Assembly (NCBI GenBank): GCA_000720995.1
Contig: JOEL01000010.1
Coordinates: 1 to 64,000 of the forward strand
Source of the DNA: Streptomyces celluloflavus
GTDB taxonomy: Bacteria > Actinomycetota > Actinomycetes > Streptomycetales > Streptomycetaceae
DNA: 64,000 nucleotides
Direction of reading: 5' to 3'
Made by a program: the position numbers and the translations under genes. The notes beneath the pieces are model-generated. The model saw only the letters and a list, made by a program, of their open reading frames with translations. It had not been told where the DNA came from and did no database searches. This document shows, in pieces, positions 1 to 64,000 of this stretch. How positions within the stretch are numbered: position 1 is the stretch's first letter; every line of letters begins with the position of its first letter.

Positions 1-110
1 GGGGCACGGGGCGGCGGAGAGAGGGGAGGCGGGGGCGCACAGGGGGCGGGGCAAGGGGGCGGCGCCGGGGCGGGCTGGTGCGGAGCGTGTGTACGGGGCG
101 GGGCGCGGGG

Positions 111-419
111 CTAGACGGCCATGCCGTAGACGATGGTGAAGAGCGTCCCCAGGGAGCCGATGATGAAGACGCCGGTCAGGCCGGCCACGATCAGGCCCTT
201 GCCCTGTTCGGCGCTGAAGGTGTCGCGGAGCGCGGTGGCGCCGATGCGCTGTTTGGCGGCGCCCCAGATCGCGATGCCGAGACAGAGCAGGATCGCGATC
301 GCCATGATGACCTCGACCATCACACGGGCCTCGTTGCCCAGGCTCCCGAACGGTCCCCAGTCCGGGGCGATTCCGCCGATGATGGTGGTGATATCGCCCT
401 TTTCGGCTGCCATGAACAT
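111..419 (-). CDS. Small two-TM membrane protein, VirB2/TrbC-like size
   Basis: A 102-residue protein with two hydrophobic helices (about residues 30-55 and 75-98) joined by a short basic loop (AAKQR). A longer form could begin at a GTG at 431, but GGTGAG lies 7 bases before the ATG at 417-419, so I use that start; a third ATG is two codons further in. Two-helix proteins of this size resemble VirB2/TrbC pilin-like subunits, and in Streptomyces such genes border chromosomal type-IV-secretion-like clusters next to a lytic transglycosylase, which is exactly the divergent neighbour here. The remainder of such a cluster would lie left of the window. Family assignment is inference; that it is a real membrane protein is well supported by codon pattern and hydropathy. 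Confidence 0.7.
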   Translation of the reverse strand: MFMAAEKGDITTIIGGIAPDWGPFGSLGNEARVMVEVIMAIAILLCLGIAIWGAAKQRIGATALRDTFSAEQGKGLIVAGLTGVFIIGSLGTLFTIVYGMAV

Positions 420-886
420 AAATGAACTCACCGCCCCTTATGGGTAGTTGTACGCCTGCGCCATGCAGTGCAGGTCAGTCTCTATCTTCGCTGACAAAGA
501 CGCCATCAGATGTCGACTTGGCGGCTTTCTTTGACGGATCCGGTGGGGATGGCGTGTGCGCGGCTCCGTGAATCGTCCGCCGAGCCCATTAGTCTCACTT
601 TGTGTATCACGACTGATCACTCTGAGCAATGATCATTGGCGAGAGGCGCGGACCGGGCCGTCGCGCCCCGCCATTCGGAGTCCGGCCGCTGAATCGATCC
701 GGAGCCCAAAGGGGCCAATGAGCCCGGTGAACCCGATGAAGCAGCAGGGCGGGGCGTCCGTGTGGCGCGATGCCGGCCGCCCCCGGTGCTCCCCTGCGCC
801 GTGTGGTGCTCCGTCAGACGGCGATAACTGGCGGTCGGATGGGGGGAGGGGGTGTGAATCGGGGCCGAATGAGGGAGGGTTGGGGG
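420..886. other. Divergent intergenic region, no gene
   Basis: About 470 bases between the divergent membrane protein and the SLT/NlpC-P60 gene. Between 600 and 645 it is less GC-rich and carries two TGATCA palindromes around CTCTGAGCAA. ORFs crossing it have no ribosome site and read as Arg/Pro-rich shadow. It probably holds promoters for both neighbours, but I cannot place them with confidence. Confidence 0.5.
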
Positions 887-1894
887 GTGCGGAAATTCTG
901 GATTGCCGGTGGGCTCGGGGCGGGGCTGCTGCTCTGCCTCGTCGGGCTGCTCGTGGCCGGGACGTTCGCCGCCGCCGCGGGGGTGGCGGGCGCGGCCGGG
1001 GGTCGCTCCGTCGGGCTGGCCAAGGGTGCCGTACCGGCCGCGTACCAGGGGCTGGTGCAGAAGTGGGGCAACCTCTGCCCGGCAATAAGTCCCGCGCTGC
1101 TTGCCGCGCAGCTCTATCAGGAGAGCGGCTGGAACCCGAAGGCGCAGAGCCCCGCGAACGCGCAGGGCATCGCGCAGTTCATCCCGGGGACCTGGGCGGA
1201 GTACGGTATCGACGCGAACGGCGACGGCAAGAAGGACGTCTGGGATCCGGAGGACGCGATTCCGTCGGCGGCCTCGTACGACTGCGACCTCGCGAAATAT
1301 GTGAAGGACGCGCCGGGCGACGCCACCAGCAACATGCTCGCCGCGTACAACGCGGGGGCGTATCGGGTGATTCAGTACAACGGTGTCCCGCCGTACAGCG
1401 AGACGCAGAATTACGTGAAGACGATTACGACCCTGGCGAAGAGTTTCGAGGCGCCGGTGGGGCGGGTGGCGTCCTCGAAACAGGCGGCCGCCGCCATCTA
1501 TTACGCACAGGGAAAGCTTGGTACGCCCTATTTGTGGGGCGGTAACGGCACCGCCGATCAGAACGGCCGGTTCGACTGCTCGGGGCTCACCAAGGCCGCT
1601 TACAACTCGGTGGACATCGATCTGCCGCGGGTGGCGAACGATCAGTGGAACGCCGGTCCGCATCCGCAGCGGGACGAGTTGCTCCCGGGCGACCTGGTGT
1701 TCTTCGCGCACAACCTGAACGACCCGCGGACGATTCACCACGTGGGGATCTATGTGGGAGGCGGGTACATGATCAATGCGCCGCATACCGGTGCGGTGAT
1801 CCGTTTCGACAAGATCGATGCGCCGGACTACATCGGTGCGACCCGGGTCACGGCGGATGGCGCAAAAGCGCTCCCGACTGCGAACGCCGGGTGA
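887..1894 (+). CDS. Secreted bifunctional SLT transglycosylase / NlpC-P60 endopeptidase
   Basis: Peptidoglycan hydrolase acting outside the membrane, combining two cutting activities. An N-terminal hydrophobic signal/anchor (residues 5-30) is followed by an SLT lysozyme-like domain with the catalytic Glu at about residue 79 (QESGW, then GIAQFIPGTW) and a C-terminal NlpC/P60 domain with Cys231 in RFDCSGL and His285 in HHVGIYVGG. The start chosen is GTG 887, 7 bases after AGGGAGG; GTG 854 with GGGGAGG before it is a possible alternative adding 11 residues. Such two-domain enzymes accompany conjugation-like secretion clusters and locally open the wall; the divergent small membrane protein fits that setting. 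Domain calls are firm, the link to secretion is inference. Confidence 0.9.
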   Translation: MRKFWIAGGLGAGLLLCLVGLLVAGTFAAAAGVAGAAGGRSVGLAKGAVPAAYQGLVQKWGNLCPAISPALLAAQLYQESGWNPKAQSPANAQGIAQFIPGTWAEYGIDANGDGKKDVWDPEDAIPSAASYDCDLAKYVKDAPGDATSNMLAAYNAGAYRVIQYNGVPPYSETQNYVKTITTLAKSFEAPVGRVASSKQAAAAIYYAQGKLGTPYLWGGNGTADQNGRFDCSGLTKAAYNSVDIDLPRVANDQWNAGPHPQRDELLPGDLVFFAHNLNDPRTIHHVGIYVGGGYMINAPHTGAVIRFDKIDAPDYIGATRVTADGAKALPTANAG

Positions 1895-2130
1895 ATATAG
1901 GGCCCTGAACTGCGGCGATGAGTCAAGCTTCGATAACGTCCTGGTGATCATCCGGTGGAGAGTGGAACGCCAGGACCAGGCATCACGTTTTCCTGGCGGG
2001 GACGTGGCACAGGGCGTGGCGGCGGGCGTGCGGACGTGGCCGCGACCGGTGCGGCGGATGCTCGACGACCACGGGGGTGGGCAGCAAGACCTAGGCGCTC
2101 GCGCGCGCGAAAGATAAGGGGCCGCGGCAG

Positions 2131-2880
2131 ATGGCTGGACTCGCACTGGAGGGACCGAACCCCGATGTCGATGTGCTCGACGGCATCAACGGTCTCGCGA
2201 AAGGTGCCCCGCACTGGGTCAACCGTGCGATGGAGTTCATCGGCGAGTACGGCATCATCGCCGGCCTCGCGGTGCTGTGTCTGATCGCCTGGTGGTCCGC
2301 ACGCCGCAAACAGGACGCGCCGGCCGCCGTCGCGGGACTGGTCTGGGCGCCACTGGCCGCCGGACTCGCGCTGCTCGCCAATATCCCGATCCGCGCGTTC
2401 GTCTCGCGACCGCGGCCGTTCAACGACCACGCCGAGATGACGGTCCTGATCCAGGGGAAGACCGACTTCTCGTTCGTGAGTGACCACGCGACGCTGACCA
2501 TGGCGGTCGCCGCCGGACTGTTCATCGTCCATCGCGTCTACGGCCTGATCGGGATCGGGCTGGCGCTGCTGGAAGGCTTCTGCCGGGTGTACATGGGTGT
2601 GCACTATCCGACCGATGTGGTCGGCGGGTTCGCGCTGGGCACGGCCGTCGCGCTGCTGCTGGCGCCGCTCGCGCAGGCGCTGCTGGTACCGCTGGCGACG
2701 ACGGTCGGGCGGTCGAAGGCCGGGTGGCTGGTGCAGGCCCCGGCCGCGGCGGCGCGGGCGGCGGCCGAGGCGGGCGCGGCCGGCCGTGCGGGCCAGGACG
2801 CCGCCGGCGGACAGTTCGTGACCACCGGGCCGCCGCTGCCGCCCCGCCACGACGGACGGGACAAGGACCTGGCGGCCTGA
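2131..2880 (+). CDS. PAP2-family membrane phosphatase (undecaprenyl-diphosphatase-like)
   Basis: A 249-residue integral membrane phosphatase with about five to six helices. The three PAP2 signature motifs are visible: RAFVSRPRP (residues 88-96), SDH (117-119, replacing the usual SGH) and CRVYMGVHYPTD (151-162) with the catalytic His158. Family members hydrolyse lipid pyrophosphates such as undecaprenyl diphosphate, recycling the carrier for cell wall synthesis. A Pro/Ala-rich hydrophilic tail follows about residue 200. AAGGGG lies upstream of the ATG. It follows the peptidoglycan hydrolase on the same strand after 236 bases and ends at a strong terminator. The exact lipid substrate cannot be read from sequence. 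Confidence 0.88.
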   Translation: MAGLALEGPNPDVDVLDGINGLAKGAPHWVNRAMEFIGEYGIIAGLAVLCLIAWWSARRKQDAPAAVAGLVWAPLAAGLALLANIPIRAFVSRPRPFNDHAEMTVLIQGKTDFSFVSDHATLTMAVAAGLFIVHRVYGLIGIGLALLEGFCRVYMGVHYPTDVVGGFALGTAVALLLAPLAQALLVPLATTVGRSKAGWLVQAPAAAARAAAEAGAAGRAGQDAAGGQFVTTGPPLPPRHDGRDKDLAA

Positions 2881-2930
2881 GGATCCGGGATATCCGAGAG
2901 ACCTGAGGGATACGAGAGACCCGAAGGTCT

Positions 2931-2964
2931 GACGGCCCGGCCCCTTCACGGGGGCCGGGCCGTC
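2931..2964 (+). terminator. Strong hairpin terminator after PAP2 gene
   Basis: A perfect 14-bp stem (GACGGCCCGGCCCC pairing with GGGGCCGGGCCGTC) around a 6-base loop, 50 bases after the phosphatase stop codon. No U-run, as is usual for high-GC actinobacterial terminators. Confidence 0.85.
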
Positions 2965-3072
2965 GGCGTTCTCCGGCCTCGGCGGCCGGTGGGGCACCGG
3001 GCGGTCGGCGAGGGCGGCGGCGTCGGGAGGCCGGGAGGCCGGGAGCGAGGTCACGTGGAGGCTCGGGCCGGG

Positions 3073-3345
3073 CTACTCCGGGGGACGTTCGGCAGATGTG
3101 TGGTGGTCGGTCAGATGGCGGGCGGCATCCGTACGGGCCTGGGAGCGGGCGCGGCGGGCCGGGCCCGACCAGCCGCAGTCGCAGCGGGCCAGGCAGAAGG
3201 AGCCGCGTTCGGTGGTGGAGACGTGAGGGTGTCGTGCGGGGGCGTGATCCGGGCCGGCCGGCCGTGCGGCCGGGGCGGAATCCGGGGTGCGGTGGGGGAC
3301 GGGGGCGGGACCTGGCGGTGGATCCTGGGGGGCTCGGTCGGGCAC
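3073..3345 (-). CDS. Conserved small protein with Cys-x-Cys-Gly-Trp motif
   Basis: A 90-residue protein. The first 45 residues are Pro/Ala-rich and probably disordered; the C-terminal half has an aromatic/Cys patch (FCLARCDCGWSGPARR) followed by a basic helix ending in DAARHLTDHH. The pattern of RC-x-CGW, an Arg-rich helix and a terminal AxxH is one I recognise from short Streptomyces proteins of unknown function; two Cys and two His could bind a metal, but this is inference. Start is GTG 3343-3345; no clear ribosome site. It lies between two plus-strand genes on the opposite strand, so it is transcribed alone. Confidence 0.6.
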   Translation of the reverse strand: MPDRAPQDPPPGPAPVPHRTPDSAPAARPAGPDHAPARHPHVSTTERGSFCLARCDCGWSGPARRARSQARTDAARHLTDHHTSAERPPE

Positions 3346-3563
3346 CCGGCCACGCTACGCGCCCGGGGTGGCCGGGCGTGACGGGCCCCCGGAACGGTCG
3401 TTGAACGGAGCGGTGGACAAAACGCCCGGTCGGCGGCCGGGGGAACGGTCTGTCGGCTGGATCAGCCCGCAGGGATCAGCCCGGCCACCTGGCACGGCCG
3501 GCCCGGACCGGCAGAAATGACCGTCCGGAACACGAACACAGCGGCCGAGGGGGCTCGTACGCG

Positions 3564-4433
3564 ATGGTGGTGCAGGACAGACGGAGCGGCGGCGCGGTCG
3601 CGGGCGCGGTGGCCGTGGCGTGCGGGACGGGGCTGACGGCGGGGCTGCTGACGACGGGGTGTTCCCCGGGCGGTGCCGCGGCCGGCGAACAGGTGGTGTC
3701 CGGCCGGACCGCGGTGGCCGCCCAGGACGTCCGCGGCAGCGCCGACGCGCTGGTCCGGGCCGGCTCCGCCAGGGTCCGTACGGCGATGGAGACCGCCAGC
3801 GGCGGCACCCGCGTCGTCATCCGCGGCGCCGGCGGCTACGACTTCCGGACGAGCAGCGGTCAGCTGCGGGTCGTACTGCCCGGTCCGGCGGGCGGGCACG
3901 GCGGCGGGCATCCGCCGATCACGGAGATTCTGGCGCCCGGTGCGCTCTTCATGAAGAACCGCGGTGCGGGGGTGCCGGCCGACAAGTGGGTGCGGGTGGA
4001 CATCGCCACGCTGGCCGACGGGAATCTGGTCACCGGTGGCGTGACGGATCCGCTGGTCGCCGCCGAACTGCTGCGCGGGGCGCGGGAGGTGACGTACCGG
4101 GGCGAGCAGCGGCTGGGCGGGGTGCCGGTCCGGCACTACAGCGGGACGACGGACATCGGGGCGGCGGCCGCGGTGGCGTCGGAGCGGGTGCAGTCCGTGC
4201 TGCGGGCGGCGGAGAAAGGGTTCACCACCCGTGCCGTGCCGTTCGATGTGTATCTGGACGAGACCGGCCGGCTGCGCCGGGTGCGGGAGCGGTTCCGCTT
4301 CGCCAACGGTGCGCCCGGGGGTGCGTCGGTGATCTCGACGACGGAGCTGTACTCGTTCGGGGCGAAGACGGCGGTGCGGCTGCCGGCCGCGGGGGACATC
4401 TACGCCGGGAAGATCGCCTCCGCGGCGTCGTAG
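3564..4433 (+). CDS. Secreted lipoprotein, LppX/LprAFG-like
   Basis: A 289-residue exported lipoprotein: a short basic N-terminus, an Ala/Gly-rich hydrophobic stretch and the lipobox LLTTGC with the lipidated Cys near residue 33. The mature part shows features of the LppX/LprAFG fold family: an early helix with repeated Val/Ala, a ITEILAPGALFMKN segment, a DKWVRVD strand, GVPVRHYSGTTD and a late DVYLDETGRLRRVRERF strand pair. Mycobacterial relatives carry lipids or glycolipids across the cell envelope; the ligand here is unknown. Monocistronic as far as can be seen, with a gene-free repeat-bearing stretch after it. Confidence 0.8.
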   Translation: MVVQDRRSGGAVAGAVAVACGTGLTAGLLTTGCSPGGAAAGEQVVSGRTAVAAQDVRGSADALVRAGSARVRTAMETASGGTRVVIRGAGGYDFRTSSGQLRVVLPGPAGGHGGGHPPITEILAPGALFMKNRGAGVPADKWVRVDIATLADGNLVTGGVTDPLVAAELLRGAREVTYRGEQRLGGVPVRHYSGTTDIGAAAAVASERVQSVLRAAEKGFTTRAVPFDVYLDETGRLRRVRERFRFANGAPGGASVISTTELYSFGAKTAVRLPAAGDIYAGKIASAAS

Positions 4434-4978
4434 CGCGGAGCCGGTGGGCGAGGGCCGGTGGCTGCGGCCCGGTGACGGTGGGTCGGCTCCGTAACTGGTC
4501 CCGTACCTGGGCCCCCGCGCCTGTCCCCGTTCATGCCCCGTCAGCTGCCCGCCGCCCGAGGCCCTGCCCCGTCGCAGCCGTCGGTACCCCGCGCCCTGTG
4601 GTGGCTCGGCTCGGTCGTGGCCGTCCGCTCCCCGCCCCCTGCGGTGGCCCGGCTCCGGCGTGGCCGTCCGCTCCCCGCCCCCTGTGGTGGCCCGGCTCCG
4701 GCGTGGCCGTCCGCTCCCCGCCCGCCACCCGCTGCCGTCGCACCGCCGTCGTCGGACCGCTGCCGTCGCACCGCCGCCGTCGTCGCACCACCCTCGTCCC
4801 TGGCGCGGAGTATCGCGGGACCGCCCGGTGGCCGTGTGCGCCCCCCTGTGCCGGGGAGGTGACCGGGGACGCGTGCTCGGGGGCGGAAATGGTCCATCCG
4901 TGCCATGCGCGGAGCGTACGCCCGTCCCTACGCTGGGCGGGAGCCACCAGGGGTGTGGGACGGCGCTCGGAGGAGGAG
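4434..4978. other. Non-coding stretch with degenerate tandem repeats
   Basis: 545 bases without a supportable gene. It holds a three-copy 43-bp tandem repeat (4594-4722) followed by looser copies of GCTGCCGTCGCACCGCC up to about 4800. Long ORFs run through it in several frames, as expected for such GC-rich DNA, but none has a start signal or recognisable protein. Confidence 0.6.
4594..4722. repeat. 43-bp tandem repeat, three copies
   Basis: Units start at 4594, 4637 and 4680, each beginning CCCTG(C/T)GGTGGC and ending CGTCCGCTCCCCGCC. Copies two and three differ at one base; copy one has a few more changes. It lies in the intergenic region after the lipoprotein gene. Confidence 0.9.
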
Positions 4979-5215
4979 GTGCGGTACGTGGCCGCGCACT
5001 GCCATGTGACGGGGCCGGACCACGTAGCCCTCGTCGAGATCGATCTGACCGGTGAGCTGATGATCGCGGCGGCGTCCGCGAGCGAGGATCGGCTCAGTGC
5101 GGACCGTATCGACGAGGTGCTGGACGTGGCCGGGCGCGGGGACGGCGGATCGGCCGGCCGCCGCGCGGAGCGGCTGCCGCGGCGGCCCGGCCCGGCGGGA
5201 CGGCGCCCGCGGTAG
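4979..5215 (+). CDS. Small conserved hypothetical protein
   Basis: A 78-residue protein starting at GTG 4979 behind GGAGGAGG (a second GTG lies three codons later). The first 50 residues look like a compact domain (HCHVTGPDHVALVEID, then LMIAAASASED and a helix ending DEVLDV); the remainder is an Arg/Pro/Gly tail. I do not recognise the family. It stands just before the convergent csoR gene, and a short ORF in this place next to csoR is familiar from other Streptomyces genomes, which is my main reason for accepting it. Function unknown. Confidence 0.55.
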   Translation: MRYVAAHCHVTGPDHVALVEIDLTGELMIAAASASEDRLSADRIDEVLDVAGRGDGGSAGRRAERLPRRPGPAGRRPR

Positions 5216-5244
5216 GCGGGGAGCCGCGTCCCGGGCGCCAGGCG

Positions 5245-5646
5245 TCAGGTGCGCAGCATCCGTTCGATCGCCTTCGTCGCCTCTTTGACCTTCTCGTCGA
5301 TGGCGTCAGGTCCCTTGACGGCGGCGTCCGCGACGCAGTGCCGCAGATGCTCCTCCAGGAGCTGGAGGCCGAAGGACTGCAAGCCCTTCGTGCTCGCCGA
5401 GACCTGGGTGAGTATGTCGATGCAGTAGACGTCCTCTTCCAGCATCCGCTGGAGGCCGCGGATCTGGCCCTCGATGCGGCGCAGCCGCTTGAGGTGGGCG
5501 TCCTTTTGCTGAGCATAGCCGTGAATGCCCAGATCGTGATTGGTCACGGCGTTTGGGTCGCCTTGGCGGTCGGTTTTCGGCTGCGGGGTGTGCGGGGCCG
5601 CGGCGGCTGCGGCGGGGCCGCTGGTGTCGGCGTCCGTGGTCGTCAT
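5245..5646 (-). CDS. csoR: CsoR copper-sensing transcriptional repressor
   Basis: A 133-residue all-helical metal-sensing repressor (DUF156 family). The Cu(I) ligands of CsoR are present and in register with the Streptomyces lividans protein: Cys75 in VYCID, His100 and Cys104 in EEHLRHCV. A disordered N-terminal extension of about 40 residues precedes the conserved HLKRLRRIEGQIRGLQRM helix that binds DNA. Copper binding releases DNA and derepresses copper efflux genes and csoR itself. GGGAG precedes the ATG. A matching operator lies 31 bases upstream of the start, overlapping the likely -35 region, so the gene is probably autoregulated. No copA or copZ is adjacent, so targets lie elsewhere. 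Confidence 0.95.
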   Translation of the reverse strand: MTTTDADTSGPAAAAAAPHTPQPKTDRQGDPNAVTNHDLGIHGYAQQKDAHLKRLRRIEGQIRGLQRMLEEDVYCIDILTQVSASTKGLQSFGLQLLEEHLRHCVADAAVKGPDAIDEKVKEATKAIERMLRT

Positions 5647-5676
5647 GGCCGTCTCCCGTGGTATCTAGGCGATGCG

Positions 5677-5695
5677 TATACCCCTGGTGGGTATA
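5677..5695 (-). promoter_or_regulatory. CsoR operator in the csoR promoter
   Basis: Perfect inverted repeat TATACCC-N5-GGGTATA, matching the ATACCC/GGGTAT form of CsoR boxes. It lies between csoR and the divergent phosphate-uptake pair; on the csoR side a -10-like TAGATA sits at 5662-5667, so bound CsoR would cover the -35 region. Confidence 0.88.
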
Positions 5696-5773
5696 TGTTA
5701 GCGAATTTCGCGGGCACCGGCGGTACCCCGTGCAGAGCATGCTGCCCGATGGGCGACACTGAAGGAATGCCGG

Positions 5774-5803
5774 TTAGCTGTGGCTGGATGATGCGCCTAG
5801 CAT
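5774..5803 (+). promoter_or_regulatory. Putative promoter of the DUF47-pit operon
   Basis: TTAGCT and TAGCAT separated by 18 bases, about 38 bases before the GTG start of the downstream gene. The -10 is a good Streptomyces TANNNT; the -35 is weak. Confidence 0.45.
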
Positions 5804-5840
5804 CAACCCGACCGAATCCGATGCACCCCGAGGATTTCAC

Positions 5841-6461
5841 GTGCGCTTTCGTCTGACCCCCAGGGAGACGAGCTTCTACGACATGTTCGCCGCCTCCGCG
5901 GACAACATCGTCACGGGCTCCAAGCTCCTGATGGAACTGCTCGGGGCGGACGCCTCCGCGCGGGCAGAGATCGCCGAAAGGATGCGGGCGGCGGAGCACG
6001 CGGGAGACGACGCTACCCACGCGGTCTTCCACCAGCTGAACTCCTCCTTCATCACGCCGTTCGACCGCGAGGACATCTACAACCTCGCCTCGTCGCTCGA
6101 CGACATCATGGACTTCATGGAAGAGGCCGTCGATCTGGTCGTCCTCTACAAGGTGGAGGAACTGCCGAAGGGCGTCGACCAGCAGATCGAGGTGCTGGCG
6201 CGGGCGGCGGAGCTGACCGCCGAGGCGATGCCGAATCTGCGCACCATGTCCAACCTCACCGAGTACTGGATCGAGGTCAACCGCCTGGAGAACCAGGCCG
6301 ACCAGATCCACCGCAAGCTGCTCGCGCATCTCTTCAACGGCAAGTACGACGCCATCGAGGTGCTCAAGCTGAAGCAGATCGTGGACATCCTGGAGGAGGC
6401 GGCGGACGCGTTCGAGCATGTCGCCAACACGGTCGAGACCATCGCGGTCAAGGAGTCCTGA
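5841..6461 (+). CDS. DUF47 (PhoU-like) Pit accessory protein
   Basis: A 206-residue soluble helical protein of the PhoU-like DUF47 family. Typical features are the N-terminal FYDMFAASADNI segment, acidic metal-binding helices (DREDIYNLASSLDDIMDFMEEA, read over two helices) and a C-terminal ILEEAADAFEHVANTVE helix. Members are encoded directly upstream of Pit phosphate permeases and are thought to modulate them, as PhoU does for Pst. Start is GTG 5841; the pit gene follows after nine bases in one operon. Function beyond partnership with Pit is not established from sequence. Confidence 0.92.
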   Translation: MRFRLTPRETSFYDMFAASADNIVTGSKLLMELLGADASARAEIAERMRAAEHAGDDATHAVFHQLNSSFITPFDREDIYNLASSLDDIMDFMEEAVDLVVLYKVEELPKGVDQQIEVLARAAELTAEAMPNLRTMSNLTEYWIEVNRLENQADQIHRKLLAHLFNGKYDAIEVLKLKQIVDILEEAADAFEHVANTVETIAVKES

Positions 6462-6470
6462 GCCCCGGCC

Positions 6471-7469
6471 ATGGACACCTTCGCGCTCATCGTGACCATT
6501 GCGGTCGCACTCGGTTTCACATATACGAACGGCTTCCACGACTCCGCGAACGCCATCGCCACCTCGGTCTCGACGCGGGCGCTGACCCCGCGGGCGGCGC
6601 TGGCGATGGCCGCGGTGATGAACCTCGCCGGTGCCTTCCTGGGCAGCGGGGTCGCCAAGACGGTCAGCGAAGGGCTGATCTCCACACCACAGGGCAACAA
6701 GGGGATGGGCATCCTCTTCGCCGCGCTGCTCGGCGCGGTGGTGTGGAACCTCGTCACCTGGTACTTCGGGCTGCCGTCGTCGTCCTCGCACGCCCTGTTC
6801 GGCGGCATGGTCGGTGCGGCGCTCGCGGGCGGCACGGAGGTGATCTGGAGCGGGGTGATCGAGAAGGTCGTGCTGCCCATGTTCATCTCGCCGATCATCG
6901 GCCTGGTACTCGGCTATCTGGTGATGGTCGTGATCCTGTGGATGTTCCGGAAGGCGAACCCGCACAAGGCCAAGCGCGGTTTCCGGATCGCCCAGACGGT
7001 CTCGGCCGCGGGCATGGCGCTCGGCCATGGCCTCCAGGACGCGCAGAAGACCATGGGCGTCGTGGTGATGGCCCTGGTCATCGCCGATGTCGAGGGCGAG
7101 AACGACGCGATCCCGATCTGGGTCAAGCTGGCCTGCGCGATCACCCTCTCGCTCGGTACGTACGCGGGCGGCTGGCGCATCATGCGCACGCTCGGCCGGC
7201 GGATCATCGAACTGGACCCGCCGCAGGGCTTCGCCGCGGAGACCACGGCCGCGTCGGTCATGTACACCGCGTCGTTCATGTTCCACGCGCCGATCTCCAC
7301 GACGCATGTCATCACCTCCGCGATCATGGGCGTGGGCTCGACCAAGGGCTCGCGCGCGGTGCGCTGGGGCGTCGCCAAGAACATCGTGATGGGCTGGTTC
7401 ATCACGATGCCGGCGGCGGCGCTGGTCGCGGCGCTGGCGTACTGGATCGTGCAGGGAGCCTTCGGCTAG
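6471..7469 (+). CDS. pit: Low-affinity inorganic phosphate transporter, PiT family
   Basis: A 332-residue membrane carrier with about ten helices that moves phosphate, probably as a metal-phosphate complex with protons. The duplicated PiT signatures are present: GFHDSANAIATS near residue 25 in the first half and GHGLQDAQKTMG near residue 190 in the second, plus FHAPISTTHVITSAIMG. It is co-transcribed with the DUF47 gene and ends at a bidirectional terminator facing pstB. The gene corresponds to one of the two pit genes of S. coelicolor (pitH1 by position). Having Pit and Pst side by side gives low- and high-affinity phosphate uptake in one locus. Confidence 0.94.
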   Translation: MDTFALIVTIAVALGFTYTNGFHDSANAIATSVSTRALTPRAALAMAAVMNLAGAFLGSGVAKTVSEGLISTPQGNKGMGILFAALLGAVVWNLVTWYFGLPSSSSHALFGGMVGAALAGGTEVIWSGVIEKVVLPMFISPIIGLVLGYLVMVVILWMFRKANPHKAKRGFRIAQTVSAAGMALGHGLQDAQKTMGVVVMALVIADVEGENDAIPIWVKLACAITLSLGTYAGGWRIMRTLGRRIIELDPPQGFAAETTAASVMYTASFMFHAPISTTHVITSAIMGVGSTKGSRAVRWGVAKNIVMGWFITMPAAALVAALAYWIVQGAFG

Positions 7470-7499
7470 CGGCCGACGCAGGCAGTTGAGGACGAGGAC

Positions 7500-7531
7500 G
7501 GGCCCGCCCCCCGGGAAGGAGGGGCGGGCCC
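7500..7531. terminator. Bidirectional terminator between pit and pstB
   Basis: 11-bp perfect stem GGGCCCGCCCC / GGGGCGGGCCC with a 10-base loop, between two convergent genes. Confidence 0.85.
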
Positions 7532-7598
7532 TTCGTCATGCGGTGGCACCGCCATGCAGCACCGCAGGACGTGCTGGGGCCGGCCAGGCCGGGCAGCT

Positions 7599-8375
7599 CT
7601 AGCCGAAGCGGCCGGAGATGTAGTCCTCGGTGGCCTGGACCGACGGGTTGGAGAAGATCCGCTCGGTCTCGTCGATCTCGACCAGCTTGCCGGGCTGCCC
7701 GACGGCCGCGAGGTTGAAGAAGGCCGTACGGTCCGAGACCCGCGCGGCCTGCTGCATGTTGTGCGTCACGATGACGATCGTGAAGCGCTCCTTCAGCTCG
7801 CCGATCAGGTCCTCGATGGCGAGGGTGGAGATCGGGTCGAGCGCCGAGCACGGCTCGTCCATCAGCAGGACCTGCGGCTCGACCGCGATGGCGCGGGCGA
7901 TGCAGAGCCGCTGCTGCTGGCCGCCGGAGAGGCCGGAGCCGGGCTTGCCCAGGCGGTCCTTGACCTCGTTCCAGAGGTTGGCGCCCCTGAGGGACTTCTC
8001 GACGATGTCCTTGAGCTCGTTCTTCTTGTGCGTGCCGTTCAGCCGCAGGCCGGCCGCGACATTGTCGAAGATCGACATCGTGGGGAACGGGTTGGGGCGC
8101 TGGAAGACCATGCCGACGGTGCGGCGGACGGCGACCGGGTCGACGCCGGAGCCGTACAGATTCTCGTCGTCCAGCAGCACCTTGCCCTCGACGCGGCCGC
8201 CCGGGGTGACCTCGTGCATCCGGTTCAGGGTGCGCAGGAAGGTGGACTTGCCGCAGCCGGACGGGCCGATGAAGGCGGTCACGGAACGCGGTTCGACGGT
8301 CATGGATATGTCGTCGATGGCCTTGTGGCCGCCGTAGTACGCGGAGAGGCCGCTGACGTCGATGCGCTTGGCCAT
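7599..8375 (-). CDS. pstB: Phosphate ABC transporter ATPase PstB
   Basis: A 258-residue ABC ATPase that powers the Pst phosphate importer at the inner face of the membrane. Walker [10 protein letters not shown] (residues 37-45), signature LSGGQQQR, Walker [13 protein letters not shown] and the switch His in VTHNMQQA are intact, and [11 protein letters not shown] and [14 protein letters not shown] are PstB-typical. I chose ATG 8375 rather than an upstream GTG at 8408, because it gives the usual family length and has a purine-rich AAAGAAG before it. Last gene of pstSCAB, 57 bases after pstA. Confidence 0.96.
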
Positions 8376-8432
8376 GGGGATCACTACTTCTTTCGTACGG
8401 GTAGCCACGCGGCGAGGCCGCGGACTGACGTC

Positions 8433-9521
8433 TTAGCGTCCGGTCTTGGGGGCCTTCCAGCGGGCGATGCCGCGGGCCACCAGATTCAGGATCATGACGA
8501 AGGCGATGAGGACGAGCGCCGCGGACCAGGCGCGGTCGTACGAGGCATCGGAGCCCTGCTGCCACTGCTGGAACACATACAGCGGAAGCGACTGCTGGGC
8601 GCCTTCGAAGGGGTTGCCGTTGATCGTCTTCGCGCCCCACACCAGGAGCAGCACCGGGGCGGTCTCACCGGTGATGCGGGCGATGGCGAGCATCACACCG
8701 GTGGTGATGCCGCCGATCGACGTCGGCAGGACGACCTTGAGGATGGTGCGCCACTTCGGGACACCGAGGGCGAGGGACGCCTCGCGCAGCTCGTTGGGGA
8801 CGAGCTTGAGCATCTCCTCGGTGGAGCGGACGACGACCGGCATCATCAGGATCGCCAGGGCCATCGAGCCGGCGAAGCCGGACGGGCCGAAGCCGAGGAT
8901 CAGGATCCAGACGGAGAGGATGAACAGACCGGCCACGATCGACGGGATACCGGTCATCACGTCGACGAAGAAGGTGACGACCTTGGCGAGCCTGCCGCGC
9001 CCGTATTCGACGAGGTAGACCGCGGTCAGCAGCCCGAGCGGCGCGGCGATCAGGGTCGCCAGGCCCACCTGCTCCAGGGTGCCGATGATCGCGTGGTAGA
9101 TACCGCCGCCGGGCAGCGCGTCCGGGAGGGTGCCCATCGAGTGGGACAGGAAGAAGCCGTCCAGGACCGTGGTGCCGCGGGCGACGGTCTCCCACAGCAG
9201 GGAGGCGAGCGGGACGACGGCGAGCAGGAAGGCGATCCAGACCAGGCTGGTGGCCAGCCGGTCCTTGGCCTGCCGGGCGCCCTCGACGCCGGCGGCCAGC
9301 GCGAACGTACCGCCGATGAAGAGCAGGGCGGCGATCAGGCCCCACTGGATCCTGCTGTCCAGGCCCCCGACGAGGCCGATGCCGGTGCCCAGGGCGGCCG
9401 AGACCAGCGCGAGCGCGGCCGGGGTCCAGCGGGGCAGCCGGGCCTGGCGGAGGGAGACCGGGAGCGGGGTGCCGCCGGGATGCTCGGCGCGCGGGCGGCG
9501 GTCGGTCATGACGTCGCTCAT
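8433..9521 (-). CDS. pstA: Phosphate ABC transporter permease PstA
   Basis: A 362-residue permease subunit with an N-terminal extension of about 60 residues and six or more membrane helices. The cytoplasmic EAA-type loop that contacts PstB is visible (LRE ASLALGVPKWRTILKVVLP), and TGIPSIVAGLF matches the PstC/PstA family. The start ATG overlaps the pstC stop by four bases (ATGA), indicating translational coupling; a second ATG four codons later is possible. Works as a heterodimer with PstC. Confidence 0.95.
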   Translation of the reverse strand: MSDVMTDRRPRAEHPGGTPLPVSLRQARLPRWTPAALALVSAALGTGIGLVGGLDSRIQWGLIAALLFIGGTFALAAGVEGARQAKDRLATSLVWIAFLLAVVPLASLLWETVARGTTVLDGFFLSHSMGTLPDALPGGGIYHAIIGTLEQVGLATLIAAPLGLLTAVYLVEYGRGRLAKVVTFFVDVMTGIPSIVAGLFILSVWILILGFGPSGFAGSMALAILMMPVVVRSTEEMLKLVPNELREASLALGVPKWRTILKVVLPTSIGGITTGVMLAIARITGETAPVLLLVWGAKTINGNPFEGAQQSLPLYVFQQWQQGSDASYDRAWSAALVLIAFVMILNLVARGIARWKAPKTGR

Positions 9522-10519
9522 GATGCGGCTCCCGAGTACTCCTTGCGGCGGGCGATGATCAGCCGGGCCGCGCCGTTGACGAGCAGCGTGATCACGAAGA
9601 GGACGAGACCGGAGGCGATCAGGGCGTCCCGGCCGAATTCGTCGGCCTCGTTGAACTTGCTCGCGATGTTCTGGGCGAAGGTGCCGCCGCCCGGGTCCAG
9701 CAGGCTCGCGCCGATGAGGAAGCTGGGGGAGAGGACCGTGGCGACGGCCATCGTCTCGCCGAGCGCGCGGCCCAGGCCCAGCATCGAGGCGCTGATGATG
9801 CCGGAGCGGCCGAAGGGGAGCACCGACATCCGGATGACCTCCCACCGGGTGGCGCCGAGCGCCAGGGCGGCCTCCTCGTGCATCCGCGGCACCTGGAGGA
9901 AGACCTCGCGGCTGACGCTGGTGACGATCGGCAGGATCATGATCGCGAGCAGGATGCCGACGGTGAAGAGCGACCGGGCCGCGCCGTCGCCGTACCGGAA
10001 GATGCCGGTCCAGCCGAGGTAGTCGTCCAGCCAGCTGTAGAGGCCGGTCAGGTGCGGGACGAGGAAGAGCGCGCCCCACAGGCCGTAGATGATGCTGGGC
10101 ACCGCGGCGAGCAGGTCGATGACGTAGCCCAGCGGCGAGGCCAGCTTGCGCGGTGCGTAGTGCGAGATGAACAGCGCGATGCCGACCGCGACCGGGACGG
10201 CGATGACCATCGCGATCAGCGAGCTGACGACGGTGCCGAAGGCGAGCACCGCGATGCCGAACTTCGGCTCCGTCCCGGTGGCGTTCCAGTCGAAGGTGGT
10301 GAAGAAGTTCGCGTGATCGCCGGAGATGGCGATCACCGACCGGTAGGTGAGGAACGCCGTGATGGCGCCCATGATCACCAGGAGGGCGATACCGGAGCCG
10401 CGGGAGAGCCCGAGGAAGATCCGGTCACCGGGGCGGATGGCCCGGCCGGAGATGGCGGAGGGCGCGTCGGTCCGCGGTGGTGGTGGGGGTACGTCGGCTG
10501 TCGGGGTTGCTGAAGTCAT
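9518..10519 (-). CDS. pstC: Phosphate ABC transporter permease PstC
   Basis: A 333-residue permease. After a Pro-rich, probably disordered N-terminus (15 residues) come six or more helices, the AVPSIIYGLWG segment and the EAALALGATRWEVIRMSVLP coupling loop. GGAGAAACC lies directly before the ATG. It is separated from pstS by 143 bases, longer than other gaps of the operon and rich in GGCCGTACGG-type dyads, which may lower expression of the permease relative to the binding protein; that is inference. Confidence 0.95.
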   Translation of the reverse strand: MTSATPTADVPPPPPRTDAPSAISGRAIRPGDRIFLGLSRGSGIALLVIMGAITAFLTYRSVIAISGDHANFFTTFDWNATGTEPKFGIAVLAFGTVVSSLIAMVIAVPVAVGIALFISHYAPRKLASPLGYVIDLLAAVPSIIYGLWGALFLVPHLTGLYSWLDDYLGWTGIFRYGDGAARSLFTVGILLAIMILPIVTSVSREVFLQVPRMHEEAALALGATRWEVIRMSVLPFGRSGIISASMLGLGRALGETMAVATVLSPSFLIGASLLDPGGGTFAQNIASKFNEADEFGRDALIASGLVLFVITLLVNGAARLIIARRKEYSGAAS

Positions 10520-10662
10520 GGTTTCTCCGGTCTGCGGAGCCGGCGGGGCTCCTGGCGCGGCGGTGCACCGGATGGGCGGCGGCGGCCCGGGGCCGTACGG
10601 TCCGGGGCCGGGGAGGCGGGCCCGGGGGCCGTACGGCGTCGTGGGGGCCGCCGCCCGGTGGG

Positions 10663-11790
10663 TCAGGAGAGCGAGGCGACGGTCTTGCGGACCTTCTCGA
10701 CGATCTCAGTGGGGATCGGGGCGTAACCCAGCGCCTTGAGGGCGTTCTGACCGTCCGCGCTTGCGGTGTAGGTCAGGAAGGACTTGGTCGCGGCCAGCGT
10801 CTCGGCCTTGTTGCCCTTGTCGCAGGCGATCTCGTACGTCACCAGGGTGAGGGGGTAGGCGCCCTCGGCCTTGGTGGTGTAGTTGAGCTTCAGCGCGAGG
10901 TCGTTGCCCTTGCCGACCTGCTTGGCCTCGGCGATGGCCTTGGAGGCGTTGTCGACGTTGGCCTCGACCGGCTCCTTGGCACCGGTGTTCAGCTTGACGG
11001 TCGAGATCTTGCCGGCCGTCGCGTACGACAGCTCGAAGTACGAGATGGCGCCGGCGTTCTGCTTGACCTGCGCGGCGAGACCGGACGAGCCGGAGGCCGC
11101 CTGGCCGCCCTTGCCCGCCCAGGTCTTCGCCGGCTCGTGCTTCCAGGCGTCGGGGGCCGCGCCCTTGAGGTACTTGGTGAGGTTGTCGGTGGTGCCCGAG
11201 TCGTCGGAGCGGTGGAACGCCTGGATCTTGAGGTCCGGCAGCTTGGCGTCCGGGTTGAGCTTCTTGATCTCGGCGTCGTTCCAGTTGGTGATCTCCGAGT
11301 CGAAGATCTTCGCGAGGGTCGGGGCGTCCAGCACCAGGTTCTCGACGCCGGGGACGTGGTAACCGATCGCGATCGGACCGCCGACCATCGGGAGGTTGAT
11401 CGCCTGGCCGCCGTCCTTGCAGACCTTCTTGGACTTCTCGACCTCTTCGGGCTTGAGCGGCGAGTCGGAGCCCGCGAACGCGGTCTGGCCCTGGAGGAAG
11501 GTGGTGATACCGGCGCCGGAGCCCGGGTCCTGGTAGTTGATCTCGGTGTCCTTGCAGACGCCCGAGTAGTTCTGCACCCAGACGTCCATGGCGTTCTTCT
11601 GCGCGGACGAGCCGGACGCGAGCAGCTTGCCCTTGCCTTCGCACTTGATGCTGGCGGGCTTCGCGGACGTGCCGCTGCCGCTGGAGCCGCTGGCGTCGTC
11701 GGAGCCGCACGCCGTCAGGGCCAGGGCACCGGAGACGGCGAGAGCGCCAACGGCGAGGGCGCGAACCCGGTTCTTGCGCTGAAGCTTCAC
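10663..11790 (-). CDS. pstS: Phosphate-binding lipoprotein PstS
   Basis: A 375-residue exported phosphate-binding lipoprotein with basic N-terminus, hydrophobic core and lipobox LTACG. Ligand-binding segments typical of PstS are present: GSSAQ, DPGSGAGI, AFAGSDSPLK and HRSDDSGTTDNLTKYL. It delivers phosphate to PstC/PstA. The GTG start follows GGAAGGA. The leader is about 145 bases and the promoter carries PHO boxes, so the operon should be induced by PhoP under phosphate limitation. PstS is usually among the most abundant extracellular proteins of phosphate-starved Streptomyces. Confidence 0.97.
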   Translation of the reverse strand: MKLQRKNRVRALAVGALAVSGALALTACGSDDASGSSGSGTSAKPASIKCEGKGKLLASGSSAQKNAMDVWVQNYSGVCKDTEINYQDPGSGAGITTFLQGQTAFAGSDSPLKPEEVEKSKKVCKDGGQAINLPMVGGPIAIGYHVPGVENLVLDAPTLAKIFDSEITNWNDAEIKKLNPDAKLPDLKIQAFHRSDDSGTTDNLTKYLKGAAPDAWKHEPAKTWAGKGGQAASGSSGLAAQVKQNAGAISYFELSYATAGKISTVKLNTGAKEPVEANVDNASKAIAEAKQVGKGNDLALKLNYTTKAEGAYPLTLVTYEIACDKGNKAETLAATKSFLTYTASADGQNALKALGYAPIPTEIVEKVRKTVASLS

Positions 11791-11938
11791 TGTCGAGAGT
11801 TCCTTCCTGGGGCGCGCCGCTGCTCGGCGTGCGGGGTGGTGACGTGATGATGACGCGTTCGCGGCTGTCGCCGCTCCGCGGTGCCAGCCGGCCGGTTCGC
11901 GAGTGCCCTGGGGGCCTGCCGCTCACTCGGTACGGCCG

Positions 11939-11993
11939 AAATTAGGCAGAACAGGTGAAGCCGCCGATGGAGGAGAGTGAACGCAGAGTGAAC
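11939..11993 (-). promoter_or_regulatory. pstS promoter with PHO boxes
   Basis: Read on the minus strand, GGTTCACTCTG and CGTTCACTCTC are adjacent 11-bp direct repeats (GTGAAC of the plus strand at 11977 and 11988), and a third, CTTCACC, falls 22 bases further on (11955), exactly in phase. This is the 11-nt direct-repeat unit of PhoP boxes. A -10-like CCTAATTT follows at 11939-11946, so the boxes stand where a -35 would be, as in activator-dependent pst promoters. Confidence 0.9.
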
Positions 11994-12137
11994 CTCGGCC
12001 GTCAGGTGGGTGCGCTGCGGGAAGTGGGCGGCAGTCAGCGGGAAACGGCCCGTCACCCTGTCGAATTACCAGCCGGTATGGCAGCATCCGCGCGAGATGG
12101 ACCACGCGAATCGGTGCGGAACGACCGGAGGTGACTG

Positions 12138-13373
12138 GTGGGGAGCCAGGGGACACGGCAGGGCGTTCGGGGCGCAGGGGCCGTACGGGGTGCATACGGC
12201 GCGCCTGACATACGGGGAGCCGGGGGGCGGGGCGGCAGCCGGGGGACACGGGGCCGGGTGCTGGCGTGCACGGCCGTCGTCCTGTGCGCGATGGGGCTGC
12301 TCGGCGGGACGGCGACGGCCGCGTACGCGGATCCGGGGCCGGGGAGCGGAGCGGGCCGGGACGCCGGCGGTGACGCAAAGAACGGTGGCGGCGCCAAGAG
12401 CGATGACGCCAAGGGCGGTGGCTCGGCGGCCGCGGAGGACAAGCGCCTGGACGACGTCCGCAAGGAGATCGAGGACCTCTACCGCAAGGCGGAACAGGCC
12501 ACCGACGCCTTCAACGGGGCCAGGGAACAGGTCGAGCTCCAGCAGAAAGAGATCGTCAAGCTGGCGCGGAACATCGATTCGACGCAGCAGAAGCTGGCCG
12601 TCCTCAAGCGCCGGGCGGGTGCGCTGGCCAGTGCCCAGTACCGCGACGGCGGCCTTCCCCCCGAGGCCCGGCTGATGCTGGGCGACGATCCCGAGGGCTT
12701 TCTCGACGATGCCACGCTGGCCCGTAAAGGACAGCAGGCGGTCAAGGGCGTGATCAGCCAACTCGCTCGGACGAAGGGCGATTTGGAGGGCTATTCGAAG
12801 GCCGCCACGGAGCGCTGGAAGGTGCTGGAGGAGAACCGCAAGAAGAAGGAGAGCGCGCAGCAGGACATCAAGAAAAAGATCGATGCGGCGAAAGATCTGG
12901 AATCCCGGCTGGCCGCCAAGGAGAAAGACCGGCTGAAGAAGCTGGAGGAGGATCAGGCATTCCTGAAGCAGCAGAAATGGCTGGACTCCGGAGCGCTGAA
13001 AGAGATCAGCGGCAAAGCGTCCGAACAGGGCAAGAAAGCGATCTCGTTCGCCACGTCGCAGATCGGCAAGAACTATGTGTGGGGCGCGGCCGGGCCGGAC
13101 ACCTTCGACTGCTCGGGGCTGACCCTGCGGGCCTGGCAGGCCGGCGGCAAGACGATCCCGCGGACCTCGCAGGAGCAGTGGCACCAGCTGCCCAGGGTCG
13201 CCCTCAAGGACATGCGGCCCGGTGACCTGATCATCTATTTCGCGGACGCCAGCCACGTCGGGATGTACCTGGGCGACGGCGCGATCGTGCACGCCCCGCG
13301 GCCCGGCCGGCAGGTCACGATCACCGGGGCCGGCTCGATGCCGATCCTGGGGATCGTACGGCCCGATAAGTAG
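12138..13373 (+). CDS. Secreted coiled-coil NlpC/P60 peptidoglycan endopeptidase
   Basis: A 411-residue exported hydrolase of RipA/CwlO-like layout. A long basic N-terminus leads into a signal peptide (about residues 42-65); residues 75-95 are Gly/Asp/Lys linker; residues 100-285 form Lys/Glu-rich coiled coil; residues 295-405 are NlpC/P60 with Cys325 (FDCSGL), His373 (SHVGMY) and His385 (VHAP). It cleaves stem peptides in peptidoglycan, and the coiled coil normally holds the enzyme inactive until a partner such as FtsEX binds. GTG 12138 lies six bases after GGAGG. Divergent from pstS; no sign of phosphate control on this side. Confidence 0.92.
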   Translation: MGSQGTRQGVRGAGAVRGAYGAPDIRGAGGRGGSRGTRGRVLACTAVVLCAMGLLGGTATAAYADPGPGSGAGRDAGGDAKNGGGAKSDDAKGGGSAAAEDKRLDDVRKEIEDLYRKAEQATDAFNGAREQVELQQKEIVKLARNIDSTQQKLAVLKRRAGALASAQYRDGGLPPEARLMLGDDPEGFLDDATLARKGQQAVKGVISQLARTKGDLEGYSKAATERWKVLEENRKKKESAQQDIKKKIDAAKDLESRLAAKEKDRLKKLEEDQAFLKQQKWLDSGALKEISGKASEQGKKAISFATSQIGKNYVWGAAGPDTFDCSGLTLRAWQAGGKTIPRTSQEQWHQLPRVALKDMRPGDLIIYFADASHVGMYLGDGAIVHAPRPGRQVTITGAGSMPILGIVRPDK

Positions 13374-13693
13374 TTGAATTGATCGTTAAATGACCGGATT
13401 GATCGTTTTCGGAGGGTTGCCCGGCTGCGGTTGAATGCGGTCGGGCAGGGTGATTTTCGTCATTCCCTTTTCCGCCTTCCCGGGCCCTGTCCAGGTCATT
13501 TCCCTTATGGGGTACGGCATATGACGATGGTCGATTGCCATCGGTCATTCCCTCGCCCTCGGCACTGACGCTATGGTCGCCTTTCAGTGCCCGGTGGCGC
13601 CTCGCTCCTGTGACGACGAGCGGCGTGGACCGGGCACGGTGGCGCGCCGTCGGCGCACCACCGCACCCTCTGGGGAGGGAAGGAAGCAGAGGA
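13374..13693. other. Less GC-rich leader region before the PP2C gene
   Basis: 320 bases with no gene. It opens with two copies of TTGATCGTT 20 bases apart (13379 and 13399) in a stretch unusually AT-rich for this window, followed by TCATTCCCTTTTCC and CTTATGGGG. This looks like a promoter/regulatory region for the downstream phosphatase, but no specific site can be named. Confidence 0.4.
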
Positions 13694-15271
13694 ATGCCCG
13701 TACCCGTGCCGGACCGGCGGACGGTCGTACTGCCGCACCAGGCAGGACCGGTGGACGACGACGGCTGCGCGGCCGCGGCGGGGCCCCCGGCCGGACCGGC
13801 GCAGGCGTCCGCGCGCCCGGCGGGTGCACCGGCGGCGGCCCCGGCGGCCGGGAGTGAACGGGCGGACGCGGCGGACGGGGCGGCGGCCGGCCACCCGGCC
13901 GCCGGGGACGCCATCCCCGGGGAGCGGACCGGCCACGGTGCGTTCCCGCAGGACCTGACCCTGCTCCTCATCGGCGCGGACCCCAACAGCCCCGTCCCCG
14001 AGCTGTGGGACGGTGCGGACCACAAGGTCCGGCTGCGGACCGCCCGGAACCTCACCGAGGCCGAGCGGCTGCTCACCGACGATGTGCACTGCATCCTGCT
14101 CGACCTGGCCCCGCCGGAGCGCGACACCCGGGACATCCGCGACACCCGCGACACCCGGGAGGCGCGGGCGGAGCGCGACGAGCGGGGCCCCGGTGACGGG
14201 TGCGACCCCGGAGACGTACGCGGCCGCGGCGGCGCCCGCGGTCCCGGCGAAGCGTGCGACCCCGGCGAAGCGTGCGGCCCCGGCGACGAGCTGGACGCAC
14301 TGCGCGAGGTGCTGCGGATGGCGCCCACGCACGCCGTCCTCGTGCTGACCTCCCAGACGGACGCCGAACGGGCGGCCGCCGCCGTACGCGTCGGCGCCCA
14401 GGACTACCTCTTCCGCGACGAGCTGGACGGCGCGGTGCTGAGCCGCGCGGTGCGCTACGCGGTCGAGCGCAAGCGCGCCGACCGCGCGCAACACCAGCTC
14501 ACCGAGTCGCGGATGCTGGCACAGGAGAACGCGCGGCTGGAGCGCGGTCTGCTGCCCACGCCCCTGCTCGAAGGCTCCGGCCTGCGGTTCGCGGCCCGCT
14601 ACCGCCCCGGCCGCAGCCGCGCGCTGCTCGGCGGCGACTTCTACGACACCGTCCGCACCCCGGACGGCACCGTCCACGCGATGATCGGCGACGTCTGCGG
14701 TCATGGCCCGGACGAGGCCGCGCTCGGCGTCGAACTGCGCATCGCCTGGCGGGCGCTGACCTTCGCCGGACTGTGCGGCGACGAACTGCTCGCCACGCTC
14801 CAGAAGGTGCTGGAGCACGAGCGCGCCGACGACGAGATCTTCGCGACGCTCTGCACCGTCGACATCTCCCCGGACGGCCGGCACGCCGGCCTGTGCCTGG
14901 CCGGCCACCCCGCGCCCCTGCTGGCCCGCGCCGGACGGCCGCCGCGGCTGCTGCCGTACGAGTCCGGCGGCCCGGCGCTCGGTCTGCTGCCGCACGCCCG
15001 CTGGCCGCGCCGGCGGATCGAGCTGGGCGGCGCCTGGAGCCTGATGATGTACACGGACGGCCTGATCGAGGGCCGGACGGGGGAGGGCAACCAGCGCCTC
15101 GGCCAGGAGGGGATGACCGACCTCGTGAGCCGTCAGATGGCGTCCGGTCTCCGGGGCGAGGAGCTGCTCGACGCGGCGGTCACGGAGGTCCGCGCCCTCA
15201 ACGGCGAGGAACTGACCGACGATGTGGCCGTCCTGCTGCTGGACCGGCGGGAGAAGGGCCGCCCGGAGTAG
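13694..15271 (+). CDS. Receiver-domain PP2C (SpoIIE/RsbU-type) phosphatase
   Basis: A 525-residue cytoplasmic regulator. After an Ala/Pro-rich N-terminus of about 85 residues comes a response-regulator receiver with phosphoacceptor Asp137 (CILLDLAPP) and VLVLTSQ; the usual receiver Lys is Arg here (YLFRDEL). A short helix links it to a SpoIIE-type PP2C phosphatase (GGDFYDTV, IGDVCGHG, LAGHPAPLL, MMYTDGLIEGR, TDDVAVLLL). Such proteins dephosphorylate anti-anti-sigma factors. Oddly, about 57 residues rich in RDTRD and PGEACDPGE repeats are inserted directly after the phosphoacceptor strand. ATG 13694 follows GGAAGG; an ATG at 13535 is less likely. No kinase or sigma factor is adjacent. Confidence 0.88.
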   Translation: MPVPVPDRRTVVLPHQAGPVDDDGCAAAAGPPAGPAQASARPAGAPAAAPAAGSERADAADGAAAGHPAAGDAIPGERTGHGAFPQDLTLLLIGADPNSPVPELWDGADHKVRLRTARNLTEAERLLTDDVHCILLDLAPPERDTRDIRDTRDTREARAERDERGPGDGCDPGDVRGRGGARGPGEACDPGEACGPGDELDALREVLRMAPTHAVLVLTSQTDAERAAAAVRVGAQDYLFRDELDGAVLSRAVRYAVERKRADRAQHQLTESRMLAQENARLERGLLPTPLLEGSGLRFAARYRPGRSRALLGGDFYDTVRTPDGTVHAMIGDVCGHGPDEAALGVELRIAWRALTFAGLCGDELLATLQKVLEHERADDEIFATLCTVDISPDGRHAGLCLAGHPAPLLARAGRPPRLLPYESGGPALGLLPHARWPRRRIELGGAWSLMMYTDGLIEGRTGEGNQRLGQEGMTDLVSRQMASGLRGEELLDAAVTEVRALNGEELTDDVAVLLLDRREKGRPE

Positions 15272-15364
15272 CGCGCGGTGCGCGGCGCGGGCGGGCGGCC
15301 GGGGCGGTGCCGGGCCGAACGGTCCCCGCCCCGCCCGGGAGCGGCGGGGCCGTACGGTCCGCGC

Positions 15365-15778
15365 TCAGCGGCCGCCGTTGTAGGGACCGTACGGTCCGTC
15401 CGAGCTGGAGCCGCCGCGCCGCGGACCGCCGCCGGCGACCTGCTTGATCGCCGGGCGTACGTCGACGGTGTAGACGATCACGGCGATGACGCCCATGATC
15501 GGCAGGAACGACATCAGGGGGAGCAGGAAGAGCAGCGCGGTGGCGATCACGAGGAAAATCAGCCACATGCCCTTGGACTGCTTGTCCGCGGCGCGATAGG
15601 CGTCCTCACGGCGCACGGCCGCGTCGATCAGCATCACGGCCGCGTAGATGCCCAGAACGAGCTGGAGCCAGTCCAGGACGTTCTGGAACCCGTAGATCAA
15701 CACGCTGCCCACCGTCCGTTCATCCGGTTCGTCTCGGCCTTTCGCGGCCCCACCGTACCCGGAGAACGGGCCGGACAC
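15365..15778 (-). CDS. DUF2516 membrane protein (Rv0476-like)
   Basis: A protein of up to 137 residues with two or three helices: FQNVLDWLQLVLGIYAAVML, then a basic loop RREDAYRAADKQSKGMW and two adjoining hydrophobic stretches, ending in VYTVDVRPAIKQ and a Gly/Pro/Tyr tail. This is the DUF2516 pattern. Function unknown. It is third in an XRE-HbhA-DUF2516 row matching Rv0474-Rv0476. The start is uncertain: GTG at 15778 gives the length stated, whereas a GTG just before GSVLIYGF would remove about 22 residues that look non-conserved. Confidence 0.8.
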   Translation of the reverse strand: MSGPFSGYGGAAKGRDEPDERTVGSVLIYGFQNVLDWLQLVLGIYAAVMLIDAAVRREDAYRAADKQSKGMWLIFLVIATALLFLLPLMSFLPIMGVIAVIVYTVDVRPAIKQVAGGGPRRGGSSSDGPYGPYNGGR

Positions 15779-15896
15779 CTGAAGTGTGCCCGGCCCGCCC
15801 CATGGATCCGGTGCACGCCGCCGTGGCGCGCGCCCGCTCCACTACCCGTCCGCCCCGCCACCCGCCCGCTCGGCGAACGGCCAATGGTGAGCGAGC

Positions 15897-16451
15897 TCAC
15901 TCCGCGGTCGGCGGGGTGGGCTTCTTCGCCGCCGGCTTGCGCGGCGCGGGCTTCTTCACGGCGGCCGGCTTGGCGTTGGCCCCGCCGCCGGCCGGGGGCG
16001 TGACCACCGGCTCCGGCTCGATGACGACCGCGAGCTCCTCGACCTGGTCGGCGGCCTCGCCACGCCAGGACTGCACGGCGCCGCGACCGCGCTCGGCCAG
16101 CTCGTCATACGTCTCGCGGGCCTTGACGGCGTACTCGGCGGCCCGGCCCACGCCCTGCAACGCGAGGTCCTGCGCCTGCTCGCGGATCTTCTTCAGATCG
16201 GTGTCGAGCGAGCCCAGCAGCTCGGTCAGCTTGTCCTGGGCGTCCTTCGCCTGCTTGGTGAACCGGTCCTGGACGTCCTTCGGGTCGGTGCCGCGGACGG
16301 CCTCGAAGCGCTTGGGCGCCTCGATCCGGATCTTCTCGACCAGCGCCGGCACCTCGCCGAGCTTCTCGGCCGCCAGGTCGGCGGTGCCGGCCAGGGCGTA
16401 CAGCGGGGTCGCGTCGGTCAGCGTCTTGCGGAGGTCATCGGTGATGGCCAT
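15897..16451 (-). CDS. HbhA-like helical protein with Lys/Pro/Ala-rich tail
   Basis: A 184-residue protein built like mycobacterial heparin-binding haemagglutinin HbhA (Rv0475): an N-terminal ATPLYALAGTADLAAEKL segment, a long coiled coil (about residues 50-120) and a C-terminal tail of KPAPRKPAAKKPTPP-type repeats, the part that binds sulfated glycans in mycobacteria. No signal peptide is present, as in HbhA. In Streptomyces its role is unknown; possibilities include association with lipid bodies or envelope polymers. GGAGGAAC precedes the ATG. Second gene of the conserved row with the XRE regulator upstream. Confidence 0.87.
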   Translation of the reverse strand: MAITDDLRKTLTDATPLYALAGTADLAAEKLGEVPALVEKIRIEAPKRFEAVRGTDPKDVQDRFTKQAKDAQDKLTELLGSLDTDLKKIREQAQDLALQGVGRAAEYAVKARETYDELAERGRGAVQSWRGEAADQVEELAVVIEPEPVVTPPAGGGANAKPAAVKKPAPRKPAAKKPTPPTAE

Positions 16452-16545
16452 GACGTGGTTCCTCCTGGAATCGAAATCGGTCGCTCAGGTGGTGTACGGG
16501 CCGCCCTCGGCCGCCGCCTCACGGGAGTCCGCGCCGCCCGCACCC

Positions 16546-17067
16546 TCATTGCCCGCCGGCGGCACCGCCCTTGGCGCCCTTGCCACCGCCGTTGTCTTCG
16601 GCACCGTCAGTACCTTCGGCACCGTCGGTACTTTCAGCACCCTCAGCACTTTCGGAGCCTTCGGTGCTTTTGCCGTTCTTGGTGCCCCTACTCTCGCTCC
16701 CGAGCCCGTTCTCCTTGCGGAAAGACTCGTAGATCTGGAGCAGGGCCTGCTTCTGCTTCTCGGTCAGGGACGGGTCGGTCAGGATCGCGCTCTGCACCTC
16801 GACCCCGTCCAGCCCCCGCCGCTCGTCGAGGATCCCGGCCTGGACGTACAGGGTCTCCGCGGATATCCGCAGCGCCTTGGCCAGCTGCTGAAGGATGTCC
16901 GCACTCGGCTTGCGCAGCCCGCGCTCGATCTGACTGAGGTACGGATTGGACACCCCGGCGGCATCCGCGAGCTGCCGCAGACTCAGCTGCGCCGTGCGCC
17001 GCTGCTCCCGCAGGAACTCACCGAGATTGCCGACGTTGAGTGAGGCCATACCCCGATGGTGCGCCAT
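16546..17067 (-). CDS. XRE-family helix-turn-helix regulator (Rv0474-like)
   Basis: A 173-residue DNA-binding protein. Residues 15-70 form an XRE helix-turn-helix (FLREQRRTAQLSLRQLADAAG, with SNPYLSQIERG as recognition helix), followed by SAETLYVQAGILDE and a helical segment to about residue 120. The C-terminus is a low-complexity Ser/Glu/Gly/Asp tail (EGSESAEGAESTDG). It heads the row with the HbhA-like and DUF2516 genes, as Rv0474 does in M. tuberculosis. ATG 17067 is six bases after a -10-like TAGTTA, suggesting a leaderless message; the more usual-looking start is the internal ATG at 17049 but it lacks a ribosome site. Confidence 0.88.
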   Translation of the reverse strand: MAHHRGMASLNVGNLGEFLREQRRTAQLSLRQLADAAGVSNPYLSQIERGLRKPSADILQQLAKALRISAETLYVQAGILDERRGLDGVEVQSAILTDPSLTEKQKQALLQIYESFRKENGLGSESRGTKNGKSTEGSESAEGAESTDGAEGTDGAEDNGGGKGAKGGAAGGQ

Positions 17068-17069
17068 GA

Positions 17070-17097
17070 GTGCTAACTATTGCAAGCAGGTGCTAGC
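17070..17097. promoter_or_regulatory. Direct repeat at the XRE gene promoter
   Basis: GTGCTAAC (17070) and GTGCTAGC (17090) are 20 bases apart with TTGCAAG between them, directly before the XRE gene start and overlapping its -10 (TAGTTA, minus strand 17074-17079). Good candidate for autoregulation by the XRE protein. Confidence 0.6.
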
Positions 17098-17270
17098 AAA
17101 AGTGGTGGGGGACACGTGGGGGGCTTCGTGAGCCTGAGCGCGATAGGTGTCGTCTTTGCAGGACAACTGTCGTCATCCGGGTGCAGCCTCCTGGTGCAGG
17201 TGCTCCTGGGTCGGTCTCCACGGGGCTCCGAGAAGCGGCGTTGTCGGTGGGCTCTGCCAGGGTGTGCGTC

Positions 17271-17771
17271 GTGGACGAACTGGTGGAGCGTGTCGACGAT
17301 CAAGATCGTGTGCTGGGGGTGGTCAGCCGTCGGAAGGCCATCCGGGAGGGTTGGCTGCATCGGGTCGCCGTGACGGTGTGTCGTGATGATCGTGGGCGGA
17401 TCCTCGTCCACCGGCGGTCGGAGCGGGTATCGCGCTTCCCCGGGCTCTATGAGGTCGAGGTCGGTGGCGCCGCGAATGTAGGCGAGACCTATGAACAGGC
17501 CGCCGCGCGGGAGCTGGCCGAAGAGCTGGGCATTCGTGCGCTGCCGCGCCTGCTGTTCACGTTCCTCAACCGCAGCGGTTTGAGCCCTCACTGGCTCGGC
17601 GTGCATGAAGCCGTGGTGCCGGATGCCGTGGTCGCCGACCCCGATGAGGTTGCCTGGCACGGCTGGCTGACCGAGCCGGAGCTGCGGTCGGCCCTGCTGG
17701 AGTGGCGCTTCACCCCCGACAGCCACGAAGCCTTCAGCCGGTATCTCGCGTTCCGGAGCGCGCAGTCCTGA
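17271..17771 (+). CDS. Nudix hydrolase, IDI/YfcD-like
   Basis: A 166-residue Nudix enzyme. The Nudix box is complete: Gly66, Glu72, Arg80-Glu81, Glu84-Glu85 and Gly87 (AARELAEELGI). The N-terminus LVERVDDQDRVLGVVSRRKAI is the mark of the isopentenyl-diphosphate-isomerase-like subgroup (YfcD type), whose substrates are mostly unknown. I chose GTG 17271 (VDELVERVDD), where homology should begin; upstream codons look unlike protein. Base composition here is somewhat lower in GC than flanking genes. Stands alone between the XRE gene and a short Cys-rich remnant. Confidence 0.85.
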   Translation: MDELVERVDDQDRVLGVVSRRKAIREGWLHRVAVTVCRDDRGRILVHRRSERVSRFPGLYEVEVGGAANVGETYEQAAARELAEELGIRALPRLLFTFLNRSGLSPHWLGVHEAVVPDAVVADPDEVAWHGWLTEPELRSALLEWRFTPDSHEAFSRYLAFRSAQS

Positions 17772-17832
17772 CCTCTCTCACCTTCCAAGAGTCGGTGATC
17801 TTTGGAGTTGGCGACAACTAGCTCGCTCCGTC

Positions 17833-17976
17833 TCACTTCGGGACGTCTCCGGTCGGTGCGGTTCGAGCCAGTGCGGCCTCAGCGTCGGTTTCCGGCTTTA
17901 CCCAACCACAGGCATCGCAGGTCAGAGCCCCGCACTGCCCACAGTTATCCGGGACAGGGCACGAGCGGGCATACGG
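17833..17976 (-). pseudogene. Remnant of a small Cys-rich protein
   Basis: In one minus-strand frame, about 45 codons read CPVPDNCGQCGALTC, DACGW and KPETDAEAALARTA before a stop at 17833. The two CxxC pairs look like a zinc ribbon and the rest looks coding. No start codon lies in frame nearby; an ATG at about 17971 is in the wrong frame by one base, so a single-base indel would restore a short complete gene. Either a decayed gene or one with an unusual start. Confidence 0.4.
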
Positions 17977-18057
17977 AGCAGGAGCCCGACCCCCGCACCC
18001 CTCGTGCGCGGATCCGCTGCCGCCGTCCGCGGCTGAGGTAGCGGCGCCCGTGTTGCG

Positions 18058-18063
18058 TACGAT
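18058..18063 (+). promoter_or_regulatory. -10 element for leaderless YdcF-family gene
   Basis: TACGAT ends six bases before the GTG at 18070. Confidence 0.6.
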
Positions 18064-18069
18064 ACGGGC

Positions 18070-19086
18070 GTGATCGCCTTTGCCCCCGCGGCCTTGTTTC
18101 TCGTTCTTTTCGGCTTCGGTGTTCTGCGGGACCGTCGGCGCTTCAGCAACGCCGTCTATCTGGGGCTCGCCGTCATCTGCCTGATGTTCGCGCTGCTGCC
18201 GGTGCTCGGCAGTGCCGGCGACAGCGGTCATCCGGTCCTGGGGTTGCTGGTGGTCGCGGTCCTCCTGGGCGTCCCCTTCCTCGGCGCCCTCGTGCTGCCG
18301 GTGTTCCTCCTGGCCAACGGCGTGAAAATGATCCGCAAGGAGGGGCGGCGCCCGGCGAACCTGCTCTCCTTTCTCGCCGGGCTCGGCATCTTCGGCCTCA
18401 TGGGACTGCTGATCACGGCCGCCGCCACGCAGTCCCGCGGGCTGGCGGTCGTCGCCGGCACCATTCTGCTGATCGTCGGCTATGTGTCGTTCCTCTTCTT
18501 CTGCTTCGTCGGGTACGCGTTCCTGTACGGCCGGATGCAGCCGCGCCGCGACATCGACTTCGTGGTGGTGCTCGGCTCAGGTCTGATCGGCGGCACAAAG
18601 GTTCCGCCGCTGCTCGCCAGCCGCCTCGAACGCGCGCGCAAGGTGCACGAGACGCAGGCGGCGCGCGGCAATCCGCCCGTGCTCATCACCTCCGGCGGCC
18701 AGGGCCCGGACGAGCGGCTCCCCGAGTCCCATGCCATGGCCGACTACCTCACCGGGCGCGGTTTCCCCGCCGAGCACATAACGCGCGAGGACAAGTCCCG
18801 CACCACCGAGGAGAATCTGGAGTACAGCAAGGCGATCATGTCGGCGGCCGGGCCGGACTACTCATGCGTGATCGTCACCAACAACTTCCATGCGTTCCGG
18901 GCCGCCCTGATGGCCCGGAAGACCGGTGTCAACGGCCAGGTGGTGGGCTCCCCGACGGCCGCGTACTTCTGGCCGAGCGCGACCATCCGCGAATTCGTCG
19001 CGGTCTTCCTCCAGCACAAGCTCGTCAATTTCACCGTCTGCGGTCTGCTCGCCCTCTGCGGGCTGTTCGCCTGGTGGTTGGCCTGA
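18070..19086 (+). CDS. YdcF/ElyC-family (DUF218) membrane protein
   Basis: A 338-residue protein with five or six N-terminal membrane helices (about residues 1-150), a DUF218 domain (about 160-310: FVVVLGSGL, ITSGGQGPDERLPESHAMADY, EDKSRTTEENLEYSK, VIVTNNFHAFRAALMARK) and a last helix. The DUF218 fold includes E. coli YdcF, SanA and ElyC, linked to envelope integrity and S-adenosylmethionine binding, but the reaction is unknown. Expressed from a leaderless message to judge by the -10 spacing. The following gene begins 190 bases later from its own promoter. Confidence 0.87.
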   Translation: MIAFAPAALFLVLFGFGVLRDRRRFSNAVYLGLAVICLMFALLPVLGSAGDSGHPVLGLLVVAVLLGVPFLGALVLPVFLLANGVKMIRKEGRRPANLLSFLAGLGIFGLMGLLITAAATQSRGLAVVAGTILLIVGYVSFLFFCFVGYAFLYGRMQPRRDIDFVVVLGSGLIGGTKVPPLLASRLERARKVHETQAARGNPPVLITSGGQGPDERLPESHAMADYLTGRGFPAEHITREDKSRTTEENLEYSKAIMSAAGPDYSCVIVTNNFHAFRAALMARKTGVNGQVVGSPTAAYFWPSATIREFVAVFLQHKLVNFTVCGLLALCGLFAWWLA

Positions 19087-19266
19087 CCGTCGCCCCGTGG
19101 CGTACTTCGTTACCGCCCGCCGCCAGACCGTCGCCCCCGTCGCCGTACGCACTTCACCGCCGCCCGCCGTCCGCCGCCTGACCCGTCGCCGTACCGCGCT
19201 CCACTGCCGTGCTGCCGGGACTCGTCCGGTGGTCCCGCTCGGGGCGGTGTCCGCGACGGTGGCCGG

Positions 19267-19272
19267 TAGCGT
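19267..19272 (+). promoter_or_regulatory. -10 element for leaderless GrpB gene
   Basis: TAGCGT ends six bases before the ATG at 19279. Confidence 0.6.
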
Positions 19273-19278
19273 CCGGGT

Positions 19279-19848
19279 ATGCCTTTTCCCGATGAGCGGC
19301 GGCCGGTCGCCGTGGTGGCGTACCGGGCGTCGTGGCCCGAGGAGTTCGAGCGGCTGGCCGGGCGGCTGCGGGCCGCGCTGGGGGATCTCGCGGTGGCGGT
19401 CGACCATGTGGGATCGACATCGGTTCCCGGGCTGCCGGCGAAGGACTGCGTCGATGTGCAGGTCCGGATGCGGTCGGTCGATGCGGCGCGGGACGTTCCG
19501 CTGCTCGCCGCGATCGGCTTCCGCTGCCGGCCCGAACCGTGGAACCGTACGGAGATCACCGCCGGACAGCACTGCGCCAAGCTCGTCTTCGCGCCACCGG
19601 TCGGAGAGCGCCCCTGCAATGTGCACCTCCGGGAGAGCGGCGGGCCCAACTCCCGTTACGCGCTGCTCTTCCGCGACTATCTGCGGGCCGACGCGGACGC
19701 GCGGCGGGCGTGGGGCGCGTTCAAGCGGCGCCTGTCGGTCAGCGTGCCCGACCTGCTGGACTACGGGCAGATCAAGGCCCCCGCCACGGATGTCCTGATG
19801 GGCGCGGCGGAGCGGTGGGCCGCCGAGGCGGGGTGGGTGGTGCCGTGA
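19279..19848 (+). CDS. GrpB family (UPF0157) nucleotidyltransferase-like protein
   Basis: A 189-residue member of the GrpB/UPF0157 family, which has a nucleotidyltransferase-like fold. Diagnostic segments are YRASWPEEFERLAGRLRAAL, DHVGSTSVPGLPAKDCVDVQ (containing the metal-binding acidic pair) and CNVHLRESGGPNSRYALLFRDYLRAD. Biochemical role is unknown in most members; some are fused to dephospho-CoA kinase. No ribosome site, but a -10 hexamer sits six bases before the ATG, arguing for leaderless translation. A 10-bp tandem repeat follows the gene. Confidence 0.9.
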   Translation: MPFPDERRPVAVVAYRASWPEEFERLAGRLRAALGDLAVAVDHVGSTSVPGLPAKDCVDVQVRMRSVDAARDVPLLAAIGFRCRPEPWNRTEITAGQHCAKLVFAPPVGERPCNVHLRESGGPNSRYALLFRDYLRADADARRAWGAFKRRLSVSVPDLLDYGQIKAPATDVLMGAAERWAAEAGWVVP

Positions 19849-19880
19849 CGCGGGCTGCGCCGTGCGGTGCGGACGCTCCG

Positions 19881-19940
19881 GTGCGGTCCGGTGCGGTCCA
19901 GCGCGGTCCGATGCGGTCCAGTGCGGTCCAATGCGGCCCG
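19881..19940. repeat. 10-bp tandem repeat, six copies
   Basis: Six consecutive units of (G/A)(T/C)GCGGTCC(G/A) with exact 10-base spacing from 19881; the last copy has C for T at position 7. Located between the GrpB gene and the promoter of the membrane protein/regulator pair. Confidence 0.92.
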
Positions 19941-19961
19941 TCGGGGCGTGGTTGTGGTGAT

Positions 19962-19992
19962 GGAAGGTACTTGTCGTTTTGGAAAGTACTTG
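19962..19992 (+). promoter_or_regulatory. Two-copy operator upstream of membrane protein/regulator pair
   Basis: GGAAGGTACTTG (19962) and GGAAAGTACTTG (19981) are 19 bases apart; each contains the AAGTACTT-type dyad. They end 40 bases before the start of the operon, the right place for autoregulation by the HTH_34 protein encoded second. Confidence 0.65.
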
Positions 19993-20031
19993 GCATTGTT
20001 GAACCATCGTCATCAGACAGGGGAGGCAGGC

Positions 20032-20451
20032 ATGTCCGAGTACGCCGCGAAGGACGCGTCGGACGCACTGGCCCGCGCGCGGGAACTTGGCTCCAGCGTG
20101 CGCGGTAGCGGGCGGTGGTACGTCCGCTATCAAGTGATCTTCGGGTGCGCGGCCGCCCTCTGCGTGCTCGCCATCGGGCTGCTGCACCATCCGTACGGCG
20201 TGGCGCTCGGCACCGGGTTCTGGGTCGTCGTGATCGCGGGGCTGTCGGTCTATTCGGCCAGGCAGCGCGTCGTCGGCCGCGGGTTCGCGCTGCGGCACGG
20301 CGGCCTGATCGCCACCTGGGGGGTGCTGAACGGCGCGGTGCTGGCCGGCGGCGTGACCTGGTTCCCGGGCGTCGCGGCCTGGTGGGTGCCGGGCGCGGTG
20401 GCCGTGGCGCTGCCCGGTCTGGTCGGCGGCTTCCTGGCGGCCCGGCGGTGA
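20032..20451 (+). CDS. Four-TM membrane protein paired with a winged-helix regulator
   Basis: A 139-residue protein with four hydrophobic helices in two pairs (about residues 33-50, 55-74, 88-107 and 113-134) after a hydrophilic start (AKDASDALARARELGSSV). The family is not one I can name. ATG 20032 lies five bases after GGGAGG. Its stop overlaps the start of the downstream DNA-binding protein (GTGA), so the two are translationally coupled. Pairs of this kind are common in actinobacteria; the membrane partner may sense a membrane or drug signal, but this is guesswork. Confidence 0.8.
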   Translation: MSEYAAKDASDALARARELGSSVRGSGRWYVRYQVIFGCAAALCVLAIGLLHHPYGVALGTGFWVVVIAGLSVYSARQRVVGRGFALRHGGLIATWGVLNGAVLAGGVTWFPGVAAWWVPGAVAVALPGLVGGFLAARR

Positions 20452-20774
20452 CGCGTCCGGGTCCCGGTACCCATCCGCGCCACGGGCTCGACGAGGTGAT
20501 CCACGCGCCGGTCCGGTTCTCGGTCATGGCGGCCCTGGCGGCCGCCGACAAGGCCGAGTTCGCCTTCGTCCGGGACACCGTCGAGGTGAGCGATTCGGTG
20601 CTGTCGCGGCAGGTGGCCACTCTGGAGAAGGCTGGCTATGTCGCGGTCACCAAGGGGTACGTCGGCAAACGCCCGCGTACCTGGCTCGCCCTCACCGCGG
20701 ACGGCCGCACCGCCTTCGCCGCCCACTGCGACGCCTTGCGGGCGATCGCGGGAGGCGATGTCGCGGACGGGTAG
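20448..20774 (+). CDS. HTH_34 winged-helix transcriptional regulator
   Basis: A 108-residue regulator of the short winged-helix (HTH_34, PadR/MarR-related) type. Recognisable parts: LDEVIHAPVRFSVMAALA, then EFAFVRDTVEVSDSVLSRQVATLEKAGYV (helix-turn-helix), the wing VTKGYVGKRPRTWLALT and the terminal helix DGRTAFAAHCDALRAI. It has no separate ligand domain, so signal input may come through its membrane partner. GTG 20448 overlaps the previous stop. Likely binds the AAGTACTT repeats before the operon. Confidence 0.85.
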   Translation: MTRPGPGTHPRHGLDEVIHAPVRFSVMAALAAADKAEFAFVRDTVEVSDSVLSRQVATLEKAGYVAVTKGYVGKRPRTWLALTADGRTAFAAHCDALRAIAGGDVADG

Positions 20775-21037
20775 GGGCGGATGCGTAGGGGTGGACGGGT
20801 GGGGGCGGATGGCGGGGGATCTCTTCACGGTTCCTCTCCAGTGCTCCGTTCCACCGTTCCTCCCAGCGCTCCGCTCTACCGTTCCCTGCGGTCGGGTGGG
20901 CGTGTGGTGCCGATTCCTGATTCCGGATTCCCGGTACCCGGCGGCTGACATAACCGGGCGTACCTGGCGGAGAACCCCGGCGCCCGCGCCGTACCGCCGA
21001 CCGCCGAGGGCCCGCGTGCCGGTGGCCGGATCGCGTA

Positions 21038-21427
21038 CTACGCCGGGGACATGACCTCGTAGAGGTTGTGGGCATCGTCGGTGAAATACAGGCCGCGGGC
21101 GCACAGCGGGTGGTTGGTACGGCCGTTGCCCGGCCGGGCGGGGTCGTCGCCGTACGGGATGCCGGCGGCCCGGAGGCGGGTGAGGATCGCGTCGAACGTG
21201 TCGGGGGTGACGTCGAAGGCCAGGTGGTGGCCCATGGGAGGCCCGTCGGCCGGTATGTCGGCCGTCATGAAGTCGAGGGTGAGCGTTTCGTTCACGCGGA
21301 CGGGGGCGAAGTGCCCGTCGCGACCGGCCGGCGGGAGTTCCGGCAGCCCCATCACCGAGGCGAAGAACCGGGCGGCGGCGCGGTGGTCGGTGGCGGGGAC
21401 GATGGTGTGGTTGAGGGTGACGGTCAT
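21038..21427 (-). CDS. VOC/glyoxalase-fold protein
   Basis: A 129-residue single vicinal-oxygen-chelate domain with two beta-alpha-beta-beta-beta modules: LNHTIVPATDHRAAARFFAS (with His as first metal ligand), HHLAFDV at the module junction and GLYFTDDAHNLYEVM with the final Glu ligand. Substrate unknown; family members include glyoxalases, dioxygenases and antibiotic-resistance proteins. Its ATG overlaps the stop of the upstream TetR gene by four bases, so the TetR protein very probably controls both. Confidence 0.88.
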   Translation of the reverse strand: MTVTLNHTIVPATDHRAAARFFASVMGLPELPPAGRDGHFAPVRVNETLTLDFMTADIPADGPPMGHHLAFDVTPDTFDAILTRLRAAGIPYGDDPARPGNGRTNHPLCARGLYFTDDAHNLYEVMSPA

Positions 21428-22119
21428 CGTGCGCTCCCGGGGTGGGTGAGGGTGCCGTGCAGCAGTACGGCGATGAGTTCTTCGGGTGAGAGGGGTACGT
21501 CGTCCTCGGCGATCGGCGTCCGCAACCGGGCGAAGAGCAGGCCGAGGAAGGCGGCGGCGACCTTTTCGGGGCTCAGGCGCAGGGCGTCCCGGTCGGGTTC
21601 GATCAGTTCGGCCACGCTGTCGCGGAGGGCGGCGAGGGACTGCGTCCGGCCGTCCGGTGTCCGGCCGTCCGGCGGCGGGCGGTCGCCGGGGCGGGCGGGG
21701 CCGCCGCGGCGGTGACCGGAGGCGTGCAGGGCGCCGACCAGGGTGCCCAGCCGCTCCAGGTGGGCGCGGACCGCCTCGGCGGCTTCGGCCAGCCGTACGG
21801 CGAGTGGTTCGTCCAGGGAGATGGAGCCGAGTGTGCGCAGGACATGGTCCGTACCGAGCGCCTCGGCGACGCAGGCGTCCAGTACCTCGCTCTTGTCCTT
21901 GAAGGCCCGGAAGATCGTGGCTTCCCCGATGCCGGCGGCGCGCGCGATCTGACCGGTGGTGGCCGCGGCCCCGTACTCGGCGACCAGCGGCAGCGCCGCC
22001 GCCACGATCATGGCCCGCCGCTGCTCGACGTTCATGCCGGGGGCGCGGCGGCGGGGAACGGCGGCCGAAGGCCGTTCTTCGTTTCGGGGTGGGCGCTGCG
22101 GAGGAGAGGGCGGAGGCAT
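21424..22119 (-). CDS. TetR-family repressor controlling the VOC gene
   Basis: A 231-residue TetR regulator. After 28 Pro/Arg-rich residues the DNA-binding domain runs NVEQRRAMIVAAALPLVAEYG, then TTGQIARAAGIGEATIFRAFKDKSEVL; the ligand domain follows. ATG 22119 lies seven bases after a -10-like TACTGT, consistent with a leaderless message, although an internal ATG at 22035 (MNVEQ) would trim the low-complexity start. The operon with the VOC gene is headed by a perfect palindrome between its -35 and -10, so it is autoregulated. The inducer is unknown. Confidence 0.9.
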   Translation of the reverse strand: MPPPSPPQRPPRNEERPSAAVPRRRAPGMNVEQRRAMIVAAALPLVAEYGAAATTGQIARAAGIGEATIFRAFKDKSEVLDACVAEALGTDHVLRTLGSISLDEPLAVRLAEAAEAVRAHLERLGTLVGALHASGHRRGGPARPGDRPPPDGRTPDGRTQSLAALRDSVAELIEPDRDALRLSPEKVAAAFLGLLFARLRTPIAEDDVPLSPEELIAVLLHGTLTHPGSAR

Positions 22120-22126
22120 GCGCGGG

Positions 22127-22156
22127 ACAGTACGGAGTGAATGCTCACTCCGTCAA
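22127..22156 (-). promoter_or_regulatory. TetR operator inside the tetR-VOC promoter
   Basis: Perfect palindrome ACGGAGTGA-ATGC-TCACTCCGT (22132-22153). On the minus strand it fills the 18-base gap between TTGACG (-35) and TACTGT (-10). Confidence 0.9.
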
Positions 22157-22248
22157 CGAGTTATCCCCTTCGCCCAGTTGCCCCGTCCCGCCTCCGGAGC
22201 GAAAACAGGCAAGCCCGCGAACGCCGGGCGGTGAGCAGGGGGGCCTCC

Positions 22249-22254
22249 TAGGAT
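22249..22254 (+). promoter_or_regulatory. -10 element for leaderless methyltransferase gene
   Basis: TAGGAT ends six bases before the ATG at 22261. Confidence 0.6.
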
Positions 22255-22260
22255 CGGCGG

Positions 22261-23100
22261 ATGACGACGGAACAGGAAGTGTTTCTGCGGGCGTTCCACG
22301 CCTCGCATCCGGCGGTGACCGCGCGGGCGATGTCCCGGGGCCGGGCGGCGGACGGTCGGTCCAGCTACGCGATCCTGCGGGACCGGATGGCCGGGCGCGA
22401 CCGGGTGCTGGATCTCGCCTGCGGCGACGGGCTGTTGCTGGAGCTGCTGGCCGAGGCGGGGGAAGGGCAGGGGAGCGGCGGTCGCGGGCGGGAGCTCGCC
22501 GGACTGGATCTCTCCGCCGAGGAGTTGGCGCTGGCGCGCCGCCGTCCGGGCGTCGGGCGAGCCGATCTGCGCGTCGGGCGGGCACAGCAACTCCCGTTCC
22601 GAGACGGGCAGTTCGACGGCTGTGTGTCGCATATGGCGCTGATGCTGATGAGCGACGCCGAGCAGGTCGCCGCGGAACTGGCGCGGGTGCTGGGGCCGGG
22701 CGGTGTGCTGGCCGCGGTCCTGGGCGGCGGGCCCGGTGGCGACGAGGCGTACGAGAGGTTTCTGCGGCTGGCGCGGCCGCTGTTCGACGCGGCGCCGGCG
22801 GCGAAGCGGATTCCGCTTCTGGGGGACCGGCGGCTCCGTAGCCGCGAAGGGTTCGACGAGGTCTTCGGGCCCGCCGGGTTCGGCCCGGCGGAGTGGGAGA
22901 CCGTGGCGATCGATCTGACCGGTTCGCCGGAGCAGGTGTGGGAGACGGTGAGTGGGATCTACGATCTCGGCCTGTTCGGCGCCGGGGCCACGGCCGAGCT
23001 CCGGGCCCGCTTCGAGGCGGAGTCGGCGGCGACGGCGCTGCCGGACGGCCGGATTCCGTGCGCGATGCGGGTACATATCGCGACGGTGCGCCGGGGATGA
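22261..23100 (+). CDS. Class I SAM-dependent methyltransferase
   Basis: A 279-residue methyltransferase. Motif I is VLDLACGDGLLLELL (about residues 49-63), the acidic residue after strand 2 is in LAGLDLSAEEL, motif post-I is QQLPFRDGQFDGCVSHMALM, and VLGPGGVLAAVL is the family's strand-4 loop. Resembles UbiE/COQ5-type enzymes but with an N-terminal helix (FLRAFHASHPAVTARAM) of its own; substrate not predictable. Divergent from the TetR-VOC operon and probably leaderless. Confidence 0.87.
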   Translation: MTTEQEVFLRAFHASHPAVTARAMSRGRAADGRSSYAILRDRMAGRDRVLDLACGDGLLLELLAEAGEGQGSGGRGRELAGLDLSAEELALARRRPGVGRADLRVGRAQQLPFRDGQFDGCVSHMALMLMSDAEQVAAELARVLGPGGVLAAVLGGGPGGDEAYERFLRLARPLFDAAPAAKRIPLLGDRRLRSREGFDEVFGPAGFGPAEWETVAIDLTGSPEQVWETVSGIYDLGLFGAGATAELRARFEAESAATALPDGRIPCAMRVHIATVRRG

Positions 23101-23219
23101 GACGGCGGTGATCGGCGCGCGGGCTCGCCCTGCGCGCCCGTCGCCGCGAGCGAACGCGGTATCCAGGACACGGTGTCGCGGACGGCAGGGTGGCGGACCG
23201 GGTACGGGCAGGGGCAGAC

Positions 23220-23573
23220 CTAGGCCGGATGACGCTGCGGGTAAGTGGCCTCCAGGTGTGCCATGTGGGCGCGGCCCCAGGCGCCGAGCGGTGACAGGGC
23301 CTCGTTGAGGGAGGCGCCGAGGTCGGTGAGGGAGTACTCGACCTTCGGGGGGATCTGCGCGTAGACCTCGCGGTGCACGATGGCGTCCGCCTCCAGTTCG
23401 CGTAGCTGCTGGCTGAGCACCTTCTCGCTGATCTTCGGCAGTTCCCGCCTCAGCTCGCCGAACCGGCGCGGCTGCTCGGCCAGTGCCCACAGCAGCAGGA
23501 CCTTCCACTTCCCGCCGATGACGTCCACGGCCGCGTCCACACCGCAGGTGTACGGACCGTTGCGTGCGCCCAT
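23220..23573 (-). CDS. HxlR-family winged-helix regulator
   Basis: A 117-residue regulator of the HxlR family: CGVDAAVDVIGGKWKVLLLWAL opens the domain, RRFGELRRELPKISEKVLSQQL is the helix-turn-helix, and VEYSLTDLGASL the end of the wing. Its N-terminal Cys (YTCGVDAA) corresponds to the redox-sensing Cys of HypR/QorR-type members, so sensing of aldehydes or quinones is possible. ATG 23573 follows AGGGGA by seven bases; upstream codons in the same frame are an octamer repeat and are not part of the gene. No obvious target gene is adjacent. Confidence 0.9.
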   Translation of the reverse strand: MGARNGPYTCGVDAAVDVIGGKWKVLLLWALAEQPRRFGELRRELPKISEKVLSQQLRELEADAIVHREVYAQIPPKVEYSLTDLGASLNEALSPLGAWGRAHMAHLEATYPQRHPA

Positions 23574-23660
23574 GAGGTGTGTCCCCTGTCTGTCGTTCGT
23601 CGCGTTGTCCAGCTGTCGTCCAACTGTCGCGCCGCCGTCGCGTCTTCGTGCGTTGTCGTT

Positions 23661-23756
<96 letters not shown>

Positions 23757-23849
23757 GGTGGCGCCGGCTGTGCCGGTGGCCGCGATACGGGATAACGGTG
23801 GTCGCCCGTCCGATGTTCCCCGGGGCCCGGGGAGGGAGCCGGGGTGGCG

Positions 23850-24631
23850 TCAGGTGCGGACCGTCCAGATCCAGCCCGGTGGAGTCAGCCCGAGGGTGCG
23901 CGCGACCGACCGGGAGGCGTGGTTGGCGGCGGTGGTGCTGTGGAAGAGCACCTCCTTGTGGCGGCGTTCGCGCTGTGACCAGGCCGCCACGACGGCGGGG
24001 CGAGGCGGCGGCCGCGGAAGTCGGCCCGGGGCCAGATGCCCGCCTCCGCCGCGGTGTCGTTCGATGCCGGGGAGAAGCAGATGGAGACCGGCGAGTTGTC
24101 GTGCACGGCCATCGCCCACTCGCCCGTCTCCCCGCGGATCAGCTCGGCCACTCGCCGGGCTGCCAGTTGTCGGGACGGTTCAGGCGCTGCGCCGGGCGCC
24201 GCCCTTCGGCGTTCGATACGAGGAGGGGCGGCGGGGCCGGGGTGTGGGCGGCGAGCCGCTCCGGGAAGACGAAACAGGGGCCGCCCGCCACCACCGCCGT
24301 CCGGTCGTCAAGGGACGCGGCCAGTGCGGTGAGTGCGCGCGGTGGCTCGTCCGGTGTGTACTCCTGCTCGCTGCCGCTGCTCGCTGCCGCTGCCGCTGCC
24401 GCTGCCGCTGTCGTGGAGGAGGGCGGGAGCGTCGATGTCCGGCGCCAGGGCCAGTAGCCGTGCGCGGGGTGACCAGGCCCATACCGCCCGCACTGCCTTG
24501 TCCCGCACGGTCGCCGTACGGTTCCCCGAGGCCGGGGTGAGTCCGTGGATCGCGTCGGCTTCCAGGGCCGGCGGCCGTTCTTCGTCCCAGATCATGGCGG
24601 GAGGCCAGGGCCTGTCGTCGGAGGGCGGCAC
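23850..24631 (-). pseudogene. Frameshifted GNAT-family acetyltransferase
   Basis: Reading leftward from GTG 24631 (behind AAGGGG), a protein of about 260 residues is split over frames. Part 1 starts PPSDDRPWPPAMIWDEERPP and runs into Ser-Gly repeats; part 2 (YTPDEPPRALTALAASLDD to RPDNWQPGEW) is in another frame after a GGCAGC tract near 24370-24415; part 3 (AELIRGETGEWAMAVHDN to WPRADFRGRR) is shifted by one base near 24148; part 4 (EVLFHSTTAANHASRSVA to IWTVR) is shifted again near 24005. Parts 3 and 4 together give the GNAT acetyl-CoA fold and its terminal strand. At least three indels argue for a true pseudogene rather than one sequencing error. Confidence 0.75.
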
Positions 24632-24659
24632 CCCCTTCGTCGCCCACCGGCCGCCGGGG

Positions 24660-25073
24660 TCACAGTCCCTGTGCGGCCATCCAGTCCGGGTCGGGGTCGA
24701 TGGTCTGGAGTACCTCGATCAGGGTGCCTTCGGGGCTCCAGACGTTGAAGCGGCGCTGGCCCCAGGGCTCGTCGCGCAGGGGTTCCGCGATGGGGACGCC
24801 GGCCGCGCGCAGGGTGGCCTCCTCGGCCGCGGCGTCCGCCACCAGGAAGCCGAGGAGGACGCCGCCGGTCTCCTGGGTGCGGAAGTCCGCGGGCATGGCG
24901 GCGTGTCCGCGCTGGGTGAAGTCCAGGGTGAATTCCGGGTGTTGGGGGTGCTGGAGCGAGGTGTACCAGCCCAGGTCCGCGAGGGTGCGGAAGCCGAAGT
25001 GGTCGACATAGAAGCGCGTGCTGGCGGCGACGTCGTCGGTGAGCAGGGCGGTGCCGAGCTTGGCGAAGCGCAT
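24660..25073 (-). CDS. VOC/glyoxalase-fold protein
   Basis: A 137-residue vicinal-oxygen-chelate protein: RFAKLGTALLTDDVAASTRF, YVDHFGFRTLADLGWYTSLQ, TGGVLLGFLVADAAAEEATL and NVWSPEGTLIEVLQ with the closing Glu. The alternating beta-alpha pattern is clear; metal ligands are less so, and binding or resistance functions are as likely as catalysis. It diverges from a TetR gene, with a long dyad between them, so the TetR protein likely represses it. Substrate unknown. Confidence 0.88.
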   Translation of the reverse strand: MRFAKLGTALLTDDVAASTRFYVDHFGFRTLADLGWYTSLQHPQHPEFTLDFTQRGHAAMPADFRTQETGGVLLGFLVADAAAEEATLRAAGVPIAEPLRDEPWGQRRFNVWSPEGTLIEVLQTIDPDPDWMAAQGL

Positions 25074-25132
25074 ACGGGTCCTCTTTCCGTTCTCCGTTGC
25101 CGCGGGCTGCTGGGGGCGCCGCGATCCGGGTT

Positions 25133-25168
25133 AACCACTCCAGTTGTAGTACTCTGGGTGTAGTGGTT
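25133..25168. promoter_or_regulatory. Dyad between VOC gene and divergent TetR gene
   Basis: AACCACT (25133) and AGTGGTT (25162) are inverted around a central AGTACT that shares the same axis. The 36-base element is in the divergent promoter region and is noticeably AT-richer than its surroundings; probable TetR operator. Confidence 0.6.
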
Positions 25169-25277
25169 GCAAGTCGGTTCGGGAAGATTCCGGAATCGGC
25201 TTCGCGGGCCGGTTCCGGGCCGGGTTGGTTCGGGGCGGTGCGCGGAGTGGTGTTCGGTGTGGAAGGAGACGGGTCGG

Positions 25278-25859
25278 ATGGTGCGTAACCCTGAGCGGCG
25301 TACGGCGTTGGTGGACGCCGCGATCGAGGTGCTGGCGCGGGACGGTGCGCGGGGGCTGACCTTCCGCGCCGTCGATGTGGCCGCGGGGGTGCCCAACGGC
25401 ACCGCGTCCAACTACTTCGCCAACCGGGACGCCCTGCTGGCGCAGGTCACCGGGCAGATCCACCAGCGGATCGCGCCCGACCCGGCGGAGGTCGCCGAGG
25501 TCATGAAGGCCCCGCCGAGCCGGGCGCTGGTGGTCGAGCTGATGGGGTGGATCAACCGCCGGGTGGCGGCGCAGCGCACCGGCTATCTGGCGATGCTGGA
25601 GCTGCGCCTGGAGGCGACGCGGCGGCCCGAGCTCCAGGAGGAGCTGACCCGGGCCATTCGCGAGACGCTCGACGACGACCTCCGCTTCCACGAGGAGGGC
25701 GGACTGCCGGGGGACCGTACCGCCGTGCTGCTGACCTATCTCGCGATGACCGGGCTGATGCTGGAGCAGCTGACGCTGCCGGGGGTGGTGCCGGCCGAGG
25801 AGACCGACGGGCTGATCGCCGCCCTGGTCGAGCGGACGATCGGGCCGTCGGAGGGGTAG
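25278..25859 (+). CDS. TetR-family regulator divergent from VOC gene
   Basis: A 193-residue TetR regulator. DNA-binding part: NPERRTALVDAAIEVLARDG, LTFRAVDVAAGVPNGTASNYFANRDALLAQV. The ligand domain carries LELRLEATRRPELQEEL, the pattern of TetR_C-type domains common in Streptomyces. GGAAGGAGA precedes ATG 25278. The divergent VOC protein is the likely target. Its stop is 12 bases from the stop of the convergent FMN reductase gene. Confidence 0.9.
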   Translation: MVRNPERRTALVDAAIEVLARDGARGLTFRAVDVAAGVPNGTASNYFANRDALLAQVTGQIHQRIAPDPAEVAEVMKAPPSRALVVELMGWINRRVAAQRTGYLAMLELRLEATRRPELQEELTRAIRETLDDDLRFHEEGGLPGDRTAVLLTYLAMTGLMLEQLTLPGVVPAEETDGLIAALVERTIGPSEG

Positions 25860-25870
25860 CGGGCGGGGCG

Positions 25871-26437
25871 TTACGCGCCGTAGGGGCGGGCCGCGCGGGC
25901 GTCGCGGAGGGCCAGCGCCCACCAGCCGAGCTGGTGGAGCAGGGCGTCGGCGGCCTGGTGCGCGGGGGCGGGGTCGTGCAGCCGGCCGTCGTCGTCGAAG
26001 AGGTTCCCGGCGAGGGCGAAGCTCACCGTTTCGCGCACCGTCATCGCGTGCAACTCGGCGAATACGAGGCGCAGTTGCTCGACGGCGCGCAGCCCGCCGG
26101 AGATCCCGCCGTACGAGACGAAGCCCACCGGCTTGGCCTGCCACTGCGCGCGCAGCAGGTCGATCGCGTGCTTGAGCGGGGCCGGGAACGAGTGGTTGTA
26201 CTCCGGGGTGATCACGACGAACGCGTCCGCCGCCGCGACACGTTCGGCGAAGGCGTCGTACTCCTCGCTGCCGTACCGGAGTTCGTACGGACGGATGGTG
26301 TCCAGGTCGATGACATCGACGTCGATGTCCCGGTGGTTCGCGGTGTGCCGGGTGAACCAGTCCGTGACGACCGGTGCGAACCGGCCCTCCCGGGTGCTGC
26401 CGACGATCACTGCGAGGGTGTAGCGGTGCTCGGACAT
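25871..26437 (-). CDS. NADPH-dependent FMN reductase, SoxR-regulon type
   Basis: A 188-residue flavodoxin-fold reductase. The FMN-phosphate loop is GSTREGR (residues 13-19) and the isoalloxazine loop is TPEYNHSFPAPLKHAIDLL with SYGGISGG; these define the NADPH-dependent FMN reductase/azoreductase-like family, which reduces flavins, quinones or azo compounds. The upstream region has a MerR/SoxR-type promoter, and a reductase of this family is among the few SoxR targets in S. coelicolor, where SoxR responds to redox-active antibiotics such as actinorhodin. I infer the same role here. The gene stands alone. Confidence 0.92.
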   Translation of the reverse strand: MSEHRYTLAVIVGSTREGRFAPVVTDWFTRHTANHRDIDVDVIDLDTIRPYELRYGSEEYDAFAERVAAADAFVVITPEYNHSFPAPLKHAIDLLRAQWQAKPVGFVSYGGISGGLRAVEQLRLVFAELHAMTVRETVSFALAGNLFDDDGRLHDPAPAHQAADALLHQLGWWALALRDARAARPYGA

Positions 26438-26573
26438 CGGGGGCCCTTCGTGGCGTGCGCGCGGGACCGCGTGCGGGGGTGGCCGCGGACGCGCCTCGGT
26501 GGGCGCGCCGGTGGCCGGGCACGGGGTGCGGGTGCGCGGCTGCGGGTGAGCGGCGGTGTTGCCGTCGACGCCG

Positions 26574-26604
26574 ACGCTAAGACCTCAAGTTTTGTTGAGG
26601 TCAA
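26574..26604 (-). promoter_or_regulatory. SoxR-type operator/promoter for the FMN reductase
   Basis: The palindrome GACCTCAA-N6-TTGAGGTC (26581-26602) lies between TTGACC (-35, minus strand 26604-26599) and TAGCGT (-10, 26579-26574), with a 19-base spacer, the elongated spacing characteristic of MerR-family promoters. CCTCAA/TTGAGG is the SoxR box sequence. Confidence 0.88.
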
Positions 26605-26658
26605 GCGTCCGTCGTATGTCGTCCGTCGTCCGCCGTATGCCGGGGGCCCTGCCGTCGG

Positions 26659-27090
26659 TCACTCGGCGCCGAAGAGCACCAGCAACTCCGTCTTCTGGAA
26701 CATCCGGGCGGTGTCGACCGCCGACGGCGTCCCCGCCGTCGGGTCCGCGCCGTGGGCGAGCAGGACCCGGATGACCTCGTCCTCACCCTTGAAGACCGCG
26801 CCGGCGAGCGGTGTCTGGCCCCGGTCGTTGGCGCGGTCGGCGTCGCCGCCGCGCCGCAGCAACGCCTCCACGGTGGCGGCGTGGCCGTGATAGGCGGCGA
26901 GCATCACCAGGGAGTCACCGCTGTCGTTCGTCAGGTTGGCGGGCACGCCCGCGTCGACGTACGCGGCGACGGTGTCGGTGTCGCCGTGCCGCGCCAGGTC
27001 GAACACCTTGGCCGCGAGCTGCAGCACCTCGGGGTCGTGTGCGTGCTCGATCGCCTCGGGCCCCTGCGGCTCGCTCTTCGCATCGCTCAT
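26659..27090 (-). CDS. Ankyrin-repeat protein
   Basis: A 143-residue soluble protein with three to four ankyrin repeats: FDLARHGDTDTVAAYVDAGV, DSLVMLAAYHGHAATVEALL, TPLAGAVFKGEDEVIRVLL, and a capping helix. ATG 27090 is nine bases after GGAGG; codons before it in the open frame are not protein-like. Short ankyrin proteins like this act as protein-protein adaptors and in several bacteria are found next to catalase genes, but no catalase is here. Partner unknown. Confidence 0.88.
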   Translation of the reverse strand: MSDAKSEPQGPEAIEHAHDPEVLQLAAKVFDLARHGDTDTVAAYVDAGVPANLTNDSGDSLVMLAAYHGHAATVEALLRRGGDADRANDRGQTPLAGAVFKGEDEVIRVLLAHGADPTAGTPSAVDTARMFQKTELLVLFGAE

Positions 27091-27288
27091 GGTCGCCGGC
27101 CTCCTGCTGTGATGGGTGGGACGTGGTGTGCCGTGGGTGGTGCACGGTGTCGTCGCCACCTTATGCAGGCCATGGCCGCGGAGCACGGTGCGCGGCGAGG
27201 GATGGCCGGTGTCTGTCGGAGCGTGCCGGAGCGGTGGTGATCGGTGGGCTGCCACTCGGCTCGGGAGGGGCGTTCGCCGGGTGGGCGG

Positions 27289-27329
27289 GGCCGGCGGGGG
27301 GTACCGGGGCGGGTACCTCCCCGCCGGCC
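27289..27329 (-). terminator. Hairpin after the Eis-like gene
   Basis: Long stem GGCCGGCGGGG... / ...CCCCGCCGGCC with inner GGTACC pairing and one bulge, about 55 bases after the stop of the leftward Eis-like gene. Confidence 0.75.
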
Positions 27330-27382
27330 GTCCGGCGGGGCATCCGTAAGCGTGTGTACCGGCACCCGTACCGCCCGCGCCC

Positions 27383-28624
27383 TCAGAAGATGTCCGGGCA
27401 CCACGGGCGTCGTGCGGTGTGCAGCAGGGTGTCGGCGGTGCGGAGGGCGCCGGGGCGTTCCTCGTGGACGCGGCCCAGTGCGGCCAGGCGGGAGGCGGGG
27501 GTGTCGCCCAGATAGAGGGTGGCCAACTCGCCCACGTCCAGGGTGAGATCGGCGGAGCGGGTGGTGGGGGCGCAGGTGGCGCCGTCCGGTCCGGCGTCGA
27601 GCAGGAAGCGGCCGCCGGCCAGCCCCGCCCGGTCCTCGACCTCCAGGACGAGCGAGTCGGACACCGGATAGGTACGGGCCGCCAGGAGGCGCGGTACGTC
27701 CAGCGGGCGCAGCCAGAGATAGTCGGCGTGTTCCTGGACGGCCGCCGCCCGCGGGTCGCCCAGATGGTGCGGGAGCAGATCGTCGGGGGCGCGGCGGCCG
27801 GTGTCGACGTGCAGCACCCAGTCGATGGAGCACAGGAAGCGCCACAGGGCGCGCTCGGCGGCAGGCGTGGTGGAGATCAGCCGGTGGACCTGCGCGGTGT
27901 TCTGCGGCTGCTTGGCCTCCCAGCGGTCCTTGATGACGTAGTCGGCCAGCCCCTCGACCTCGCCCGAGGGGGAGCGGTAGACGACGTGCTGGCGCTCCGG
28001 CGACGGCTGGTTGGGGAAGCGGACGAGGCCGGTGGCCCGCTCCCACCACTGGCCGGGACGGGAGACCGCGCCCGGCGTCAGGGCGCGGAACCGGTCGTGC
28101 AGCGCCGGGCCGAGCGCGCAGACCTCCTCGGGGGAGGCGAAGTCGATCCGGCCGCCGCTCTCCGGGCCGGCGTGGCGGGGATCGATCCCGGCCCGGCGGA
28201 CGTCGATCCGCCAGGAGGTGGTCCACGTCGCCGGGCCGTAGCCGAACCGCCCGTAGATCGGGTACTCGGCGGCGATGAGGGAGGAGACCGCGTCGCCGCG
28301 CTCCTTGGCGGCCCGCAGATCGCGCTCCATCATCCGGCTGAGCACGCCGCGCCGCCGGTGGGTGGGGGAGACGGTCACGTTCGAGACGGCGTCCGAGACC
28401 AGCCGCGCGCCGCCCACCACCGTCAGCTCCTGGGCGAAGCTGCGGAAGGTGGCGACGCAGCGGCCGCGGTCGAACGCCCCCTGGGTCCGCGCCGGCTCGT
28501 AGTCCGCGCGGCGGTGGGCGATCTCCTCCGCGGAGACCACCGGCGGGCGCAGCAGCCCCGTCGACAGGGCAAGAATCCAGCCGGGTATGTCGTCGTCGTG
28601 CACGGTACGGATCTCAAGGCTCAT
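27383..28624 (-). CDS. Eis-family GNAT N-acetyltransferase
   Basis: A 413-residue protein of the Eis (enhanced intracellular survival) family: two GNAT-type domains followed by a sterol-carrier-like C-terminal domain. Acetyl-CoA loop residues are in [20 protein letters not shown] (about residues 80-100); [15 protein letters not shown] is the following strand/loop typical of Eis. The mycobacterial enzyme acetylates multiple amines of aminoglycosides and lysines; Streptomyces relatives vary in substrate. ATG 28624 is six bases after a -10-like TACCGT, so leaderless; the open frame upstream is not protein-like. Ends at a strong hairpin. Confidence 0.92.
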
Positions 28625-28684
28625 CTCCGTACGGTATCCGGCCAACTGACGGTCCGTCGTGGTGTTTTCAGCGCTCCGAGACCT

Positions 28685-28705
28685 GCTCCGAGCCCCGCTC
28701 GGAGC
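28685..28705 (-). terminator. Hairpin after asparaginase gene
   Basis: GCTCCGAG-CCCCG-CTCGGAGC, an 8-bp perfect stem 29 bases past the asparaginase stop (leftward). Confidence 0.65.
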
Positions 28706-28733
28706 GGTACCGGAACGCCGTCCGGCGCGGTGG

Positions 28734-29738
28734 TCAGAACACCGCGCGGATCTCGCCGACCCGTTCGGCGCCACCCGTCAGCGGGGCGTCCTCGATCCTG
28801 GACAGGACGGGGGAGTCGATCCCCATCGTGCGCAGGACGCGGCCCAGGACCGGGCCGAGGGCGCGGGTCGCCCCGTCATCGATCTTGAAGGCCAGCGCCC
28901 GGCCGTCCGGCAGCGCCAGCGCCTGTACGGCCTCGGCGCCCATCTTCGACAGGGTGCCGGGCAGCTCCCGCATCAGCCAGGTGTCGGGGCGGCGGGTACC
29001 GGCGACGTACTCGGGGTGGGCGCGCATCGCGTCCGCGACCCGCCGCTCCGGCGTGCCGGGCGCCGCCAGGACGAAGTGCCGGAAGGCGCGGGCGAGACCG
29101 GTCAGCGACAGCGACATCAGGGGCGCCCCGCAGCCGTCCGTACCGATGTGCGCGACCTCCTCGCCACTCGCCGTGCGGACGTCCTCCAGGACCAGCCGCT
29201 GGAGCGGGTGGTCCCGGTCGAGATAGGAGTCGAGCGGCCAGCCGTTGCGGGCACAGGCGGCCAGCATGGCGGTGTGCTTGCCGGAGCAGTTCATCGCGAG
29301 CCGGTCGCGGACCTGGCCGGACGCCAGGTAGCGCTCCGCCTCCTGCGGGTCCAGCGGCAGGTCGGGCGGTGTCTGGAGCCGGTCGGCGGGCAGCCCGAAC
29401 TCGTCCAGCATGGTCCGTACGAGAGCGAGGTGGAAGGGCTCACCGGAGTGGCTCGCGGCGGCCAGCGCCAGCCGTTCGCCGGACAGCTCCAGGCCCGCCC
29501 GCAGCACGGCCGACGCCTGCATCGGCTTGTTCGCCGACCGGGGGAAGACCGGGGCGGTGATGTCGCCCAGCGCCCGCTCCACGGAGCCGTCGGCCGCCAG
29601 CACCACCAGCGAGCCGCGGTGCCGCCCCTCGACGAAGCCGGACCGGACGACCTCGGCGAGAACGGGGGACGCCGCGGGGGCCGGGGCGGGCGGGGCGGCG
29701 TCCTGGGACGGCTCGGGTATCGGGGTGGGCGAGGTCAT
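28734..29738 (-). CDS. L-asparaginase, ReAV-like (class 3) family
   Basis: A 334-residue cytoplasmic amidohydrolase of the asparaginase II/COG4448 family, unrelated to E. coli AnsA/AnsB. After a Pro/Ala-rich start of 25 residues, the family's catalytic pattern is in place: Ser68-x-x-Lys71 in PRSANKP and Cys151-x-x-Lys154 in NCSGKH, matching the Ser-Lys and Cys-Lys pairs of the Rhizobium etli ReAV enzyme; GTDGCGAP and DDGATRA are also conserved. It hydrolyses asparagine to aspartate and ammonia. Adjacent to rsiG on the same strand, 47 bases downstream of it. Confidence 0.92.
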
Positions 29739-29785
29739 CGGCGGCCTTCCGGGATCCTGACCCGGCCCCGAGAGCTTGTGGCAGG

Positions 29786-30454
29786 TCAGGACAGCAGGTC
29801 GTCTACTTGTGCTTCGCCTTCACGGTACCTGCGGGCAATCTCGCCGCTGCAATCGTCGGCCGTCCGCTGCAGGGACTGACGGCGCTGGGAGACCTGCCGT
29901 TCGTAGCGGATCAGCCGGCGCATCGCGTCGTGCAGTTCCCGGTCCGTACGGGCGGTGAGATCGGAGAGCTCGACATCGCCGAGCATCTCCTCGGCCAGCT
30001 TGCGGTACTCCGCGCTCTGCGGCGTCCCGAGCGTCACATGCCGGGCCGAGGAACGGTGCCGCGACGGCAGGTCCGTCAGGATCTCCGGCAGGCGGTCCAG
30101 CAGGGGCGTGAGCGGGGTCGCGCGGCGGGCGGTCTCGGCCCGCAGAATGTCGATCCGGCCCTGGAGCAGCCGCCGCAGATAGCTCAGATCGGCCTCCTCC
30201 CGCTGGGAGTCACGCCGCACCATCCGCAGCTCGGGCAGGTCCAGACCGGACAGATCGGGGTGTGCGGCCGGGCGGCTGCCGTCGCGTTGCTGCGGCGGGC
30301 GGGGGGGCCGCGCCTGGCCTGCCTGGGGCATGGAGCCATCCTCGGTGCGGGCGGGCTCGACGCGAGCCGCTGTCGTGGTCGTCGTACGGGCGGCCGGCGC
30401 CGTACGGGCGGGTGGTACGGGACCGGGTGTCTGCCCGGATCCGGCAGTGCTCAT
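29786..30454 (-). CDS. rsiG: RsiG, c-di-GMP-dependent anti-sigma factor of WhiG
   Basis: A 222-residue protein with a disordered first 65 residues and a helical C-terminal half. Both copies of the RsiG c-di-GMP signature E(X)3S(X)2R(X)3Q(X)3D are perfect: Glu87-Ser91-Arg94-Gln98-Asp102 and Glu185-Ser189-Arg192-Gln196-Asp200. LSGLDLPELRMVRRDSQREEADLSYL is read across residues 68-93. In S. venezuelae RsiG binds a c-di-GMP dimer on this coiled coil and then sequesters WhiG, delaying spore formation. ATG 30454 follows GGGGACGGAACG. The product is cytoplasmic. This gene links the window to control of sporulation. Confidence 0.94.
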   Translation of the reverse strand: MSTAGSGQTPGPVPPARTAPAARTTTTTAARVEPARTEDGSMPQAGQARPPRPPQQRDGSRPAAHPDLSGLDLPELRMVRRDSQREEADLSYLRRLLQGRIDILRAETARRATPLTPLLDRLPEILTDLPSRHRSSARHVTLGTPQSAEYRKLAEEMLGDVELSDLTARTDRELHDAMRRLIRYERQVSQRRQSLQRTADDCSGEIARRYREGEAQVDDLLS

Positions 30455-30629
30455 GAGTCGTTCCGTCCCCTCGTCCGGTGCGGCATCCAGGGCATGTTGT
30501 CCGTGAAACGCACCGGGTGCACGCATCGTGCCACTCTGGGCGGTCCGCGCGCAGTGCGATGGCACCCGAACGGCCCCTGCGGGGGTACTGCTGTCCGGGT
30601 GCTGTCCGCCGCCCGGCATGATGGCCGGT

Positions 30630-31055
30630 ATGCGAGCTGTGGTGCAGAGGGTGGACGGCGCACGCGTCGAGGTGGCGGGCGCGACGGTCGGCGAGATCGT
30701 CGGCGAGGGGCTGTGCGTGCTGGTGGGGGTCACCCACGGCGACACCGCGCAGCAGGCCGCGCAGCTCGCCCGCAAGCTGTGGTCGGTGCGCATCCTCCAG
30801 GGCGAGAAGTCCTGCTCGGACACCGGGGCGCCACTGCTGGTGATCAGCCAGTTCACTCTCTACGGTGACGCCCGCAAGGGCCGCCGCCCCACCTGGAACG
30901 CGGCGGCCCCCGGCCCGGTCGCGGAGCCGCTGGTCGACGAGGTCGTCGCGCAGCTGCGGGCGCTCGGCGCCCGGGTGGAGACCGGGCGGTTCGGCGCCGA
31001 GATGAAGGTGTCGCTGACGAACGACGGGCCGTTCACGGTGCTCGTGGAGGTGTGA
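30630..31055 (+). CDS. dtd: D-aminoacyl-tRNA deacylase
   Basis: A 141-residue homodimeric enzyme that removes D-amino acids (and glycine) mischarged onto tRNA. Both signature motifs are visible: SQFTLYGD in the middle and NDGPFTV near the end, whose Gly-cis-Pro enters the partner's active site. The start MRAVVQRV is the family's usual N-terminus. A -10-like CATGAT lies seven bases before ATG 30630, so leaderless translation is possible. Divergent from rsiG, convergent with ygfZ through a terminator. Confidence 0.96.
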
Positions 31056-31090
31056 GACGGGCCGGCTCCGATGGTGGGGGCCGGCCCGTC
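31056..31090. terminator. Bidirectional terminator between dtd and ygfZ
   Basis: GACGGGCCGGC / GCCGGCCCGTC, 11-bp perfect stem starting at the base after the dtd stop codon, 13-base loop. Confidence 0.85.
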
Positions 31091-31111
31091 CGTGGTCCTC
31101 CGGACGCCGCG

Positions 31112-32092
31112 CTACGGCTCGACCACGACCTCCTGCGCCGCCGCCGTACCGGCCGCGCTGAGCTCCGCGTCCACCGGCACATTGCGCTTGACCAGGGCCA
31201 GCGCGATGGGGCCCAGTTCGTGGTGGCGGGCCGAGGTGGTGATGAAGCCGAGCTGCCGGCCCTCCTCGCCGTCCGCGGCCAGCCGGACGGGCGTACCGTG
31301 CGGCGGCAGGTGCACCTCGCTGCCGTCCAGGTGCAGGAAGACCAGCCGGCGCGGCGGTTTGCCCAGGTTCTGCACCCGGGCGACCGTCTCCTGGCCGCGG
31401 TAGCAGCCCTTCTGGAGGTGCACGGCGGTGCCGATCCAGCCCAGCTCGTGCGGGATGGTGCGGTGGTCGGTCTCCATGCCCAGCCGCGGACGGTGCGCCT
31501 CGACGCGGAGCGCCTCCAGGGCCAGTACGCCGATCGCCGGGCCGTGCGCCGCGGCGAACGGTTCCAGCTCGCCGCGCGGCAGGAAGAGCTCACGGCCGTA
31601 CGCGGTCTCGCGCACGACGGTGCGCTCCGGCACCTCGGCGATGGAGCCGGCCGGGAGGTACACCACCGCGAACTCGTCGGTGCGGTCGGCGGCCTCGACG
31701 CGGTAGAAGAACTTCATGCTCTCCAGATAGGCGATCAGCGCCTCCTGGGTGCCCGGTTCGGCGTGCAGCCAGGTCGTCTCGCCGTCGTCGACGAGATAGA
31801 GCGCGTGCTCGACATGGCCGTGCGCGGAGAGGATCAGCGCCTCGGTCGCCACGCCCGGCGCGAGATCGCTGACGTGCTGGGTGAGCAGCAGATGCAGCCA
31901 GCTCAGCCGCTCGGGGCCGGTGACGGTGACCACGCCGCGGTGCGAGAGGTCCACGAAACCGGAGCCGTCGGCGAGGGCGCGTTGCTCCCGGAAGAGATCG
32001 CCGTAGTGCGCGGCGACGCCTTCGTCGGGGGCCTCGGCGGGGACGGCGCCGGGCAGCGACAGCAGCGGGCTGACTTTCGAATGTCGCAGCAT
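31112..32092 (-). CDS. ygfZ: YgfZ/GcvT-like folate-binding Fe-S maintenance protein
   Basis: A 326-residue member of the COG0354 family. The signature KGCYRGQE is at residues 228-235 with the conserved Cys230; GVVTVTGPERLSWLH and FLPRG are other family positions. YgfZ proteins bind tetrahydrofolate and help to repair or assemble some Fe-S enzymes. The ATG start fits the family N-terminus. Stop-to-start gap with the upstream nur gene is 20 bases, so co-transcription with nur is likely, but a functional tie is not obvious. Confidence 0.93.
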   Translation of the reverse strand: MLRHSKVSPLLSLPGAVPAEAPDEGVAAHYGDLFREQRALADGSGFVDLSHRGVVTVTGPERLSWLHLLLTQHVSDLAPGVATEALILSAHGHVEHALYLVDDGETTWLHAEPGTQEALIAYLESMKFFYRVEAADRTDEFAVVYLPAGSIAEVPERTVVRETAYGRELFLPRGELEPFAAAHGPAIGVLALEALRVEAHRPRLGMETDHRTIPHELGWIGTAVHLQKGCYRGQETVARVQNLGKPPRRLVFLHLDGSEVHLPPHGTPVRLAADGEEGRQLGFITTSARHHELGPIALALVKRNVPVDAELSAAGTAAAQEVVVEP

Positions 32093-32112
32093 GCTGCCAG
32101 CCTACGACCCGG

Positions 32113-32550
32113 CTACGGCTCGCTCCGCCCGGCCTTGGCGGTGCAGGCCGCACAGCGGCCGAAGATGGCGAAATGCTTCATGTCCGTGTCGAAGCCGAAC
32201 CGTTCGCGCAGCTGCGCCGTGAACGGCTCGACCACCGACAGGTCCGCCTCGATGACGTCCGTGCAGTCCCGGCACACCATGTGGATGTGGTGGTGGCGGT
32301 CGGCGAGGTGGTACGTCGGCGCGCCGTGTCCCAGGTGCGCGTGGCTGACCAGGCCGAGCTCCTCCAGCAGCTCCAGGGTGCGGTAGACGGTGGAGATGTT
32401 CACGCCGCCCGCCGTCTTGCGCACCTCGGTGAGGATGTCGTCGGGGGTGGCGTGTTCCAGCCTGTCCACAGCCTCCAGGACGAGCTGGCGCTGCGGAGTC
32501 AGGCGGTACCCGCGCCTGCGGAGGTCGCTCTGCCAGTCGGTGCTCACCAC
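32113..32550 (-). CDS. nur: Nur, nickel-responsive Fur-family repressor
   Basis: A 145-residue Fur-family regulator, almost certainly Nur of Streptomyces (SCO4179 in S. coelicolor), which represses nickel uptake and the Fe-superoxide dismutase gene when nickel is present. N-terminal winged helix: RRRGYRLTPQRQLVLEAVDR, NISTVYRTLELLEELGLV; then the His-rich metal site HLADRHHHIHMVCRDC and MKHFAIFGRCAAC. Starts with tandem GTG codons; GTG 32550 is six bases after TACACT, so the message is probably leaderless. It lies 46 bases downstream of a BtuFDC-type transporter. Confidence 0.95.
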   Translation of the reverse strand: MVSTDWQSDLRRRGYRLTPQRQLVLEAVDRLEHATPDDILTEVRKTAGGVNISTVYRTLELLEELGLVSHAHLGHGAPTYHLADRHHHIHMVCRDCTDVIEADLSVVEPFTAQLRERFGFDTDMKHFAIFGRCAACTAKAGRSEP

Positions 32551-32556
32551 ACAGTC

Positions 32557-32562
32557 AGTGTA
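32557..32562 (-). promoter_or_regulatory. -10 element for leaderless nur
   Basis: On the minus strand TACACT ends six bases before the GTG at 32550. Confidence 0.6.
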
Positions 32563-32596
32563 GGAGGGCGGCGGACGGGCGGGTATCTCCGCGGCG

Positions 32597-33661
32597 TCAC
32601 CCGGTGTGTACACCGCGGAGATAACGGGCGAGATCGGTGATCGCGGCCGGGTTGCGGGGGCTCTCGACGAGGTCGGCGTAGTCCATGACGTAGATCCGGT
32701 CGTGCTTGATCGCCGAGACGTTGGCGAGCGGCGGATAGGACTTCAGGAACGCCTTCTTCTGGTCGGCGGAGGTGTCGCCGTAGTTGTTGATCACGATGAC
32801 GTCCGGGTCGCGGGCGACGACGGTCTCCCAGCCGACCGTCACCCAGGAGTCCTTGAGGTCCTTCATGATGTGGTCGCCGCCGGCCTTGGTGATGATGTCG
32901 TGCGGGCCGGCGTACTCCCCCGCGGTCAGCGGCTTGTCGCGGCCGTCGTCGTAGAGGAAGACGGAGGGCCGGTCGGCCGGTGCGGGCGCCTTGGCCTGGG
33001 CGTCGGCGACCTGCCGCCGGTACTTCTCGACCAGGGCGGTGGCGCGGTCCTCGACGTCGAAGATCTTCCCGAGCGTCGTCAGGTCGGTGTAGAGCGCCTC
33101 CAGCGGCGGCATGACGCCGCGGGCGCTGCCGTTCGGGCCCTTGCGGCAGGACTCGGTCAGTACGTAGCTGCCGATGCCGAGCTTCTTGAGGGAGGCGGGG
33201 GTCAGCGCGTTGTCCTCGCCGAAGCCGTAGTTCCAGCCCGCGAAGACCAGATCGGCCTTGGCGTCCAGGGCCATCTCCTTGGTGATCGCCTTCTTGGAGA
33301 GCCAGGGGACCTTGTTGTACGCGGCCTTCCAGGGCACCGCGTCGATGTCGCCCTTGTCGTCGGGCATCACATAGCCCGCCATCCGGTTCTCCAGGCCGAG
33401 CGCGAACATGATCTCGGTGATGCCGACATCGTTGGTGACCACCCGCTGCGGGGCCTTGTCGTACGTGGTGCGGGTGCCGCAGTTCTCGATGGTGACGGGG
33501 TAGTGGCCGGTGGGAGCGGCGGAGCTCTTGCCGTCCTTGTCGCCCTTGCCGTTCTCGCCGTCGGCGGATATCTGCGCGCCGCAGCCGGTGGCGGTGAGCG
33601 CCAGGGTGAGGGCCAGCGGGGCGGCGTAGCGGCGGGCGGTACGGCGGGGGGCCGGGAGCAT
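32597..33661 (-). CDS. btuF: Substrate-binding lipoprotein of a BtuF-type importer
   Basis: A 354-residue class III solute-binding lipoprotein with lipobox TATGC. The mature part has the two-lobe pattern of BtuF/FhuD proteins: APQRVVTNDVGITEIMFALGL, PWLSKKAITKEMALDAKADLVF, a long helix with TTLGKIFDVEDRATALVEKY, and GGDHIMKD / DPDVIVINNY. Such proteins bind cobalamin, ferric siderophores or haem. The riboswitch at the head of the operon argues for cobalamin or a precursor. ATG 33661 has GAGGA eight bases before it; a GTG at 33676 overlapping the ATPase stop is an alternative. Confidence 0.85.
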   Translation of the reverse strand: MLPAPRRTARRYAAPLALTLALTATGCGAQISADGENGKGDKDGKSSAAPTGHYPVTIENCGTRTTYDKAPQRVVTNDVGITEIMFALGLENRMAGYVMPDDKGDIDAVPWKAAYNKVPWLSKKAITKEMALDAKADLVFAGWNYGFGEDNALTPASLKKLGIGSYVLTESCRKGPNGSARGVMPPLEALYTDLTTLGKIFDVEDRATALVEKYRRQVADAQAKAPAPADRPSVFLYDDGRDKPLTAGEYAGPHDIITKAGGDHIMKDLKDSWVTVGWETVVARDPDVIVINNYGDTSADQKKAFLKSYPPLANVSAIKHDRIYVMDYADLVESPRNPAAITDLARYLRGVHTG

Positions 33662-33672
33662 GGGGCGGGTCC

Positions 33673-34503
33673 TCACGGTGCGGTCGGGGCGGTGACGGGG
33701 GCGCCGTCTGCGGGGGCTTCGGCCTGGGCGCCGGCCGGGGCCAGGCGGTCGAACAGCAGCTGGACCGCGCCGGATTCGGGGTGCCGTACGCGGTGCGCGC
33801 GCACGCCGAAGACCTCGGCCAGCAGGCCCGGGGTGAGCACGTCGTGCGGCGCCCCGGAGGCGACGATCCGGCCGCCCGCGATGACGTACAGCTCGTCGCA
33901 GTGCACGGCGGCCAGGTTGAGGTCGTGCAGCGCGGTCAGCACCGTCAGCCGGCTGTCCCGCACCAGGGCCAGCACCTCCAGCTGCTGGGCGATGTCCAGG
34001 TGGTTGGTCGGCTCGTCGAGGACCAGCACCTTCGGTTCCTGGGCCAGCGCGCGGGCGATCAGCACCCGCTGCTTCTCCCCGCCGGACAGGCTCAGAAAGC
34101 CGCGCCCGGCCAGATGGTCCGCGCCGACCCGGGCCAGTGCGCGCGCACAGATCTCGGTGTCGGCGGCGCTCGCCCGGCCCGTGCCGCGCTGATGCGGCAG
34201 CCGGCCCATCGCGACGACCTCGGCCACCGTGAAGTCGAACTCGGTGCTCGCCTCCTGGGGCAGCGCGGCCAGCAGCCGGGCGCCCTCCCTGGCGTCCATG
34301 GCGTGCAGATCCGTGCCGTCCAGCCGTACCGTGCCGGCGGCCGGGCGCAGCGCGCGGTAGACGCAGCGCAGCAGGGTCGACTTACCGCTGCCGTTCGGCC
34401 CGACGAGCCCGACGAGGCGGCCGCTCGCCGCCTTCAGGGCGATGTCGTGGACCAGCCGGTGGCCGGCCACCTCCACCGACAGGTCCGTGATGTCGATCCG
34501 CAT
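33673..34503 (-). CDS. btuD: ATPase of the cobalamin-type ABC importer
   Basis: A 276-residue FepC/BtuD-type ATPase: Walker A GPNGSGKST (residues 36-44), signature LSLSGGEKQR, Walker B KVLVLDEPTNHLD and the His loop TALHDLNLAA. The tail of about 25 residues is Ala/Pro-rich. ATG 34503 shares one base with the permease stop (TGATG), indicating coupling. The order permease, ATPase, binding protein behind a cobalamin riboswitch marks it as vitamin B12 uptake, with siderophore import the main alternative. Confidence 0.9.
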   Translation of the reverse strand: MRIDITDLSVEVAGHRLVHDIALKAASGRLVGLVGPNGSGKSTLLRCVYRALRPAAGTVRLDGTDLHAMDAREGARLLAALPQEASTEFDFTVAEVVAMGRLPHQRGTGRASAADTEICARALARVGADHLAGRGFLSLSGGEKQRVLIARALAQEPKVLVLDEPTNHLDIAQQLEVLALVRDSRLTVLTALHDLNLAAVHCDELYVIAGGRIVASGAPHDVLTPGLLAEVFGVRAHRVRHPESGAVQLLFDRLAPAGAQAEAPADGAPVTAPTAP

Positions 34504-35603
34504 CAGGCGCCGCCTCCGAAGGTGTAGCCGCGCCGCCGCATCAGCAGCACGAAGCAGGGCACGCCGATGACGGCGGTGACCACGCCGACCGGCAGTTCCA
34601 CGGGCGCCAGCACCACCCGCGAGAGCAGGTCCACCCACACCAGCAGCACCGCGCCCAGCAGCGGTGCGACGGCCAGCACCCGCCGGTGGTCGGCGCCGAC
34701 CAGCATCCGCGTCACATGCGGCACCATCAGGCCGACGAAGCCGATCGCGCCGCTGACCGCGACCACGGCGCCGGTGACGGCGGCGGCGACCACGAACAGT
34801 TCGCGGCGCAGCCGCTCCGCGTCGATCCCCAGGGCGGCGGCCGTCTCGTCGCCCATGGCCAGTGCGTTGAGCCGGCCCGCGGAGAGCAGCAGATGGGCCA
34901 GGGCCGCCAGGACCGCGGCCGCGGCGATCGGCACCGAACCCCAGCCGGCCCCGCTCAGGCTGCCGAGCAGCCACATCATCGCCGAGCGGGCCGCCTCGCC
35001 GCGGTCGGCGGTGAACACCATCAGGGTGGTGATCGCGGAGAAGCCGTAGTACATCGCGGTGCCGGTCAGCACCAGCCGCAGCGGGGTGAGCCCGTGGGCG
35101 GTGCGGGCCGCCGCGTAGACCAGGGCCATCGCGAGCAGCGCGGAGACGAACGCGGAGACCGACAGCGCCCAGACCCCGAGCGCGCCCAGCGCGCCGAAGA
35201 GCAGCACGGCGTTGGCGCCGACCGCGGCACCGGAGGAGATGCCGAGGACGAAGGGGTCGGCGAGGGCGTTGCGCACCAGCGCCTGGACGGCGACGCCGAC
35301 GGCGGAGAGCCCGGCGCCCACGACGGCGGCCAGGACGGCCCGCGGGAAGCGCAGCTCCCACACGATGGTGTAGGGGGCGACCTCGTCGGGGCGGATGGTG
35401 CCGCCGGTCAGCCCGGCGCCCAGATAGCGCACCACCTGCGACCAGCTCACCCCGGACGAGCCGAGGCCGATCCCGCACAGCAGGGAGCCGAGCAGCACCA
35501 CGGAGAGGGCGGCCACCAGGGGCGGTACGGGCAGGCGCCGCGGTGGCGCCGGCCCGTCGTGCGGGGCCGGGGCGCGGGGCGCGGCCTGAGCGGTGGTCGC
35601 CAC
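34503..35603 (-). CDS. btuC: FecCD/BtuC-type permease of the cobalamin importer
   Basis: A 366-residue permease with about ten helices. Family segments: SGVSWSQVVRYLGAGLTGG, ELRFPRAVLAAVVGAGLS, DPFVLGISSGAAVGAN, GAIGFVGLMVPHVTRMLVG and VGVVTAVIGVPCFVLLMRR. Works as a dimer with two copies of the ATPase. I start it at GTG 35603, eight bases after GGAAGG; the longer open frame overlaps the riboswitch and is not protein-like. First gene of the three-gene transport operon. Confidence 0.92.
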   Translation of the reverse strand: MATTAQAAPRAPAPHDGPAPPRRLPVPPLVAALSVVLLGSLLCGIGLGSSGVSWSQVVRYLGAGLTGGTIRPDEVAPYTIVWELRFPRAVLAAVVGAGLSAVGVAVQALVRNALADPFVLGISSGAAVGANAVLLFGALGALGVWALSVSAFVSALLAMALVYAAARTAHGLTPLRLVLTGTAMYYGFSAITTLMVFTADRGEAARSAMMWLLGSLSGAGWGSVPIAAAAVLAALAHLLLSAGRLNALAMGDETAAALGIDAERLRRELFVVAAAVTGAVVAVSGAIGFVGLMVPHVTRMLVGADHRRVLAVAPLLGAVLLVWVDLLSRVVLAPVELPVGVVTAVIGVPCFVLLMRRRGYTFGGGA

Positions 35604-35620
35604 GGGTGGTGCCTTCCGTC

Positions 35621-35652
35621 GGACCGTGTCCGAACGGAGGAAGACACGGCCC
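35621..35652 (-). promoter_or_regulatory. Hairpin between riboswitch and btuC ribosome site
   Basis: On the minus strand GGCCGTGTC and GACACGGTC pair around a TTCCTCCG-containing loop. The loop's CCTCC is complementary to GGAGG-type sites, and GGAAGG of btuC comes right after the hairpin, so this may be the expression platform. Inference from position. Confidence 0.5.
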
Positions 35653-35689
35653 GGCGCCCGTGGCGGCGGAGGCGTCCCCTCGCAGTCCA

Positions 35690-35806
35690 CGGCGAGTTGT
35701 CTGGAGCTGGCGCCGCCACGGGTGATCGGGCTCACGGAAGGGTGTTCCGTTTACCGTTGCGGGTCAGCGCCGGACTCTCACCGGACTTCCCCCGCGGGGC
35801 GCGTAT
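35690..35806 (-). ncRNA. Cobalamin riboswitch
   Basis: Read on the minus strand, the conserved core is present in order: GGGGAAGTCCGGTGAGAGTC, CGGCGCTGACCCGCAACGGT, AA, then CCGTGAGCCCGATCACC. These are the GGTGNNANTCC, GCNGNCCCGC(C/A)AC and GNNAGNCNGNNNACC blocks of adenosyl/methyl-cobalamin riboswitches. It precedes the btuCDF operon by about 90 bases, so B12 would switch off import. Core is firm; the ends of the aptamer are approximate. Confidence 0.9.
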
Positions 35807-35872
35807 GAAGATGTGCGGTGGTGCGGCACGGACCGGCCGCCGGGCGAGGCGCCCGGCGGGGAAGCGTCCGGC

Positions 35873-36436
35873 TTACCGGAAGAAGGCGATCCCGTCGTCG
35901 GGCAGGTCCTTGAGGTCCTTGGCCCATTCGCTCGGGTCGACGACCTTCTTCAGATGCGCGGACATGTAGGGGCGCAGCGCCACCTCGGGGGTGGCCTTCT
36001 CGCCGACCCACATCAGGTCGCCGTTGACATAGCCGTAGAGCCGCTTGCCGCCGCTGTACGGGCCGGCGGTCACGGTGCGCGCGACGGCGTCGGTGGCCAG
36101 GTCGATCTGCGGCTTCCGGTCGGCGAGCTCGCCGTACCAGATCTCCACCACGCCCTGGTCGCGGACCATCACGACCTCGACCTTGCGGTCCGCGTCGATC
36201 CGCCAGTAGCCGCTCTCGGTCTCCAGCGGGCGGACCTTCTTGCCCTCGCCGTCGAGCACCCAGCTGTGCGAGGTGTATTCGAGGAAGTCACGGCCGTCGT
36301 GGGTGAAGGTGACCTCCTGCCCGAAGTTGCACTTCTCGGCGCCCGGGAAGTCCGCGACGCCGGCGCCCTCCCAGTTGCCGAGGAGGAAGGCGAGCGGCAC
36401 CAGGGCCGGGTTCAGGTCGGACGGGATCTCGATCAT
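35873..36436 (-). CDS. Nitrobindin-family haem-binding beta-barrel protein
   Basis: A 187-residue DUF1794/nitrobindin protein, a ten-stranded beta barrel related to THAP4 C-terminal domain. The N-terminal LLGNWEGAGVADFPG matches the family LGxWxGxG signature, and the C-terminal ALRPYMSAHLKKV carries the His expected to coordinate haem iron. Family members bind ferric haem and react with nitric oxide or peroxynitrite; physiological role in Streptomyces is open. It follows a 33-aa membrane protein on the same strand, 37 bases away. Confidence 0.9.
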   Translation of the reverse strand: MIEIPSDLNPALVPLAFLLGNWEGAGVADFPGAEKCNFGQEVTFTHDGRDFLEYTSHSWVLDGEGKKVRPLETESGYWRIDADRKVEVVMVRDQGVVEIWYGELADRKPQIDLATDAVARTVTAGPYSGGKRLYGYVNGDLMWVGEKATPEVALRPYMSAHLKKVVDPSEWAKDLKDLPDDGIAFFR

Positions 36437-36473
36437 GAGCTCAGGCGATCTGTAGAGAGGGAGGAGGGGATTC

Positions 36474-36575
36474 TCAGCGCTGGCCCTGGTACAGCTTCTT
36501 CCAGGTCAGACCCGCGAAGGCGACGACGCCGACGGCGACCAGGACGAGCAGGGTGGTGAAGACTGCCTCAAGCAC
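36474..36575 (-). CDS. 33-residue single-span membrane protein
   Basis: Too short for most gene callers. GTG 36575 follows GGGAG by seven bases and encodes LEAVFTTLLVLVAVGVVAFA, then a basic end GLTWKKLYQGQR. One membrane helix with a positive C-terminal tail, so topology is probably tail-in. It lies directly upstream of the nitrobindin gene and is likely co-transcribed with it. I recall similar tiny proteins in this position in other Streptomyces, but function is unknown. Confidence 0.72.
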   Translation of the reverse strand: MLEAVFTTLLVLVAVGVVAFAGLTWKKLYQGQR

Positions 36576-36688
36576 GAGCGCGCTCCCAGGACGGAGTGAG
36601 GTGTTACGGGACCGGAAGCGAGTCTAGTCGGCGGTGCCACCGGCGGCACTGTGAGGTCCGTCCCCGGCGGCGGCCCTACTCTTGCCCC

Positions 36689-37054
36689 ATGGCGAAGAAG
36701 CTCGTGATCAAGGTGACGGCGGGCGCCGACGCGCCCGAGCGGTGCTCGCAGGCGTTCACGGTGGCGGCCGTGGCGGTGGCCAGCGGCGTCGAGGTGTCGT
36801 TGTGGCTGACCGGGGAATCGGTGTGGTTCGCGCTGCCGGGGCGGGCGGCCGAGTTCGAGCTGCCGCACGCGGCGCCCCTGCCGGAGCTGATCGACGGGAT
36901 CCTCGCGGGCGGCGGCGCGATCACCGTCTGCACGCAGTGCGCCGCGCGCCGCGGTGTCGAGCAGCAGGACCTGATCGACGGGGCGGGCATCGCCGGGGCC
37001 CAGCTCTTCGTCAGCGAGATCATGCCGGACGGCGTCCAGGCACTCGTGTACTGA
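36689..37054 (+). CDS. DsrE-family protein
   Basis: A 121-residue protein of the DsrE/DsrF-like sulfur-relay fold: KLVIKVTAGADAPERCSQAF at the start, VEVSLWLTGESVWF, and a Cys pair in ITVCTQCAARRGV. Cys residues at this position transfer sulfur in DsrE/TusD, so persulfide chemistry is possible; nearby sseA/sseC give some support. ATG 36689 comes six bases after TACTCT, suggesting a leaderless message. Divergent from the small membrane protein. Confidence 0.88.
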   Translation: MAKKLVIKVTAGADAPERCSQAFTVAAVAVASGVEVSLWLTGESVWFALPGRAAEFELPHAAPLPELIDGILAGGGAITVCTQCAARRGVEQQDLIDGAGIAGAQLFVSEIMPDGVQALVY

Positions 37055-37099
37055 GCGCCCGCGGATGGTGCGGCGCGTCCCGCCACCGGGGGCGCCGTA

Positions 37100-37387
37100 T
37101 TACTGCGAGTGCTTGTCGTCCTGTTCGTCGAGCTCGCGCCACCAGCGGTCGGACTCCGGGTCGCCGGACTCGTCCCACCAGCGCTCATCCGGCTCTCTGC
37201 GATTGCCGATGATCGCCGCGATGGGTGGGATGACCATGGCGACCACGCACATGCCCACCGCCGCCGGCACCGACCAGAGCCGGACCACGCTCCACGCCAG
37301 GACGAACAGCGTGATGCACACGGCCATCATGGCGAAATACCTGCGATGACGCCGTTGCGCGGGCGGCAGCCGACGGTGCGCGTACAT
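37100..37387 (-). CDS. DUF3099 membrane protein
   Basis: A 95-residue protein: basic start (RRLPPAQRRHRRYFA), two adjoining membrane helices (FAMMAVCITLFVLAWSVVRL and VPAAVGMCVVAMVIPPIAAI) and an acidic Trp-rich tail (DERWWDESGDPESDRWWREL). This is the DUF3099 layout, found throughout actinobacteria without known function. I use ATG 37387; codons further upstream in frame look non-coding. Converges with the DsrE gene. Confidence 0.85.
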   Translation of the reverse strand: MYAHRRLPPAQRRHRRYFAMMAVCITLFVLAWSVVRLWSVPAAVGMCVVAMVIPPIAAIIGNRREPDERWWDESGDPESDRWWRELDEQDDKHSQ

Positions 37388-37485
37388 AAGTCCACGGTAA
37401 GTCCGCGCGGGGCGGGAGAGAAGCCCGGGACGGACACCGGTACGCGACCGGTTCCGGCGGCCCGCCGGGCAGGGGCCGCGCAGCG

Positions 37486-37538
37486 CGGAGGGCCGCACCC
37501 CGGCCAAGGCGTCCAAACCCCTGGGGTGCGGCCCTCCG
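37486..37538 (-). terminator. Terminator of the sseA-sseC operon
   Basis: Perfect 16-bp stem CGGAGGGCCGCACCCC / GGGGTGCGGCCCTCCG with a 21-base loop, 30 bases past the sseC stop (leftward). Confidence 0.88.
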
Positions 37539-37567
37539 TCAGCGGGGGAGGTCCGTGACCGGCGCCG

Positions 37568-37855
37568 TCAGACGGCGATGGCGACCTCCGCCAGGCCGCC
37601 CCGCTGGGCGACGACGGTGCGGTCCGCGGTGCCGCCCGGGACGAGCGCGCGCAGCGTCCAGGTGCCCTCGGCCGCGTAGAAGCGGAACTGTCCGGTCGCC
37701 GAGGTGGGGACCTCGGCGGTGAACTCGCCGGTGCTGTCCAGCAGGCGGACGTAACCGGTGACGGGCTGGCCGTCGCGGGTCACGCTGCCCTGGATCGTCG
37801 TCTCACCGGGCTTGATGGTCGAGGCGTCCGGGCCGCCGGGCTGTGCTCCACACAT
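37568..37855 (-). CDS. sseC: SseC/DUF1416 protein
   Basis: A 95-residue beta-sandwich protein of the DUF1416 family, the SseC proteins encoded right after the thiosulfate sulfurtransferase in actinobacteria (Rv0814c after Rv0815c). GSVTRDGQPVTGYVRLLDST, then FTAEVPTSATGQFRFYAAEG and WTLRALVPGG show the carboxypeptidase-regulatory-like fold. The N-terminus MCGAQPGGP has a conserved Cys. Role in sulfur transfer is inferred from neighbourhood. Last gene of the operon, 35 bases after sseA. Confidence 0.93.
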   Translation of the reverse strand: MCGAQPGGPDASTIKPGETTIQGSVTRDGQPVTGYVRLLDSTGEFTAEVPTSATGQFRFYAAEGTWTLRALVPGGTADRTVVAQRGGLAEVAIAV

Positions 37856-37890
37856 AGGTACTTCCTTGAGGGATTCGGGGAGAAGCTTGC

Positions 37891-38730
37891 TTACTTGGCG
37901 GCACCGAGCTCGATCGGGACACCGACCAGCGAGCCGTACTCGGTCCAGGAACCGTCGTAGTTCTTGACATTGGACTGGCCGAGCAGCTCGTGCAGCACGA
38001 ACCAGGTGAGCGCGGAGCGCTCCCCGATGCGGCAGTACGCGATGGTGTCCTTGGCCAGGTCGACGGCCTCGTTCTCATAGAGCGCCTTCAGTTCGTCGTC
38101 CGACTTGAAGGTGCCGTCGTCGTTGGCGTTCTTCGACCACGGGATGTTGCGGGCGCCGGGCACGTGGCCGGGGCGCTGCGACTGCTCCTGCGGGAGGTGC
38201 GCCGGGGCGAGCAGCTTGCCGCTGAACTCGTCGGGGCCGCGGACGTCCACCAGGTTCGTGGCGCCGCCGGCGGCGAGGACCTCGTCGCGGAAGGCGCGGA
38301 TGGAGACGTCCTGCTCCTTCGCCCGGTAGGTGGTCGCGGTGCGGGTGGGCACGGCCGCGACCAGGTCGCGCGAGTCCAGCTCCCACTTCTTGCGGCCGCC
38401 GTCGAGCAGCTTCACGCTGTCGTGGCCGTACAGCTTGAAGTACCAGTAGGCGTAGGAGGCGAACCAGTTGTTGTTGCCGCCGTAGAGGATGACGGTGTCG
38501 TCGTTGGCGATGCCCCGCTCCGAGAGCAGCGCCTCGAAGCCCGCCTGGTCGACGAAGTCGCGGCGCACCGGGTCCTGGAGGTCCTTCTGCCAGTCGATGC
38601 GGATCGCGTTCTTGATGTGGTTCTTCTCGTACGCGGAGGTGTCCTCGTCTACCTCGACGATGACCACCTTGGGGTCGTCGATGTGGGCCTCGACCCAGTC
38701 GGCGTCCACCAGGACGTCGCTACGGCTCAT
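37891..38730 (-). CDS. sseA: Thiosulfate sulfurtransferase (rhodanese), CysA2/SseA type
   Basis: A 279-residue tandem-rhodanese enzyme that transfers sulfur from thiosulfate to acceptors such as cyanide or thioredoxin. The first rhodanese domain is inactive, the second carries Cys233 in the active loop AYCRIGERSA. GHVPGARNIPW and HIKNAIRIDW are the family's domain-start motifs. GGAGGAGAAGAAC precedes the ATG. Forms an operon with sseC and is preceded by a Cys-containing leader peptide, suggesting control by cysteine supply. Confidence 0.95.
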   Translation of the reverse strand: MSRSDVLVDADWVEAHIDDPKVVIVEVDEDTSAYEKNHIKNAIRIDWQKDLQDPVRRDFVDQAGFEALLSERGIANDDTVILYGGNNNWFASYAYWYFKLYGHDSVKLLDGGRKKWELDSRDLVAAVPTRTATTYRAKEQDVSIRAFRDEVLAAGGATNLVDVRGPDEFSGKLLAPAHLPQEQSQRPGHVPGARNIPWSKNANDDGTFKSDDELKALYENEAVDLAKDTIAYCRIGERSALTWFVLHELLGQSNVKNYDGSWTEYGSLVGVPIELGAAK

Positions 38731-38915
38731 GTTCTTCTCCTCCGGGCGGTTACGGGGCAGTTGCGGTGGTGCACGCGGATACGCCGGGTACGCGCCAAGG
38801 GTTCCCGGACCGCGTCCGAGGAGGCCGAAGGCGCGCGGCGCCGCGCGAGGACGTACGAGGGATACGGGGAGGCCGCTGTGGCAGGGACCGTGCAGACGGG
38901 AGCGGAAGGGGCCTG

Positions 38916-39023
38916 TCAGACAGAGCGACAGAGCATGGCGGCGATGCGGCACAGGTCGACTGCCCGGCGCTTCGTGAGTACCGCCTGTCCCCGCGGACGG
39001 AGACCGCTCAAAGAGCTCTGCAT
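38916..39023 (-). CDS. Leader peptide upstream of sseA-sseC
   Basis: A 35-residue ORF: ATG 39023, peptide starting QSSLSGLRPRGQAVLTKRR and ending AVDLCRIAAMLCRSV. The LTKRRAVDLC...AMLC stretch is a conserved actinobacterial leader-peptide sequence placed before sulfur-metabolism operons. Its two Cys codons near the end would let cysteinyl-tRNA supply control ribosome stalling. A -10 (TACGAT, 39036-39031) ends seven bases before the ATG, so the transcript starts at the peptide. The sseA start is 186 bases further on, with GC-rich dyads between. The attenuation mechanism is inferred. Confidence 0.8.
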   Translation of the reverse strand: MQSSLSGLRPRGQAVLTKRRAVDLCRIAAMLCRSV

Positions 39024-39030
39024 GCCACCG

Positions 39031-39036
39031 ATCGTA
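39031..39036 (-). promoter_or_regulatory. -10 element of the leader peptide-sseA-sseC transcript
   Basis: Minus-strand TACGAT, seven bases before the leader-peptide ATG. Confidence 0.65.
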
Positions 39037-39243
39037 GGGACGGAGTGCGGGGCATGTCACCGGTGTGTCGGATGACGAGATGCGATTGTCCGCGATGTGG
39101 GATGTGCGGGGGTGCCGGACCGCCCCGCGCGGCCGTCCGGCGCCGGTGTGCCGGGGAGAGGTCTGGTGGACGGACTACAGCGTCTCAGCGGGTGGACGGA
39201 CCGGCGGGTCGGCGGGGCGGCGGGCCGGTCCGCCGGGGCCGGG

Positions 39244-39948
39244 TCAGCTGCCGGGGAGCGCGACGTTCCGGCCGGAGGCGCTGATCGCGATGCCGTCCGG
39301 CGAGGTCACGACCCGCTCCAGCTTGAGGTTGCGGGGCAGCTGGTCCAGCTTCCAGTCGTGGTCCGTCTGGGCCCGCACCTTCGCCTCGCAGCCCGGGAGC
39401 GCGGCACACACCGTCGGGATCTTGTCGACCCGCAGCCGGACCGTGTTGCCGTTGACGGCGGAGACCGTGCCGGTCACCTCCAGCGAGCTGAGGATCGCGA
39501 CCTTCGGTGCGATCTTGACCTGGCTGCTGCCGTTCTTCTCCCCGCCGTAGGAGACCGTGACGTCGCCGCCCGCGGCCTTGGTCAGGTCGGCGTAGGTGAT
39601 CCGGGCGTCGCCGGTGGCCCTGGCAGCGCTCTTGATGGAGGTGTAGTCGCTGGTCAGTTCCACATCGCGGAACTCGGCGGTCAGCTGGTCCAGCCGCAGT
39701 GCGCGGCCCTCGGCGCGGGCCTGGATGCCGCCGAGGTCGGCGTCCACTTCCTCCAGGGTGCGGCCGGCGACCTGGGTCAGGAACGGGAAGCCCTTGATGG
39801 TGACGTTCGGCGGCTCGTCGAGCCCCTGGCTGCTGCGGATCTTGTCCGCGGCCTTGTTCTCGGCGAAGTTGACCGCGAGGCGGTCGGCGCCGACGAACAG
39901 CGCGCCGAAGATGACGACGACGAACAGCAGCACCCGTAGTGCACGCAT
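39244..39948 (-). CDS. DUF2993 envelope protein (LmeA-like)
   Basis: A 234-residue protein with one N-terminal membrane helix (residues 3-22) and an extracytoplasmic DUF2993 domain. The stretch ADRLAVNFAENKAADKIRSS, then VTIKGFPFLTQV is the hallmark of the family. Mycobacterial LmeA (Rv0817c) binds phospholipids and supports lipomannan elongation; in M. tuberculosis it lies close to cysA2/sseC2, and here it also adjoins sseA/sseC, so the neighbourhood is conserved. GGAAG precedes the ATG. A second DUF2993 gene is at 57.4-58.8 kb. Confidence 0.88.
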   Translation of the reverse strand: MRALRVLLFVVVIFGALFVGADRLAVNFAENKAADKIRSSQGLDEPPNVTIKGFPFLTQVAGRTLEEVDADLGGIQARAEGRALRLDQLTAEFRDVELTSDYTSIKSAARATGDARITYADLTKAAGGDVTVSYGGEKNGSSQVKIAPKVAILSSLEVTGTVSAVNGNTVRLRVDKIPTVCAALPGCEAKVRAQTDHDWKLDQLPRNLKLERVVTSPDGIAISASGRNVALPGS

Positions 39949-40128
39949 CGGACCACTTCCCCCACACATGAGCCGGAGATCCGGCGTTCTCTTCCGCACA
40001 GGCCCCCGCCCGCGCATCGGCGAGCCTAGACGACCGGCTCCGGCGACCGCGGCCGTCGGCCGCCGGAAGGCGCGATCTCGTGCGTGCCCGGCGGCCGGCG
40101 GACGGTGCCCGGCGGCCGCCGACGCACC

Positions 40129-41895
40129 TCAGACCAGCGCGCGGCCCAGGACGTACACGGCGGGGGCGGCGAGCGCGAGGGGCAGGGCCACCCCGGCCGT
40201 CAGGTGGACGAAGCGGGACGGATAGTCGTAGCTGGCCACCCGCAGGCCGATCAGGGCGCAGCCCCCGGCGGCCAGGCCGAGCAAAGCGCCGGCGATCCCG
40301 AGATCGGTCAGCAGACCGGCCACGGCACCGGCGCCCGTGGCGGCCGCCAGGGGGAGGGCGACGGCGACGGCGGCGGCGGTCCGCAGCGGCAGCGCGCGGG
40401 CGAGTGTGGCCACGGCCACCGCGACGGCGCCGACCACCACCGCGTGCGGGGCGGCGGCGAGCTGGCCGGCGGCGAGCACCGCGAGGGCGGTCGAGGCCAG
40501 GCCCGCGGTCAGCGCGTACATCCGCTCGTCCGCGCTGCCGCGGTTGCGCAGCTGGAGGACGAGGACGAACAGGCACCACACCCCGAGCGTGCCGATGGCC
40601 ACCAGGGGCGCGCTGTCGCGGTCGGCGGCCAGCAGCGCGATATCGGTGGTCAGGCCCGCCAGGAAGGCGAGCGCGATGCCCTGCCGGGCGGGCCACATGC
40701 CGTTGAGCCGGAACCAGCCCGCCGCGGTGACGGCCTGCAGCAGCACCACCGGTACGGCCAGCAGGGGCCGCCCGACCAGCGCGGTCAGCGCGAGCAGCAC
40801 GGCGAGCCCCGCGGTCAGCAGGGCCGGCTGCCGTCCGGGCGGAATGATCGGCGACCGGCCCTCGGCGCGGGCGCGCTGGTTGGGCGCGAGGTGCGCGGTG
40901 GAGACGGGGGCGGCGGCCGGCGCCGGGGAAGCGGCGGGCGCGGCGGCGCCGGCCGGGGCGGCGGGCCCGGTCTGCGGGGGGTACGGGTGCTGCCGGGCGG
41001 CCGGCTTCTCGGGCGGCAGTGGGGTCTGGTGCGGGGCCTGCTGGTGGGTGGGGGGCGGGGCGGGGAGGTACGCGGTCTGCTCGGCGTCCGACACCGCCGG
41101 GAGCGGTGGCTGGACGCCGGTCTCCCAGGTCAGGGCGGACCAGGTCTGGGTGTGGCCGGTCGACTCGGGCCGGCCCGGCTGCGGGGCGGTGTGGGCGGGC
41201 GGCTGCGGTGAGCCGTACGCATCCTGCCCGGACGCCGCCGGCCGGCCGTAGGCGTCGTATCCCGACTGCTCGTTGCCGGGCCGGCGGTGCTGCCCGGGGT
41301 GTCCGTACTGCTGACCGTGCTGACCGTGCTGACCGTGCTGACCGTGCTGACCGTGCTGACCGTGCTGGATCTGCTGGCCCTGCTGGCCCTGCTGGCCCTG
41401 CTGGCCCTGCTGGTCGTGCTGGATCTGCTGTCCCTGCTGAATCTGCTGGCCGCCGGCCACCGGCCACACCGTGGGCTGCTGCTGCGGCTGCTGTGCGTGC
41501 TGCTGGGGCTGCGGTGTCTGCGGCTGCTGCTGCATATAGGGGTCGTGCGGGGCGTACGGCTGCGCCTGCTGCTGTCCGTAGGAACCGGTCTGCTGCTGTC
41601 CGTAGGAATCGTGGGATCCGTAGGACGCGTGGGGCCCGTGAGAACCAGGGGACCCGTAGGAACCGCCGTACGGAGCGGCCTGGGGGTCGTGCGCCGCCGC
41701 CCGCGGGTCGTGCGGGGCGGGTGCCGCGTACGGGTCCTGTGGTGCGTAGGCGCCCGGCTGGGCGTACGGGTTCGGCTGCGCGTACGGCTCCTGCGGGGGC
41801 GCGTACGGGGCGGGGGCCGGGTAGGGCTCGTGTGGTTCGTGCGGGTGCGGGGCGGGGCCGGGGTGCTGCGGCGGGTGCGGCTGGTGGTCGCTCAT
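40129..41895 (-). CDS. Large membrane protein with Pro/Gln/His-rich repeat N-terminus
   Basis: A 588-residue protein. Residues 1-365 are low-complexity: Pro/Tyr/Ala repeats (PYAQPNPYAQPGAY), Gln-rich blocks, then about fifteen consecutive three-residue GQQ or GQH repeats (about residues 150-195). Residues 375-585 form seven to nine membrane helices with short loops and no recognised enzyme motif. The long soluble part is presumably cytoplasmic and disordered. Its gene starts 11 bases after a MoaD/ThiS-like gene, so the two form an operon. Family not recognised; a scaffold or condensate-forming role would be speculation. Confidence 0.8.
   Translation of the reverse strand: MSDHQPHPPQHPGPAPHPHEPHEPYPAPAPYAPPQEPYAQPNPYAQPGAYAPQDPYAAPAPHDPRAAAHDPQAAPYGGSYGSPGSHGPHASYGSHDSYGQQQTGSYGQQQAQPYAPHDPYMQQQPQTPQPQQHAQQPQQQPTVWPVAGGQQIQQGQQIQHDQQGQQGQQGQQGQQIQHGQHGQHGQHGQHGQHGQQYGHPGQHRRPGNEQSGYDAYGRPAASGQDAYGSPQPPAHTAPQPGRPESTGHTQTWSALTWETGVQPPLPAVSDAEQTAYLPAPPPTHQQAPHQTPLPPEKPAARQHPYPPQTGPAAPAGAAAPAASPAPAAAPVSTAHLAPNQRARAEGRSPIIPPGRQPALLTAGLAVLLALTALVGRPLLAVPVVLLQAVTAAGWFRLNGMWPARQGIALAFLAGLTTDIALLAADRDSAPLVAIGTLGVWCLFVLVLQLRNRGSADERMYALTAGLASTALAVLAAGQLAAAPHAVVVGAVAVAVATLARALPLRTAAAVAVALPLAAATGAGAVAGLLTDLGIAGALLGLAAGGCALIGLRVASYDYPSRFVHLTAGVALPLALAAPAVYVLGRALV
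41311..41445. repeat. 9-bp tandem repeat coding for GQH/GQQ
   Basis: Fifteen nine-base units: six CTGACCGTG (41311-41364), then CTGGATCTG, four CTGGCCCTG and variants. In-frame length changes would alter only the repeat number. Confidence 0.93.
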
Positions 41896-41905
41896 GGTCG
41901 TCTGC

Positions 41906-42169
41906 TCACCCTCCCGCGAAGGGCGGCAGGACCTCGACGGTGCCGTCCTGGGACAGCGGCACCGCCGCATGGTCGCGGGTACCGACCGGAGCGCCGTCCA
42001 CCAGGAAGGAGCAGCGCAGCAGGACGCGGGCGAACTCGGGGTTCCCGGTATGCGCGGCGCGCGCCGCGTCCAGCGCCTCGGCGAGCGTCACCGCCGCGTA
42101 CGGTTCCTCTGCCGTGCCGGCGGCGGCCTTGGCCGCGGCCCAGTAGCGCACGGTGCCAGTTGTTGTCAC
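41906..42169 (-). CDS. MoaD/ThiS-family sulfur carrier protein
   Basis: An 87-residue ubiquitin-fold protein ending in PPFAGG, the C-terminal Gly-Gly that is adenylated and converted to thiocarboxylate in MoaD/ThiS. VRYWAAAKAAAGTAEE and TVEVLPPFAGG are typical MoaD ends. GTG 42169 follows GAAGAGG by five bases. No MoaE or ThiG is nearby; instead the gene heads an operon with the repeat-rich membrane protein. It may serve molybdopterin synthase elsewhere or another thiolation pathway. Confidence 0.9.
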   Translation of the reverse strand: MTTTGTVRYWAAAKAAAGTAEEPYAAVTLAEALDAARAAHTGNPEFARVLLRCSFLVDGAPVGTRDHAAVPLSQDGTVEVLPPFAGG

Positions 42170-42357
42170 GGCGGCCTCTTCATCGTGTCGGTCGTGGGAG
42201 GTCCGGTGCGGGCGTCCGTTGGCGGGGACGTCCCGTCGTTGCCGCCTCCATGATGGCGTACGCGGCGGCCGGACCCGTTCCGGGCAAGTTCTGGCAAAGT
42301 CTGCGGGGCCCTCCTGGGGGGATGGCGTTACTCGGTTGCCGTGGGCAAGCGTTCGCA

Positions 42358-42363
42358 TAGGCT
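42358..42363 (+). promoter_or_regulatory. -10 element for leaderless ABC exporter operon
   Basis: TAGGCT ends six bases before the GTG at 42370. Confidence 0.6.
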
Positions 42364-42369
42364 CGACGG

Positions 42370-44103
42370 GTGTTGGTCCAACTAGCGCGGGCGCATCTGC
42401 GGCCCCACAGGCGTTCGATATCCCTGATCGTGCTGCTCCAGCTGATACAGACGCTGGCGACTCTCTATCTGCCCACGCTGAACGCGGACATCATCGACGG
42501 CGGCGTCGTCAAGGGTGATACGGGCTACATCTTCCGCCTGGGTGGCGTCATGATCGCCGTCACCCTGCTGCAGATCGTCTGCGCCATCGGCGCCGTCTTC
42601 TTCGGCGCCCGGACCGCCATGGCGCTGGGCCGCGACATCCGCGCCGCCGTCTTCGACCGGGTGCAGTCCTTCTCCGCCCGGGAGGTGGGCACCTTCGGCG
42701 CGCCCTCGCTGATCACCCGCACCACCAATGACGTCCAGCAGGTCCAGATGCTGGTGCTGATGACGTTCACGATGATGGTCGCGGCGCCGATCATGTGCGT
42801 CGGCGGCGTCGTCATGGCGCTCAACCAGGATGTGCCGCTCTCCGGACTTCTCCTGGTGATCGTCCCCATCCTCGGGATGCTCGTCTCGCTGATCGTGCGC
42901 CGGATGCGCCCGCTGTTCCGCGGGGTGCAGGAGCGCATCGACACCGTCAACCGCGTGCTGCGCGAGCAGATCACCGGTATCCGCGTCATCCGCGCCTTCG
43001 TCCGGGACCAGCACGAGCGCGAGCGGTTCGGCGCGGCCAACACCGATCTGTACGACGTGTCGGTGCGCGCCGGCCGGCTGATGTCGATGATGTTCCCGCT
43101 GGTCATGCTGATCGTGAACCTCTCCAGCGTGGCCGTCGTCTGGTTCGGCGGGCAGCGCATCGACAGCGGCGCGATGCAGATCGGCGCGCTGACCGCCTTC
43201 CTCAGCTATCTCATGTACATCTTCATGTCGATCATGATGGCGACGTTCATGGTGATGATGCTGCCGCGCGCCGAGGTCTGCGCCGAGCGCATCCAGGAGG
43301 TGCTGGCCACCGAGTCCAGCGTCATCCCGCCCGAGCACCCCGTCACCGAGCTGCGGCGCCACGGCGAACTGGAGCTGCGCGGCGTGGAGTTCCGCTTCCC
43401 GGGCGCCGAGCAGCCGGTCCTGCGGGACATCTCGCTGCTCGCCCGCCCCGGCGAGACCACCGCCGTCATCGGCTCGACCGGCAGCGGCAAGTCGACGCTC
43501 CTCGGGCTCGTACCGCGGCTCTTCGACGCGACCGGCGGCACGGTCCTGGTGGACGGCGAGGACGTCCGCACCCTCGACCAGGAGACGCTGGCCACCACCA
43601 TCGGCCTGGTCCCGCAGAAGCCCTACCTCTTCTCCGGAACCGTCGCGACGAACCTGCGCTACGGCAACCCCGACGCGAGCGACGAGGAGCTGTGGCACGC
43701 CCTGGAGACCGCGCAGGCGCGCGACTTCGTCGAGCGGATGGAGGGCGGTCTGGAGGCCCCCATCGCGCAGGGCGGCGGCAATGTCTCCGGCGGGCAGCGG
43801 CAGCGGCTGGCCATCGCGCGGGCGCTGGTGCGCCGGCCGGAGATCTACCTCTTCGACGACTCGTTCTCCGCGCTGGACTACGCGACGGACGCGGCGCTGC
43901 GCGGCGCGCTCTCCCGCGAGACCGGCGGGGCGACGGTCGTGATCGTCGCGCAGCGGGTCTCCACCATCCGCGGCGCGGACCGGATCGTCGTCCTGGACGA
44001 GGGCCGGGTCGTCGGCACCGGCACGCACGCCGAGCTGATGGCGGAGAACGAGACCTACCGGGAGATCGTGCTCTCCCAGCTCACCGAGCAGGAGGCGGCG
44101 TGA
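42370..44103 (+). CDS. ABC exporter half-transporter 1 (degenerate site subunit)
   Basis: A 577-residue half-transporter: six membrane helices (about residues 18-320) then an ATPase with Walker [10 protein letters not shown], signature VSGGQRQR and Walker [13 protein letters not shown]. The residue after the Walker B Asp is Asp rather than the catalytic Glu, and the switch region reads VAQRVST with Gln for His, so one of the two ATP sites in the dimer is expected to be inactive, as in heterodimeric exporters such as BmrCD or TM287/288. GTG start from a leaderless message. Stop overlaps the next gene's GTG. Exported substrate unknown; multidrug or lipid export likely. Confidence 0.93.
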
Positions 44104-46106
44104 CCACCGCGGACAAGAAGGCGGCCGACCCGGCCGGCTCCGAGGCGCCCGCCCAGGCGGCGCCGCGGCGGGGCCCGGCCCCGGCGCAGGGACCGGTGGG
44201 CCGGATGATGGGCGGCCCGGTCGAGAAGTCGATGGACTTCAAGGGGTCGGGCAAGCGGCTGCTGGGCCAGATGGGGCCCGAGCGCGGCATCATCTCGGTC
44301 GCGCTGGCGCTGGGTGTGGTGAGCGTGGCGCTGACCGTCCTGGGGCCCAAGGTCCTCGGGCACGCCACCGACCTGATCATGTCCGGCATCATCGGCCGCC
44401 AGCTGCCCGCCGGGATCAGCAAGGCGCAGGCCATGGAGCAGCTGCGGGCGCACGGCCAGGGCGGGCTCGCCGACATGCTCGGCGCGATGCCGGTCGTCCC
44501 CGGCCAGGGCATCGACTTCGGCGCCGTCGGCACCGTCCTGATGTGGGTCCTGCTGATCTACATCGGCGCCTCGGCGTTCGGCTTCGTCCAGGCCAGGATC
44601 GCCACCACCGTCGTCCAGCGCACCGTCTTGCGGATGCGCGAGCAGGTCGAGGAGAAGCTGGCCCGGCTGCCGCTGAGCTACTTCGACAAGCAGCAGCGCG
44701 GTGAGGTGCTCTCCCGGGCGACCAACGACATCGACAACATCCAGCAGACGCTGCAGCAGACCCTCAGCCAGATAGTGGCCTCGCTGCTGACCATCGTCGG
44801 CGTCCTGGTGATGATGTTCTGGATCTCGCCGCTGCTGGCGCTGGTCGCCCTGCTGACCGTCCCGGTCTCGATCGTCGTCGCCGCCAAGATCGGCAAGCGG
44901 GCCCAGCCCCAGTTCGTCCAGCAGTGGAAGACGACCGGCAAGCTCAACGCGCACATCGAGGAGATGTACACCGGCCACTCCCTGGTGAAGGTCTTCGGCC
45001 GCCAGAAGGAGTCCGCCGAGCTGTTCCGCGAGCAGAACGAGGCCCTGTACGCCGCGGGGTTCAAGGCGCAGTTCATCTCCGGGATCATCCAGCCCGCGAT
45101 GATGTTCATCGGCAACCTGAACTACGTCCTGGTCGCGGTCGTCGGCGGGCTGCGGGTGGCCTCCGGCGCCCTGTCCATCGGCGATGTCCAGGCGTTCATC
45201 CAGTACTCCCGGCAGTTCAGCCAGCCGCTCACCCAGGTCGCCTCGATGGCCAACCTCGTCCAGTCCGGTGTCGCCTCCGCCGAGCGGGTCTTCGAACTCC
45301 TCGACGCCGAGGAGCAGGAGCCGGACGCCGAGCGGCCCGCCCGCCCCGAACACCTCACCGGCCGCGTCGAGTTCGAGCGGGTCTCCTTCCGCTACGAGGA
45401 GGCGAAGCCGCTCATCGACGGTCTGTCGCTGAGCGTGCGCCCCGGCCAGACGGTCGCGATCGTCGGCCCGACCGGCGCCGGCAAGACCACGCTGGTCAAC
45501 CTCCTGATGCGGTTCTACGAGGTGCGCGGCGGCCGGATCACCCTCGACGGCGTCGACATCGCCGAGATGTCCCGCGAGGAACTCCGCTCGCACATCGGCA
45601 TGGTCCTCCAGGACACCTGGCTCTTCGGCGGCACCATCGCCGAGAACATCGCCTACGGCGCCCCCGAGGGCACCTCGCTGGAGAAGGTCGTCGAGGCCGC
45701 CAAGGCCACCCACGTCGACCGCTTCGTGCGCACCCTCCCCGACGGTTACGACAGCGTCATCGACGACGAGGGCGGCAATGTCTCGGTCGGCGAGAAGCAG
45801 CTGATCACCATCGCCCGCGCCTTCCTCGCCGAGCCCGCGATCCTCGTCCTGGACGAGGCCACCAGCTCGGTCGACACCCGCACCGAGGTCCTGATCCAGC
45901 ACGCGATGGCCCGGCTGCGCACCGGCCGGACGAGCTTCGTCATCGCCCACCGCCTGTCCACGATCCGCGATGCGGACCTCATCCTGGTGATGGAGTCCGG
46001 CGCGATCGTCGAACAGGGCACGCACGAGTCGCTGCTGGCGGCGGACGGGGCGTATGCGCGCCTGTACGCGGCCCAGTTCGCGGAGGCGGTCGCGGAAACG
46101 GGCTGA
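44100..46106 (+). CDS. ABC exporter half-transporter 2 (catalytic site subunit)
   Basis: A 668-residue partner. About 60 residues of Pro/Ala-rich leader, six membrane helices with a loop insertion ([20 protein letters not shown]) between helices 1 and 2, then an ATPase with Walker [10 protein letters not shown], a degenerate signature VSVGEKQL, and consensus Walker [13 protein letters not shown] with switch His in IAHRLST. The canonical Walker B and degenerate signature complement subunit 1, giving one working ATP site. GTG 44100 overlaps the previous stop (GTGA), with GGAGG four bases before. The operon ends at a perfect palindromic terminator. Confidence 0.93.
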
Positions 46107-46146
46107 CGGCTGACGGCGGCCGCCGTCGGATCAGGGTCCGGATACC

Positions 46147-46180
46147 GAAGGTCCGGTGGGGAGCTCCCCACCGGACCTTC
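46147..46180. terminator. Perfect palindromic bidirectional terminator
   Basis: 34-base uninterrupted palindrome from GAAGGTCCGGTGGGGAG to its complement, between the exporter operon and the convergent TetR gene. Confidence 0.9.
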
Positions 46181-46230
46181 GTCGTACGGCCGTACGTCCG
46201 TCCCGCGGGCCGGCCGCTGCCGGCCGGCGG

Positions 46231-46851
46231 TCAGCGGTAGGTCCGGATCAGGCGGGCCAGATGGCGGCCGGCGATCCGCAGGGGCGCGTCGTCGCGGAAG
46301 ACCTGGGCGGTGATCTCGGCGCCGCCCAGGGTGTTGATGACCGTGACGGCCAGTTCGCGGGCGTCCGGCTCGGGGATACCGGCGGTGCGCAGCTTGTCGT
46401 GGACCGCGTCCTGCCAGCTCCGGAACGCCGCGGCGCAGACCTCTTGGATCTCCGGGCTGGTCCCGGTGGTCTCCAGGGCGGTGGTGGTGACCGGGCAGCC
46501 GTCGGTCCAGCCGGAGGCGCGCAGGGCGTCGGCGAACGCGTCGACGGCGGCGAGCACGGCGTCGGCCGGGTCCTCGACGGTGGCCAGGACGGTGCGCAGC
46601 AGCTCGGCGAACTCCCGGTCGCCGTGCTGGAGCGCCTCCATCGCCAGCTCCTGCTTCCCGCCGGGGAAGAAGTGGTACACGGAGCCGAGGGTGGCCTTGG
46701 CCTCGCGGGCGATCTGCTTGATGCCGGTGCCCTCGTAGCCCTGGTGCTGGAGCAGCCGGGCGGTGGTGGCGAGGATGCGGTCACGGGTGCCGAGTGCGGC
46801 GGTGGCGTCGGCGGGCGCGGGGTGCCCGGTGCCGTCCTGGGGCGTCTGCAT
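46231..46851 (-). CDS. TetR-family repressor (LmrA/YxaF-like)
   Basis: A 206-residue TetR regulator. DNA-binding part: TRDRILATTARLLQHQGYEG, TGIKQIAREAKATLGSVYHFFPGGKQELAMEA (read across two helices). The C-terminal domain with GCPVTTTALETTG and SWQDAVHDKLRTAGI is that of LmrA/YxaF-like regulators. It diverges from an imine-reductase-like gene, and two matching 16-bp operators lie between them, so it very likely represses both. Inducer unknown. Confidence 0.92.
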   Translation of the reverse strand: MQTPQDGTGHPAPADATAALGTRDRILATTARLLQHQGYEGTGIKQIAREAKATLGSVYHFFPGGKQELAMEALQHGDREFAELLRTVLATVEDPADAVLAAVDAFADALRASGWTDGCPVTTTALETTGTSPEIQEVCAAAFRSWQDAVHDKLRTAGIPEPDARELAVTVINTLGGAEITAQVFRDDAPLRIAGRHLARLIRTYR

Positions 46852-46869
46852 GCCCCCACCCTAGCCGAG

Positions 46870-46930
46870 TAGAGCGTTCGTTCCAGAGCTGTGCTACGTT
46901 CCCCGTGGACTAGATAGAACGTTCGTTTTA
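46870..46930. promoter_or_regulatory. Two TetR operators between tetR and imine-reductase-like gene
   Basis: TAGAGCGTTCGTTCCA (46870-46885) and TAGAACGTTCGTTTTA (46915-46930) are copies of one imperfect palindrome, 45 bases apart. TAGAACG/CGTTCTA-type sites are typical for this TetR subgroup. Confidence 0.88.
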
Positions 46931-47010
46931 GAGAGCTCCGGGGCCTCCCCGCGCTCTCCGAGGTCCAGGTGTCTTCCGATCCATCCAGGTGTTTTCCGAA
47001 AGGTGTCTCA

Positions 47011-47925
47011 ATGAGCAGCAACAGCGGCGACGGGAACGGCATGCGTCAGGACGGGAGCGGCAAGCAGGCCGTGACGGTCATCGGGCTCGGGCCGATGGGG
47101 CAGGCCATGGCGGGGGCGTTCCTGGCGGCCGGGCACCCGGTGACGGTGTGGAACCGCACCGCGAGCAAGGGGGACGAGCTGGTGGCCAGGGGAGCGGTAC
47201 GGGCCCGGACGGTCGCCGAGGCGCTCGCCGCCCACGAGCTGGTGGTGCTGAGCATGACCGACTACGACGCGTGCCACGCCGTCCTCGCCCCGGCCGCCGA
47301 CGCGCTGTCCGGCCGGACCCTGGTCAACCTGACCTCGGACACCCCGGAGCGGGCCCGCGCGGGCGCCGCCTGGGCGAACGGGCACGGCGCCCGGTACCTC
47401 ACCGGCGGCGTACAGGTCCCGCCGCCGCTCATCGGGCAGCCCGGTTCCGCGACCTTCTACAGCGGCCCGCGGGACGTCTTCGAAACCCACCGGGCGACGC
47501 TGGAGGTGCTCACCTCGGCCGACTACCGCGGCACCGACCCCGGCCTCGCCCAGGTCTACTACCAGGCGCTGATGACCATCTTCTGGACGGGGATGACCGG
47601 CTATCTGCACGCCGCGGCGCTGCTCGGCGCGCACGGCGTCACGGCCAAGGAGTTCGAGCCGGACGCCCTGAAGGCGGCCGACCTGGCGTACTTCATCGGG
47701 GTGATGGGCGCGCAGCTGGACGAGGGGCGGCACGGCGGCGGCGCGGACCGGCTCGCCATGGAGGCGGCGAGCGCCGACCACGTGGTGCACACGCTGCGGG
47801 ACGCCGGTGTGGACACCGAGGTGCCCGCCGCCCTCGCCGCCCTCTTCCACCGCGGGGTGGCCGCGGGATACGGCGAGCAGAGCTTCACCAGCCTGATCGA
47901 TCTGGTCGGGAAGCCCGCCGCGTAG
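47011..47925 (+). CDS. NADPH-dependent imine reductase-like oxidoreductase
   Basis: A 304-residue enzyme of the 6-phosphogluconate/3-hydroxyisobutyrate dehydrogenase superfamily, imine-reductase branch. Rossmann motif VIGLGPMGQAMAGAFLAAGH (residues 22-41), NADPH-selective WNRTASK, then LVNLTSDTPERARAGAAW and GGVQVPPPLIGQPGSA; the C-terminal helical dimerisation domain follows. Members reduce cyclic imines or act on small acids. ATG 47011 has GAAAGG before it. Controlled by the divergent TetR protein, so presumably induced by a small molecule. Confidence 0.9.
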   Translation: MSSNSGDGNGMRQDGSGKQAVTVIGLGPMGQAMAGAFLAAGHPVTVWNRTASKGDELVARGAVRARTVAEALAAHELVVLSMTDYDACHAVLAPAADALSGRTLVNLTSDTPERARAGAAWANGHGARYLTGGVQVPPPLIGQPGSATFYSGPRDVFETHRATLEVLTSADYRGTDPGLAQVYYQALMTIFWTGMTGYLHAAALLGAHGVTAKEFEPDALKAADLAYFIGVMGAQLDEGRHGGGADRLAMEAASADHVVHTLRDAGVDTEVPAALAALFHRGVAAGYGEQSFTSLIDLVGKPAA

Positions 47926-47946
47926 TCCGGTCCACGGCGGCCCGGT

Positions 47947-48831
47947 TCAGGGGGTCCGGGCAGCCGCGGCCCAGTGGGCGATCCGGGCGAGCAGGTGCTC
48001 GTCCGCGGCGTTCTCGGCGTGGCCGAAGCCCGCCTCGATCCAGAGGTCCGTGGACGAGGGGTCGGCGGCCGCGGCGAGCATCCGGGGATGGTCGAGGGGG
48101 AAGTACGGGTCCTGGTCGCCGTGGACGATCAGCAGCGGGGCCGGGGCGATCAGGGGGACGGCGTCCGTGGGGGAGAGCGGGACCGGGTCCCAGTCCTCGG
48201 GGTGGACCCGGGTGTGCAGGCCGAGGCGGGCGACCAGGCGGCCGGCGGGGCGGGTGACGGCCCAGTGGAGGCGCCGCATGGGCGCGGTGCCGCGGTAGTA
48301 CCAGCGGGCGGGGGAGCTGACCGAGACCACCGTGTCGGCGTGCGCACCCGTGCGCCCCTCGTGCTTCCCCTGGCCGTAAAGCGCCGCATGCCGCAGGACG
48401 ACCGAACCGCCCATGGAGAAGCCGACGGTGGCGACCCGGCGGTGGCCCAGGGAGCGGGCCCAGCGGACCGCGGCGGCGAGATCGCGGACCTCGCGGTCGC
48501 CGACGGTGGAACGGCCGCCGGAGCCGCCGTGGCCGCGGAAGGAGAACGTCACCACGGCCGCACGCTGCGCGAAGACGGCGGCGGCGCGCCGGAGCGCGGG
48601 GCGGTCCAGGGCGCCGGTGAAACCGTGCGCGAGGACCATGACGAGATCGCCGGGGTCCGCGCCGGCCGCGGCGGCGGAGGCGGCGGCAGGGTCCGTCGGC
48701 GGGCCCGTACGGGGGGTGTAGGCGGCCTCGATCCGGACACCGTCATCCGTCAACAGGGCGACACGATGACCACTCGAAGTGATCGACGGAACACAAGAAC
48801 GTGCAAAATCGGCCGCCGGTGTGCAACTCAT
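47947..48831 (-). CDS. Alpha/beta hydrolase
   Basis: A 294-residue alpha/beta-hydrolase. Oxyanion region VLAHGFTGALD, FSFRGHGGSGGRS, nucleophile elbow GFSMGG with the catalytic Ser, acid in HGDQDPYFP and His in GFGHAENAAD. Resembles the YheT/peptidase-S9-like family of esterases, with unknown substrate. Start ATG 48831; the first 30 residues (SCTPAADFARSC) are poorly conserved in type and the real start may be later. Divergent from the glnR leader. Confidence 0.87.
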   Translation of the reverse strand: MSCTPAADFARSCVPSITSSGHRVALLTDDGVRIEAAYTPRTGPPTDPAAASAAAAGADPGDLVMVLAHGFTGALDRPALRRAAAVFAQRAAVVTFSFRGHGGSGGRSTVGDREVRDLAAAVRWARSLGHRRVATVGFSMGGSVVLRHAALYGQGKHEGRTGAHADTVVSVSSPARWYYRGTAPMRRLHWAVTRPAGRLVARLGLHTRVHPEDWDPVPLSPTDAVPLIAPAPLLIVHGDQDPYFPLDHPRMLAAAADPSSTDLWIEAGFGHAENAADEHLLARIAHWAAAARTP

Positions 48832-48853
48832 GTGAGCTATTCTGCTGGGCGTG

Positions 48854-48887
48854 AAGGATCCGGGCAGCGTGGCCCCCGGATCCTTTT
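48854..48887 (+). terminator. Terminator-like hairpin in the glnR leader
   Basis: AAGGATCCGGG and CCCGGATCCTT pair (11 bp) around a 10-base loop, followed by TTTT and a CTTTC run. It faces plus strand and lies about 150 bases before the small ORF that precedes glnR. Could be a true rho-independent terminator, or an attenuator if the glnR transcript starts before it. Confidence 0.6.
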
Positions 48888-49004
48888 GTGCTTTCGACCG
48901 TGCCCCCGTGCGGCCGGGAGAACCGTACGAAGCAGTGCCGCAGACTCCCCCGGCTCCGGCCGGGAGGTGCCCCCGTCGCAGGGACCGAGGAGGAACCAGA
49001 CGTC

Positions 49005-49094
49005 ATGGGCGAGCGAAGCGAGCAGGACGACGAACCGGCCGACGAGCCGGACAGGACGCAGCACCCGGGGGACCGGGCAGGTGGTCGCAGGTGA
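49005..49094 (+). CDS. 29-codon ORF overlapping the glnR start
   Basis: ATG 49005 has GAGGAGGA ten bases before it and encodes a 29-residue hydrophilic peptide starting [15 protein letters not shown] and ending in Arg-Arg. Its TGA (49092-49094) overlaps the glnR GTG (49091-49093) as GTGA. glnR itself has no good ribosome site, so this ORF may feed ribosomes into glnR. Conservation is unknown to me. Confidence 0.5.
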
Positions 49095-49870
49095 GTTCGC
49101 TGCTGCTGCTGACCAACGCACTCCAGCCGTCGACGGAGGTGCTCCCCGCGCTCGGCCTGCTGCTGCACAGCGTGCGGGTGGCCCCGGCCGAGGGCCCGGC
49201 CCTCATCGACACCCCGGGGGCCGACGTCATACTGATCGACGGCCGTCGCGACCTTCCTCAGGTGCGGTCGCTCTGTCAGCTGCTGCACTCCACCGGACCG
49301 GGCTGTCCGCTGATCCTGATCGTGACGGAGGGCGGGCTCGCCGCCGTCACCGCGGACTGGGGCATCGACGACGTCCTGCTGGACACGGCGGGCCCCGCCG
49401 AGGTCGAGGCGCGGCTGCGGCTGGTGATGGGCCGCCAGCAGATCACCACCGACGACTCCCCGATGGAGATCCGCACCGGCGATCTCAGCGTGGACGAAGC
49501 GACCTACAGCGCGAAGCTCAAGGGCCGGGTCCTGGACCTGACCTTCAAGGAGTTCGAGCTGCTGAAGTACCTGGCGCAGCACCCCGGCCGGGTCTTCACC
49601 CGTGCCCAGCTCCTCCAGGAGGTGTGGGGCTACGACTACTTCGGCGGGACGCGGACGGTCGATGTGCACGTCCGGCGGCTGCGCGCGAAGCTCGGCCCCG
49701 AGCACGAGTCGCTGATCGGCACGGTCCGCAACGTCGGCTACCGCTTCGTGACGCCCGAGAAGGTGGAGCGGGCGGCGGAGGCGAAGGCGCAGGAGAACGC
49801 CGCGAAGGCGGCGAGGTCCGGCACCGGCGCGGCCGCCGAATCCCCTTCCGTACGGCCTGCCCAGCGGTAG
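49091..49870 (+). CDS. glnR: GlnR, global nitrogen regulator
   Basis: A 259-residue OmpR-type orphan response regulator; sequence is essentially that of S. coelicolor GlnR (SCO4159). The receiver starts [20 protein letters not shown] and keeps Asp50 ([11 protein letters not shown]) without a normal phosphorylation pocket; the DNA-binding winged helix includes [20 protein letters not shown] and [15 protein letters not shown]. An Ala/Lys-rich tail follows. GlnR activates glnA, amtB, glnII and nir genes under nitrogen limitation. GTG 49091; translation is probably coupled to the overlapping small ORF. Confidence 0.97.
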
Positions 49871-49881
49871 TGCCACCCGCG

Positions 49882-49887
49882 TAGACT
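49882..49887 (+). promoter_or_regulatory. -10 element for leaderless LacI-type gene
   Basis: TAGACT ends seven bases before the GTG at 49895. Confidence 0.6.
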
Positions 49888-49894
49888 GCCGCGC

Positions 49895-50920
49895 GTGGCC
49901 AAGGTGACGCGGGATGATGTGGCAAGACTTGCGGGTACGTCCACCGCGGTGGTCAGTTACGTCATCAACAACGGACCCAGGCCGGTCGCCCCGGCCACGC
50001 GCGAGCGGGTGCTGGCCGCCATCAACGAGCTGGGCTACCGGCCGGACCGGGTGGCGCAGGCGATGGCGTCCCGGCGTACCGACCTCATAGGGCTGATCGT
50101 CCCGGACACCCGGCAGCCGTTCTTCGCGGAGATGGCGCACGCCGTCGAACAGGCCGCCTCCGAGCGCGGCAAGATGGTGCTGGTCGGCAACGCCGACTAT
50201 CTGGACGAGCGCGAGGTCCACTACCTGCGCGCGTTCCTCGGGATGCGGGTCTCCGGGCTGATCCTGATCAGCCAGGGGCCGAGCGAGCACGCCGCCGCCG
50301 AGATCGACGCGTGGGACGCCCGGGTGGTGCTGCTGCACCGCAGGCCGGACGCGATCGACGATGTCGCCGTCATGACGGACGACGTCTGGGGCGCGCAGCT
50401 GGCGACCCGGCATCTGCTGGAGCACGGCCACCCCTACGTCGCCTTCCTCGGCGGTACGGAGGAGACCCCGAAGTCCGGCGACCCGGTCACCGACCACCTG
50501 GAGGGCTGGCGGCGGGCCATGCAGGAGTCCGGGAAGCCGCTGACCGGGCGGTACTTCCAGGCGCCCTACAACCGCTACGACGCCTACCAGGTGGCGCTGA
50601 AGCTGCTGGCCGGTCCCGACCGGCCGCCGGCCATCATGTGCGCGACCGACGACCAGGCGATCGGGGTGCTGCGGGCCGCCCGCGAGCTGCGCATCGACGT
50701 ACCGGGCGAGCTGGCCGTGGCGGGCTTCGACGATGTGAAGGAAGCGGCGCTGACCGACCCGCCGCTGACGACGGTCGCCTCGGACCGCCAGGCGATGGCG
50801 CGGGCGGCGGTCGATCTGGTGCTGGACGACGGACTGCGGGTCGTCGGCTCGCGCCGCGAACGGCTGCGGCAGTTCCCGTCGCGACTGGTCGTCCGGCAGT
50901 CCTGCGGCTGCACGGGCTGA
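49895..50920 (+). CDS. LacI-family transcriptional regulator
   Basis: A 341-residue regulator: helix-turn-helix and hinge ([40 protein letters not shown]), then a periplasmic-binding-protein-like sensor ([63 protein letters not shown]). Usually senses sugars; ligand here is unknown and no sugar operon is next door. It follows glnR after 24 bases with its own leaderless-type promoter. The same glnR-LacI order is found in S. coelicolor. Confidence 0.93.
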
Positions 50921-51015
50921 CGGGGGCGACCGCCGCCGAATCGGAGCCGCTCCGGACACCGGCCGGTGCCGGGGCGCGCGGACGCGTACGGACGACGCTC
51001 CCCAACGGACTTCGC

Positions 51016-51153
51016 ACGGTCCCGCCACCGGTCTTCACACGGCTCCGTCACCGCACTTCGTACGGTCCTACCACCGCTCTCCACACAGCTCTGCCACCGG
51101 TCTTCGCACGGCCTCGCCACCGCTCTCCACACCGCTCCGCCACCGCTCTCCAC
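51016..51153. repeat. 23-bp degenerate tandem repeat, six copies
   Basis: Units at 51016, 51039, 51062, 51085, 51108 and 51131, each like ACGGTCC(T/C)(A/G)CCACCGCTCTCCAC; a seventh is heavily changed. Confidence 0.88.
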
Positions 51154-51192
51154 ACCGCCCAACCCCCGGTCCTTATACCGGGCATACCGACT

Positions 51193-51231
51193 TCTGTCGG
51201 GTCTCTCAGGGGGCTCTCAGACGGTTCTCAT
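51193..51231 (+). promoter_or_regulatory. 11-bp-phased direct repeats upstream of htrA
   Basis: TCTCAG at 51204, TCTCAG at 51215 and TCTCAT at 51226, spaced exactly 11 bases, with a weaker TCTGTC at 51193. This is the layout of an OmpR-family response-regulator site and ends 23 bases before the htrA ATG. The nearby MprA-like regulator is the natural candidate. Confidence 0.8.
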
Positions 51232-51254
51232 GGGGACCCCGCAGAGTCATAGGC

Positions 51255-52517
51255 ATGACCGAGAGCTACCGCGGACGCGGCGACGAGATGCCCCAGGACA
51301 GGCCGTACGGTTACGGCCACGACGCCCGCCAGGGCGCTCCGAGCGGCGACCCGGCGTTCCCGCCGCCGCCTTCGTACGCGCCGCCGGCCCACCCGGTCGC
51401 GGCCGGTGACGGGGTCACGGTGTGGCCCGGCAATGGCGGCGCGGCGGGCGCGGCGCACGACGCGCACGGAGCTCATGGTGCGCACGGAGCTCATGGTGCG
51501 TACGGTGCGCCGGCCGCGCCCGGTGGCGGTGGCCAGGGCGGCGACGGCGCGTACGCCGGGTTCGCCGCGGCGGACCCGCAGATTCCCGAACCGCGTGAGC
51601 CGCGGCGCCGGGTGCGGCGGCCGGTGGCGCTGATCGCGGCGGTGGCGCTGGCCTCCGGGCTCATCGGCGGCGGCAGCGCCGCGCTGATCGCGGACGCCAC
51701 CCGGGCGCCGCAGAACTCCGTCTCCACCCCGCTCGTCAACGCAGGGCAGACCACCGGCGGCGGCGTCGCGGGCGTGGCCAAGGCGGTCAGCCCGGCCATA
51801 GTGGAGATCCAGGCGCAGGCGAACGGCGGCCAGTCCACCGGCTCCGGCGTGGTCATCAGCAGCGACGGCGAGATCATCACCAACAACCACGTGGTGGCCG
51901 GCGCGAGCACGGTGTCCGTCAGCTTCAGCGACGGCAGCAAGAAGACCGCGAAGGTCGTCGGCACCGACCCGGGCAAGGACCTGGCGCTGATCAAGGTCCA
52001 GAACGCCAAGGGCCTGACCGCCGCCTCGCTCGGCGACTCCAACAAGATCGCGGTCGGCGACCAGGTCGTGGCGATCGGCTCGCCCGAGGGCCTGACCGGC
52101 TCCGTCACCAGCGGTATCGTCTCCGCGCTCAACCGGGACGTCACCGTCCCCAAGAGCGGCGACCAGGGCGAGCAGGGCCAGGGTCAGGGCCAGGGGCCGG
52201 GCCAGGGCGGGGGCGGCGGCTGGCCGTTCGAGTTCGGCGGCAACCAGTACAACGGCGACACCGGCTCGTCCAAGACCACCTACAAGGCCATCCAGACCGA
52301 CGCCTCGCTCAACCCCGGCAACTCCGGCGGCGCGCTGATCAATATGCAGGGCCAGATCATCGGCATCAACTCCGCGATGTACTCGCCGAGTTCGGCGTCG
52401 AGCAGCACGGCCGGCAGCGTCGGCCTCGGCTTCGCCATCCCGATCAACACCGTCAAGGCCGACCTCAACTCGCTGCGCGGCGGCGGGAACGGCAGCGGCA
52501 GCGGCACCGGGGTCTGA
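51255..52517 (+). CDS. HtrA/DegP-like membrane-anchored serine protease
   Basis: A 420-residue trypsin-like protease. Residues 1-120 are a Pro/Gly/Ala-rich cytoplasmic region with AHG repeats, 124-147 a membrane helix, and the rest an extracytoplasmic protease with the triad His212 (TNNHVV), Asp242 (GKDLAL) and Ser357 (NPGNSGGAL). A GQG-rich insert (residues 303-322) interrupts the fold, and there is no PDZ domain, unlike classical HtrA. With the MprAB-like system downstream it parallels PepD-MprAB of mycobacteria in envelope stress response. Regulated through the phased repeats upstream, by inference. Confidence 0.92.
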   Translation: MTESYRGRGDEMPQDRPYGYGHDARQGAPSGDPAFPPPPSYAPPAHPVAAGDGVTVWPGNGGAAGAAHDAHGAHGAHGAHGAYGAPAAPGGGGQGGDGAYAGFAAADPQIPEPREPRRRVRRPVALIAAVALASGLIGGGSAALIADATRAPQNSVSTPLVNAGQTTGGGVAGVAKAVSPAIVEIQAQANGGQSTGSGVVISSDGEIITNNHVVAGASTVSVSFSDGSKKTAKVVGTDPGKDLALIKVQNAKGLTAASLGDSNKIAVGDQVVAIGSPEGLTGSVTSGIVSALNRDVTVPKSGDQGEQGQGQGQGPGQGGGGGWPFEFGGNQYNGDTGSSKTTYKAIQTDASLNPGNSGGALINMQGQIIGINSAMYSPSSASSSTAGSVGLGFAIPINTVKADLNSLRGGGNGSGSGTGV

Positions 52518-52661
52518 CCGGTCCGGTCCGGCGCCCGTGGCGCGGCCCCGCCCCCGGGGTCCGCGCCGCGCGCCCGGACCGCGGCCGTACCGGACCGCCG
52601 CGGCACCGCGGCGCCCGTACCCCGCGCACCACCCGTGACCCGTAAACCCTGGGAGGCCGGT

Positions 52662-52961
52662 ATGGCTCACAAGATCACCGTTCCGGTCCACCGCGCCCGC
52701 CGGGCGCTCGCCGCCGCCATCGGCCGGTGCGCGGGCGGCGAACGGCGCAGCGTGGCCCTGACCCCGGTACGGCACGACACCGCTCGCACCGGCCCCGCGG
52801 ACCTGGACCTGGCCCTAGGGGGCGCGACCGCCGCCCGGCCGGCCCCGGCGGCGGGCGGGGCGGTCGCGGGCCGCCGCCCCGCCGAGGTCGCCGCCGCGCC
52901 GCGCACCCGCCGCGGCACCCGCCGTGCGATGTCCGCCGGGTCCGGCGCCGTGCGAGGCTGA
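52662..52961 (+). CDS. Hypothetical basic Ala/Arg-rich protein
   Basis: A 99-residue protein beginning at ATG 52662 six bases after GGGAGG. The start HKITVPVHRARRALAAAIGR looks like an amphipathic helix; the remainder is low-complexity Ala/Arg/Gly. No family recognised and composition is close to what random GC-rich DNA gives, so it may not be real; the good ribosome site and position in a same-strand run support it. It lies between htrA and the two-component system. Confidence 0.45.
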   Translation: MAHKITVPVHRARRALAAAIGRCAGGERRSVALTPVRHDTARTGPADLDLALGGATAARPAPAAGGAVAGRRPAEVAAAPRTRRGTRRAMSAGSGAVRG

Positions 52962-53012
52962 AGGACGATTGCGTCAGCCGTTCCGTCATCCCACCCCGAG
53001 GTAGTCACGCAC

Positions 53013-53750
53013 ATGAGCCCCGCCGAGCACGGTGATCAGCCCGCCCGCATCCTGATCGTCGACGACGAGCCCGCGGTCCGTGAGGCGCTGCAGCGTTCGC
53101 TGGCGTTCGAGGGCTACGGGACCGAGCAGGCCGTCGACGGGCTGGACGCGGTCGAGAAGGTCGCCGCCTACCGCCCGGAGCTGATCGTGCTGGACGTCCT
53201 GATGCCCCGGATGGACGGGCTGACCGCCGCCCGGCGGCTGCGGTCGGGCGGGGTGACCGTACCGATCCTGATGCTGACCGCGCGCGACACCGTCGGCGAC
53301 CGGGTCACCGGACTGGACGCCGGCGCCGACGACTACCTCGTCAAACCCTTCGAGCTGGACGAGCTGCTGGCCCGTATCCGCGCACTGCTGCGCCGCAGCT
53401 CGTACGCGGCGGCGGCCGGTGCGCAGCCCGAGGAGGGCGAGTCGCTGGCCTTCGCCGATCTACGGATGGACCTGTCGACCCGCGAGGTCACCCGGGGCGG
53501 ACGGCAGGTCGAACTGACCCGTACCGAGTTCACCCTGCTGGAGATGTTCCTCGCCCACCCCCGCCAGGTCCTCACCCGTGAGCAGATCCTGAAGGCCGTC
53601 TGGGGCTTCGACTTCGAACCCACCTCCAACTCCCTCGATGTGTACGTGATGTACCTGCGCCGCAAGACGGAGGCGGGCGGCGAACCGCGCCTGGTGCACA
53701 CCGTGCGGGGGGTCGGCTACGTCCTGCGGGCCGACGGCGGCGCGGAATGA
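53013..53750 (+). CDS. OmpR-family response regulator, MprA-like
   Basis: A 245-residue response regulator: receiver with acidic pair in ILIVDDEP, phosphoacceptor Asp61 ([12 protein letters not shown]) and Lys in YLVKPFE, then a winged helix ([37 protein letters not shown]). Closest to mycobacterial MprA and TcrA types. Its stop overlaps the kinase start (ATGA). Likely regulates the htrA-like protease upstream through the 11-bp repeats, as MprA regulates pepD. The gene corresponds to SCO4156 by position. Confidence 0.94.
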
Positions 53751-55246
53751 GCGCCACGGCACCGCCCCAGGGGCACCCGTCCGGCGAGGGACTGACCGCG
53801 CGGGCCCGCCGCCGCTACCGCCGGATGCCGCTGCGCTCGCGGCTGGCGATGCTCACCGCGCTGGCGGTCGCCGTCGCGGTGGCCCTCTCGGCCGCCGCCT
53901 GCTGGCTGATCACCCGCGACCGGCTCACCGAACAGCTCGACACGACGCTGAGCACGGTCGAGGTGGACTCCGGGTACGTCCAGGCGCTCACCGCCAAGTG
54001 CACCGGCGCCGCCCCCAACGTGCGTTTCCAGCCCACCCCGTACACGGTCCAGCTGGTGTCGGCGACCGGCGGGTCGTGCACCGCGCCGGAGAAGTCGCGG
54101 ATCCCCCCGCAGCGTTCGGACGTGGCGGTCGCCGCCGGGCGGCTGGCCGATTCGGTGCACACCACCCGGGCCGACGACGGGACCGAGATGCGGGTGTCGA
54201 CCGTGCCCTACCACGGTGCGGTCACCGACGCGGCGGGCGGCCGGCTGGCGATCTCCGTCGCCGCGCCCATGGGCCAGGTCACCGAGCCGCTCGATCAGCT
54301 CGCCCTGGTACTGCTGATCGTCGCCGGGGTGGGGGTGCTGGGCGCCGCGACCGCCGGGCTGGGGGTCGCCCGCGCGGGCCTGCGGCCCGTCGACCGGCTG
54401 ACCGCCGCCGTCGAGCACGTCGCCCGTACCGAGGACCTGACCATCCGCATCCCCACGGAGGGCGAGGACGAGATCGTCCGGCTCTCCCGCTCCTTCAACG
54501 CCATGACCGCGGCGCTGGCCGCCTCCCGCGACCTCCAGCAGCAGCTGATCGCGGACGCCGGGCACGAGCTGCGGACGCCGCTGACGTCGCTGCGGACCAA
54601 CATCGATCTGCTGGTGCGCAGCGAACGGTCCGGCCGGCCGATCCCGGCCGCCGACAAGGAGGCGCTGCTGACCTCGGTGAAGGCGCAGATGGGCGAGCTG
54701 GCGGCGCTGATCGGCGACCTCCAGGAGCTGTCCAGGACACCGGAGGCGGGGCCCGGCAGCGGGGCGGCGGTACGGGTCGTGGCGCTGCACGACATCGTGG
54801 GCGCGGCCCTGGAGCGGGCCCGGCTGCGCGGCCCGGCGCTGACCGTCACCGCGACCCTCGACCCCTGGTACGTACGGGCCGAACCGGCCGCACTGGAGCG
54901 CGCGGTGGTCAATCTGCTGGACAACGCCGTGAAGTTCAGCCCGGCGGGCGGCACCGTCCTGGTCCGGCTGGCGGCCGGTGAGCTGACGGTCCGCGACCAC
55001 GGCCCCGGCATCCCGGAGGACGAACTGCCGCACGTCTTCGAGCGGTTCTGGCGCTCCCCGTCCGCGCGCAGCCTCCCCGGCAGCGGTCTGGGCCTGTCGA
55101 TCGTGGCCCGTACGGCGAAGCAGGCGGGCGGCGGCGTACGGCTGCGGTCCGCACCGGGCGGCGGCACCGAGGCGGTACTGACCCTGCCAGGTGCCCCGAC
55201 CCCACCACCGGATCTGCCGGGGAACGGCGCGGGGGAGAAGGCGTAG
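53747..55246 (+). CDS. Sensor histidine kinase, MprB-like
   Basis: A 499-residue membrane kinase: helix 1 (residues 33-55), an extracytoplasmic sensor of about 130 residues holding two Cys (85 and 111), helix 2 (184-210), HAMP (211-262), H-box with His273 ([13 protein letters not shown]), N-box [11 protein letters not shown], and G-boxes [11 protein letters not shown] and GSGLGLSIV. The two sensor Cys could form a disulfide and report on envelope folding. ATG 53747 overlaps the regulator stop by four bases. Partner of the MprA-like regulator; signal unknown. Confidence 0.94.
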
Positions 55247-55383
55247 CGGTGCCTGGCCTCGGCCTGCGGCTCACCCCGCCCGGACCCAGCCGAGCTGGCC
55301 GTCCTGCGAGCGGCCGTCGAGCGCTGGTTCACGGTCTGAGCAGCCGCCCGTGTCGCCGGCCCCTCTGAAGCCCGGTGACGCCT

Positions 55384-55414
55384 GCGCCGCCCCGGACGGT
55401 GCCCGGGGCGGCGC
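55384..55414. terminator. Bidirectional terminator between kinase and TetR genes
   Basis: 12-bp perfect stem GCGCCGCCCCGG / CCGGGGCGGCGC with a 7-base loop, 12 bases before the end of the convergent TetR gene. Confidence 0.85.
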
Positions 55415-55426
55415 GGGCGTCCACGG

Positions 55427-56119
55427 TCACGGTCCGGGGGTCGCGGGGGCGAGCCAGAGGCCGGTGAGCGCGTCGATGAGGCCGGTCGCGCATGCGTCCC
55501 AGCCGGGCCGTGCGGGGTGGGTGCCGTCGGCGAGCGCGCGTTCGCGTTCGGCGAGCGTATGGACCAGCGTGAGGCGCGCCATGTCGCCGCGTTCGAGCCG
55601 TACCGGCGGCGGCAGACCGGGCAGGCAGTTGTTGAGCCCTTCGAGGGCGCGCTGCACCGACGGCCCGAACGCCTCGTCGATCATCAGCTCGCGGAGCACC
55701 GGATCGGCCATCAGCTGGGCGCCGAACCGCGCGTACCAGGTGGGGCTGCCCAGCTCGGCCAGGTGCTGGATGCCGGGGCGCACCAGGCAGGCCACCCAGT
55801 CCCGTACCCGGTGCGAGTCCCCGGTCTCGGCCAGCATCCGCTCGCGCAGGGTGTCGATCCGCCCGGCGTGCCTGCGGACGACGGCCCGCAGCAGATCGGT
55901 CTTGGTGCCGAAGTGGTAGCCGACAGCGGCGTTGTTGCCCTGTCCGGCGGCCTCGCTGATCTGGCGGTTCGACACGGCGAACACACCGTGCTCGGCGAAC
56001 ATCCGCTCCGCCACCGCGAGGATCGTCTCCCGGGTCCCTTCGGAGCGGGGGGACCGGGCGGAGCGGACGGTGCGGACCGTTCGGACGGACTGGGCGGCCT
56101 TCCCCTCCACCGTCACCAC
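55427..56119 (-). CDS. TetR-family regulator in operon with P450
   Basis: A 230-residue TetR regulator with DNA-binding part TRETILAVAERMFAEHGVFA, VSNRQISEAAGQGNNAAVGY, FGTKTDLLRAVVRR and a C-terminal domain with LGSPTWYARFGAQLMADPVL. The first 25 residues are Ser/Arg/Val repeats. GTG 56119 overlaps the end of the P450 gene by seven bases, so it is translated after it. Second gene of a P450-TetR operon; probably an autoregulator that responds to the P450 substrate or product. Confidence 0.9.
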   Translation of the reverse strand: MVTVEGKAAQSVRTVRTVRSARSPRSEGTRETILAVAERMFAEHGVFAVSNRQISEAAGQGNNAAVGYHFGTKTDLLRAVVRRHAGRIDTLRERMLAETGDSHRVRDWVACLVRPGIQHLAELGSPTWYARFGAQLMADPVLRELMIDEAFGPSVQRALEGLNNCLPGLPPPVRLERGDMARLTLVHTLAERERALADGTHPARPGWDACATGLIDALTGLWLAPATPGP

Positions 56120-57330
56120 CTGACCGGGACTTCACGGAGGCCGCCGACGAGCAGCCCTTCGATGCGGCGCAACTCCGGTACGGGGACGGCGAGTTCCAGA
56201 GTGGGCAGACGGCGCAGCAGCACGTCCAGCACGGTCTGGAGCTCCGTGCGGGCGAGGGACTGGCCGAGGCAGGAGTGCGGTCCGGTGCCGAAGGACAGAT
56301 GCGGGTTGGGGCTGCGGTCCAGGCGCATACCGCCGGCGCCCTCGAAGGCGCCCTCGTCGCGGTTGGCGGCGGCCATGCTGCACACCACCGTGGTGCCGCG
56401 GGGCAGTACGGTGCCGGCCACCTCGATGTCCTCGGTCACGTAACGGGGCATACCGAACCCGGGGTTGGCGTCGAACCGCAGGACCTCCTCCACCGCCGTA
56501 CGCACCAGCGAGCGGTCGGCGACCAGCCGCTCCCACCGCCGGCGGTCGGCCAGCAGCAGCGCCACCATCTTGCCGATCATGTTCGCGGTCGTCTCGTGCC
56601 CCGCGATCAGCAGTGCCTGGCCGGTGGCGATCAGTTCGGTGTCCGTGAGGCGCCCGCCGTCGGCATCGGTCGCGGTGAGCAGCGAGCTGAGCAGATCCTC
56701 ACCCGGTTCGGCGCGCTTCATGTCGAGATGCGCGGCCAGGTACGCGTGGAACTCCGCCTGGGCCGTCTCTATCTCGCCCTGCCCGTACCGGGTGAGGTTC
56801 AGCAGCATGTCCGACCAGCGGGCGAACCTGTCCCGGTCGGTGTCGGGGACGCCGAGCAGATCGCAGATCACCCAGACCGGCAGCGGGAAGCCGACGCTCG
56901 CCTTCAGATCGGCCGGCCCGCCGCGCTCGACCATGTCGTCGACCAGCCGCTCGGCCATCGCCTCCATCCCCGGCCGCAGCGCGGTCATCCGCTTGACCGT
57001 GAACCACTTGGTCAGCATCCGCCGCCAGCGCTGCTGACCGGCGCCGTTGAGGGACGCGGCCATCGAGTCGTTGAACACCCCGCCGGTCTCGTTGGCGGAG
57101 ATCCGGGCGGCGTCGTCCGCGTCCAGCCGGCGGGTGCACCGGGGATCGGACAGGACCTGCTTGACATCGTCGTAGCGGGTGAGCAGCGACGCGCCGTCAC
57201 CGCTGGGCAGTACCACCGGTGCCACCGGACACCTGTCCCGCAACTCCGCCCATTCCGCGGGAGGTTCCAACGCCCCCTCGACCGGCAGCGGATAGGTCGG
57301 CGTACGTCCGCCGTCTTCCTGGCTCACCAC
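56113..57330 (-). CDS. Cytochrome P450 (bacterial CYP105/107-like)
   Basis: A 405-residue soluble P450. I-helix AGHETTANMIG, K-helix EEVLR, and haem loop FGTGPHSCLGQSLAR with the Cys ligand are intact; MPRYVTEDIEVAGT and the I-helix Thr are as usual. Works with ferredoxin partners; none is encoded here. Substrate not predictable, and with no biosynthetic genes around, xenobiotic or housekeeping oxidation is as likely as natural-product tailoring. I start at GTG 57330 (next GTG is directly after it) because GGGGAGACA precedes it. Coupled to the downstream TetR gene. Confidence 0.93.
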   Translation of the reverse strand: MVSQEDGGRTPTYPLPVEGALEPPAEWAELRDRCPVAPVVLPSGDGASLLTRYDDVKQVLSDPRCTRRLDADDAARISANETGGVFNDSMAASLNGAGQQRWRRMLTKWFTVKRMTALRPGMEAMAERLVDDMVERGGPADLKASVGFPLPVWVICDLLGVPDTDRDRFARWSDMLLNLTRYGQGEIETAQAEFHAYLAAHLDMKRAEPGEDLLSSLLTATDADGGRLTDTELIATGQALLIAGHETTANMIGKMVALLLADRRRWERLVADRSLVRTAVEEVLRFDANPGFGMPRYVTEDIEVAGTVLPRGTTVVCSMAAANRDEGAFEGAGGMRLDRSPNPHLSFGTGPHSCLGQSLARTELQTVLDVLLRRLPTLELAVPVPELRRIEGLLVGGLREVPVRW

Positions 57331-57377
57331 TGTCTCCCCTCTCCTGGCTGTCCTCAGTGAACGCGGCCCGCTCGGGC

Positions 57378-57395
57378 AAGTCAATCAGCTGACTT
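57378..57395 (-). promoter_or_regulatory. Putative operator of the P450-TetR operon
   Basis: AAGTCA-N6-TGACTT, perfect 6-bp arms, 48 bases upstream of the P450 start and overlapping the stop of the preceding gene. A-T content is well above the surrounding sequence. Confidence 0.6.
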
Positions 57396-58824
57396 AAGGA
57401 GAGTTCTCCCCGAACGGCAGCTGTGAGCCCGACAGTTCGGCGCGGATACCGTCCCGTTCGACGTGGATACCGCGCAGCCGGACGTCACCGGGCGTCTTCG
57501 GCAGCTGGAAGGAGAACGACAGCTGGTCGGCGATCTGGGGCTTGGTCAGCTCGGTCAGCGCGCCCAGCACCTTCGGGTCGATGCCGACCTTCGCCAGCAG
57601 CCACGGGTGGTCGACCACCACATCGACCAGGTTGACCTTCATCAACTCGGCGATGAAGCACGGCGATCCGGTCAGCTCGTGCAGCTTCTCCTCGCTGTGC
57701 AGCGCCGCCTGGACGTACTGCTCCGGGATGCCGATCCGGTCCGCGATGGCCGGGATGCTCAGCATTGCCTTGATCTTGGCCGCCTCGTGGGCGACCCGGT
57801 CGGCGGCCTTGCGGGTGAGCCGCAGGCCCTCCTCCTCGCCGGTGCCGGGACGGTAGACGGCGACATCGCCGATGTCCAGGCGCATCCGGCTGATCTCGGT
57901 GGCGATTCCCCGGTCCCCCGACCGCTGAATGCGCGCCTCGGCCCGTACGCGCAAGGTGTGCCCGGCGAGCGGCAGTTGGCCGACGGCGCGGATCCGGTCG
58001 GTGCCCAGTGCGCTGAACTTGACCTGAGAGGCGCCGAGTTCGCGGTTCATATCGTCGAAGGCGAGCAGCACGCTGCCGCGCATGGTGCCGATCGTGGCGC
58101 CCTTGACGGCGGTCGGCAGCTCGCCGTCGATCCGCACATCGTCCGCCGTCACCTCGGCCTTCGCCAGGGTGACCCGGTCGGCCGCCACATGGGGGACGAT
58201 CACGCGCACCTGGTCCAGGCGCTTGCCGAGGACCTGGGTGAGGAAGGGGAATCCCTTGATGTCGACTTCCGGCCGGGCCGTCAGATGCAGCGCTTCCTTG
58301 ATTTTCTCCTCGGCCTTGTTCTGCGCGTACAGGACGGCGAACCGGTCGGTGACGGTGAGGAGCGCCGCGCACACCAGGACGGCGACCAGCAGCTTGGCGG
58401 TGAGCGGTACGGCGGCGAAGCGGCTGATGCCGCGCTTCGCCCGGCGGTGGTCCGGCGCCTGCCATGCCTCCTCGTCGGCACCGTCATCGTCCGAGCGCAG
58501 CCCCAGGCCCAGGGGATCGTCGCTGTCGTCCCGTTCGTTGAGGTACGTACGGCGGAAGGGGGCGGGAGCGGGAGCGGGGACGGGCTCGGGGTCGGGGACC
58601 GGCTCGGGGTCCGCGAGGGCGGCCAACTCCGCGTAGGGGTTGGGTATTTCGCGGGAGGTGGCCTGGGGGTCCTGGTGCGCTTCGGTGCCGCGGTGTGCGC
58701 CGTCCGGAGGGGGCGGGGCGGGGGAGTGGGGGGAGCCTGCGGAGTGGGGGGAGTGGTGTGCCGTGGGGGTTGAGGCGGAAGGTGAGCATGATGAAGGTAT
58801 GCGTGTGGGGGTTCGCATCCGCAC
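57394..58824 (-). CDS. DUF2993 protein with long Pro-rich cytoplasmic N-terminus
   Basis: A protein of up to 476 residues. Residues 1-135 are low-complexity (Ser/Pro/His, then PDPEPVPAPAPAP), 140-162 a membrane helix, and the rest an extracytoplasmic DUF2993 domain with TDRFAVLYAQNKAEEKIKEA and VDIKGFPFLTQVLGKRL, nearly the same signature as the shorter paralogue at 39.2-39.9 kb. It lacks a strong ribosome site and the real start may lie inside the disordered part. Relatives bind lipids in the envelope. Followed directly by the P450 operon on the same strand. Confidence 0.85.
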   Translation of the reverse strand: MRMRTPTRIPSSCSPSASTPTAHHSPHSAGSPHSPAPPPPDGAHRGTEAHQDPQATSREIPNPYAELAALADPEPVPDPEPVPAPAPAPFRRTYLNERDDSDDPLGLGLRSDDDGADEEAWQAPDHRRAKRGISRFAAVPLTAKLLVAVLVCAALLTVTDRFAVLYAQNKAEEKIKEALHLTARPEVDIKGFPFLTQVLGKRLDQVRVIVPHVAADRVTLAKAEVTADDVRIDGELPTAVKGATIGTMRGSVLLAFDDMNRELGASQVKFSALGTDRIRAVGQLPLAGHTLRVRAEARIQRSGDRGIATEISRMRLDIGDVAVYRPGTGEEEGLRLTRKAADRVAHEAAKIKAMLSIPAIADRIGIPEQYVQAALHSEEKLHELTGSPCFIAELMKVNLVDVVVDHPWLLAKVGIDPKVLGALTELTKPQIADQLSFSFQLPKTPGDVRLRGIHVERDGIRAELSGSQLPFGENSP

Positions 58825-58857
58825 ATCCCACCATGGGCCGGTCCCTCGAACGCAAGT

Positions 58858-58872
58858 CTTACCAGTGGTAAG
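58858..58872. promoter_or_regulatory. Palindrome CTTACCA-G-TGGTAAG
   Basis: Perfect 7-1-7 palindrome 34 bases before the DUF2993 start; looks like a dimeric repressor site. No regulator can be assigned. Confidence 0.65.
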
Positions 58873-58908
58873 TGAGGTACGCGAAGGTTGTCCGGCCGGC
58901 CCGGCGAC

Positions 58909-58949
58909 AACGTGTCAGGCGGTGGAAAGAAACGTGTCACACCGTGGAA
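58909..58949. repeat. 19-bp direct repeat with 22-bp period
   Basis: AACGTGTCAGGCGGTGGAA and AACGTGTCACACCGTGGAA, 16 of 19 bases identical, two helical turns apart. Possible activator site for the SDR gene. Confidence 0.7.
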
Positions 58950-59197
58950 TGAGCACCACCGACCCGGCGTTGAACCAGACTCCCTTCGTACCGTCCGACT
59001 TCGCTCGTATCACCTGACACACCTGGCATCAGCTGCCATTGCTTGACGGGGCCTCTGCTGTCCGGCACCGCTCGTACCGTCAGGTGCCGCTCGGTTCCGT
59101 CCGTCGCGCTTCGGTTCCGTCCGGCGCCGGACCCACCGTCCACCGCTCGTCCTTGATCCACCGCTCGTCCACCACCCGCCGGAAGAAGGCTTCTGCT

Positions 59198-60070
59198 GTG
59201 AAGATCGCCCCCACCATCGTGGTAACCGGAGCAACCGGCAATATCGGCCGGAGCCTTGTCGGCCGACTCCTCGCGGAGGGTGCGGCGGTCCGCGCGCTGA
59301 CCCGTGATCCGGCGCGCGCCGGCCTGCCGGACGGAGTCGAGACGCTGCGCGCGGATCTGACCGACGAGGCGTCGCTCGAACCGCTGCTGGCCGGTGCCGA
59401 CGCCCTCTTCCTCAACCTCGCGGCCGGTGGCGGCCAGGCCGCGGCGGCGGTGACCGGCGCCGCGGTGCGGGCCGGGATCCGCCGGATCGTCCTGAACTCG
59501 TCGAGCTCGGTGACCGACACCCCGGCCGACGAGGAGAACCACATCGCCCGGATGCACGCCGGCGTGGAGCGCGCCGTACGCGACTCCGGCCTGGAGTGGA
59601 CCTTCGTACGCGGCGCCAACTACGCCACCAACACCCTCGCCTGGGCCCCCTCGATCCGCGAGTCCGGCGTGGTCCGCGAGGCGCACCCGGACGCGGGCGG
59701 TGTGCCCGTGCACGAGGGCGACCTCGCGGACGTCGCCGCCGTCGCCCTGCTGGACCGCACCGGCGCCCACCTGAGCCGGGCCTATGTCGTCACGGGCCCG
59801 GAGCAGAAGACGATGGCCGAGCAGGTCGCCGAGATCGGGCAGGCGATCGGGCGCCCGACGCGGGTCGAGCGGATCTCCGAGGAGGCGGCCGCGGAGGCGA
59901 TGGCGCGGCCGGGCTTCCCCAAGGAGGCCGCGCTGGAACTCGTCCGCCTCTTCGGCCGGTCGGTCGGCGCGCCCCTCTTCCCGGTCTCGGACGCCGTCGA
60001 GAAGGTCACCGGCCATCCGGCCCGGACGTTCGCCCAGTGGGCGCGGGAGCACGCCGCCGATTTCTCCTGA
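59198..60070 (+). CDS. NmrA-like NAD(P)-binding SDR protein
   Basis: A 290-residue atypical short-chain dehydrogenase. Rossmann motif VTGATGNIGRSLVGRLLAEG, then VRALTRDPARAGLPDGVE and LNSSSSVTDT; the strict YxxxK catalytic pair is not evident, typical for NmrA-like proteins, which may act as NADP sensors or reductases. LEWTFVRGANYATNTLAW is a family-conserved stretch. GTG 59198 has GAAGAAGG eight bases before it. No linked regulator is encoded nearby. Confidence 0.88.
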   Translation: MKIAPTIVVTGATGNIGRSLVGRLLAEGAAVRALTRDPARAGLPDGVETLRADLTDEASLEPLLAGADALFLNLAAGGGQAAAAVTGAAVRAGIRRIVLNSSSSVTDTPADEENHIARMHAGVERAVRDSGLEWTFVRGANYATNTLAWAPSIRESGVVREAHPDAGGVPVHEGDLADVAAVALLDRTGAHLSRAYVVTGPEQKTMAEQVAEIGQAIGRPTRVERISEEAAAEAMARPGFPKEAALELVRLFGRSVGAPLFPVSDAVEKVTGHPARTFAQWAREHAADFS

Positions 60071-60161
60071 CCGGCACGGGAACGGGTACGGGCACGGGAA
60101 CGGAGCGTCCGGGGGGTGCCCGGTCAGGAGAACGCGGCCGCCGTTCCCGCTCCGCAGCACT

Positions 60162-60197
60162 GCGCCCCGCCGCCTGCTCCGGCAGGTGGCGGGGCGC
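60162..60197. terminator. Terminator between SDR and small hypothetical gene
   Basis: 15-bp stem GCGCCCCGCCGCCTG / CAGGTGGCGGGGCGC with one G-T pair and a 6-base loop, between convergent genes. Confidence 0.85.
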
Positions 60198-60218
60198 TTC
60201 GTCGGGACTCGTCGGGAC

Positions 60219-60407
60219 TCAGTCGGTCGCGTTCGCCGGCTGCCGCTGGACGGCGGTGACCCAGGCCGCGAGCAGTGCCTCGTACTCGGCTTGCTCGTCC
60301 GGTGAGAGGGGGCGGCCCGCGCGTTCGGCCATGAAGTCCCTGATCGCGCAGTTGGCGCTGGCGACAGACCAGCCCAAAGCCGGACCAGAGGTCATAGGTG
60401 GGCACAT
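60219..60407 (-). CDS. Conserved small hypothetical protein
   Basis: A 62-residue protein (PPMTSGPALGWSVASANCAI, then a helical end PDEQAEYEALLAAWVTAVQR). ATG 60407 is seven bases after a -10-like TAACAT, so probably leaderless; a longer ORF from 60458 is unlikely. I have seen proteins of this type in Streptomyces without known function. One Cys, no membrane segment. Confidence 0.65.
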   Translation of the reverse strand: MCPPMTSGPALGWSVASANCAIRDFMAERAGRPLSPDEQAEYEALLAAWVTAVQRQPANATD

Positions 60408-60498
60408 GCCACCGATGTTAAGGGCAAAGGGTGACAGTGCGCTCCCGATATCCCACAAGAGCCGCCCCGCCTCCGTCCCACGGCAGTCGCTTCTCCTC

Positions 60499-62310
60499 CT
60501 ACTTCACGACCGTGATGCGGTCCGCCTTGGGCGGGGTCAGCGGGGACTGCGCCGAGGAGTGGGCGGTCAGGTAGGTGGTGAAGGCGTCGAGGTCGGAGGG
60601 GCCGACGTACTTGTTGGCGGCGTCCTTGAAGGCGGGGAAGCCGTCCCCGCCGCCGGCCAGGAACTCGTTCATGGCGACGCGGTAGGTCTTGGCCGGGTCG
60701 ATCGGGGCGCCGTTCAGCTGCACCGAGTCCTTGACGACGCGGTCGGCGCCGGTCTTGGTCATGTCCAGGGTGTAGGTGAGGCCGCGGGAGATCTGGAGGA
60801 TCTTCGGGGAGGCCGTGTTCGGGCCGCTGACCTGCTGCTGGAGACCGGCCAGGAGTTGGGCGCCGGTGAGGTCGATGACGTTCATCATGTTGGTGAACGG
60901 CTGGACGGTGAACGCCTCGGCGTAGGTGACGACCCCGTCGCCCTCACCGCCGGACGCCTGGTAGGCGAGGTCGGCGCGGATACCGCCGGGGTTCATCAGG
61001 GCGAGCTGTGCGCCGCCCTGGCCGGCCGGCTGGGTGGCCTCCAACTGGGCGTCGGCTATGACATCGCCGAGCGGTGACTCCGGGGCGTTGGCGCCGCGGC
61101 CCGCGATGTCCGCGGAGATGTGGCCGACGGGGCGGCCGGCGACCGGTGCGGCGAGCTTGTTCCAGCGGGCGATCAGCGACGTCATGTCCGCCGCCTTGGG
61201 CTGGGTGCGGTTCACGACGTGGTTGACCGCGCCGGGCGCCTTGACGCTGGTGCGCACGATGTCGCCGGTGCGCCGGTCGTACGTCAGCGTGGTGTCCGTG
61301 TAGAGCCGGCCGAACGAGGCGGCGGAGGTGACGGTGCGCGGCATCCCGGACGGGTCCGGGATGGTGCAGGTGTACGCCTGGTGGGTGTGGCCGGTGACCA
61401 GCGCGTCGACCTTCGGGGTGACCTTCTTGGCGATCTCCGCGATCGGGCCCGAGATGCCGTCGCCGGGGCCGGGGCTGTCGCAGTTGTAGTTGTACGAGGT
61501 GGAGGCCGGCAGACCGCCCTCGTGGAGCAGTGCGACGATCGCCTTCACGCCCTGGCGGTCGAGGATCTTGGCGTACTTGTTGATGGTCTCGACCTCGTTG
61601 TGGAACTTGAGGCCCTTGATGCCGTTGGCGTTGACGATGTCGGGGGTGCCCTCCAGCGTCACCCCGATGAAGCCGATCTTGACGCCCTTGTGCTGCCAGA
61701 CCGTGTACGGCTTGAGCAGCGGCTTGCCGGTCTTCTCGTCGGTGACATTGGCCGTCAGGTACGGGAAGTCGGCGCCCCGGTACTTCTTGCCCTTCTCGAA
61801 GCAGCCCTCCGCGGGGTGGCAGCCGCCCTTCTGGATGCGCGTCAGCTCCGCCCGGCCCTCGTCGAATTCGTGATTGCCGACGGAGGTGACGTCCAGCTTC
61901 AGCTTGTTCAGCGCCTCGACGGTCGGCTCGTCGTGGAAGAGTCCGGAGAGCAGCGGGCTGGCCCCGATCAGATCGCCGGCCGCGGCCGTGACCGAGTACG
62001 GGTGGCCCTTGCGGGCGGTACGCAGCGACTGGGCGAGGTACTCGACGCCGCCCGCCTCGACCGTCTTCTTGGTGCCGTCCGGCTGTATCTCCTCGACCGT
62101 GCCGGAGGAGCCCTGTGGCGGTTCGAGATTGCCGTGGAAGTCGTTGAAGGAGAGCAGCTGCACATCGACCGTCCGGCCGGCGGGCGCCGGGTGGCGGCTG
62201 TCGGCCCCGGCCGGCATGGCGGTGGCGGTGATGCCGAGCGCGGCGGCCAGCGCGGCGGCCCCGGCCGCCGCTCTGCGCGCGATGCGGCGCCGTGGAGGTG
62301 TCGCAGACAT
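60499..62310 (-). CDS. Secreted 5'-nucleotidase / UDP-sugar hydrolase
   Basis: A 603-residue exported enzyme with an N-terminal signal peptide (basic RRRIARRAA, hydrophobic Ala-rich core, cleavage near PAGADS). The metallophosphatase domain carries the dinuclear metal motifs LSFNDFHGNLEP, GNHEFDEG and GHTHQAYTC; the substrate-binding C-terminal domain has NPGGIRADL and YTLDMTKTG. It removes phosphate from extracellular nucleotides, feeding the Pit and Pst systems. GGGG precedes the ATG. Corresponds to SCO4152 by content; I see no convincing PHO box. Confidence 0.95.
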   Translation of the reverse strand: MSATPPRRRIARRAAAGAAALAAALGITATAMPAGADSRHPAPAGRTVDVQLLSFNDFHGNLEPPQGSSGTVEEIQPDGTKKTVEAGGVEYLAQSLRTARKGHPYSVTAAAGDLIGASPLLSGLFHDEPTVEALNKLKLDVTSVGNHEFDEGRAELTRIQKGGCHPAEGCFEKGKKYRGADFPYLTANVTDEKTGKPLLKPYTVWQHKGVKIGFIGVTLEGTPDIVNANGIKGLKFHNEVETINKYAKILDRQGVKAIVALLHEGGLPASTSYNYNCDSPGPGDGISGPIAEIAKKVTPKVDALVTGHTHQAYTCTIPDPSGMPRTVTSAASFGRLYTDTTLTYDRRTGDIVRTSVKAPGAVNHVVNRTQPKAADMTSLIARWNKLAAPVAGRPVGHISADIAGRGANAPESPLGDVIADAQLEATQPAGQGGAQLALMNPGGIRADLAYQASGGEGDGVVTYAEAFTVQPFTNMMNVIDLTGAQLLAGLQQQVSGPNTASPKILQISRGLTYTLDMTKTGADRVVKDSVQLNGAPIDPAKTYRVAMNEFLAGGGDGFPAFKDAANKYVGPSDLDAFTTYLTAHSSAQSPLTPPKADRITVVK

Positions 62311-62395
62311 GTGATCCCCTTCGTGGACCCCGGCAAGGTGCCGTGGTGTGTGTCCGAGCGGTCGGCAGCCTATGGTCAACGCGCGTAGCGCGACA

Positions 62396-62424
62396 GGGTT
62401 GCCGGGTGACGAACGGGTTGCCGG
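62396..62424. repeat. Direct repeat upstream of 5'-nucleotidase gene
   Basis: GGGTTGCCGG at 62396 and 62415, 19 bases apart, between the divergent 5'-nucleotidase and mshD genes. The spacing does not fit the 11-bp PHO phase. Confidence 0.6.
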
Positions 62425-62500
62425 TGAGCACCGGGGCGGTGCGCCGGGGTGCCGGGCCAGGCCGCGGACCCGGCACCGGTCACCGGACCCGGCAGGGTCG

Positions 62501-62506
62501 TACGCT
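62501..62506 (+). promoter_or_regulatory. -10 element for leaderless mshD
   Basis: TACGCT ends six bases before the ATG at 62513. Confidence 0.6.
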
Positions 62507-62512
62507 TCGGGC

Positions 62513-63451
62513 ATGACTGACGCTGCACAGGAGACGGGCCGGACCGGCCGCAGGATTCAGGTGGCCGACGAGCTCACACCGGAGGAGGCCGCGGCCGCCC
62601 TCCGGCTGATCGAGCGGGCCGCGCGTACCGACGGACAGCCCGCCGTGTCCGAACAGGGGCGGCTGCAACTGCGGGGCGGAGGGCGGCAGGGGGTGCGCCA
62701 TCTGCTGGTGTACGTCCCGGCGGAGGACGGCGAGGAACTCGTCGGATACGGGCAGCTGGAGGACACCGACCCGGTGGAGGCACCGGCCGCCGAACTGGTC
62801 GTCCACCCCGGACACCGCGGCCGCGGCCACGGCCGGGCGCTCGGCACCGAGCTGCTGACACAGTCCGGACGCCGGCTGCGGGTATGGGCGCACGGCGGCC
62901 ACCCGGCCGCCCGGCACCTCGCGCAGACCCTCGGCCTGACGCTCTTCCGGGAACTGCGCCAGATGCGGCGCGGGCTGGCGGACCTGACACTGCCGGAGCC
63001 GGTGCTCCCGCCCGGGGTGACCGTACGGACCTTCCGGCCGGGCGCCGACGACGCGGCCTGGCTGGAGGTGAACGCGGAGTCGTTCGCCCACCACCCGGAG
63101 CAGGGCGCACTGACCCAGCGCGACCTGGACGACCGCAAGGCCGAGACCTGGTTCGACCCCGAGGGCTTCTTCCTCGCGGAGCGCGAAGGACGCCTGATCG
63201 GCTTCCACTGGACCAAGACGCACGCCGAGGAGGGCCTCGGCGAGGTGTACGTCCTCGGAGTCCGCCCCGGCGCACAGGGCGGCGGCCTCGGCAAGGCACT
63301 GACCACGATCGGCCTGCGCCATCTGGCGGCACAGGGCCTGCCGACGGCGATGCTCTACGTCGACGCGGACAACGCACCGGCGGTCACGGTCTACGAGCGC
63401 CTCGGATTCGTCACGCACGAGAAGGACCTGATGTATCGGTCGGAGACCTGA
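62513..63451 (+). CDS. mshD: Mycothiol synthase MshD
   Basis: A 312-residue enzyme with two GNAT domains that acetylates Cys-GlcN-Ins in the last step of mycothiol synthesis. The N-terminal domain has ELVVHPGHRGRGHGRALGTE; the C-terminal, active one has VYVLGVRPGAQGGGLGKAL and AMLYVDADNAPAVTVYERLG, all typical of MshD. Divergent from the 5'-nucleotidase, as in S. coelicolor (SCO4151/SCO4152). Probably leaderless. A 10-bp repeat spans its stop codon. Confidence 0.96.
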   Translation: MTDAAQETGRTGRRIQVADELTPEEAAAALRLIERAARTDGQPAVSEQGRLQLRGGGRQGVRHLLVYVPAEDGEELVGYGQLEDTDPVEAPAAELVVHPGHRGRGHGRALGTELLTQSGRRLRVWAHGGHPAARHLAQTLGLTLFRELRQMRRGLADLTLPEPVLPPGVTVRTFRPGADDAAWLEVNAESFAHHPEQGALTQRDLDDRKAETWFDPEGFFLAEREGRLIGFHWTKTHAEEGLGEVYVLGVRPGAQGGGLGKALTTIGLRHLAAQGLPTAMLYVDADNAPAVTVYERLGFVTHEKDLMYRSET

Positions 63452-63473
63452 GGGGACCTGAGGGGACCTGAGG
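63444..63473. repeat. 10-bp triplicate at the mshD stop
   Basis: GACCTGAGGG repeated three times from 63444; the first copy contains the mshD TGA. Confidence 0.85.
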
Positions 63474-63524
63474 GGGCGTTACGGGGCGGGCGGGGGTGGT
63501 GGCGGTAGGGGGCGGCCCTTGTGG

Positions 63525-64000
63525 TTACGGGGTCCTGTCGTCAAGGTCCTGTCCGGCCGCCCGCCGCCGCTCCGCGAGCCGCTCCAGCGACCAGGCGGTC
63601 CACGGGTGTTCGGGCCCGAGCACCCTCGCCCGCGCATCGGCCACCAACTCGGCCTGCACCACCGCTTCTTCGAGCAGACCGAGCTCAGCGAGGACTCGGC
63701 TCAGCAAGGAGCGGGCGGCGAGGGTCTTGGGGTGGTCCGGTCCGTAGGTGCGCTCCAAGGCCGCAACCACGCCACGGACGAGGGGCAGGGCCTGCCGCTG
63801 ATGACCGGTGGTGATCAAGGCGAAGCCGTGGTTCAGTTCGGCGGCCAAGGTGATCGGGTGCCCGGGGCCGACCACGCGGCGGCAGTCCGCCAGCAGCTCG
63901 GGTCCGGTGACCGGGTCCAGCTCCGGGCCGACCGTGAACTCCAGCAGATACGTCCGCGCGATGAGCGTCGACGGATGGGCCGCGCCCAGCGCGGCGGTTC
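63525..64000 (-). CDS. TPR-repeat protein, C-terminal part (runs off the window)
   Basis: The last 158 or so codons of a leftward gene whose start lies beyond the window. Tetratricopeptide repeats of the TPR_10/12 type are clear: HPITLAAELNHGFALITTG, then ALPLVRGVVAALERTYGPDH, PKTLAARSLLSRVLAELGLL and ARARVLGPEHPWTAWSLERL; an upstream unit (ALGAAHPSTLIARTYLLEF) is degenerate. Such tails often belong to NB-ARC or Fxsa-type TPR proteins in Streptomyces. What lies N-terminal cannot be told. Confidence 0.85.
   Translation of the reverse strand, partial: TAALGAAHPSTLIARTYLLEFTVGPELDPVTGPELLADCRRVVGPGHPITLAAELNHGFALITTGHQRQALPLVRGVVAALERTYGPDHPKTLAARSLLSRVLAELGLLEEAVVQAELVADARARVLGPEHPWTAWSLERLAERRRAAGQDLDDRTP

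Follow-up and report, generated by a model that had tools for sequence, protein, structure and literature searches.

A candidate cysteine-responsive leader peptide of the Ms5788A family upstream of sseA in Streptomyces celluloflavus

How might a leader peptide with two Cys codons do the work of a mycobacterial Cys run? The question is raised by a locus of Streptomyces celluloflavus (contig JOEL01000010.1 of assembly GCA_000720995.1), in which a short ORF precedes the rhodanese-type sulfurtransferase gene sseA. The window, by which we mean the whole stretch of DNA analysed, comprises positions 1 to 64,000 of the forward strand, and on its minus strand the genes run in the order LmeA-like gene, leader ORF, 185-nt spacer, sseA and a DUF1416 gene, which we take to be sseC, the name that the first-pass annotation also gave (Table 1). 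A DsrE/DsrF-like gene lies close to the sseA operon on the opposite strand (36596..37054). It is probable that the leader is a cysteine-responsive, ribosome-mediated attenuator of sseA-sseC, the response to cysteine being argued from homology.

Table 1. Coordinates of the sseA leader region in the window
Feature	Position	Strand	Basis or remark
LmeA-like gene	39244..39951	-	
-35 hexamer GTGACA	39055..39060	-	promoter search
-10 hexamer TACGAT	39031..39036	-	promoter search; ends 7 nt before ATG
Leader peptide ORF, 35 codons + TGA, Ms5788A family	39023..38916	-	ORF call, HMM match
GGGCAGT, leader codons CGG-GCA-GT, candidate P2 5' arm	38959..38965	-	
Cys codon 1, TGC, residue 25 = core position 10	38949..38951	-	
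Last Cys codon, TGT, residue 32 = core position 17	38928..38930	-	
16-base perfect palindrome	38832..38847		exact copy in window only
ACTGCCC, 5' of sseA Shine-Dalgarno, candidate P2 3' arm	38755..38761	-	
sseA Shine-Dalgarno GGAGGAG	38737..38743	-	sequence and alignment A1
sseA, rhodanese-type sulfurtransferase, 279 aa	37891..38730	-	Pfam PF00581, E 5.3e-33
DUF1416 gene, 95 aa	37568..37855	-	Pfam PF07210, E 4.2e-35

Conservation of the leader ORF, its promoter and its Cys codons

The first-pass annotation had described a 35-codon ORF starting seven bases beyond a -10 element, with two Cys codons near its end, and both observations hold: the ORF encodes a peptide of 35 amino acids (MQSSLSGLRPRGQAVLTKRRAVDLCRIAAMLCRSV) with Cys at residues 25 and 32, and its ATG lies 7 nt from TACGAT. 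The distance from peptide to sseA, given there as 186 bases, is 185 nt (38731..38915, up to the sseA ATG). GTGACA-18-TACGAT is the sole promoter-like site in 38600..39250, on the minus strand, where shuffled sequences give a mean of 0.1. The same geometry recurs in related genomes, the "family" here being kinship group f1 together with the named loci L050-L129, and Streptomyces family, Kitasatospora and mycobacterial being inferred names for many of the genomes compared. In 153 of 159 family loci the distance from the end of the -10 element to the ATG is 7 nt (137 loci) or 8 nt (16 loci), and the element reads TACGAT in 126, TAGCAT in 31 and TAATAT in one (n=158); a -35 element, either GTGACA or ATGACA, is separated from it by 17-18 nt in 154 of 159. 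Because the -10 element is only 7 nt from the ATG, the leader transcript is expected, from this promoter geometry, to start at the AUG and to be leaderless.

Among the best 80 of 568 loci in a scan with SseA, which with few exceptions carry the name of Streptomyces or a close genus, a leader was recognized by the motif VDLxR within 600 nt of sseA in 79; in the leader of the 80th (L125) the corresponding stretch reads RRAIDLC, with Ile for Val. The motif missed L125, L185, L189 and L211, and the leader was confirmed for L125. At the level of whole genomes, which is not a count of sseA-linked leaders, the NCBIfam model NF042933 yields a hit at E<=1e-5 in all 297 genomes sampled from the family of the window and in 145 of the 246 sampled from the class. 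The leader ORF is conserved beyond chance. Its near-invariant core, L-T-K-R-R-A-V-D-L-C-R-V/I-A-A-M-L-C-R, is encoded by 33 distinct 54-nt versions among 80 leaders (79 loci and the window), which are mostly 26-27 codons long, with 35 codons in the window and six others. Core position 15 is Met in 119 and Cys in 71 of 197 leaders, Met being usual in the genus of the window. A nine-codon, CGGGGACAG-like N-terminal insert (39023..38979 in the window) is also present at L051, L053, L060, L089, L103, L119 and L169, and in the window it is predicted to pair with the ribosome binding site (RBS) region.

The last Cys codon of the core, at position 17, is TGT in all 197 parsed leaders, which represent 100 distinct 54-nt cores, and the first, at position 10, is TGC in 185, the other 12 having TGT. 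These 197 include five leaders with a non-ATG start (L157, L175, L198, L204 and L218) that lie outside the 192 used for folding and spacing. All 159 Cys codons counted in family sseA genes are TGC, with zero TGT, and the tally for 40 ORFs of the window selected by GC3 is 99 TGC to 16 TGT. On general knowledge, an invariant non-preferred UGU fits a wobble-read stall site; a constraint on the RNA would also fix it.

Kinship with mycobacterial cysteine leaders

The window peptide matches NF042933, the "Ms5788A family Cys-rich leader peptide", with E 1.9e-11 and 43.4 bits, below the cutoff of 45; since just 63 of 297 family genomes exceed this cutoff, the miss is marginal. The family description places such leaders upstream of a cysA/sseA-type sulfurtransferase, and in the window rhodanese and DUF1416 genes lie downstream, and each of the best 80 sseA loci has the leader. 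Judged by its sequence, the window leader is a member of a Streptomyces-type branch, with fewer Cys codons, of the known Ms5788A attenuator family. With the mycobacterial polycysteine ORFs it shares the LTKRRAVDLCRxA core, the downstream rhodanese, the leaderless-type promoter and Cys near its end. The likeness to mycobacterial Cys uORFs that the first-pass annotation noticed is therefore closer than was stated, as the model match, the downstream rhodanese, the promoter geometry and the conservation all indicate. The branches differ in their Cys codons: relatives taken as mycobacterial carry LTKRRAVDLCRVAGCCCCCC and leaders outside the family commonly LTKRRAVDLCRVATCLCR or alike, with CxC in many, whereas in the window leader, as in most of those seen from its genus, the two Cys stand apart. 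The contiguous Cys run of the mycobacterial type is absent from the window leader, which we do not class as a polycysteine ORF because six residues lie between its two Cys. Nothing in Rfam matched the locus at E up to 1.

There is also a difference in gene arrangement. In the window sseA directly follows the leader, whereas 8 of 10 translated long-gap relatives have an intervening ORF of 139-176 aa, which we take to be DUF4395. These similar ORFs occupy leader-sseA gaps of 566-651 nt at L176, L020, L183, L026, L044, L173, L022 and L187; L172, with a gap of 191, has no such ORF.

Cysteine-responsive attenuation by mycobacterial polycysteine leaderless ORFs was reportedly shown by Canestrari and co-workers in 2020. 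Shell and co-workers saw that the small ORF preceding cysA2 in mycobacteria is occupied by 70S ribosomes (PMC4633059). The available text of PMC1262725 describes leader peptides of mycobacterial cys operons which, like ours, are short ORFs with Cys codons near the stop and no conserved terminator, and which, unlike ours, have runs of Cys codons; for the cysteine leaders that text names Mycobacterium, Propionibacterium acnes and Bifidobacterium longum, and does not name Streptomyces. The LEU element before leuA in the same portion of that source, compared by description only, involves leucine and a pseudoknot, unlike the sseA leader. A reannotation of S. lividans, in the part of its text available, reports eight leader peptides, none of them before thiosulfate sulfurtransferase, a term that occurs there 0 times. 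A literature search that covered few subscription papers returned no paper on a Streptomyces sseA leader.

The sseA leader does not appear to be alone in its genome. The putative leader peptides of NF042934 (cis_reg_atten), a broad domain model, share a VDL/IDL-R-C motif with the window peptide, which itself scores 26.8 bits, short of the cutoff of 27. Four further matches in the same genome exceed the cutoff (L005, L006, L007 and L008), L005 lying upstream of cysteine dioxygenase and L006 upstream of a ThiS-type gene, after which comes a PLP enzyme; fragments of the genes after L007 and L008 were tested and gave no Pfam match. Weaker matches, of a kind that occurs in control genomes too, precede a flavin reductase (L010, 26.4 bits) and an SDF symporter (L011, 20.7 bits). 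It looks as if several operons of this genome are under one cysteine signal. In mycobacteria, several operons are under such a signal.

Candidate pairing between the leader and the sseA ribosome binding site

If the leader is an attenuator, what might act as its switch? The 16-base palindrome that the first-pass annotation pointed to in the spacer is present, and its suggested part in a switch is not borne out: an exact copy was found in one of 192 leader-to-sseA stretches, that of the window, and 5 of 159 spacers, that of the window among them, hold a perfect palindrome of at least 16 bases. Its occurrence in the window alone leads us to judge it incidental. The broader proposal of cysteine attenuation of a sulfur operon stands as to its kind, on the strength of the HMM match, the downstream genes, the conservation and the promoter geometry. 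A better candidate for the switch, with real evidence against it too, is a complementarity that we call P2. The leaders use GCA in 75 of 80 and GTA in 44 of 80. The codons GCA and GTA are rare in such genomes. The leader heptamer GGGCAGT, written CGG-GCA-GT in codons, is complementary to ACTGCCC just 5' of the sseA Shine-Dalgarno sequence, and seven pairs, GU allowed, can form in 130 of 152 distinct loci, that is, distinct leader-plus-RBS pairs out of the 159 family loci. The 130 comprise GGGCAGT/ACTGCCC (104), GGGCGGT/ACCGCCC (19), GGGCGGT/ACTGCCC (6) and GGGCGGT/ATTGCCC (1). Once near-duplicates and leaders with a GTG start are included, P2 is present in 137 of 163 family rows, as against 0 of 34 outside the family, and in this the family is unlike the mycobacterial systems.

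How much of this could be chance? The P2 heptamer itself matches 5.4% of shuffled RBS stretches; at least one leader heptamer pairs perfectly with 64% of shuffled stretches, compared with 152 of 163 real ones, and a second leader-RBS complementarity, at core offset 8, is perfect in 76 of 163. This control, in which most shuffles match some heptamer, lowered our confidence in P2 slightly, from a little under even to somewhat further below it. In alignment A1, 59 hand-picked stretches out of 102 non-redundant ones, the central P2 pair (column 18) is AU in 40, GC in 13 and GU in 6, and the covariation score of P2 is 0.123, compared with 0.075 (sd 0.008) in shuffles and at most 0.064 in slid versions. 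The 99% share of P2 in A1 is too high, and 130 of 152 the fairer figure, because A1 omits rows without ACYGCCC, including L055, L079, L088, L091, L098, L100, L109, L127, L033, L049 and L130. On the sseA tree, the leader first changed from A to G, the target then changed from T to C in lineages already carrying that G, and reversals came afterwards; target C with leader A is found only where the P2 element is degenerate. The compensatory change in P2 is one path, essentially one event.

Other results speak against P2. A perfect P2 is absent in 22 of 152 loci, from four family GTG-start leaders and from all five of the non-ATG leaders listed above, and mismatches are seen at L125 (C-A) and L199. 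On A1, RNAalifold chose a leader hairpin, with no P2 and no long-range helix. Unbound leaders fold on themselves in single-sequence ensembles, where P2 has a mean probability of 0.14 and a median of 0 (81 of 101 loci with the site), and leader-RBS duplex energies barely beat those of shuffles (mean z -0.57, p<0.05 in 9% of 159); outside the family, 0 of 33 leader-RBS duplexes reach p<0.05. In the window, ACTGCCCCGTA followed by ACCGCCCGG lies 5' of the Shine-Dalgarno sequence (38744..38761), so that a near copy, ACCGCCC (38744..38750), adjoins it, and the other 58 rows of A1 have no second copy. We regard P2 tentatively as a conserved candidate for a long-range contact, with some support and on the whole a little more doubtful than not, and as a weak one in the window's own RNA. 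Two other elements were considered and set aside. A leader hairpin P1 (core 9-13 with 29-33) shows covariation of the R4 and C10 third bases in part only (GC 134, GU 5, AU 4, AC 4, CC 5; n=152), the window having a C-C mismatch, and a kissing loop with a short Shine-Dalgarno hairpin has, by eye, mismatched stem positions across whole genera.

Folding with part of the leader masked, as by a ribosome, suggests how a stall might affect sseA. With the A site at codon 17, the mean cost of opening the Shine-Dalgarno sequence in 131 loci is predicted to fall from 4.78 to 3.11 kcal/mol, lower by more than 0.25 in 90 loci and higher in 11, while its mean pairing falls from 0.78 to 0.62 and the probability of P2 rises from 0.12 to 0.26. 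In the model the Cys codon has no special part in this effect: a mask at offset 13 or 15 opens the Shine-Dalgarno sequence as much as that at 17 or more, and 'cod14' gives 3.25. Stalling at the first Cys as the trigger finds no support, masks there failing to open the site. An energy penalty on P2 makes opening costlier, the change being -1.68 with P2 and -1.34 without it, and most of the modelled opening would need no P2. The window itself behaves differently from the family: its opening cost (7.01 to 6.96) and Shine-Dalgarno pairing (0.98 to 0.98) stay flat under the codon-17 mask, because, in the predicted fold, the Shine-Dalgarno sequence is paired with the N-terminal insert (probability 0.94). 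Masks near the leader start do open it in the window (to 4.6-4.7), and it is speculation that queued ribosomes could cover the insert. The fold of the window is no more stable than that of shuffles (z 1.25).

A working mechanism and its rivals

How, then, might the leader work? From the promoter geometry, transcription would begin at the leader AUG and ribosomes would translate the leaderless ORF. When Cys-tRNA is scarce, a ribosome would stall at the Cys codons, perhaps chiefly at the invariant UGU near the end, and the stalled ribosome would block refolding of the leader and make the sseA Shine-Dalgarno sequence more accessible, as modelled for the family rather than for the window sequence. 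With ample cysteine the ribosome would depart, and leader and spacer would refold with the Shine-Dalgarno sequence mostly paired, again on the family model and not that of the window. In the model, P2, the pairing of GGGCRGU with ACYGCCC, would act as an anti-sequestor, tilting the balance towards an open Shine-Dalgarno sequence. A fuller version, which we consider possible though rather unlikely, is an attenuator free of a Cys run, in which a single wobble-read UGU close to the end of a near-invariant peptide does the sensing, and the stall frees GGGCRGU for an anti-sequestering helix with ACYGCCC in place of the mycobacterial arrangement. A nascent-chain stall contributed by the peptide core may make two Cys codons enough.

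Because the spacer is C-rich, the main rival is Rho-dependent attenuation, in which, with ample cysteine, departure of the ribosome lets Rho load on the spacer, a stalled ribosome excludes Rho, and no RNA switch is needed. Family spacers average 48% C and 28% G (159 loci), C exceeding G by more than 0.1 in 97% of them, and the window spacer has 82 C and 47 G of 173. No terminator-like site, by the classical intrinsic-terminator criterion, was found in 38600..39250, which suits Rho and the working mechanism alike, and the available portion of PMC1262725 raises Rho for mycobacterial cys leaders while calling the prediction rather weak. However, the mycobacterial mechanism is described as translational in the accessible parts of a review (PMC9031893) and of a 2026 paper (PMC13236596), and Rho leaves the conserved ACYGCCC beside the Shine-Dalgarno sequence unexplained; we consider it unlikely. 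Arrest by the nascent peptide, the KRRAVDLCR core being read in the exit tunnel so that the peptide itself stops the ribosome, would account for a feature that a pure codon counter, requiring Cys alone, would not: R4, R5, A6, D8, L9, C10 and R11 are identical in all 33 leaders from outside the family, with codons that vary except at R5 (five different codons at R4), and the broader NF042934 motif is found again elsewhere in the genome. Part of the conservation is nevertheless at the nucleotide level, with one R5 codon in 33 of 33 and the fixed TGT at Cys17, which a peptide signal does not predict. As the explanation, arrest seems to us quite unlikely; it is compatible with cysteine-responsive attenuation and does not exclude it. 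Strong amino acid conservation could also mark a microprotein with a function of its own and no role in attenuation, a reading made very improbable by the restriction to one operon, the leaderless geometry, the fixed non-preferred Cys codon, the mycobacterial precedent for action in cis, and the variation in leader length and N-terminus.

Cysteine-responsive attenuation of sseA-sseC remains our preferred reading, and the invariant UGU and the complementarity between leader and RBS give concrete points for mutation. It would carry cysteine attenuation beyond mycobacteria, into a family with many antibiotic producers in which leaders of the same kind also precede other sulfur genes.
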